From Gammaproteobacteria bacterium (GTDB lineage Bacteria; Pseudomonadota; Gammaproteobacteria; Eutrophobiales; Eutrophobiaceae), in contig JANQJZ010000019.1 in assembly GCA_028281365.1 (NCBI GenBank), forward strand, positions 1 through 33,997: DNA of 33,997 bases, written 5' to 3'. How positions within the stretch are numbered: the stretch's first letter is position 1; every line of letters starts with the position of its first letter. A program made the translations under genes and the position numbers. Below the pieces are notes generated by a model. It worked only from the letters and a program-made list of their open reading frames with translations. It had not been told where the DNA came from and did not search any database. Positions 1-33,997 of the stretch are shown here, one piece after another.

Positions 1-1899
1 CCATTGATCATCTGCCAGCATCGTACTGTTATCCCCCAGACCACCTCTTTCAATATTTCTCGTATATTGGGTATTCAGGTTAACATCGGGAACATAATAG
101 GCACGCTCGGCTGCCAGTAACTGGCGTTGGTTGGATGAAATAACAAAATCAGTTTGTTCTAATTCGGGTGAATTACTAATGGCCCGTTCAACTTCAAATT
201 CAGTGAACACTTCAAAACTGAACGTATTATCAAAGAAACGTTGAAAGCGTTCACTATCAAGAATGTTTAAAAGATCAGAGATCCCTGCATCGGTGACTGC
301 AATAGCATCAGACAATGACATATTCAATTGTCGTTTTAACTCTGTTTCCGCCTGATCACGAACAGACCGGGCTGAATATAAATTTCGTCGGTCTGTTGCC
401 AATTGACTCTGCCAACGTAATACTTCCGAACGATCTGAGTAACCGATCTTTAGTCGGGTTTCAGCTAACTCTAGATTAGTTTCAGTAACACCGAGGTTAG
501 AGCGCCGAACTTTTTCTGTTGCATGTGCAGATAATAATTGTAAATAAGCCGTTGCACTGGAACTGATAACATCAAGGATGCTGCTGTGGAGTGCTGCAGT
601 TTCTGCCTGTTCCAGTAACCTGGCAACATCGTAGCCTGATTTTCTGCTCTCGGAATAAATAACCTGACTTACCGAAACATCAGCATCGGTTGATCGTTGT
701 GCTTGTGACAGACCAGCACGATCACGATCAATCTGCGTTACACCTGTACCAAAATTTAATTGTGGTAATAAAATAGAACGTGCATTTGCTACATCATCTT
801 TGGATAACTCCAAATCAAGCTTATCAACTTGTAGTGCCAGGTTTGCATTAACTGATCGTTGTATCGCCTCTACCATACTTATAGCAACTCTGTTATCTGT
901 TGCTTCTGCATACAACAGATCTGAGATCTCCAGGAACTGCCATTTGGGAGAAAAATTAATTGCCCTGGCCGTTCTCATGTTAATCGCAAGTTTTGGCGGT
1001 TGATCAAGTTCTACTTTTAACTCTGCAGCATTGGCCCCCAATAATATGCTTTGTACGTAAAGTGCAATACGGCGTGCATAACGGATCGTATCAACTTCCC
1101 GCCCACTTAACGTTGCCAACAAACCCATTTCAAGCTCTTCCCGTCCCAACAATGAAAAACTGGGCAGCTTTCTTTCAATTAACGATTGAGCAAGCATCTT
1201 AAAATCATCACTACTAAAACGAAGTAACGGTGGGACATAAACACTATCAACATCGTCAGGAATTCCATTCAAGGTCTCTACCGGACTGTCAATCACCGGT
1301 AGCATTGTTAATTCAAACCCGAGTTCCCGCTGAACGTTGTACGTTGTCCCTTTTAATTGAGGTAATGCTTCCAGAAATAATTGATCGACAGGAATAGCAA
1401 GATGATTAAATTGAATCAATTGATGAAACTGCCTTAAATCTTCTTCAACAGTTCTATTATCACTGATATAAACGTAATTATTTTTGCCACTCTTTCCATC
1501 TACATAAGGTAACTCCTGCAAAACACGATCGGCAACAATAGAAGCAATAACAGGCTTACTCAATTTTTCAAACTGTGCAGCCTGATGTGAGCTTAATAAG
1601 CCGTTAGTAATGATTAAATCAATTTCAGGATCGCTTAATAACTCCCTTAATACTTTATTAATTTCTTCAACCCGCCAATCTCCATGTTTTATCTTGTTTT
1701 CAGGAAATGAAATATTAAACTCACCCGAAGTTAGATCCTGTATTTCTTTAACAATCTGTTCGAAAGGTAAAAACTCCCTTTTTACAGGGCCATCCAGTAC
1801 TACACCAATTCGAACTATTTGCTCAGCATAAGCATGAGAGAAATAAACCAAAAACAATATCAAGAATAAAACTATTCTATTTTTGATTTTTTCCAACAT
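1..1899 (-). CDS. Fusion of ABC-type substrate-binding domain and TolC-family outer-membrane channel (partial, C-terminus off the window)
   Basis: Reading the minus strand from the ATG at 1899, the frame stays open for 633 codons to position 1. Residues 1-25 form a signal peptide (Lys-rich start, hydrophobic core, FSHAYA then EQ). Residues 27-325 resemble the ABC_sub_bind (TrpX-like) family: VRIGVVLDG start, an ITNGLLSSHQAAQF loop, a VDSVYVPP segment, and an IALYVQSILLGANAAEL-LAINMRTARAINFSP ending. From about residue 345 the protein becomes a TolC/OEP-type helical repeat (SVNANLALQVDKL, then VSQVIYSESRKSGYDVARLLEQA, LAETRLKIGYSDRSEVLRWQSQLA). It starts 5 nt after the thyA stop with no clear Shine-Dalgarno, so translational coupling is likely. 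Expected location is the outer membrane with a periplasmic ligand-binding head. Pump partners would lie left of the window. The TolC part is clear. The N-terminal family is assigned from remembered motifs. Confidence 0.85.
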   Translation of the reverse strand, partial: MLEKIKNRIVLFLILFLVYFSHAYAEQIVRIGVVLDGPVKREFLPFEQIVKEIQDLTSGEFNISFPENKIKHGDWRVEEINKVLRELLSDPEIDLIITNGLLSSHQAAQFEKLSKPVIASIVADRVLQELPYVDGKSGKNNYVYISDNRTVEEDLRQFHQLIQFNHLAIPVDQLFLEALPQLKGTTYNVQRELGFELTMLPVIDSPVETLNGIPDDVDSVYVPPLLRFSSDDFKMLAQSLIERKLPSFSLLGREELEMGLLATLSGREVDTIRYARRIALYVQSILLGANAAELKVELDQPPKLAINMRTARAINFSPKWQFLEISDLLYAEATDNRVAISMVEAIQRSVNANLALQVDKLDLELSKDDVANARSILLPQLNFGTGVTQIDRDRAGLSQAQRSTDADVSVSQVIYSESRKSGYDVARLLEQAETAALHSSILDVISSSATAYLQLLSAHATEKVRRSNLGVTETNLELAETRLKIGYSDRSEVLRWQSQLATDRRNLYSARSVRDQAETELKRQLNMSLSDAIAVTDAGISDLLNILDSERFQRFFDNTFSFEVFTEFEVERAISNSPELEQTDFVISSNQRQLLAAERAYYVPDVNLNTQYTRNIERGGLGDNSTMLADDQW

Positions 1900-1904
1900 G
1901 TTAA

Positions 1905-2699
1905 TCAAACCGCTATGGGAGCAATTATCCTGGGATGAAATTGATAATTGATTAACTCAAAATCTTCGTAATGAAATGAAAATATATCTTTTATTTCAGA
2001 GTTAATCCGCATCTTGGGTAAAGGATAAGGTTTACGCTTTAATTGTTCTTTAACTTGTTCTAAATGATTTAAATAAATATGCGCATCTCCAAAAGTATGC
2101 ACAAATTCACCTGGTGTTAAATCAGTTACCTGGGCAATCATCATTAATAATAATGAATAAGAGGCAATATTAAAGGGAACGCCAAGAAAAATATCTGCAC
2201 TACGTTGATACAATTGGCAAGATAGTTTTCCATCGATAACATAAAACTGAAAAAAAGCATGACAAGGCATTAATGCCATTTGATTCAGCTCCGCAACATT
2301 CCATGCACTAACGATTAGGCGCCTGGAATCCGGATTTGTTTTTATTTGTTCGATCACCTGTTTAATTTGATCCACTGCTTTGCCATCAGCTGTTTTCCAT
2401 GACCGCCATTGTGCGCCATAAACCGGACCCAATTCACCATCTTGATCTGCCCATTCATCCCAGATCGTTACTCCATTATCATTAAGATATTTGGTATTAG
2501 TATCGCCTTGAAGAAACCAGAGCAATTCATAAATAATAGACTTCAAATGACATTGTTTCGTCGTAACGAGTGGAAACCCGTCATCTAAATTGAATCGCAT
2601 TTGATAGCCAAAAATACTTTTAGTCCCTGTTCCGGTTCTATCCTGTTTTTCTACACCGTTATTTTGTACATAACGCAACAAATCGAGATATTGCTTCAC
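1905..2699 (-). CDS. thyA: Thymidylate synthase
   Basis: This cytosolic enzyme makes dTMP from dUMP with methylene-tetrahydrofolate. At 264 residues it is exactly the E. coli length. The catalytic cysteine is Cys146 in [12 protein letters not shown], preceded by the phosphate-binding [11 protein letters not shown], and followed by [17 protein letters not shown]. The C-terminus ends in IAPIAV, as expected for the flexible closing tail. The start is GTG at 2699. An AAAGGA ribosome-binding site lies inside the last codons of lgt, 7 nt separate the two genes, and this arrangement implies co-translation with lgt. The substrate-binding/TolC fusion follows after 5 nt, so the three form one apparent operon. 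Confidence 0.97.
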
Positions 2700-2706
2700 T
2701 TTGTGT

Positions 2707-3507
2707 TTAATCCTTTAGTGTTCTATTTCTTTTACAAGCAACAGTTATAAATAACAAACCAAATATTATCATAGGAATTGATAATGCCTGTCCCATAGTA
2801 AACCAGTTAAATGCCAAATAACCAATTTGGGAATCCGGTTCACGGACAAACTCTACGACAAACCTGAAAACACCGTAGCCCAACAAAAACAAACCGGATA
2901 CCGTAGCAAGCGGTCTGGGCCGGGAAGAAAACCACCATAAAATAATAAACAGTATTAAACCTTCCAGAAATGCTTCGTACAATTGCGAAGGATGCCTTGG
3001 GACTCCACCCGCTGCAGGCGCTGGAAAGACCATTGCCCAGGGTAAATCACTCGGACTGCCCCATAGTTCGCCATTAATAAAATTACCAATACGCCCGCAA
3101 CCAAGCCCAACGGGAACAACTGGCGCAATAAAATCAGTCACTTTAAAAAAAGGAGTTTTGATCTTTTTGGAAAAAAACCATACAGCAATAATGACGCCTA
3201 TTAACCCGCCATGAAAAGACATACCACCTTGTTGTAAATAAAAAACTTCTATTGGATGTTGCAAATAGTAAGAAAAATTATAAAAAATTACAGAACCCAA
3301 TCGACCACCAATTATGATCCCCAGCATTGCATAGAATAATAAATCAGCCACCTGCTCATGACTTATATTCCAATAGTCCTGTCTTCCCCTCAGGCGTAAT
3401 AAATACCAGGCAATCACAATCCCGACAACATAGCTGATGCCATACCAATGGATCTTTACTGTACCCAAGTCCAGAGCAACGGGGTCAATATTGGGATAGG
3501 TCATCAT
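2707..3507 (-). CDS. lgt: Phosphatidylglycerol:prolipoprotein diacylglyceryl transferase
   Basis: This inner-membrane enzyme transfers diacylglycerol to the lipobox cysteine of prolipoproteins. The 266-residue protein has about seven hydrophobic segments and the Lgt signature [13 protein letters not shown] at residues 138-150. It also carries the MSFHGGLIG loop with the important His99, and [12 protein letters not shown] further on. Two consecutive ATGs (3507 and 3504) could start it, and the Shine-Dalgarno is weak. It is slightly shorter than the E. coli protein (about 291). It is the first gene of the lgt-thyA-fusion run, a pairing common in gammaproteobacteria. Confidence 0.97.
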
Positions 3508-3712
3508 AAAGCCCAGAATATTACCACGCTATTTATCTATATTATGTTAAGCAACAGGATGAAATAACGTAAAGGCATTTTCCGAAATGACCTAATCAGA
3601 TTCTATATAAGATAAATTCCAGAAAAACGAAAGAAATCTAGACTTATTCTAAAAGATCGGCTTGATTTAGTTCTCAAAAACAAGAATCATGTGCAGTCCT
3701 ATGGCTCTGAAA

Positions 3713-3727
3713 TGTTGCCTCGCAACA
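3713..3727. promoter_or_regulatory. Candidate operator, TGTTGC-CTC-GCAACA, upstream of pckG
   Basis: This is a perfect 6-bp inverted repeat around a 3-nt centre. With one flanking base each side it reads ATGTTGC-N3-GCAACAA. The same 17-bp pattern recurs at 6305-6321 upstream of malate synthase and was not seen elsewhere in the window by eye. There is no T-run behind it, so it is not a terminator. The binding protein is unknown. Confidence 0.6.
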
Positions 3728-3776
3728 AATAAAACAGCCTAAAAATCAAATAATTATAATAATAATAAGTAGTTAT

Positions 3777-3795
3777 AAAGGCTTTTTATGCCTTT
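3777..3795 (+). repeat. Small hairpin in the pckG leader
   Basis: AAAGGC and GCCTTT flank a 7-nt loop, directly followed by A/T-rich sequence. It could be a weak lgt-side or leader hairpin. It lacks the U-tract of a good terminator. Confidence 0.3.
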
Positions 3796-3817
3796 AAATT
3801 AATAAAAAATTTTGATT

Positions 3818-3850
3818 ACGCAGTTTAGCGACGACTGGGGGCAGCTGCGT
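3818..3850 (+). repeat. Inverted repeat in the pckG leader (ACGCAG ... CTGCGT)
   Basis: A 6-bp perfect stem, ACGCAG at 3818-3823 and CTGCGT at 3845-3850, encloses a 21-nt G-rich loop about 45 nt before the pckG start. This G/C-rich island stands out in a very A/T-rich leader and may fold in the mRNA. No known riboswitch class was recognised. Confidence 0.35.
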
Positions 3851-3894
3851 GTTTAAATAACAAATATTAAAAATCAAAAACAAGAGGTAATAAG

Positions 3895-5697
3895 ATGGCA
3901 ACAAATAATAAAAAACTGCAAGCCTGGGTCGATGAAATGGCTGCACTATGCCAGCCGGACGAAGTTGTCTGGTGTGATGGCTCAAAAGAAGAATACGACC
4001 GCATGTGGGATATCCTGGTTGAAGGCGGCACCGCAAAACGCCTGGATTCAAAAAAACGTCCAAACAGTTATTACTGCCGTTCAGTCCCGGAAGATGTTGC
4101 TCGAGTAGAAGATCGCACCTATATCTGTTCTGAAAAAGAAGAAGACGCAGGGCCTACCAATAACTGGTGTGACCCGAAAGAAATGCGTGAAACCCTGAAC
4201 GGCCTTTTCACTGGTTGTATGAAAGGCCGCACCATGTATGTGATTCCTTTTAGTATGGGTCCGATTGGATCCCCGATAGCGCATATTGGTGTTGAATTAT
4301 CAGACTCCCCTTATGTTGTGACCAATATGCACATTATGACCCGTGTTGGTACCAAGGTACTGGATGCACTTGGTGAAGATGGTCATTTTGTACCTTGCAT
4401 TCATACCATAGGCGCACCATTGGAAGAAGGTCAGGAAGATGTTGCATGGCCATGTAACACTACTAAATATATCGTGCATTATCCTGAAACCCGTGAGATC
4501 TGGTCCTTTGGATCCGGTTATGGTGGTAATGCATTGCTTGGCAAAAAATGTTTTGCCTTGCGTATCGCATCCATATTAGGTCGCGATGAAGGCTGGTTGG
4601 CAGAACATATGTTAATCCTGAAATTGACCAACCCTGAAGGTAAAGTGAAATACGTTGCCGGTGCATTTCCAAGTGCCTGCGGCAAGACCAATCTGGCCAT
4701 GTTGAATCCGACCATTCCCGGCTGGAAGGTCGAGGTCATCGGTGACGATATCTGCTGGATGAAGTTTGACGAGGAAGGTAACCTTCGCGCCATCAACCCG
4801 GAATCCGGTTTCTTCGGTGTCGCGCCAGGTACCAGCATGCAATCTAATCCGAATGCAATGCTGACGCTGACTGAAAATTCTGTGTTTACCAATGTGGCCG
4901 AGACCGATGATGGCAATGTCTGGTGGGAAGAAATGACCGATGAAGCACCAGCGCACCTGACCGACTGGAAAGGCAATGACTGGGCACCGGATTCCGATAC
5001 CCCGGCGGCCCATCCAAATGCACGCTTTACCTGCCCGGCAAGTCAGTGTCCGGTAATAGCGGATGAATGGGAAGATCCAAAAGGCGTACCGATTAGTGCC
5101 ATTATGTTCGGTGCACGTCGTGCCAGTGTCGTTCCACTTGCGAACGAAGGTCGTGATTGGCAACACGGTACATTCCTGGGAACCATCGTTGCCAGTGAAA
5201 TGACGGCGGCAGCCTTTGGTAAGATTGGACAATTACGTCGTGATCCAATGGCGATGTTACCGTTCTGCGGTTACAACATGGCAGATTACTGGGGCCATTG
5301 GTTGAAGATGGGTAAGACCAAAGGTGCCAAGTTACCCAGGATCTATTACGTCAACTGGTTCCGTAAGAACGATGACGGCAAATTCATGTGGCCGGGTTTT
5401 GGCGAAAACAGTCGTGTGCTGAAATGGATCTTTGAACGTTGCGAAGGTACTGGTGATGCGATCGAAACACCAATCGGCAACCTGCCGACACTGGATGCGA
5501 TTGATTTCAGTGGTCTCGATGTAGACGATAATGACAAGGCACAATTACTGCGAGTTGAAATTGATGGTTGGTTGCAGGAAATCCCATTGATTCGTGAATA
5601 TTACGAATCCTTTGGAAGCCATTTACCGGATGATCTAAATAAAGAACTGGATGATTTGGAAAAACGGCTACAAGATGCCCAACAGGCTGTTGCCTAA
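3895..5697 (+). CDS. pckG: Phosphoenolpyruvate carboxykinase (GTP)
   Basis: This cytosolic enzyme interconverts oxaloacetate plus GTP and PEP plus CO2, the entry step of gluconeogenesis. The 600 residues match the GTP-type family, not the roughly 540-residue ATP-type of E. coli. The P-loop FPSACGKTN spans residues 258-266 and includes the family's reactive cysteine (Cys262). [13 protein letters not shown] supplies metal ligands, and [17 protein letters not shown] is the nucleotide-binding segment near the C-terminus. The start is supported by AGAGGT 8 nt upstream. The gene ends in a double TAA followed by a strong terminator, so it is probably monocistronic. Its coding sequence looks richer in G/C than its neighbours, as a highly expressed gene might be. 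Confidence 0.97.
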
Positions 5698-5719
5698 TAA
5701 TCAAACCTGTCAATATTAT

Positions 5720-5746
5720 AAAAGCCCACCTAGTGTGGGCTTTTTT
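5720..5746 (+). terminator. Rho-independent terminator of pckG
   Basis: A 10-bp stem (AAAAGCCCAC with GTGGGCTTTT), a 5-nt loop CTAGT and six consecutive T's lie 22 nt after the pckG stop codon. This is a textbook intrinsic terminator. Confidence 0.93.
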
Positions 5747-5785
5747 AATTAAATAAAAATAATAAACAGGATAGAGGAAATAAAA

Positions 5786-6190
5786 ATGATTGAGATGACA
5801 TTGGAACTTGCCGAAAAAATTGGCAAAGCAGCTTTAGCAAAGGCCAATGAAATGGGACGTCCTATGAGTGTATCTGTAGTTGATGAATCGGGTCGTCTGG
5901 TTTATTACTCACGTGCCGATGGTGCAGGCTTTTTTACTTTCGATACGTCACGCGCCAAAGCGATGGCAGCGGCATCATTCAAGCGATCGACTATGGAAAT
6001 TACAGAAAGTAAAGATGCCAATCCATTATTGTGGTACTCACTACCCAGCGTTGTCCCTGCACAGGCTTTACCGAGCCCTGGAGGATTACCCATATTTAAA
6101 GATGACCGCTTGATTGGAGCATTAGGTTTAGGTGGCGGTGCGCCAGATGAGGACCATGAATGCGCCCTTGCTGGTGCAGCTGTTGTATGA
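5786..6190 (+). CDS. GlcG/HbpS-family haem-binding-like protein
   Basis: At 134 residues it has the same length as E. coli GlcG. It keeps the family landmarks: an N-terminal helix (LELAEKIGKAALAKANEMG), MSVSVVDESGRLVYYSRADGA, the Lys/Ala-rich RAKAMAAASFKRST helix, SPGGLPIFKDDRLIGALGLGGG, and a C-terminal CALAGAAVV. The family (formerly DUF336) includes haem-binding HbpS, and GlcG is encoded in the glycolate operon beside glcB. Here too malate synthase follows. AGAGGA precedes the ATG. The gene sits 40 nt behind the pckG terminator and I found no convincing promoter of its own. The precise biochemical role is not known from sequence. Confidence 0.85.
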   Translation: MIEMTLELAEKIGKAALAKANEMGRPMSVSVVDESGRLVYYSRADGAGFFTFDTSRAKAMAAASFKRSTMEITESKDANPLLWYSLPSVVPAQALPSPGGLPIFKDDRLIGALGLGGGAPDEDHECALAGAAVV

Positions 6191-6254
6191 CATCTATTCA
6201 GAACCAGTTATAAATACTAGCTAAACAGTATATTAAGTACTTACTGACTTAACC

Positions 6255-6272
6255 GGTTTAGTGCAATAAACC
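6255..6272 (+). repeat. Perfect inverted repeat GGTTTA-N6-TAAACC upstream of malate synthase
   Basis: This 6-bp dyad has GTGCAA as its centre. GTGCAA itself is repeated inverted as TTGCAC at 6279-6284. The gap between the GlcG-like gene and malate synthase is thus packed with dyads, which suggests regulator binding. No terminator-like T-run follows. Confidence 0.4.
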
Positions 6273-6275
6273 TCA

Positions 6276-6290
6276 TGTTGCACTGCATGC
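6276..6290. promoter_or_regulatory. Degenerate second operator copy, TGTTGC-ACT-GCATGC
   Basis: The left half is identical to the dyads at 3713 and 6306. The right half keeps GCA and then diverges. Its centre is exactly 30 bp upstream of the centre of the perfect copy, about three helical turns, so bound dimers could face the same side. It covers the candidate -35 of the malate synthase promoter. Confidence 0.4.
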
Positions 6291-6306
6291 ATTTCTTTAT
6301 TACTAT
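6279..6306 (+). promoter_or_regulatory. Candidate promoter of malate synthase
   Basis: TTGCAC at 6279-6284 and TACTAT at 6301-6306 are separated by 16 nt. The predicted start of transcription near 6313 falls within the perfect dyad at 6306-6320. The -35 match is only moderate, so this is an inference. Confidence 0.35.
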
Positions 6307-6320
6307 GTTGCGACGCAACA
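6306..6320. promoter_or_regulatory. Candidate operator, TGTTGC-GAC-GCAACA, upstream of malate synthase
   Basis: This is a perfect 6-bp inverted repeat around GAC, with the same half-sites and spacing as the dyad upstream of pckG. It lies 9 nt before the first ATG of the malate synthase gene, abutting the candidate -10 and covering the predicted start of transcription. That placement would suit a repressor. Confidence 0.6.
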
Positions 6321-6329
6321 ATATGAGAC

Positions 6330-8534
6330 ATGAGTGATGAAGAAACCATGGATATGAAAGCTAGAAAAAATAAATATATAAAAATTGGCAAACTTGATGT
6401 TGCCGAACCGCTCTACTATCTGGTTAAGGAGGAAATTGCACCTGATACAGATGTAGAAGTTGAACATTTCTGGAATTCTCTAGCTGACATTATTAATGAT
6501 CTGGAACCACGTAATTCAGCATTACTCGAAAAGCGCGATGAGTTGCAGTCAAAAATTGATGATTGGCATAAACAGCATCCAGGTAAACAACATGATCCCG
6601 CTGCTTATAAAAAATTTCTACAAGACATCGATTATCTGGTCGATGAACCTGTCGATTTTAAAATCACTACTGAAAACGTTGATGACGAGATTGCTCATAT
6701 TCCCGGACCTCAACTCGTCGTACCACTCGATAATTCACGTTATGTACTAAATGCCGTTAACGCACGTTGGGGCAGTCTTTATGATGCGTTTTATTCAACC
6801 GATACCATTTCCGAGGCTAATGGTTGTAGAAAAATAAAAAAATATAATCCGATTCGTGGTGAACGTGTTATTGAACGAACACGAAACTTTCTTGATAGAC
6901 ACTTTGCACTGGAAAGGGATACGCATAAACATGTAACGAAATATTTTATAAAAGATAACGAACTGGCAGCTCATTTCGGTGATGGTACTGAAACGACCCT
7001 GTTAAAACCCCAACAATTTATTGGCTATACCGGTTCTCCGGATAAACCTGATTCTTTTCTACTTTGTCATCATAATCTGCATGTCGAGATACGTCTTGGC
7101 GAAGGTTATTTTATTGGTCGACGTGACCATGCCAATATTTATGACGTTCATATCGAAGCTGCCATAACAACAATCATGGATTGTGAAGATTCGGTTGCTT
7201 CGGTTGATACCGAAGACAAAATCACTGTCTATCGAAACTGGTTAGGTTTGATGAAAGGCACTCTGGCGCGTACTTTTGAACGTGACGGAGAAACAATAGA
7301 ACGCGTAATGGAAGCCGATAAGACCTATATCGGGCCGGACAAGCAAACGATAACCATGCATGGACGAAGTTTATTATTGGTAAGAAATGTTGGTATGCAT
7401 CTCGAAACCGATGCTGTACTCCTTGATGGCAAACCGATCCCTGAAACCATGCTTGACCTGATGGTCACTGCTTTATCAGCCAAGCATGATATTTTAGGGA
7501 ATGGTATTCACCGTAATAGTCGAACCGGTTCAATTTATATTGTTAAACCAAAAATGCATGGCCCGGAAGAAGTTGCATTAGCTAATGAATTATTCAGGCG
7601 AGCCGAAACTGCACTTGGTCTGGAACCTAACACACTAAAGATGGGCATCATGGACGAAGAACGTCGAACATCTGTTAATTTAAAGGCCTGTATCCATGAA
7701 GCAAGGGAACGTCTGGTTTTTATCAATACCGGCTTCCTGGATAGAACAGGTGATGATATCCATACCAACATGGAAGCAGGTCCTGTTATTCCCAAGAATG
7801 AGATTAAGCATGCTACCTGGTTAGATGCGTATGAAAAATCCAACGTCCAGGTTGGGCTTGAATGTGGTATGAAAGATCAGGCTCAAATCGGTAAAGGAAT
7901 GTGGGCCATGCCAGATGAAATGAACGCAATGATGAAAACCAAAATTCAGCATTTAAAAGCGGGAGCTAACACATCCTGGGTTCCTTCACCAATTGCAGCT
8001 ACCCTTCATTCTATCCATTACCATCGTTTAAATGTCAAAAGCAGACAACAAGCTTTAATGGAAACAGTAAAAATATCCGTAGATGAAATTCTTACAATCC
8101 CCTTACTGGATAAAGATCGCAAATTATCCAAAAATGAAATTCGACATGAACTGGAAAATAATGCCCAGGGTATATTGGGATATGTTTCGCGCTGGGTAGG
8201 CCAGGGAGTAGGTTGTTCAAAAGTGCCTGATATTAACGATGTCGCCCTGATGGAAGACTGTGCAACATTACGTATATCCAGCCAGCATATCGCAAACTGG
8301 TTACACCACGGGATTATCTCTGAAGATGAGATACATGATGCCATGAAAAGAATGGCAAGAATTGTTGATCGTCAGAACCGCGATGATAACAATTATATTC
8401 CTATGTCCAGGGATTTTAGTACGAGTATTCCTTATCTTGCTGCGATTGATCTGGTGTTAAAAGGCAGGGAACAACCAAACGGTTATACTGAATTTATATT
8501 ATATAAACGCAGGCAAGAACAAAAAAATCAATAG
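6330..8534 (+). CDS. glcB: Malate synthase G
   Basis: It condenses glyoxylate with acetyl-CoA to give malate in the glyoxylate/glycolate pathways. The 734 residues align along their whole length with E. coli malate synthase G (723), from AGPQLVVP-like IPGPQLVVPLDN through ANARWGSLYDA-like segments to the KQPNGYTE-like QPNGYTEF tail. Active-site landmarks are RNVG (Arg352), GIMDEERR (Glu443 region), NTGFLDRTGD (Asp471) and MEDCATLRISSQH (Asp643). The first ATG (6330) has no clear ribosome-binding site. ATGs at 6348 and 6354 would give a length closer to the family and may be the true start. It follows the GlcG-like gene but has its own dyad-rich upstream region. Confidence 0.96.
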   Translation: MSDEETMDMKARKNKYIKIGKLDVAEPLYYLVKEEIAPDTDVEVEHFWNSLADIINDLEPRNSALLEKRDELQSKIDDWHKQHPGKQHDPAAYKKFLQDIDYLVDEPVDFKITTENVDDEIAHIPGPQLVVPLDNSRYVLNAVNARWGSLYDAFYSTDTISEANGCRKIKKYNPIRGERVIERTRNFLDRHFALERDTHKHVTKYFIKDNELAAHFGDGTETTLLKPQQFIGYTGSPDKPDSFLLCHHNLHVEIRLGEGYFIGRRDHANIYDVHIEAAITTIMDCEDSVASVDTEDKITVYRNWLGLMKGTLARTFERDGETIERVMEADKTYIGPDKQTITMHGRSLLLVRNVGMHLETDAVLLDGKPIPETMLDLMVTALSAKHDILGNGIHRNSRTGSIYIVKPKMHGPEEVALANELFRRAETALGLEPNTLKMGIMDEERRTSVNLKACIHEARERLVFINTGFLDRTGDDIHTNMEAGPVIPKNEIKHATWLDAYEKSNVQVGLECGMKDQAQIGKGMWAMPDEMNAMMKTKIQHLKAGANTSWVPSPIAATLHSIHYHRLNVKSRQQALMETVKISVDEILTIPLLDKDRKLSKNEIRHELENNAQGILGYVSRWVGQGVGCSKVPDINDVALMEDCATLRISSQHIANWLHHGIISEDEIHDAMKRMARIVDRQNRDDNNYIPMSRDFSTSIPYLAAIDLVLKGREQPNGYTEFILYKRRQEQKNQ

Positions 8535-8570
8535 TTGGTAGATAGTTTAATCGCTAACACCACCTGCTAT

Positions 8571-9506
8571 TTAAATTTCTCTATTAAAGTTTTCCTTAAA
8601 TAGAAGTTTAAACTCATCCAATGTAAAAGAATGGTTTTGTGTACCATTCGATTGAATTTTTATCATTCCCATCAATGAGGCTACTCGTCCTGTTGTTTCC
8701 CAATCCATATCATGTAACAAACCATAGAGTAAGCCGGCACGATAGGCATCGCCACAACCGGTAGGATCACTTATCTGATCAGGTTTTGCTGTAGGGATTT
8801 CATATTCATTGCCATCTGCATAAATTATTGATCCCTTACCTCCAAGAGTCACAATCAATGCTTTTACCTGTTCTGCAACATCTTTGGCTTCATAGCCGGT
8901 ACGCTCCTGCATCAATTGCCATTCATAATCATTGACTGTCACCCAGCTTGCCTGGTGAATGAAATCCTTTAATTCTTCTCCATCAAACATTGGCATACCC
9001 TGCCCCGGATCAAAAACAAAAGGAATATCATTCTCTTTAAATTGTAAAGCATGTTGCATCATCCCTTCCCTGCCATCTGGAGAAATTATTCCCATGGAAA
9101 TATCTTTTGTATTGTACACCTTATTATGATGTGCATATTCCATTGCACCCGGATGAAATGCTGTTATCTGATTATCATCTAAATCTGTAGTAATAAATGC
9201 TTGAGCTGTAAAGGCTTCATTAATAACCCTGACGTGTTCACGATTAATCTGATGCTTATCCATCCACTCGGCATACGGTTCAAAATCTTTCCCCACCGTT
9301 CCCATAGGTATAGCTGCCTGACCGTCAAGCAGATTTAAATTATAGGCAATATTACCTGCGCAGCCGCCGAACTCTCTCCGCATGCTTGGTACCATAAATG
9401 AAACATTAAGAATATGGACTTTTTCAGGAATAATATGATTCTTAAATTTGTCTGGAAAAACCATAATATTGTCATAGGCAAATGAACCACAAATCAATAC
9501 ACTCAT
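8571..9506 (-). CDS. PfkB-family carbohydrate kinase, adenosine-kinase-like
   Basis: This cytosolic ribokinase-fold ATP-dependent kinase has 311 residues. PfkB signature 1 is visible as FGGCAGNIAYNL (residues 46-57) and signature 2 as DPTGCGDAYRAG (247-258), with Asp253 as the expected catalytic base. VNDYEW near 191 matches the usual substrate/metal loop. The closest group I recall is bacterial adenosine kinase/PfkB proteins, but the substrate cannot be fixed from sequence. AAGGAA precedes the ATG. It converges with malate synthase across a 36-nt gap and diverges from the next gene. Confidence 0.9.
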   Translation of the reverse strand: MSVLICGSFAYDNIMVFPDKFKNHIIPEKVHILNVSFMVPSMRREFGGCAGNIAYNLNLLDGQAAIPMGTVGKDFEPYAEWMDKHQINREHVRVINEAFTAQAFITTDLDDNQITAFHPGAMEYAHHNKVYNTKDISMGIISPDGREGMMQHALQFKENDIPFVFDPGQGMPMFDGEELKDFIHQASWVTVNDYEWQLMQERTGYEAKDVAEQVKALIVTLGGKGSIIYADGNEYEIPTAKPDQISDPTGCGDAYRAGLLYGLLHDMDWETTGRVASLMGMIKIQSNGTQNHSFTLDEFKLLFKENFNREI

Positions 9507-9566
9507 TTTATTTTCCTTATATATTTTTTATTTATTTTAATTATATGAAACATATTATTTATTAAT

Positions 9567-10211
9567 ATGAACTTAAGCCAAATACTAACACATCAGAACA
9601 CACTGTTTGCATTCTTCGTATATTGCGTATGTATAGCAATTGCACTGCCAATATTCTTTTTTATTCACGAAAAACTTGATAACAAAGCACTACAATATTG
9701 CTGGGACAAGATAGGGATGCCTTTGTTAAGGGTGTTGTTAATCATTGGTTTTATACTAATGGTCTATCCTGTAAATTTCGGCCTGGTTACAGCACCATCA
9801 TTAACAGATCTTTTTTCTGTAGACGACATGAGGTCAAGTTTTCTTATTAATCTGGTATTTTTTCTTACATTTTTTTTCCCTATGATCCCGCTAATTGGAA
9901 AATGGGAAGAACTACTGATTCCATTACAGGGGATATTATGTAGCATGATTATATTCAGCTGGCTATGTAAGGAATTGAGTATTCAAGATTATTATTTATT
10001 TCCAAACATTATCACTCTGGGTCTAATCGTAATAATTTCATTAATAACACATTGGTTAGCTGAATATTTTTCGGAACATATCGGTGATTATCTTGATAAC
10101 TTATATCATCGTGATGGATTTAAAGAACTGGTCTTTAAAGGTGTTGTATTAATCATGCAAAGCCCGGTGATTTTTATATTCGGACTATTTCTAGGTAAAC
10201 AAATAAACTAG
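9567..10211 (+). CDS. Multi-pass membrane protein of unknown function
   Basis: I do not recognise the family. The 214-residue protein has about six hydrophobic segments (roughly residues 12-33, 50-72, 90-110, 115-133, 142-162 and 190-210). A charged stretch, [23 protein letters not shown], precedes the last one. No catalytic motif, cysteine pair or signal peptide stands out. No Shine-Dalgarno is visible before the ATG, which sits 60 nt from the divergent kinase gene. It ends tail to tail with uvrA, sharing the tetramer CTAG at 10208-10211 so that TAG is read as stop on both strands. Length and hydrophobic pattern argue that it is a real gene. Confidence 0.75.
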
Positions 10212-13069
10212 GAAGCCTTCTTAACCTTTGTTTTTCTCTTAAGTTTGTTAAGTATAAGTTTAAGAAATTGTCCGGTGTAAGAAGATTTGTTTTCGGTAAG
10301 TTGTTCCGGCGTTCCAGTAGCGATGATTTCTCCACCACCATCGCCACCTTCCGGACCAAGATCGATGATCCAGTCTGCAGTCTTGATAACATCAAGGTTA
10401 TGTTCAATAACAACTATTGTATTTCCATGATCTCGTAAACGATGCAATATATCGAGTAATTGTTGTATATCGTAAAAATGTAGCCCTGTCGTCGGTTCAT
10501 CAAGGATATACAAGGTTTTGCCGGTGTCTCTTTTTGATAATTCCTTTGAAAGTTTTACCCGCTGTGCTTCACCACCTGATAATGTTGTCGCGTTTTGTCC
10601 CAGTTTAATATATGTAAGACCAACATCTGTCAGGGTTTGTAACTTACGTGCAATAACAGGAATTGCTTCAAAGAATTCCCGGGCTTCTTCAACACTCATC
10701 TCAAGGGCCTCATGAATATTTTTACCCTTATAACGAATGTCCAGGGTTTCCCGGTTATAACGTTTACCCTTGCAGGTATCACAAGGAACATAAATATCGG
10801 GTAAGAAATGCATTTCAACTTTTATTAATCCGTCACCCTGGCATGCTTCACAACGCCCGCCTTTAACGTTAAAACTAAAGCGACCCGGTTTATAACCCCG
10901 GGATCTTGCCTCAGGTGTATTCGCATACAATTCCCGGATTGGTGTAAAGAGACCGGTATAAGTAGCAGGATTTGAACGTGGTGTACGACCAATTGGACTT
11001 TGATCAATATCAACAACCTTATCAAAGTGTTCTAAGCCTGATACCGAATCATAGGGGGCAGGACTTGTATTAGCGCGGTTAAGTTCACTTGCTGCAATCT
11101 GGTATAGCGTATCGTTAATCAAGGTTGACTTACCGGAACCGGAAACGCCAGTGATACAAGTAAATAAACCGACAGGTAAACATAAATCTACTTTCTTCAG
11201 GTTGTTTCCAGTCGCACCTTTTAATTCCATTAGCTGAATTGAATTAAACGGTGTCCTGTTTTCAGGTATGAGTATAAATTTTTTACCTGATAAATATTGT
11301 CCGGTTAATGATTTTTTATTAGCTGCAATTTTTTCAGGTATTCCCTGGGCAACAATTTCACCACCATGAATACCCGCGCCAGGACCAATATCAATAACAT
11401 GATCAGCTGCATTAATTGCCTCTTCATCATGTTCAACAACAATGACCGTATTGCCCAAATCACGTAGATGAAATAATGTCTTTAACAGTCTTTGGTTATC
11501 CCTTTGATGCAAGCCAATAGAAGGCTCATCAAGAATGTACATAACACCGACTAATCCCGCTCCAATCTGGCTGGCCAACCTGATTCGCTGTGCTTCACCA
11601 CCAGATAATGTTTCTGCACTACGTTCCAGAGTCAGATAATCCAGTCCAACATTGATTAAAAAACTTAATCGTTCATCAACCTCTTTTAATATCTTTGCGG
11701 CAATTTTGCCTCTTGCACCAGGTAATTTTAGTGACTCAATAAATTTCTTTGCCTTAATCACCGGCATTGCCGTAATCTCTGGTAAGGCATTACCATTGAT
11801 CAATACATGCCGTGCAGATTCATTCAGGCGTGTACCTTCACATGCAGGACAAGGTTTATGACTCTGGTACTTGGCTAATTCCTCACGAACCATGATTGAG
11901 TCGGTTTCCAGATAACGCCTTTGCAGATTAGGAATAACACCTTCAAAAGGATGTGCTCTGATAACTGATCGATTTCGTTCACGCAGATATTCGAACTCTA
12001 TCTCTTCATTACCACTTCCATATAACAAAACATCTCTTACTTTCTCCGGTAATTGCTGGAATGGCGTATCAAGTTCAAATTGATAATGCGCAGCAATTGA
12101 TTTTAGCATCTGGAAATAATAGGCATTACGTCTGTCCCAACCTTTTATGGCACCACCGGGTAAACTTAATTCAGGGTTTTGTACTACACGACCAGGATCA
12201 AAGAACTGAATGTTGCCAAGCCCATCACACTGATCACAGGCTCCTGCCGGGTTATTAAAAGAAAATAACCGTGGTTCTAGTTCACTTAAACTATAACCAC
12301 ATTCATTACAGGCATAACGCGATGAAAATAATTGTTCTTCATTACTCTGTTCTGCATCCATTGTTACTATTAAAGCAATACCATCGGATAAGCGTAATGC
12401 AGTTTCAAAAGACTCTGATAATCTTAAACGTAAATCTTCTCGTACCTTAAACCGATCAACGACAACTTCAATTGTATGTTTTTTATATAATTCAAGTTCA
12501 GGCACCTGATCCAGTTCCATTATCGTGCCGTCTATGCGAGCCCGAATAAACCCTTCGGTCCTCAATCGATCCAGCACCTGCACATGTTCACCTTTTCTTT
12601 CCTGAACAACAGGTGCCAGTAACATCAAGCGTTGATCGCCAGGACGTTCCAGCACCAAATCCACCATTTGCGAGATGGTTTGTGCCTCAAGTAAAGTCTG
12701 ATGCCTGGGGCAATGCGGTTGACCTACCCGGGCAAATAATAACCGAAGGTAATCATAGATTTCCGTAATAGTCCCGACTGTCGAACGTGGATTATGTGAA
12801 GTCGTTTTCTGTTCAATAGAAATCGCCGGTGATAATCCCTCAATATGGTCAACATCCGGTTTTTCCATCATTGACAAAAACTGGCGGGCATAGGCCGATA
12901 ATGACTCTACATAGCGTCGCTGGCCATCGGCATAAATGGTATCGAAAGCAAGTGAGGATTTACCTGAGCCGGAAATACCAGTCACAACAATAAGCCGATC
13001 CCGCGGGATATCAAGATCGATATTTTTCAGATTATGCGTACGCGCACCGCGTATATAAATAGTATCCAC
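10208..13069 (-). CDS. uvrA: Excinuclease ABC subunit A
   Basis: UvrA is the damage-sensing ATPase of nucleotide excision repair and loads UvrB. It has 953 residues against 940 in E. coli. Walker A 1 is GISGSGKSS (31-39) and Walker A 2 is GVSGSGKST (near 641). Both ABC signatures are present ([14 protein letters not shown] and [14 protein letters not shown]), as are the Walker B regions [11 protein letters not shown] and [11 protein letters not shown]. Zinc-binding cysteine pairs appear in CNECG ... CDQC and CEACQGDG ... CDTCKGK. The GTG at 13069 gives an N-terminus ([17 protein letters not shown]) that matches E. coli residue for residue in position, so it is the start. The lysine-rich C-terminal tail is slightly long. 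I see no good LexA box upstream. Confidence 0.98.
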
Positions 13070-13102
13070 TAATAAATTTCACTATTTGAGAAGCAACCTG
13101 TT

Positions 13103-13132
13103 AATATAATCTTTTTTTTGTTCTCAATCCAA
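13103..13132 (-). promoter_or_regulatory. Candidate uvrA promoter
   Basis: On the minus strand, TTGGAT (13132-13127) and TATATT (13108-13103) are spaced by 18 nt, about 35 nt before the uvrA start codon. The match is reasonable but the region is A/T-rich, so chance is possible. Confidence 0.4.
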
Positions 13133-13156
13133 ATTAAAACCTTTTAGTCCCTGTAA

Positions 13157-14377
13157 ATGAATTCAACGTCCATGTCAGCAGCAGAATTAAGGGCTGCATT
13201 GAGCCTTTCACTGGTATTCTTTTTACGAATGCTGCCATTGTTTATGTTATTACCAGTACTTACTTTGGCAGATGACCAGTTTATTGATGCAACTCCACAA
13301 TTACTTGGGCTGGCATTGGGTATATATGGATTGACCCAGGCACTATTACAAATCCCTTTTGGCATACTATCGGATCGTTTTGGCAGAAAACCTGTCATCA
13401 TATCAGGGCTTATTATCTTTATAGCAGGCAGCCTGGTAGCGGCTGCAGCTGATTCAGTATATGGCCTGATAATTGGTCGTGCATTACAGGGTGCCGGTGC
13501 CATTGCTGCAGCAATTATGGCACTTGCAGCCGATTTATCTTCAGAAAATGCAAGAACCAAAATGATGGCGTGTATTGGCGTCAGTATTGGTATCACATTT
13601 TCAATCGCATTTATTTTGGGACCGGTTTTATACCACCTGGTTAGTCTTAACGGCTTATTTTATCTCGGTGCAGGCAGTGGTTTACTCGCAATTATGACAT
13701 TAGTAACTCTGGTACCAAATACCGGTTCTCAATCAAACAAAACTTCTTCAATTAACCTTAAAGTTCTAAAACATGTATTTAAAGATCCGTATTTATTACG
13801 ACTGGATTTCAGTATCTTTATTTCACATATGATCTTAATGGCAAATTTTGTTGTCATACCAATAGCACTAAGGGATTTAGCGGATATCCCCTCTGCAAAT
13901 CATTGGCAAATATATCTCACTGTGTTGCTTTTCTCCTTATTGATAATGGTGCCGTTTATCATGTTCGGTGACCGCTTAAATAGAGCAAGACTCTTTTTTA
14001 TCATTAGCATTGTACTTATCTTTTGTTCACAAACCGGTTTGCTATTTTTTCATATAAAACTTGCCCATATAGGCTTATTTTTAATACTTTTTTTTGGTGC
14101 ATTTAATTATCTTGAAGCATTATTACCATCAGAGGTTTCCAAGGTTGCACATTTGAATAATAAGGGAACTGCCCTGGGTATATATTCAACTTCACAATTT
14201 ATCGGTATCTTCGTTGGCGGGATGACAGGTGGAATACTGCATCAATATTTTGGTATTGCCAGTGTTCATTTCTTTTGTATGGCAGTATCAATAATATGGC
14301 TTACAGTCATCATGCATTACCTGAAATTTGTATCAGGAGACAAATATAAAAATAAACTTGAAGAAGGTACTATCTAA
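13157..14377 (+). CDS. MFS transporter (YajR/drug-efflux-like)
   Basis: This 406-residue inner-membrane protein has about 12 hydrophobic segments. MFS motif A, GILSDRFGRKP, lies between the second and third helices. LIIGRALQGAGAIAAAIMALAAD resembles motif B/C regions of efflux MFS proteins. A soluble C-terminal domain such as that of E. coli YajR is absent. The position between uvrA (divergent) and ssb (downstream) is the conserved order I recall from Pseudomonas. The first ATG lacks a clear ribosome-binding site, and the ATG at 13172 is an alternative. The substrate is unknown. Confidence 0.9.
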   Translation: MNSTSMSAAELRAALSLSLVFFLRMLPLFMLLPVLTLADDQFIDATPQLLGLALGIYGLTQALLQIPFGILSDRFGRKPVIISGLIIFIAGSLVAAAADSVYGLIIGRALQGAGAIAAAIMALAADLSSENARTKMMACIGVSIGITFSIAFILGPVLYHLVSLNGLFYLGAGSGLLAIMTLVTLVPNTGSQSNKTSSINLKVLKHVFKDPYLLRLDFSIFISHMILMANFVVIPIALRDLADIPSANHWQIYLTVLLFSLLIMVPFIMFGDRLNRARLFFIISIVLIFCSQTGLLFFHIKLAHIGLFLILFFGAFNYLEALLPSEVSKVAHLNNKGTALGIYSTSQFIGIFVGGMTGGILHQYFGIASVHFFCMAVSIIWLTVIMHYLKFVSGDKYKNKLEEGTI

Positions 14378-14489
14378 AGAGAAAATGTATTAACAGATAG
14401 AATAAATTTGTAGTTATTATTTTAATCGGAAAATAATTTAAAGTATTTATTAACTTATTTAAAAAAATGTCAATTAGGAGAGCGTCATA

Positions 14490-14951
14490 ATGGCCAGAGG
14501 TGTAAATAAAGTTATTTTGATAGGAAATCTTGGTAATGATCCGGACATACGCTATACGGCAAGTGGTGCAGCTGTAGCCAACATTAGTCTGGCTACAGCC
14601 GAGTCATGGAGAGACAAGGAAAGTGGTGAACAACAGGAACGTACAGAATGGCATCGTATCGTATTCTTTGGCCGCCTGGCTGAAATTGTCGGCGAATACT
14701 TGCGTAAAGGTAGTCAGATCTATGTAGAGGGACGTCTACAAACACGTAAATGGCAGGACAAGGAGGGAAATGATCGCTATACAACTGAAATCGTTGCTAA
14801 CGAAATGCAAATGTTAGGTAGTCGCAGTGGTGGTACAACTAATTATGAACCACCAGCTCAAAATAATTCTAATAGCTCTCCAGCACCTGAACCAAAAGCA
14901 TCATCATCAACAGCCCCAACAGATGATTTTGATGACGATATACCATTTTAG
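14490..14951 (+). CDS. ssb: Single-stranded DNA-binding protein
   Basis: SSB coats single-stranded DNA in replication, repair and recombination and recruits partners through its C-terminal tip. The 153-residue protein has an N-terminal OB fold ([22 protein letters not shown] ... [21 protein letters not shown] ... [10 protein letters not shown]) to about residue 108. A Ser/Pro/Asn-rich linker follows, then the acidic tip [17 protein letters not shown] precedes the ATG at good spacing. It follows the MFS gene by 112 nt and converges with the large sensor gene. Confidence 0.98.
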
Positions 14952-14983
14952 TATTAGCTATAAGTACCAAGGACTTAAACTTA

Positions 14984-17900
14984 TTATTTAGAAAATATAT
15001 CTACGGGTTTCGGTTTGGCGATACCATATCCTTGCGCATAATCTACGCCTATATCGTTGATCATTGATAATATCTCTTTGTTTTCAACAAATTCGGCAAT
15101 AGTCTTTTTACCCATGATATGACCAAGCCGGTGAATAGCCTTGACCATTTCAAAATCAACCGGATCAGCCAAAATATCACGAACGAATGTGCCATCAATT
15201 TTGACATAATCAACTGGTAAATTTTTTAAATAACCAAAAGATGATAACCCACTTCCAAAATCGTCTAATGCAAATGCACAACCTTTTGCCTTTAGTTCAT
15301 TTATAAAGTTTATAGCACTGCCTAGATTTGCAATAGCCGCTGTCTCTGTTATTTCAAAACATATTTTTTCACCAGGTATTTCACTTCTTTCAATATTATG
15401 GAGACAAAAATCCAGAAACGTATCATAGCCCAACGAATGTCCTGATATATTAATTGCACAAGTCTTCGTTATATCAAGTATGTGTTTGTTCACTGATAAC
15501 CAATGCAAGGTTTTCTTTATGACCCACTGGTCAATTTTTATCGAGAGGTTATAACGCTCAGCAGCAGGCAAAAATGCACCCGGCATAATATAAGCATCAT
15601 CATGTGTTTTTATCCTTAACAGAATTTCAAAACGTTTCTTTCCCGGGTTATATTTTCTTGGGTTACTTGGAACAACATCCTGATAAAACAGGCAAAACAT
15701 ATCCTCTTCCAGAGCCTGATTGATTCTTGCAACCCATTGCATTTCACCCCTGCGTTTTTCCAGTTCATCATCATTTGGAGAGAAAACATGGATACAATTT
15801 CTTCCTGCATCCTTTGCCATATAGCAGGCATTATCCGCCGCACTTAATATATCTGTAACACTGCCACTGGTTTCAACAATCGGCACAAGCCCCATACTGA
15901 CACCGACTGTAAATTTATTACCGTCCCAACTGAACTTGAAGTCCTGAACAATTGATAATATTTTTTCAGCTACACTATACGCTTGTTTCAATGAACAATG
16001 CTCCATCAATATAGCAAATTCATCTCCTCCCAGTCTGGCCAGGGTATCTCTGCTACGGACTGAAGCGGAAAGTAATTCGCTGAGTTGTTTTAGCATTGCA
16101 TCACCGGCCAGGTGACCACAGGTATCATTGATTATCTTGAAGTTATCTAAATCAAGATAACAAACGGCATGACCTGGAATTTGAATCGACTGTTCCTCGA
16201 TCAAACGTTGTAAACGGCGTTCAAACTCAGCCCTATTTACTAAAGAAGTCAGTGGATCATGGCTGGCCTGATATTCCAGTTGACGGGAAAGACGGGTGGT
16301 TTCAGAGATATCGGTATGGGTACCCACCATTCGTATTATCTCTCCAGTATCATTTTTTACACCAAAGGCACGCGATAGAATATGAATATAAAAACCTTGC
16401 TTATGCTGCATTCGAAATTCAATACTAAACGTATCTATTTTTCCAGTTTGAAAGTCATTAACCTGCCTGAATGTTTTTTCAATATCATCAGGATGTAATA
16501 AATTTCTCAATGAATTCAATTCACCTTTTATTTCATCTTCCTGATAACCCAACATTGATAACCATCGGGGAGAGAAGTAAACCTTGTCTGTTTTCAAATC
16601 CCAATCCCATAGGCCATCACTGGCTCCCTGCATTGCCAGAGAAAAACGTTCTTCACTTATTTGTAAAGCCTGCTCAAACTCTTTCTTTGCGGTAATATCT
16701 ATCATTAAACCACGTAATTTAATCGGTTTATTATTATCATCCATTACTACTTTGACGACATCATGTACCCAAATAACATCACCATTTTTTGCAAGCATAC
16801 GATATTCAAATTCATGTTCCATCCCTTTTTCCGTTTGTCTGGAGCAGAAATTTAGACAGTATTCTCTATCTTCAGGATGCAGATGCGATTCCCAAAAACC
16901 CCGTTCCTTCCATTCTGATAAAGGATATCCGAGAATCTTTTCCGCTGCTTTACTGACATAAGTAAAAATAAATTCGGGTAAGGAACATTCCCAGACAACA
17001 GCACCGCTGTCCTCAACCAACATTCGATATTTTTCTTCATTGGCGATGAGTTCCTTCTCTGTTTCTAACTTATCTTCTTTTATTTTAAGGTTACGAATTG
17101 CATGAACAAGATTATTTGATAACGTAGATAATAATTTAACTTCCTCTTCATTAAATGCTTCAGCTTCAGAAGAATAGATTAATAGTGCACCATTAAAATG
17201 TTCCCCAGTAATAATCGGTAAAGCGACACAGGATGAATAACCTCGTGCAAGTGCCGGTTCACGCCATGGTCTAAAATTTGGATCTTGTTCAATACTACGA
17301 ACAATATATGGAGTATGATTTCTGATACACCTGCCTGCTGGCCCATTTCCTGTCGGACCATCACACCAGGTAATTTTATTTTTCAAATAGTCTTCTTCAT
17401 AACCGGCAAAAGTAATCGGTTTTACTGTTTTATACTTATCTACCTCAGCAATACCAATCCAACTAAAACGATATCCACCACTATTAACTATGACATCACA
17501 TATGTAACTCAATAATGCATCACGATGTTCTATATGAGTTATTCCATAATTACAATCATTCAAAACTTTTAACGCACGAGTTTTGGCCTTTAAGCCTTGC
17601 TCAGAAAATATACGTTCTGTTATATCCCTGGCAATAGACATCATACAACGCTGACTATTAAACCAGATTAAATTAGACGTCAGTAAAGCATGTCTTATCT
17701 GGCCATTTTTATGTCGGTAGCTAACTGATTTATTGATTATTTGACCCTTTTTTTTCAATTCTTCAACAAATGACTGGCTATCTTCCTGTTTTACCCAAAG
17801 GTTTAATTCAAGCGTTGTTTTGCCGATCAGTTGCTTCTTGTTGAATCCAGTTGCTTTTTCAAACGCACGATTAACTGTAATTAATTTTCCGTCTTTTAAA

Positions 17901-19288
17901 TCACTGATATAAATAGCATCAGCACTGTTTTCAAATGCAATTTGTACACGTTCCTTGTTATCATCAATCTTTTTTTGAGCATTTTTTAGTTCAAGTTGTT
18001 GAGAAATCCAGTTTGCCATCAGCTCCAGGAAATTTTTCTCCGCTGCAGAAAAATCCTTGCCGTGAGGTTCGAATCCTGAAAAACATAATGTGCCATAAAT
18101 TTTACCTTCTAGTTTAACAGGCGTGCCCAAATAGGATTCGCAACGGGATTTTTTAAAAGAAACTGTTTCTTTTAATATTGATTCTGAAACTTTTGGTAAC
18201 CCGACAGTAGACCTGGAAATTATTACAGCTGAACTATATATATCATTAATCTTAAAGCGACCAAGGTTTGTTATCCCTGCCGAAGCAGGTGCGATAACTT
18301 CATTGATTACATATTCATCACCATCAATTAATCCATAGACACCAATATCCAGCTTGAAATAACTGATGCCAATCTGAAGTAAACCCTTTATTTTTTGATC
18401 AAAGCCGAGAGAGATATCTGAAACAACCTTATGTAATTCAGTAATGGCATACTCCCTGCGGGCCAGCCTTGATTCTGCCCGTTGAGTTCGGGTGATATCG
18501 ACAATAACACCATCGACATATTCAAGATTTCCATTGTTATCAAAAAAACAGGTGCCATTATTCTGAACCCAATGCAGGTTATTTAAATTGTCATACATCC
18601 TGTATTCAATAGAAAATTGATTGTCCTTTGAAAGTTTTTTTTGTTTTAATTCTTTTTTAATTTTTTGAATATCATCAAGATGTGTATGTTTAAAAAACAG
18701 TATTCTTGCATCACGATTAAACTCATTTTGAGATAGCCCGAATATTTTTTCATCCTCTTCACTGATAAAATCAAATTTCCACGAATTTTTAACATTCAGG
18801 CGATACACTACGCCAGGAATATTTTTAATCAGGGAATGATATCTTTCATAATCGTGTCTGATTGTTTTCAATAAGTTTTGTTCATCAAGAATATGGTTTG
18901 TAATATCCTCCATGAAACAATAATGACTAATCGCAGAGTCATCTTTTTCCAGGCCCTTTACGAGCACGATATGTTCATAAAATAACGAACCGTCTTTTTT
19001 TATACCACGGAGATCAACCTCTGCTCTCCCTTGAGATTGCATCAATTCATAGGCTTGTTCGGCAGCAGCAACATCGTCTTTATGCACTGTTTCCTTCCAG
19101 GACATTCCAACCATTTCCTCACTTTTATAACCGCAGGTTTTTGCATAATTGTCATTAACACTTAAATAATTACCCTGGTGGTCAATTCGGGAAATAGATT
19201 CAAGAACATTCTCAAAGATATCCTGGATACCTTCGGAATCCTGTCTGGATTCATTTTTAATTAAGGTCAATTTCGATACGTCTTTCAT
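14984..19288 (-). CDS. Multi-PAS/GAF sensor with GGDEF and EAL domains (cyclic-di-GMP turnover)
   Basis: The 1434-residue protein has no transmembrane helix or signal peptide, so it should be cytosolic. Apparent order: PAS (about 20-140), PAS (145-270), GAF (290-440), PAS (450-560), GAF (575-720), PAS (735-865), PAS (870-990), GGDEF (1000-1165), EAL (1175-1430). The diguanylate cyclase motif is intact (RLGGDEF; GGDEF at 1087-1091) and has an upstream I-site, RSRD, at the normal five-residue distance. The EAL motif reads EILLR (1221-1225), and NISG, ITET, DDFGSG, KIDG and AEFVEN are present, so phosphodiesterase activity is plausible. It probably switches between c-di-GMP synthesis and breakdown in response to several small-molecule or redox inputs. 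The gene stands alone and its ribosome-binding site is weak. Confidence 0.95.
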   Translation of the reverse strand: MKDVSKLTLIKNESRQDSEGIQDIFENVLESISRIDHQGNYLSVNDNYAKTCGYKSEEMVGMSWKETVHKDDVAAAEQAYELMQSQGRAEVDLRGIKKDGSLFYEHIVLVKGLEKDDSAISHYCFMEDITNHILDEQNLLKTIRHDYERYHSLIKNIPGVVYRLNVKNSWKFDFISEEDEKIFGLSQNEFNRDARILFFKHTHLDDIQKIKKELKQKKLSKDNQFSIEYRMYDNLNNLHWVQNNGTCFFDNNGNLEYVDGVIVDITRTQRAESRLARREYAITELHKVVSDISLGFDQKIKGLLQIGISYFKLDIGVYGLIDGDEYVINEVIAPASAGITNLGRFKINDIYSSAVIISRSTVGLPKVSESILKETVSFKKSRCESYLGTPVKLEGKIYGTLCFSGFEPHGKDFSAAEKNFLELMANWISQQLELKNAQKKIDDNKERVQIAFENSADAIYISDLKDGKLITVNRAFEKATGFNKKQLIGKTTLELNLWVKQEDSQSFVEELKKKGQIINKSVSYRHKNGQIRHALLTSNLIWFNSQRCMMSIARDITERIFSEQGLKAKTRALKVLNDCNYGITHIEHRDALLSYICDVIVNSGGYRFSWIGIAEVDKYKTVKPITFAGYEEDYLKNKITWCDGPTGNGPAGRCIRNHTPYIVRSIEQDPNFRPWREPALARGYSSCVALPIITGEHFNGALLIYSSEAEAFNEEEVKLLSTLSNNLVHAIRNLKIKEDKLETEKELIANEEKYRMLVEDSGAVVWECSLPEFIFTYVSKAAEKILGYPLSEWKERGFWESHLHPEDREYCLNFCSRQTEKGMEHEFEYRMLAKNGDVIWVHDVVKVVMDDNNKPIKLRGLMIDITAKKEFEQALQISEERFSLAMQGASDGLWDWDLKTDKVYFSPRWLSMLGYQEDEIKGELNSLRNLLHPDDIEKTFRQVNDFQTGKIDTFSIEFRMQHKQGFYIHILSRAFGVKNDTGEIIRMVGTHTDISETTRLSRQLEYQASHDPLTSLVNRAEFERRLQRLIEEQSIQIPGHAVCYLDLDNFKIINDTCGHLAGDAMLKQLSELLSASVRSRDTLARLGGDEFAILMEHCSLKQAYSVAEKILSIVQDFKFSWDGNKFTVGVSMGLVPIVETSGSVTDILSAADNACYMAKDAGRNCIHVFSPNDDELEKRRGEMQWVARINQALEEDMFCLFYQDVVPSNPRKYNPGKKRFEILLRIKTHDDAYIMPGAFLPAAERYNLSIKIDQWVIKKTLHWLSVNKHILDITKTCAINISGHSLGYDTFLDFCLHNIERSEIPGEKICFEITETAAIANLGSAINFINELKAKGCAFALDDFGSGLSSFGYLKNLPVDYVKIDGTFVRDILADPVDFEMVKAIHRLGHIMGKKTIAEFVENKEILSMINDIGVDYAQGYGIAKPKPVDIFSK

Positions 19289-19754
19289 GCCCGATAATAT
19301 AATTAACTATCCGAAAGATATGTTAGATAATGAATTTGCGGAATTACACAAAGAATCCTGTAGGATAAATTCCGAATTTGATATATATCCATTATTTTTC
19401 CTGTAAAGGTATTTATTATTATTAAGTTGAGCCGAATTACCCTCGCCCAATTACAATTCTAGAACAATATTTGATTGATTAAAGACGTAAATAAGGAAAT
19501 ATGGTTTAACTTTTAGATGGGAATGTTTTTATTCTACTTTCGATGATTCTTATAAATAATTGAAATCAATTAATAAAAGAATTATGTAAAAATACAAACT
19601 GTCTTATACAGAAAGCAAGTAATACCTGATTTATGGATATGGTCAAGTTCCTGTTGTTGGTCAGTATTTAATCATTAATTAACGTATACTTAACATAACA
19701 AGGATAGCATTAGCCAAAATACGCTGATAACTATAACAATAAAGAGGATACCCG
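19289..19754. promoter_or_regulatory. Divergent intergenic region between the c-di-GMP gene and pyk
   Basis: This 466-nt A/T-rich gap shows no credible gene. It holds a nested inverted repeat at 19339-19384 and a possible pyk -10 box, TATACT, at 19685-19690 without a good -35. AGAGGA directly before 19755 is the pyk ribosome-binding site. Confidence 0.35.
19339..19384. repeat. Nested inverted repeat upstream of the c-di-GMP gene
   Basis: CGGAATT (19339-19345) pairs with AATTCCG (19378-19384). Between them lies a smaller perfect dyad, ATCCT-GT-AGGAT (19365-19376). It sits 51 nt upstream of the sensor gene start and could be an operator or a 5' leader hairpin. There is no T-run, so it is not a standard terminator. 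Confidence 0.4.
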
Positions 19755-21209
19755 ATGTCGATAATCACCCAGATCAACCTGTTAAAAAAACGCCGCACCA
19801 AAATCATTGCCACTTTGGGGCCGGCCAGTAGCGAACCGGATCAAATCAGAAAGTTAATTAAAGCCGGTGTTAATGTATTTCGACAAAATATGTCGCACGG
19901 CGATCATGATTACCATAGGGAAACCTATGCCCTGGTCCGTGAAATTGCCAAAGACCTGAATCAACCCATAGGTATATTGGCTGATCTATGCGGTCCCAAG
20001 ATTCGTACTGGAAAATTCAGGAAAGACAGCATTGAATTAAAGAATAATGATACGGTAGTCGTAACTACTCGTGATATTGAAGGCAAGCCTGACTTAATCC
20101 CCTCACAATATGCTGCGTTAGCGGACGATGTTGAATCAGGGGATCGTATATTACTGGCAGATGGCACATTAGAACTGGAAGTAGACAAAATTCAGGGAAC
20201 AGAAATTACCTGTACTATCATTTATGGTGGTACTTTGGGTAATCACAAAGGTATAAACCTGCCGGGTGTAAAAGTGTCTGCACCTTCACTAACAGAGAAA
20301 GATAAAGCTGATGCGGAATTAGCGCTGGAACTCGGTGTAGATTTTATGGCTTTATCATTTGTACGTTCCGCAACAGATATTAACGATTTAAGGGAACTTA
20401 TTAATCGAAGTGATTGTGATGCATATATTATCGCCAAGATCGAAAAACCTGAGGCACTGGATGAAGCCAGTGCTATTCTTGATGCAGCTGATGGCATTAT
20501 GGTTGCACGTGGCGACCTGGGAGTAGAACTTAACCCGGAACAAGTACCTGTAGCACAACACCAGTTAATCGATCTGGCAAGACAAAAATTTAAACCCGTC
20601 ATTGTCGCAACCCAGATGTTGGAATCCATGATTGAAAATGCCAGACCAACCCGCGCAGAAGTCACTGATGTAGCCAATGCTGTGACACTTGGTACAGATG
20701 CGATTATGTTATCCGGTGAGACAGCCGTAGGTGCGTTCCCGATTGATGCTGTAAAAATGATGGATCGTATAGCCAGGCAAACTGAATCGTATCTTTGGAG
20801 CCATCATGCTTATGGTGCAAAGGTTTCAGAAACATTATCACATACCGCCATCCCAATCTGGGATGCTGTCGCCAATGCGACGGCTCAATTGACACAAGAT
20901 ATAAAAGCACACGCTGTCGTTGTCATTTCCCAAAGTGGCATGTCTGCAGCAACAATGAGTTCAGCCAGGCCAGCAGCACCTGTCGTCGGCATCACCAATA
21001 GAGAAGATATATGTCGAAAAATGGCAATGCTCTGGAGTGTTATACCTGTATATTCAGAAGAAGCGGGTAAAACAAACCCGAACGAACTGGCGAAAAAAAT
21101 CGCTTTTGAGGAAGGCCTGGCCGCGAGTGGCGAAAAGATATTATTAATACGTGGTTTTAATAATACCAGTACTATGAATACACCATCCGTAACAGTACTA
21201 TCAATATGA
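19755..21209 (+). CDS. pyk: Pyruvate kinase
   Basis: It converts PEP plus ADP to pyruvate plus ATP. The 484-residue protein keeps TKIIATLGPAS at the start, the active-site lysine segment IIAKIEKPEALD, VARGDLGVEL, ATQMLESMIENARPTRAEVTDVANAV and MLSGETAVGAFPIDAV. A full C-terminal regulatory-type domain follows. The early active-site motif reads FRQNMSHG, where a hydrophobic residue usually replaces Gln. AGAGGA precedes the ATG. It converges with the DUF934 gene with only 4 nt between stops. Within the window it is the counterpart of PEPCK at the PEP node. Confidence 0.97.
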   Translation: MSIITQINLLKKRRTKIIATLGPASSEPDQIRKLIKAGVNVFRQNMSHGDHDYHRETYALVREIAKDLNQPIGILADLCGPKIRTGKFRKDSIELKNNDTVVVTTRDIEGKPDLIPSQYAALADDVESGDRILLADGTLELEVDKIQGTEITCTIIYGGTLGNHKGINLPGVKVSAPSLTEKDKADAELALELGVDFMALSFVRSATDINDLRELINRSDCDAYIIAKIEKPEALDEASAILDAADGIMVARGDLGVELNPEQVPVAQHQLIDLARQKFKPVIVATQMLESMIENARPTRAEVTDVANAVTLGTDAIMLSGETAVGAFPIDAVKMMDRIARQTESYLWSHHAYGAKVSETLSHTAIPIWDAVANATAQLTQDIKAHAVVVISQSGMSAATMSSARPAAPVVGITNREDICRKMAMLWSVIPVYSEEAGKTNPNELAKKIAFEEGLAASGEKILLIRGFNNTSTMNTPSVTVLSI

Positions 21210-21213
21210 AATA

Positions 21214-21702
21214 TTAACGAAGCTTGTAGATTGGCACGGCATCATCTGCAGCAGCCTGATAGCGTATCGTAAAATCATTTAAACCATTGAGTGCATCGTT
21301 AATATCCTTATCTTCGCGAATAACATAGCTATTAATGCCACAACGCTGCATAAAAAATAATTGGTCGCGCAATACATCACCTATCGCTCTTAATTCACCT
21401 TTATAACCATATCGTTCACGCAATAAACGTGCATGAGAATACGATCTGCCATCTTTAAACGCAGGAAAATCCAGTGCAATAATAGAAAAATGATCGAGAT
21501 CATCCAGTAATTCGCCTGTTTCTACCGAACCATCGATCCACACAGCATGTTCCGAATTATTTTTTAGTAATTGATCCCGGTTTGCCTGCCAGTAGGCCAG
21601 GGGCAATATAGCCTTACCCTCTGGTATGGGATCAGAACTTTCCAGTTCGCGTATTACAGGCCAGTCATCATCGACAATGGCTTTGTCTTTAATTATCTGC
21701 AT
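21214..21702 (-). CDS. DUF934 protein linked to sulfite reductase
   Basis: The 162-residue protein has the DUF934 core: IALDFPAFKDGRSYSHARLLRE at about residues 74-95, followed by LRAIGDVLRDQLFFMQRCG. Genes of this family typically follow cysI-type sulfite reductase in gamma- and betaproteobacteria, as here. The start codon lies inside the 3' end of the sulfite reductase gene (14-nt overlap), so the two are translationally coupled. Its biochemical role is not established to my knowledge. A part in sulfite reduction is inferred from linkage. Confidence 0.9.
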   Translation of the reverse strand: MQIIKDKAIVDDDWPVIRELESSDPIPEGKAILPLAYWQANRDQLLKNNSEHAVWIDGSVETGELLDDLDHFSIIALDFPAFKDGRSYSHARLLRERYGYKGELRAIGDVLRDQLFFMQRCGINSYVIREDKDINDALNGLNDFTIRYQAAADDAVPIYKLR

Positions 21703-23344
21703 AAACCCGTTCTTTAAATGGTGTCATTCCAACACGTCGATAGGTATCCAAAAAGCGTTCATCAAGCTGTCGTTGTTCAACATAGACATCCAGAATTTTA
21801 CCAATTACATTAGCGACCTCTTCCTTGGCGATGGCTGGTCCCAGTCGATCACCCAGGGAGGCATCTTTTTCTGATGACCCACCAAGCGTTAGTTGATAAA
21901 ACTCGACACCTTTTTTATCAACACCGAGAATTCCAATATGTCCAACATGATGATGACCACAGGCATTCATACAACCTGACATTTTTATTTTGACTTCTCC
22001 AATATCATGCAGATAATCCAAATTATCAAATTTTTCATTAATTTGTTTTGCAATCGGAATAGACCCCGCATTGGCCAAAGAACAAAAGTCTAATCCTGGA
22101 CAACAAATCATATCGGTTAACAAACCTATATTCGGCGTAGCAAGATCCTTTTCTGTCAGTTTTTCCCACAATGCATACAAATCAGATTGTTTCACATTTG
22201 GCAGGATCAGATTTTGATCATGGGTAACAACGATCTCAGCAAAACTATATTGATCAGCCAGGTCAGCGATATAGTCCATCTGCTCATCAGTAGCATCACC
22301 CGGTGCAATATCCGGCGCTTTTAATGAAATCACGACAGCCTTGTAACCCGGAATCTTGTGGGGGAAGAGATTTCTGTTTGCCCAATTTGAAAATGCCTGA
22401 TTCGACTCAAGCCCGGATTCGAAACTGGTGTCTTCTGCAGCGGCAGGATCATATTCCGGTGGTGTGAAGTAAGCCCTTACCCGATCAATTTCTTTTTGAT
22501 CAAGTTTCATGACACCATCCTTTATGTGATTCCACTCTTCTTCAACCTGACGGGCAAATTCCTCAGCACCCAAATCATTCACTAATATCTTTATGCGGGC
22601 CTTATATATATTGTCACGGCGGCCATGACGATTATAAACACGCAGTATTGCCTCCAGGTACGAAAGTAAATGTTGCTTTTCAATAAATGGTTTAATACTT
22701 GGGCCAATATAAGGTGTACGTCCAAGACCACCGCCTGCCAATATATTAAATCCAATTTCTCCTGACTCATTCTTAACGAGATATATCCCAATATCATGAA
22801 CCTGTACCGCAGCACGATCACGTTGCGCACCTGATACGGCTATTTTGAATTTTCTGGGTAAAAACGAAAACTCGGGATGAAAAGTAGACCATTGGCGGAT
22901 AATTTCACAATAAGGACGAGGATCTTCAAGCTCGTCTTCTGCAATTCCGGCAAATTGATCTGAAGTTGTATTACGTATGTCATTACCACTCGTTTGTATG
23001 GCATGCATTTCAACAGAAGCGAGTTCGGCAAGAATATCCGGCACGGTTTCAAGCTTCGGCCAGTTATATTGAATATTCTGACGGGTACTAAAATGCCCAT
23101 AACCCTTGTCATATTTTCTGGCAATGTGCGCAAGCATGCGCATTTGTTTACTGGAAAGCAGGCCATAAGGTATAGCGACTCTTAGCATTGGGGCATAGCG
23201 TTGGATATAGAGTCCATTCATCAACCTGAGCGGACGAAACTCGTCTTCACTTAGTTCACCAGCCAGGAAACGACGGGTTTGATCTCGAAACTGTTCTACC
23301 CGTTCGTTAACGATAGTTTGGTCATATGAATCGTATTTATACAT
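21689..23344 (-). CDS. cysI: Sulfite/nitrite reductase hemoprotein (CysI-like)
   Basis: This is the siroheme/4Fe-4S enzyme that reduces sulfite to sulfide for cysteine synthesis. The 551 residues include both ferredoxin-like halves. The iron-sulfur/siroheme ligands are CCPGLDFC (Cys415 and Cys421) and GCMNAC (Cys458 and Cys462), the usual Cx5C ... Cx3C pattern. FSTRQNIQYNWPKL and NILAGGGLGRTP are also typical. No flavoprotein subunit (cysJ) lies nearby, so the electron donor may be ferredoxin or an unlinked reductase. It overlaps the DUF934 gene. A nitrite reductase role is possible, but the DUF934 partner favours assimilatory sulfite reduction. Confidence 0.93.
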   Translation of the reverse strand: MYKYDSYDQTIVNERVEQFRDQTRRFLAGELSEDEFRPLRLMNGLYIQRYAPMLRVAIPYGLLSSKQMRMLAHIARKYDKGYGHFSTRQNIQYNWPKLETVPDILAELASVEMHAIQTSGNDIRNTTSDQFAGIAEDELEDPRPYCEIIRQWSTFHPEFSFLPRKFKIAVSGAQRDRAAVQVHDIGIYLVKNESGEIGFNILAGGGLGRTPYIGPSIKPFIEKQHLLSYLEAILRVYNRHGRRDNIYKARIKILVNDLGAEEFARQVEEEWNHIKDGVMKLDQKEIDRVRAYFTPPEYDPAAAEDTSFESGLESNQAFSNWANRNLFPHKIPGYKAVVISLKAPDIAPGDATDEQMDYIADLADQYSFAEIVVTHDQNLILPNVKQSDLYALWEKLTEKDLATPNIGLLTDMICCPGLDFCSLANAGSIPIAKQINEKFDNLDYLHDIGEVKIKMSGCMNACGHHHVGHIGILGVDKKGVEFYQLTLGGSSEKDASLGDRLGPAIAKEEVANVIGKILDVYVEQRQLDERFLDTYRRVGMTPFKERVYADN

Positions 23345-23422
23345 CTAATTATTATTAGTCCTGCTTAGTATGCGGCTGCGAAAGATAGCAACTCGTTTCT
23401 AGATGGAAAAGGAATAGATTTT

Positions 23423-23452
23423 ACTATATTTATTCTTATTTGTTATTAACAA
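23423..23452 (-). promoter_or_regulatory. Candidate promoter of the sulfite reductase operon
   Basis: On the minus strand, TTGTTA (23452-23447) and TATAGT (23428-23423) are spaced by 18 nt. This predicts a leader of about 70 nt before the ATG at 23344. The -10 matches consensus at five of six positions. Confidence 0.5.
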
Positions 23453-23538
23453 CCTAAAGTCCTTTCTCAAGCGCTAATAACTAACACGACTTAAAACAAA
23501 GGTAAACGAAATGCTAAAAATATGCTGGAAAAAGTAAG

Positions 23539-23556
23539 TGAGCCGGGCCAGGCTCA
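23539..23556 (-). terminator. GC-rich hairpin behind the 71-residue gene, possible terminator
   Basis: TGAGCC and GGCTCA flank a 6-nt GC-rich loop in an otherwise A/T-rich gap. On the minus strand it is followed by CTTACTTTTTCC, a delayed and imperfect T-run. It lies 25 nt downstream of the small gene's stop codon and could end its transcript. The wider stretch 23539-23580 is unusually G/C-rich. Confidence 0.45.
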
Positions 23557-23580
23557 GCAATGCAGGCCGGTACAGGACCT

Positions 23581-23796
23581 TTAGCAAAATTGATATTTAG
23601 CCAGTAGATTTCTACCCTTTCGTGTTAAGTAACCTTCACCATCGATAAAGCCATGAAATATCGCCATCTTGAACAGGGATTCAGGCTGGTGTTTTGGCAG
23701 ATAAACCAGACCATCCCCGTAACGATATTCCAGAACTTTAGCGATATCTGACTCCAGGTCACTATCGAAGCTCGAAACGACAGCATTTAACGCCAT
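23581..23796 (-). CDS. Small conserved-looking hypothetical protein (71 aa)
   Basis: I do not recognise a family. The protein is soluble and slightly acidic at the N-terminus (SSFDSDLESDIAKVLEYRYGDG), with a C-terminal half, LFKMAIFHGFIDGEGYLTRKGRNLLAKYQ, that looks like a small winged-helix-like or nucleic-acid-binding fold. That reading is speculative. A good ribosome-binding site (GAAGGGT, 7 nt before ATG) and a hairpin behind the stop support it as a real gene. It lies upstream of the sulfite reductase operon on the same strand, but a hairpin and a separate promoter stand between them. Confidence 0.7.
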   Translation of the reverse strand: MALNAVVSSFDSDLESDIAKVLEYRYGDGLVYLPKHQPESLFKMAIFHGFIDGEGYLTRKGRNLLAKYQFC

Positions 23797-23975
23797 TATT
23801 TACCCTTCTGCAATTAATAAATTACTAAAATTATATATATTTTAATAATTTATATAGTTTATCTACACAATATTGTCAAATAATTGATGTAAATAAATGA
23901 CTGAAATGCATTAATTTTTCGAAAAAGTCGGCACATTTAATAAAATAGCTATAAATAACAATCACTTATATGGCT

Positions 23976-25076
23976 TTACGGGATATGACGTTTTGCCAGG
24001 TAATCGTGGCTACGCATTTCCTCCAGGCGGCTAATCGTACGCTTAAACGGTTCTGCCAATCGATTTCCCTGGTAGAGGTCTTCCGGTTTTGCTGCTGCGG
24101 TAATAATCAGCTTTACATTGCGATCATAAAATTCATCGACCAGCGTAATAAATCGCTTGGTCTTGTCGTTATCGTGTTCATCCAGGACCGGAATATTTGA
24201 TAATAATACTGTCTGGAATTGCCTCGCGATCTCTATGTAATCTGCAGCACCGCGCGGACCATCACATAAAGCATGAAAATCAAACCAGACTACACCATCA
24301 CCCCGCCGAATAGTTTCAATAGTTCGCCCTTCTATTTCCAATAACTCAGCCCGGCTTCCAACATCCGGACTCAGATGATTAAAATCATCTTCCAACACTG
24401 AGTCTGCCTGTTCATCCAAAGGATGATGGTAGATTTCTGCATGATCGAGAAACTGCAAACGATAATCTATGCCTGAGTCGAGATTAACGACTTTAGTGTT
24501 TTCTTTTAACAAATCGATAGCAGGTAAAAAGCGCTCGCGTTGTAATCCACCCTGGTACAGTTCATCCGGATGTTGATTCGATGTCGTGACCAACACAATA
24601 TCACGCTCAAATAATGCCTCCAGCAAACCCGCTAACAGCATGGCATCTGTTATATCCGAGACATGAAATTCATCAAAACAAAGTATACAAATTTTATCCG
24701 CTAATCGATCAGCTACAATCTTTAAAGGACTTTCAACATTTTTAAGTTGTTTTAACTCCTTATGTACATTTTGCATAAAACGATGAAAATGGATTCTTAA
24801 TTTATTTTCAAATGGTAAACATTCATAAAAACAATCTACCAGATAAGTCTTGCCTCTACCGACGCCACCCCAGAAGTAAAGACCTTTAACAGCTTGTTTT
24901 TCTTTTATTCCTAATAATGATTTAACCTGCCCAACCAGAAAATTCTTGCCCTCGGATCTTTCCAGTAAAACGTCATATAATTGCTGTAGATGTAGTACAG
25001 CCTGCTTCTGTGCCTGATCTGAAACAAACTCTTCCTGCTTTAAATCTTGTTTATACTTATCTAATGGCGTCTGCAT
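23976..25076 (-). CDS. zapE: Cell division AFG1-like ATPase ZapE
   Basis: ZapE is a P-loop ATPase that acts at the Z-ring in E. coli, chiefly under stress, and is related to mitochondrial AFG1. The 366-residue protein has Walker A GGVGRGKT (70-77) and Walker B ILCFDEF (131-137). The AFG1 landmarks HFHRFMQNVHKEL, FHVSDITDAMLL and TTSNQHPDELYQGGLQRERFLPAI follow. The length is typical of the family. It is divergent from the metallopeptidase gene with 89 nt between them. Confidence 0.96.
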   Translation of the reverse strand: MQTPLDKYKQDLKQEEFVSDQAQKQAVLHLQQLYDVLLERSEGKNFLVGQVKSLLGIKEKQAVKGLYFWGGVGRGKTYLVDCFYECLPFENKLRIHFHRFMQNVHKELKQLKNVESPLKIVADRLADKICILCFDEFHVSDITDAMLLAGLLEALFERDIVLVTTSNQHPDELYQGGLQRERFLPAIDLLKENTKVVNLDSGIDYRLQFLDHAEIYHHPLDEQADSVLEDDFNHLSPDVGSRAELLEIEGRTIETIRRGDGVVWFDFHALCDGPRGAADYIEIARQFQTVLLSNIPVLDEHDNDKTKRFITLVDEFYDRNVKLIITAAAKPEDLYQGNRLAEPFKRTISRLEEMRSHDYLAKRHIP

Positions 25077-25165
25077 AATTTAAATGTATTATATAAATGC
25101 TAAAACCCTGACATTAGTAGCCCAGTACCAAACTTTTTTTAATTTAATACTAATATGAATAAAAA

Positions 25166-25852
25166 ATGTTAGCAGCAATTGTCGTAATATTAATTCTTTG
25201 TATAGTGTTTCTACCACAGTTCTGGGTCCAACATGTTATAAAAAAATACAATCAACCCATCGAAGGATTACCCGGTACGGGAGGTGAATTAGCCCAACAC
25301 CTGGTAAATCGTTTTGAAATTAACGGTGTCAGTGTTGAACAGACAGAGCCAGGTAATGATCATTATGATCCTGAATCAAAATCGATTCGCTTATCAGAAG
25401 ATAATTACACCGGTAAATCATTAACAGCGATCACTATCGCTGCTCATGAATTTGGACATGCCTTACAACACCATACAGATTATCAACCATTAATACTTAG
25501 AACCCGTCTGGCCAAATTTGCTGCTGCTGCAGAGAAAATAGCTTCGTTTATTCTCGTGAGCCTGCCGTTTGCTATCATCCTGGTTAAGGTTCCAATATTT
25601 AGCATCATCATGCTGTTAGCAGGCTTAACTATAATGTGTTTACCAATAATCCTTCATCTCATCACTTTACCTGTTGAATTTGATGCCAGCTTTAACAAGG
25701 CTTTGCCCATATTAAACGAAGGGCAATACATCCCTGAGTCAGCAATGCCTATCGCCAGGCAAATACTTCGGGCTGCAGCAATGACATATATCGCTGCATC
25801 GCTGGCCAGTCTATTAAATTTTTATCGTTGGATGGCAATACTACGCAGGTAG
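25166..25852 (+). CDS. Membrane zinc metallopeptidase (YugP-like, Zn_peptidase_2)
   Basis: This 228-residue inner-membrane protein starts with a hydrophobic segment (1-20) and has two or three more (about 125-165 and 205-220). The zinc-binding motif HEFGHALQH occupies residues 94-102. A downstream EFDAS segment resembles the third-ligand region of the family. Length and architecture match neutral zinc metallopeptidases of the YugP type, whose substrates are unknown. No clear ribosome-binding site is visible. Its stop codon directly abuts the stop of the convergent radical SAM gene with no base between. Confidence 0.92.
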   Translation: MLAAIVVILILCIVFLPQFWVQHVIKKYNQPIEGLPGTGGELAQHLVNRFEINGVSVEQTEPGNDHYDPESKSIRLSEDNYTGKSLTAITIAAHEFGHALQHHTDYQPLILRTRLAKFAAAAEKIASFILVSLPFAIILVKVPIFSIIMLLAGLTIMCLPIILHLITLPVEFDASFNKALPILNEGQYIPESAMPIARQILRAAAMTYIAASLASLLNFYRWMAILRR

Positions 25853-26935
25853 TCAGAACAAACTGATTTGTTGCCCGCGTAATACAGGTTTAATAAATTT
25901 GGATGTGTCCAAAACAGTATTTTGATTCGAGTTCAACCCAAGCCGTTTACAGGTTTTATCGAATCTGTTTTTAATCAATGTGGCAAAGACACCCTTGCCT
26001 GTAATACGTGAATGAAATTCAGGATCATTCTCCCTGCCACCACGAATATCTTTTATCATATTCATCACGTGAGATGTTTTTAATGGATAATGTGTATCAA
26101 GCCACTCTCTAAACAAACTTTTTATCTCATGCGGTAATCTGATCAAAACATAACCGGCATTAATTGCGCCGGCATCTGCGGACTTCTCGAGTATGTTTTC
26201 CAATTCATAATCATTAATAACGGGTATTACCGGCGCAAACATCATTCCCGTGGGAATACCTGCATTAACAAGGCATTTTATTGTTTGCAATCTTTTATAT
26301 GGCGCAGTCGCCCGGGGCTCCATTTTACGCATCAATTCTGTATCCAGTGTTGTAATCGAAACAAAAACCTGTACCAGGTTTTTTTCAGCCATCGGTGCTA
26401 GTAAATCAATATCCCGTTCCACTAAATTTGATTTTGTTACTATTGTTAGCGGATGGTTATGTTCATTTAATAATTCGATGATCTGTCGTGTTATCTTGTA
26501 TTGCCGTTCAATCGGTTGATATGGATCTGTATTTGTACCTAATGCAATTGGTGAACATTGATATGATGCAGATGCAAGTTCCTGTTTTAATAACCCGGCA
26601 GCTTTTGTTTTAACAAATAATTTCGTCTCAAAATCAATACCGGGCGACAAATCGAAATAGGCATGGCTTGGTCTGGCATAACAATAAATACACCCGTGTT
26701 CACAACCACGATAAGGGTTGATAGATTGTTCAAATGGAATATCAGGCGACTGGTTGCGTGCGATGATTGTTTTCGATTTTTCTATCGATACAGTTGTCGT
26801 GATTTTTTGCTGTTCGTGTTCAGAATCCCAACCATCATCAACTTCTTCCCTGGAAAAGCTGAGATAACGACCATCAGGGCTGCTTAAACTTCCGCGTCCT
26901 TTTATTTTTCTTTCTTTGATTTTGCTATTAGTCAC
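25853..26935 (-). CDS. PA0069-family radical SAM protein
   Basis: This 360-residue COG1533/SplB-like protein has the radical SAM cluster motif GCEHGCIYCYARP, with Cys78, Cys82 and Cys85 as 4Fe-4S ligands. Other landmarks are the family-typical INPYRGCEHG lead, GTNTDPYQPIE and VTKSNLVERDIDLLAPM. Members of this family are widespread but of unknown reaction. The start is GTG at 26935 with no strong ribosome-binding site, 15 nt after the rmuC stop, so it is probably co-transcribed with rmuC. A DNA-repair function, by analogy with spore photoproduct lyase, is only a guess. Confidence 0.93.
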   Translation of the reverse strand: MTNSKIKERKIKGRGSLSSPDGRYLSFSREEVDDGWDSEHEQQKITTTVSIEKSKTIIARNQSPDIPFEQSINPYRGCEHGCIYCYARPSHAYFDLSPGIDFETKLFVKTKAAGLLKQELASASYQCSPIALGTNTDPYQPIERQYKITRQIIELLNEHNHPLTIVTKSNLVERDIDLLAPMAEKNLVQVFVSITTLDTELMRKMEPRATAPYKRLQTIKCLVNAGIPTGMMFAPVIPVINDYELENILEKSADAGAINAGYVLIRLPHEIKSLFREWLDTHYPLKTSHVMNMIKDIRGGRENDPEFHSRITGKGVFATLIKNRFDKTCKRLGLNSNQNTVLDTSKFIKPVLRGQQISLF

Positions 26936-26950
26936 TGCAAATATATAAAC

Positions 26951-28315
26951 TTATTCCTGCTCCGATGCCTTGCCTATTAACTCAACCGGTAATTGTTTAT
27001 TGGTTTTTAGCTCACCAAGTTTTTTTATTGTTTCTGCCTTCGAAATCAGGTTTCCTCTACCATCAATGAGCCGATTATGTGCTGTATCATAAGCAAGCTG
27101 CGCCTTTTCCAGCTTATCACCCACATCTTCCAATGCCTCGACAAAACCTGTCAATTTGTCATACATATCACCTGCTTGTTTGGCAATCTTCATTGCATTC
27201 AGGTTCTGATACTCGTAACGCCACATGTTATGAATTACCTGTAAGTTCATCGTCAAGGTTGAAGGACTCACCATAAAAATCCGGTTACTAAAAGCTTCCT
27301 GAAAAAGATTTTCATCATGGTCTAATGCCAACATTAGTGCTGGTTCAACAGGAACAAACATTAACACCATATCAAGCGAGTTAACGCCGATCAGTTCATC
27401 ATAACTTTTGTCTTTTAACTCATTAATATGCGTTTTAATCGATGCAATATGTTCTTTAATTGCCAATGATCTCGATGCCTCGTCTTCCGCAGAATAATAA
27501 CGTTCGTAGGCATTCAACGAGACTTTTGAATCAATGATGACATCACGGTTATTCGGTAAATGTACAACAACATCAGGACGAAACAGGTTATTATTATCAT
27601 CACGGTAACTGGCCTGCACTTCATATTCACGTCCGTTTTTCAGACCGGAAGCTTCAAGAACACGTTCAAGGATCACTTCACCCCAATCACCACGTTTTTT
27701 ACTTTCACCTTTTAACGCATTGGTCAGATTGACTGCATCCTGGCTCATCTTCTCGTTAAGTGATTTTAGACTGGTAATTTCATGATATAAAGAAAGTCTA
27801 TCTTTGGTTTCCTTGTCATAAACATCTTCTATCCTTTTTCGAAAATCACCCAATTGTTCCTTTAAAGGTGTCAGCACTGCGCCAATATTTTCTTTATTTT
27901 GTTCAATAAACTTTTTACTTTTTTCCTCGAGGATTTTGCTGGATAAATTTTCAAATGCATCCGACATTTTCGTTTCGGCTTGCTCTAATAACTTTAGTTT
28001 TTCTTCAGATAACCGTCTCTCTTCTTCCAGCAGGGTGGATAACTCTGCAATCTGGGCCAGCTTTTTTTCAATCTCATTTTGTTGATCGCGATTAATATCG
28101 TCCTTGTCTTTTAATTGTTCTTTTAATTCCTCAATAGTCTGGTCCTTATTAATAGCTCTTTCCTGTGCAACTGCCAAATCACGTTCCAGTAAATTATGCT
28201 TTTCTGACAGTTGATTCAATTTATGTCTAAAAACAAACCAGACAATAAACATACCTGACAGCAAGCCAACGACCAGTGTTTGTATGGCATATTGATTAAT
28301 AAGGGTTTCCCACAT
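26951..28315 (-). CDS. rmuC: DNA recombination protein RmuC
   Basis: RmuC limits inversions at short inverted repeats in E. coli. The 454-residue protein has an N-terminal membrane helix (about 12-30), a long coiled coil rich in Glu, Lys, Leu and Gln (about 35-190), and the RmuC nuclease-like domain. That domain reads KKRGDWGEVILERVLEASGLKNGREY, FRPDVVVHLPNNRDVIIDSKVSLNAYERY, VEPALMLALDHD and TLMNLQVIHNMWRYEYQN-like segments. It heads a two-gene unit with the radical SAM gene. Confidence 0.96.
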   Translation of the reverse strand: MWETLINQYAIQTLVVGLLSGMFIVWFVFRHKLNQLSEKHNLLERDLAVAQERAINKDQTIEELKEQLKDKDDINRDQQNEIEKKLAQIAELSTLLEEERRLSEEKLKLLEQAETKMSDAFENLSSKILEEKSKKFIEQNKENIGAVLTPLKEQLGDFRKRIEDVYDKETKDRLSLYHEITSLKSLNEKMSQDAVNLTNALKGESKKRGDWGEVILERVLEASGLKNGREYEVQASYRDDNNNLFRPDVVVHLPNNRDVIIDSKVSLNAYERYYSAEDEASRSLAIKEHIASIKTHINELKDKSYDELIGVNSLDMVLMFVPVEPALMLALDHDENLFQEAFSNRIFMVSPSTLTMNLQVIHNMWRYEYQNLNAMKIAKQAGDMYDKLTGFVEALEDVGDKLEKAQLAYDTAHNRLIDGRGNLISKAETIKKLGELKTNKQLPVELIGKASEQE

Positions 28316-28438
28316 ATAACGATTCCTGAATCCTGAAAATTAGACGCCTGAATCAACAAAACTACCCGATTCGAACTGAAAGATAAAACGGCTTATAGAA
28401 ATTGTCCTGGTAATATTGGATTGCTGCAAAATACTGCA

Positions 28439-28466
28439 TTGCATCATTTTATTTATTGTTTATAAT
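28439..28466 (+). promoter_or_regulatory. Candidate promoter of the HAD-oxyR unit
   Basis: TATAAT at 28461-28466 is a perfect -10 box. TTGCAT at 28439-28444 is a partial -35 with a 16-nt spacer. It predicts a start of transcription near 28473, inside the longest possible reading frame, which argues that the gene starts at 28521 rather than 28416. Confidence 0.5.
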
Positions 28467-28520
28467 CAATATCTAGAGTGTGATACTAAAAGCGATTTTA
28501 TAATTTTTACGCGGTCCTTA

Positions 28521-29333
28521 ATGAAATTAAAAGGCATTATCCTCGATGTAGACGGTACCCTGGCCGATACCGAGGAAATTCATCGCCAGGCCTTTAACCT
28601 TACATTTGAAGAATACAAGCTTGATTGGCACTGGTCTGTCGATAACTATCGGGAATTACTACATATATCCGGCGGCAAGGAACGTTTTAGAAAATGTTTG
28701 AATGAAGATAAAGAGCTTAAAGACAAGGTAAAGGATCCAGCTGACTTTATTCAGGATCTACACCGGCGCAAATCCGAAAATTACAGATCGTTGTTAGCAA
28801 GTGACCATATTCAGCTTCGGCCAGGCGTGCAGAGACTTCTGGATGAAGCGAAAAACAGGAATATTCGCCTGGGTGTTGCAACCTGTTCATCGACTGCAAA
28901 TTTGAGAACGTTGATTAACAGTACATTAAATATCGAACCTGAAGAAATCTTCAGTACTATTATTACCTGCGATATTGTTGCTGACAAAAAACCTTCCCCA
29001 ATTGCATATCAATGTGCTTTATCGAGTTTAGGTTTAACAGCTGATTCATGTATTGCTATAGAAGATACCTATAACGGTAACCGGGCAGCCCTGAATGCTG
29101 AACTGAAAACGATAATTACAACCCATCAGTACACAAAAAACGATGACTTCACCGGCGCATCCCTCGTTGTTAATCAGCTTGGAGAGCCGGGAAATCCTTT
29201 TACTATCACAGAAGGTGATAATTTCAATAAAGAATATGTTGATATCGAACTATTAGACAAGATATTGAATAATAGTAGTGAGATTGAATCAAACTTTAAT
29301 GAATACGCTAATGTTGCATTAAACATTAACTAG
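28521..29333 (+). CDS. HAD-superfamily phosphatase, CbbY-like
   Basis: This 270-residue cytosolic phosphatase has HAD motif I, LDVDGTLADTE, with the nucleophilic Asp near residue 9. Motif II is VATCSSTANL, motif III is the Lys in ADKKPSP, and motif IV is IAIEDTYNGNRAAL. The cap domain and its IHRQAFN segment resemble the CbbY/beta-phosphoglucomutase group; CbbY removes xylulose-1,5-bisphosphate in autotrophs. The CbbY likeness alone does not prove CO2 fixation. I chose ATG 28521 because the 35 extra upstream codons are non-homologous and overlap a promoter. oxyR follows after 27 nt, so the two may be co-transcribed. Confidence 0.9.
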   Translation: MKLKGIILDVDGTLADTEEIHRQAFNLTFEEYKLDWHWSVDNYRELLHISGGKERFRKCLNEDKELKDKVKDPADFIQDLHRRKSENYRSLLASDHIQLRPGVQRLLDEAKNRNIRLGVATCSSTANLRTLINSTLNIEPEEIFSTIITCDIVADKKPSPIAYQCALSSLGLTADSCIAIEDTYNGNRAALNAELKTIITTHQYTKNDDFTGASLVVNQLGEPGNPFTITEGDNFNKEYVDIELLDKILNNSSEIESNFNEYANVALNIN

Positions 29334-29360
29334 AGTTGGCTCTATAAAGCCCCTTTAAAA

Positions 29361-30278
29361 ATGACCCTATCTGAATTTCGCTATATCGTTGCGGTTGCAA
29401 AAGAGCTGCATTTTGGTCGTGCTGCTGAAAAATGTTTTGTTAGTCAGCCTACTTTAAGTGTTGCAATCAAAAAGCTTGAAGATGAACTGGGCGTAACTTT
29501 ATTTGAACGTCACCAACATGAAGTAAGCATCACTCCTATAGGTGAAGCTATAGTTAAACAGGCCGAACTTATCCTGAATGAAACAAATAATTTAAAAGAG
29601 ATCGCTGCATTAAATAAAAACGAGTTGGCTGGTGAATTAAAACTCGGTGTTATATATACAATAGGACCTTACCTGTTACCCAAATTAATTCCTGTTATAA
29701 ATAAAAAAGCACCAGATCTGGTTTTATTGATAGAAGAAGACTATACAGAAAATCTTGCAAAAAAATTGAAGGCCGGAGATATAGATATTGCGATACTTGC
29801 AAACCCGTTTGATGAATCAGGGATCTCAACAGAGCTACTTTATGAAGAACCGTTCGTAGTTGCATTACCTAATGGACATGCTTTAACTAGGAAAAAGAAA
29901 CTCAGCGCCAATGATCTATTAAACGATACTATACTGTTATTAAAAACGGGTAATTGTTTTCGCGATCAAGTAACAAAACTCTGTCCATCCTGCGTCAATC
30001 CAACCGGGCAAGATCAACAAATCCAAAAGACGCTGGAAAGTAGTTCAATCGAAACAATACGACAAATGGTCGCTTCAGGTGTTGGGATAACAATATTACC
30101 GAAGTTATCAATTGATACTAAATCAAGTTTAAAAGGACTATTAGAATACCGTCCGTTCAGTAAACCTGAACCATCACGGGAAGTTATTATTGCCTATCGC
30201 AGATCTTTTCCAAGGATGAAAGCCGTCGAATTGATTCGGAGTTCAATCAGCAATTGTAAACTGGATAATACTCTTTAA
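29361..30278 (+). CDS. oxyR: Hydrogen peroxide-sensing LysR-type regulator OxyR
   Basis: OxyR activates peroxide-defence genes when a disulfide forms. The 305-residue protein has the N-terminal LysR winged helix (residues 1-60, FGRAAEKCFVSQPTLSVAIKKLE). Its effector domain carries the redox pair Cys199 and Cys208 in GNCFRDQVTKLCPSC, at the same numbers as in E. coli. A third cysteine (Cys211) makes a CPSC motif not found in E. coli OxyR. No peroxidase gene is adjacent. It converges with degQ across 10 nt. Confidence 0.95.
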   Translation: MTLSEFRYIVAVAKELHFGRAAEKCFVSQPTLSVAIKKLEDELGVTLFERHQHEVSITPIGEAIVKQAELILNETNNLKEIAALNKNELAGELKLGVIYTIGPYLLPKLIPVINKKAPDLVLLIEEDYTENLAKKLKAGDIDIAILANPFDESGISTELLYEEPFVVALPNGHALTRKKKLSANDLLNDTILLLKTGNCFRDQVTKLCPSCVNPTGQDQQIQKTLESSSIETIRQMVASGVGITILPKLSIDTKSSLKGLLEYRPFSKPEPSREVIIAYRRSFPRMKAVELIRSSISNCKLDNTL

Positions 30279-30288
30279 TAGTATTTTT

Positions 30289-31668
30289 TTATTTTTTAAT
30301 TACCAGAAAAGCTGCTGCATTACCTCGAATAATTCTCAAAAGCAGAGAGTCTTCCTTTTTATTAACGCTTGTTAAAAATTCCTTCAGGCTTTTAACCGGT
30401 ACTCTATTTACAGAAGTAATAATATCACCCGCCCTGAGTCCGCTTCGCCAGGCAATGTTGCCTCTCTCGACATTTAATACGATTGTACCTTCAATTTGAC
30501 CAAAATAAGGACTACCTTTTTCAATTTCACCTACGGTAACGCCCTGTAACAACTCATTAACCGCACTTGGTCCGCTACCGGCCAGGGTATTTTCTTCTAC
30601 AGTGACAGTAATTTCTTTCTCTTTACCATCACGTAAAATCCTGAACTTAATCGTTTCGCCAACAGGCAATAAACCAATACGATTTCTTAAATCAGCTGCA
30701 TTCTTTATATGTTTACTATCAGCGGACACAACAATATCACCGGCAAGCAGTCCGGCCTTGTCCGCTGGTGAACCTTCAAGGATTTTATTAATTACTGCGC
30801 CACGTTTACGATCCAAACCAAACGCTTCTGCCAACTCCGGACTAAGGTCCTGCATACTAACACCGAGAAAACCCCGCTTAACTTCACCGGTTTCCACAAT
30901 CTGTTCCATGATGTGTAAGGCAAGATTAATCGGAATTGCAAATCCAATCCCGATGTTACCACCGGTTTGGGAAAAGATAGCTGTATTAATTCCAACTAGC
31001 TCGCCACGGAGGTTAACTAATGCACCACCGGAATTTCCAGGATTAATAGATGCATCTGTTTGAATAAAATCTTCATAACCTTCGATACCTAATCCACTTC
31101 GACTTAGTGCACTGATAATTCCGGATGTTACCGTTTGTCCCAGTCCAAATGGATTACCAATAGCGACAACGAAATCACCTACCCTTAGACTTTCTGAATC
31201 ACTTGTCTTTAATTCAGTTAATCCTTCGGTGGGAATTTTTATAACCGCGACATCCGTTTCCGGATCAGATCCAACAATCTCTGCTTCCAACTGTCGTCCG
31301 TCCCGAAGTGTCACAGTAATCTGTACAGCATTCGCTATAACATGGTTATTTGTTAAAACTAGTCCACGTTTTGCATCAACAATAACACCTGAACCCAGGC
31401 TACTGGTTTTACGTTCTACAGGTTGATTTGGTAATCCAAAAAAACGTTGGAAAAAAGGATCTGCAAATAAAGGATTTAATCGCTGTTTAATTCGTCCCTC
31501 GGTTGCAATATTGACTACTGCTGGTGTGACTTGTTCCAGCATAGGTGCCAGACTTGGCAACTCCTTTCCATTTACATCAGCTGGTAAAACTGCGTTCGCG
31601 ACAGGTGTCAAAAAAGAAAGTGTTATTAAAAATATGCGCGATAAAACTTTGCTAATACTATTACTCAT
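30289..31668 (-). CDS. degQ: Periplasmic serine protease, DegQ/DegP (HtrA) family
   Basis: This periplasmic quality-control protease has 459 residues. It has a signal peptide (1-26, ending ANA), a trypsin-like domain with His109 (TNNHV), Asp139 (ETDVAV) and Ser213 (NPGNSGGAL), and two PDZ domains (about 265-355 and 370-455). The length and short LA loop favour DegQ or MucD over DegP. Upstream on its strand are GGAACTC and TGAACTT, which resemble sigma-E -35 boxes, but a matching -10 is not clear. It lies downstream of the terminated hsp20 gene. Confidence 0.95.
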   Translation of the reverse strand: MSNSISKVLSRIFLITLSFLTPVANAVLPADVNGKELPSLAPMLEQVTPAVVNIATEGRIKQRLNPLFADPFFQRFFGLPNQPVERKTSSLGSGVIVDAKRGLVLTNNHVIANAVQITVTLRDGRQLEAEIVGSDPETDVAVIKIPTEGLTELKTSDSESLRVGDFVVAIGNPFGLGQTVTSGIISALSRSGLGIEGYEDFIQTDASINPGNSGGALVNLRGELVGINTAIFSQTGGNIGIGFAIPINLALHIMEQIVETGEVKRGFLGVSMQDLSPELAEAFGLDRKRGAVINKILEGSPADKAGLLAGDIVVSADSKHIKNAADLRNRIGLLPVGETIKFRILRDGKEKEITVTVEENTLAGSGPSAVNELLQGVTVGEIEKGSPYFGQIEGTIVLNVERGNIAWRSGLRAGDIITSVNRVPVKSLKEFLTSVNKKEDSLLLRIIRGNAAAFLVIKK

Positions 31669-31751
31669 TAATATATTCCATATAACGATTTATTTTTTTA
31701 ATTAGGATGCTGAGTTCCGGAAAAGTTCAATTACAAATACTCCATACAATA

Positions 31752-31779
31752 AAATAAAGGCGGGACAGGCCCGCCTTTT
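31752..31779 (-). terminator. Rho-independent terminator of hsp20
   Basis: A 9-bp stem (AAAGGCGGG with CCCGCCTTT) and a 5-nt loop are followed on the minus strand by a T-rich run (TTTATTTTATT). It lies 17 nt after the hsp20 stop codon and upstream of degQ. Confidence 0.9.
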
Positions 31780-31795
31780 ACTTTATATACAGCGT

Positions 31796-32248
31796 TTAAC
31801 TTTTAACTGCAATTTTTCGAGGTTGTACTTTCTCGTGTTTTGGTAACGTCACTTCAAGCACGCCATCTTTACCCTTAGCTTCGATGCGTTCTGCATCAGC
31901 ACTATCCGGTAAACTAAAACGACGATAGAAAGTTCCGCTAACACGTTCAACCCGCTTATAACCATCTTTCTCATCACGTACTTCTGATTTACGTTCACCC
32001 TTGATTGTTAACACACCATTGTCCATGGTGATTTCAATCTCTTTTGGATCAACGCCCGGCAGGTCAGCGGTAATCAGAAAGCGATCTGCTTCTTCCTTGA
32101 TATCGACTGCAGGACGCCAGGCACTGGTTACAACATTGGAATAGTCATTATCGCCGTTGGTGAGTGACTTATCCGTGTAGCCGAGTTGATTTAACTGCTG
32201 TTGAAATCTGTCTAACAGACTCCATGGTTCATAATTTATTAAGGCCAT
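31796..32248 (-). CDS. Small heat-shock protein, Hsp20/alpha-crystallin family
   Basis: This ATP-independent holdase chaperone keeps unfolding proteins soluble. The 150-residue protein has a short N-terminal arm (EPWSLLDRFQQQLNQL), an alpha-crystallin domain (about 43-138: WRPAVDIKEEADRFLITADLPGV ... GTFYRRFSLPDSAD ... KDGVLEVTLPK), and a basic C-terminal tail. A strong GGAGGT ribosome-binding site lies 6 nt before the ATG. A sigma-32-type promoter and a terminator bracket it as a single-gene heat-shock unit. Confidence 0.97.
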   Translation of the reverse strand: MALINYEPWSLLDRFQQQLNQLGYTDKSLTNGDNDYSNVVTSAWRPAVDIKEEADRFLITADLPGVDPKEIEITMDNGVLTIKGERKSEVRDEKDGYKRVERVSGTFYRRFSLPDSADAERIEAKGKDGVLEVTLPKHEKVQPRKIAVKS

Positions 32249-32286
32249 TTTCTACCTCCAAAATAATTTATCTTTGCATAATAAAA

Positions 32287-32314
32287 AGATGGGGACAGGT
32301 AGAACTTTTTCAAG
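32287..32314 (-). promoter_or_regulatory. Sigma-32 (RpoH) heat-shock promoter of hsp20
   Basis: On the minus strand, CTTGAA (32314-32309) and CCCCATCT (32294-32287) are spaced by 14 nt. Both match the RpoH consensus CTTGAA ... CCCCATNT essentially perfectly. The predicted leader to the ATG at 32248 is about 30 nt. Confidence 0.9.
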
Positions 32315-32345
32315 GGGATTTCTATAAACAATGTCTTAAAAGTAC

Positions 32346-32993
32346 TTATATTCGATAGGCTGTTTTCGTCATCACTTTAGATGTTAAATTCATGAAACGT
32401 TTAATACTTTTTGGAAGCTCTTTGGCGCCCGCTGTTTCAGCTTTAGTTGCATGGTGTAATTCATCATCACGCATTTTCTCGAGAATTGCCCGGCTTCGCT
32501 TATCGCCATCAGGTAACTGTTCGAGATGTGAATCAAGGTGTCGTACAACCTGATATTCTGTTTCTGCCAAAAAACCCAGATTCCATTTGTCTCCAAATAA
32601 ACCGGCGAGGAAACCAATACCAAATGAACCAAAATACCAGACTGGTTCAAGCAAGCTGGTATCGTCATCCAGTTCCTCCAATCGGGTTTTACACCATTCG
32701 AGGTGGTCAACTTCTTCATTGGCAGATTGCTGCATGGTTTTTCTAAGAGATTCATCCAAAGCTGTTATGGCTTGTGCCTTGTAGAGGGCCTGTGCGGCGA
32801 CTTCGCCAGCATGATTAACTCTCATTAATCCGGCAATATGTTTTCTTTGGTCTTGATCGAGCTCTGTTTCTTCAATTAACTCGGCTGGATACGGCCTGCT
32901 GGCCTCGACAGTCTCAGACTTTTGAAATTGACTCAGAATTGAATCCAGGCCAGAAATTAACTGGTCTAAAGTGCTATATTCCCTTGATTTCAT
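32346..32993 (-). CDS. coq7: 2-polyprenyl-3-methyl-6-methoxy-1,4-benzoquinone monooxygenase (Coq7)
   Basis: This membrane-associated di-iron hydroxylase performs the last ring hydroxylation of ubiquinone synthesis and replaces UbiF in many proteobacteria. Its 215 residues carry the ferritin-like iron ligands Glu64 (RVNHAGEVAAQ), Glu94-x2-His97 (NEEVDHLEW), Glu146 (LAETEYQVV) and Glu178-x2-His181 (DDELHHA). No Shine-Dalgarno is visible before the ATG. It implies an aerobic, ubiquinone-based respiratory chain. It ends only about 30 nt from the hsp20 promoter. Confidence 0.96.
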   Translation of the reverse strand: MKSREYSTLDQLISGLDSILSQFQKSETVEASRPYPAELIEETELDQDQRKHIAGLMRVNHAGEVAAQALYKAQAITALDESLRKTMQQSANEEVDHLEWCKTRLEELDDDTSLLEPVWYFGSFGIGFLAGLFGDKWNLGFLAETEYQVVRHLDSHLEQLPDGDKRSRAILEKMRDDELHHATKAETAGAKELPKSIKRFMNLTSKVMTKTAYRI

Positions 32994-33110
32994 TGAAATT
33001 TATTATTTATCGTAATAACAACACTATATTAATACTTCTATTAAATAATTCCACTTTCGTGGCGGTCTCCAAGCAGAAAGAATTAAGTCCGTTATGATGG
33101 AACAGTAATA

Positions 33111-33139
33111 TTGACAGCCTTGGGGTCAATCCGTACTAT
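33111..33139 (+). promoter_or_regulatory. Strong sigma-70 promoter of the rplM-rpsI operon
   Basis: A perfect -35, TTGACA (33111-33116), a 17-nt spacer and TACTAT (33134-33139) precede a C-rich stretch (TCCCCCTC) near the predicted start. GC-rich discriminators are typical of stringently controlled ribosomal promoters. A small CCGG-CTAA-CCGG hairpin follows in the leader, and AGGA stands 8 nt before the rplM ATG. Confidence 0.75.
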
Positions 33140-33184
33140 TCCCCCTCTTTTTTACCCGGCTAACCGGATTTTCCAGGAAAATTA

Positions 33185-33613
33185 ATGAAAACCTATACCG
33201 CCAAACCTGCAGAAGTTAAACGAGACTGGTTCGTCGTTGACGCATCCGGTAAGGCGCTTGGTAGACTGGCGAGTGAAATTGCCAGACGTCTGCGTGGGAA
33301 ACATAAAGCCGAATATACACCGCATGTGGATACAGGTGACTATATTGTCGTCATCAATGCAAAACAAGTAAAAGTCAGCGGAAATAAAAGCAGGGATAAG
33401 CTATATCACCACCACACCGGTTATCCAGGCGGAATCAAAACCATCAACTTTGAAAAGTTAATTGAAAAAAAACCCGAAAAAATTATTGAAACGGCAGTAA
33501 AAGGCATGTTGCCTAAAGGTCCTTTAGGTCGCGAAATGTTTCGTAAACTCAAGGTTTACCCGGATGCAAACCATCGTCATGCCGCACAACAACCCCAGGC
33601 ATTGGAGATTTAA
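33185..33613 (+). CDS. rplM: 50S ribosomal protein L13
   Basis: The 142 residues match E. coli L13 in length. The family sequence is plain: [63 protein letters not shown] and [19 protein letters not shown]13 is an early-assembly 23S rRNA-binding protein and, in E. coli, represses its own operon. rpsI follows after 3 nt, the conserved pair. Confidence 0.98.
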
Positions 33614-33616
33614 AGG

Positions 33617-33997
33617 ATGGCAGTAGACGTTTATTACAGCACCGGAAGACGAAAAAGTTCTTCTGCACGCGTTTATCTTAAAAAAGGTTCTGGTGAAATC
33701 ACCGTCAATAATCGCACTCTGAAACAATATTTCGGTCGTGAAACCGGGCAAATGGTTGTACGCCAACCGCTGGAAACACTGAATATGTCAGATCACTTTG
33801 ATATTAATGTCACTGTAAAGGGCGGCGGAATAACGGGACAGGCCGGCGCTATCCGTCACGGTATTACCCGGGCATTGATTGAGTACGATGAATCCTTACG
33901 TAAACCACTGCGTCAGGCAGGTTTTGTAACACGAGATGCGCGTGAAGTTGAACGTAAAAAGATCGGTCTACACAAATCTCGCAAAAGACCTCAATAC
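33617..33997 (+). CDS. rpsI: 30S ribosomal protein S9 (partial, last few residues off the window)
   Basis: From ATG 33617 the frame is open for 127 codons to the window edge, beginning [19 protein letters not shown] and reaching [12 protein letters not shown]. coli S9 has 130 residues, so only about the final three residues and the stop are missing. AAAGG overlaps the rplM stop, so it is translationally coupled to rplM. S9's basic C-terminal tail contacts P-site tRNA. Confidence 0.97.

Follow-up and report, generated by a model that had tools for sequence, protein, structure and literature searches.

A TolC-type outer-membrane factor with a putative ligand-binding head in a gammaproteobacterial tripartite efflux operon

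Gene layout and operon context

The window analyzed here, a stretch of 33,997 bases, is a complete contig (G000:C57), and one open frame on its minus strand runs from an ATG at 1899 to base 1 without a stop. Because the window is the whole contig, the gene is truncated at its 3' end. The part that is present (1..1899, minus; residues 1-633 of about 783) comprises a signal peptide, a head of approximately 305 residues and, after a short linker, the first two thirds or so of a TolC-type channel. By inspection, the signal peptide (1825..1899, minus; residues about 1-25) is of type I, with a hydrophobic run, cleavage between AYA and E, and no lipobox cysteine. It is followed by the head with its ABC_sub_bind fold (910..1824, minus; residues about 26-330), recognized by AlphaFold, Foldseek, VIA and a profile search. 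The linker (868..909, minus; residues about 331-344) fills the gap between the head model and the OEP match at 344-345, and the remainder (1..867, minus; residues 345-633) holds the first OEP repeat and the start of the second. The first-pass annotation, which had described a single frame with a signal peptide, a ligand-binding domain and a TolC-like channel, is borne out by frame reading, Pfam, profile and structure model, and its head limits (27-325) match those of the model (27-330).

The channel half is well-defined. Pfam OEP (PF02321) is found in the truncated copy with an E-value of 2e-23 (83.6 bits against a gathering score of 22), confirming the claim of a TolC-type channel, and the full homologue at locus L005 reaches 161 bits over two repeats. 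The cut-off of 225 for TIGR01844, the TolC subfamily of NCBIfam, is reached neither by the window copy (71 bits) nor by the full homologue (136 bits). The phmmer match to TolC starts at TolC mature residue 6, so that about 14 residues tether the head to the mature N-terminus.

Searching the own genome with the C-terminal portion of the best homologue and with its associated pump led to contig C17. The minus strand of C17 opens with QWSVGVQ... and carries the last 152 channel residues (9662-9210, minus). The ends of both contigs have 8 bases in common and the junction DDQW/SVGV is in frame, giving DDQWSVGVQ as in L005. Based on this homology and the 8-base overlap, the two contigs would together encode one gene of about 783 residues. 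Directly after the channel end, C17 encodes an RND adaptor (TIGR01730, 218 bits with a cut-off of 94.9) and an AcrB-family pump (ACR_tran, 556 bits), followed by an MlaC-domain protein and folA. The operon accordingly contains both the ACR_tran pump and the HlyD/RND_mfp adaptor that define RND efflux, and since the missing end of the fusion gene adjoins them, the fusion protein is their outer-membrane factor and the whole a tripartite efflux operon. The pump genes that the first-pass annotation expected to search for beside the fusion gene are present behind its end on C17, and the same adaptor and RND genes tie the channel to a pump. Its view of a complete ligand-binding fold joined to a channel of the TolC type, an uncommon feature among efflux channels, is upheld.

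Upstream of the fusion gene lie thyA (1905..2699, minus; Pfam 1.1e-128) and lgt (2707..3507, minus; Pfam 4.3e-84). The fusion gene starts 5 nt past the thyA stop, a spacing already noted before and correct on the minus strand, and co-transcription with thyA is possible. In 27 of the 30 thyA loci compared (own genome and relatives), thyA is located near lgt and folA, and homologous pump operons of relatives occupy other sites, near a rho-like gene in G006 and near cytochrome c maturation genes in G021. The lgt-thyA link is therefore incidental: the 30 neighbourhoods mark lgt and thyA as members of an ancestral lgt-thyA-folA cluster and thyA as a neighbour that is no pump part, the functional tie of the headed channel to lgt and thyA is rejected by synteny, and the view of the lipoprotein and dTMP genes as its odd partners is not supported. 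From gene order, the linkage is best read as an insertion of the pump operon into an older cluster. In the own genome, this operon sits between thyA and mlaC-folA, where an MlaC/HpnM-like periplasmic gene just precedes folA (L019 4381-4983). Three relatives (L121, L122 and L123) likewise have an MlaC-like gene between thyA and folA, without a pump there, and the gene was rejected as a pump part on this ground.

Fold of the head and distribution of the fusion

The sequence of the head on its own is a poor match to the ABC_sub_bind family (PF04392), with E-values of 0.084 and 0.021 and 12.5-14.5 bits, below the gathering score of 25.9, which the homologue of Sulfuricurvum kujiense passes with 38.6. 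A profile of 20 N-terminal domains retrieves the solved proteins 3lkv (6.7e-9) and 3lft (6.9e-5) from the PDB. The AlphaFold model of the head, made with 20 sequences, has a pLDDT of 91 and a pTM of 0.83 and replaces an earlier run from four sequences (pLDDT 55). Foldseek ranks 3lft (9.8e-17), 6hnj, 3lkv and 6hni at the top (E about 1e-15 to 1e-17; TM normalized by target 0.59-0.75), and VIA-align gives Z-scores of 26.5 for 3lkv, 25.4 for 6hni, 25.3 for 3lft and 21.7 for 6hnj, with all following matches at 18.7 and less. These leaders are solved family members with the two-lobed class I binding-protein fold. The 20-sequence profile, the confident model and the structural matches establish the head, by structure, as a complete member of the ABC_sub_bind fold group, although the window sequence alone stays below the Pfam threshold. 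The proposal that the N-terminal 300 residues match substrate-binding profiles thus holds for the family profile (3lkv, 6.7e-9) and the structure, but not for the single-sequence Pfam search.

The group of 3lft, CD0873 and 3lkv consists of proteins binding phenylalanine, tyrosine and tryptophan (PMC6816091), and the matched structures include 3lft with L-Trp and CD0873 with Tyr. At the two positions published as specificity-determining in VC_1101/CD0873 (PMC6816091), the window head has G252 and T271 in a profile alignment, and both positions vary across the family. An aromatic amino acid is therefore not to be assumed as ligand, and the carry-over of the TrpX/CD0873 ligand was rejected. Two TetR-type regulators flank the headed-channel operon of Sulfuricurvum (L088 6379-6963 and 14457-15074); they are a possible handle on an inducing ligand.

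In a sample of 369 gammaproteobacterial genomes, surveyed with a head profile and with a channel profile built from the fusions, the head profile finds the head in a long frame (772-832 amino acids; the window's own copy contig-cut at 652) in 20 genomes. Intact homologues, that of Sulfuricurvum included, measure 771-826 amino acids. The channel profile recovers the same 20, all fused, with E-values below 1e-60, and the next channels, at about 1e-27, are unfused. A tree that also included 13 unfused channels from the same genomes places the fused channels in one group with a support of 98/97 (midpoint rooting, limited sampling). Every channel of this clade carries the head among the genomes sampled. 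Over all pairs, the identities of the head follow those of the channel with a correlation of 0.976, and their means are 32 percent for the head and 36 percent for the channel: the head is conserved almost as well as the channel, and both halves evolve together. Outside Gammaproteobacteria, a full fusion with both Pfam domains above cut-off is encoded on a plasmid of S. kujiense (Campylobacterota; WP_041667226.1); in a broader phylum sample, only unfused binding proteins were found besides the window.

An assembly or frameshift error joining two genes might be suspected, as the window copy ends at a contig edge. Unbroken fused frames in about 20 other genomes, including that of a named isolate, make such an error hardly conceivable and dispose of the frameshift caveat raised beforehand; the fusion is not an artefact since the channels of the clade all carry the head and both halves evolve together.

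Several deviating arrangements were seen. In Cetobacterium (Fusobacteriota; L089 6446-8626), a TolC-family protein has an N-terminal region of ~290 residues with a weak match to the head profile that looks shortened, and its neighbours are an RND partner and a two-component system. Free-standing distant relatives of the head of ~390 amino acids (E about 1e-10 to 1e-20) occur at L054 9176-11646, where two stand in tandem, L055 8204-9391 and L057 7330-8523; no pump genes adjoin them. At L047 (8077-9321 and 7421-8080; G249), the head frame leads into what is left of an RND pump, its final ~220 residues, and the channel, the adaptor and most of the pump are absent. An operon of this same kind has here either undergone an internal deletion or been misassembled.

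Two pump types and possible roles of the head

The headed channel is paired with two unrelated pumps, RND pumps and RbbA-type ABC exporters. The order fusion-MFP-RND is found in the window genome and at L004, L005, L017, L046, L052, L053, L056, L058 and L059. At nine other loci (L049, L050, L051, L061-L065 and L088), the fusion is accompanied by a HlyD adaptor, an RbbA-type ATPase-permease and an ABC-2 permease. The RbbA assignment follows from an NCBIfam match above cut-off for L050 and the RefSeq annotation for L088, from gene order and sequence likeness for L049, L061 and L064, and, for L051, L062, L063 and L065, from where a divergent HlyD-type adaptor lies and how much room it leaves for the ATPase-permease and permease genes. 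L048 holds the headed channel as a lone copy. A single clade of ABC-type-partnered channels is compatible with the tree (p-AU 0.19). The importer permease and ATPase that would accompany an ABC_sub_bind protein are not among the neighbours, which are exporters.

We consider it rather probable that the protein is the outer-membrane factor of a tripartite pump, that each channel subunit bears a fold of aromatic-amino-acid-binding proteins on its mature N-terminus, and that ligand closing the head leads to capture or to recruitment of adaptor and pump. The channel would form a TolC-like trimer, with three heads hanging by short linkers outside the periplasmic tunnel. There, a head would close on a small molecule in the periplasm and either concentrate it beside the pump or favour docking of adaptor and pump; in the case of docking, export would run when ligand is present. 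Ligand-dependent gating or loading of the channel is plausible, while gating by the head as such is conjecture. From the structure of TolC, the N-terminal heads presumably fall outside the tunnel in the periplasm and not in its lumen, so that a simple plug is disfavoured.

Two other roles have to be weighed against this one. A tethered binding protein could pass its ligand straight to the pump, RND or ABC, which would then export it, as an importer reversed. The head has the fold of proteins that capture substrates and RND pumps draw substrates from the periplasm, which fits such a transfer. ABC-2 exporters of the RbbA kind, however, are expected to pick up what they export on the cytosolic side or in the membrane, and the head is nevertheless retained with them; moreover, the expected place of the head at the TolC N-terminus, outside the tunnel, would be far from the periplasmic entrance of the RND pump. 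We regard direct capture as doubtful, though possible. Alternatively, the head might bind no ligand and act as a structural collar or docking domain, e.g., to adaptor hairpins or the cell wall at mid-height of the TolC-like tunnel. When cleft-side and opposite loops were compared, with loops assigned crudely from the DSSP string only, conserved positions were not concentrated at the ligand cleft, and since this comparison gave no support for a pocket, the non-binding scaffold is a serious rival. The most conserved segments also include the non-cleft motifs W75, Y144 and the NMxTAR-P segment, and the head is kept with the channel across both pump types. Yet the highly confident model keeps both lobes of the fold in full, where a pure scaffold could tolerate the loss of one lobe, its best matches are ligand-binding proteins, and the conserved D36, G100 and D124 are situated at strand ends facing the cleft in this fold class; on balance we judge a pure scaffold unlikely.

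Within the preferred reading of a ligand-responsive head, a role tied to the channel and adaptor, i.e., ligand-dependent recruitment, is in our view a little likelier than simple delivery to one pump, as an RND pump can be replaced by one of the ABC type without the channel losing its head. In the usual view of tripartite pumps, the choice of substrate takes place at the inner membrane and the outer-membrane channel is a passive duct. That a clade of channels always carries the head, even when one pump type behind it gives way to the other, suggests recognition of a substrate or signal at the channel, which is directly testable on a soluble domain of 300 residues, with a homologue available in the cultured organism S. 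kujiense. Tentatively, and with less confidence than for the reading of this single protein, a widespread class of efflux channels might be ligand-regulated, in which a tethered periplasmic domain senses a substrate or signal and switches the recruitment of adaptor and pump, for RND and ABC exporters alike. We know of no channel-side ligand control in tripartite pumps.

Comparison with known systems

No paper describing the head-channel fusion was found in the literature searched, mostly open-access, and the accessible part of a Chem Rev review on tripartite pumps makes no mention of such a domain. The combination is real, conserved in many bacteria and apparently undescribed. Headed channels are mis-annotated as 'ABC transporter substrate binding protein', the deposited name of WP_041667226.1, and the present finding would correct these annotations.

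Compared to TolC and other outer-membrane factors (OEP, PF02321; E. coli TolC 1ek9), the channel half can be aligned along almost its entire length and is likewise encoded in an operon with an adaptor and an RND or ABC pump. It differs by the additional ligand-binding-fold head of ~305 residues on the mature N-terminus and by scoring below the TIGR01844 cut-off. With the ABC_sub_bind proteins (SP1069/TrpX-type 3lft, VC_1101 3lkv, CD0873 6hni), the head shares the same two-lobed fold across its length (Z 25-26.5), but the identity is 15-18 percent, no importer genes adjoin and the published specificity residues are not kept; whereas those proteins are free or lipid-anchored, the head is fused to a channel. 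The nine loci with a HlyD adaptor, an RbbA-type protein and an ABC-2 permease next to the fused channel resemble the YhiI-RbbA-YhhJ exporter. The E. coli cluster is not known to include an outer-membrane gene of its own, while the headed-channel loci possess one. S. kujiense WP_041667226.1, finally, is a full homologue of the window protein, but in place of an RND pump it is accompanied by an RbbA exporter and TetR regulators.
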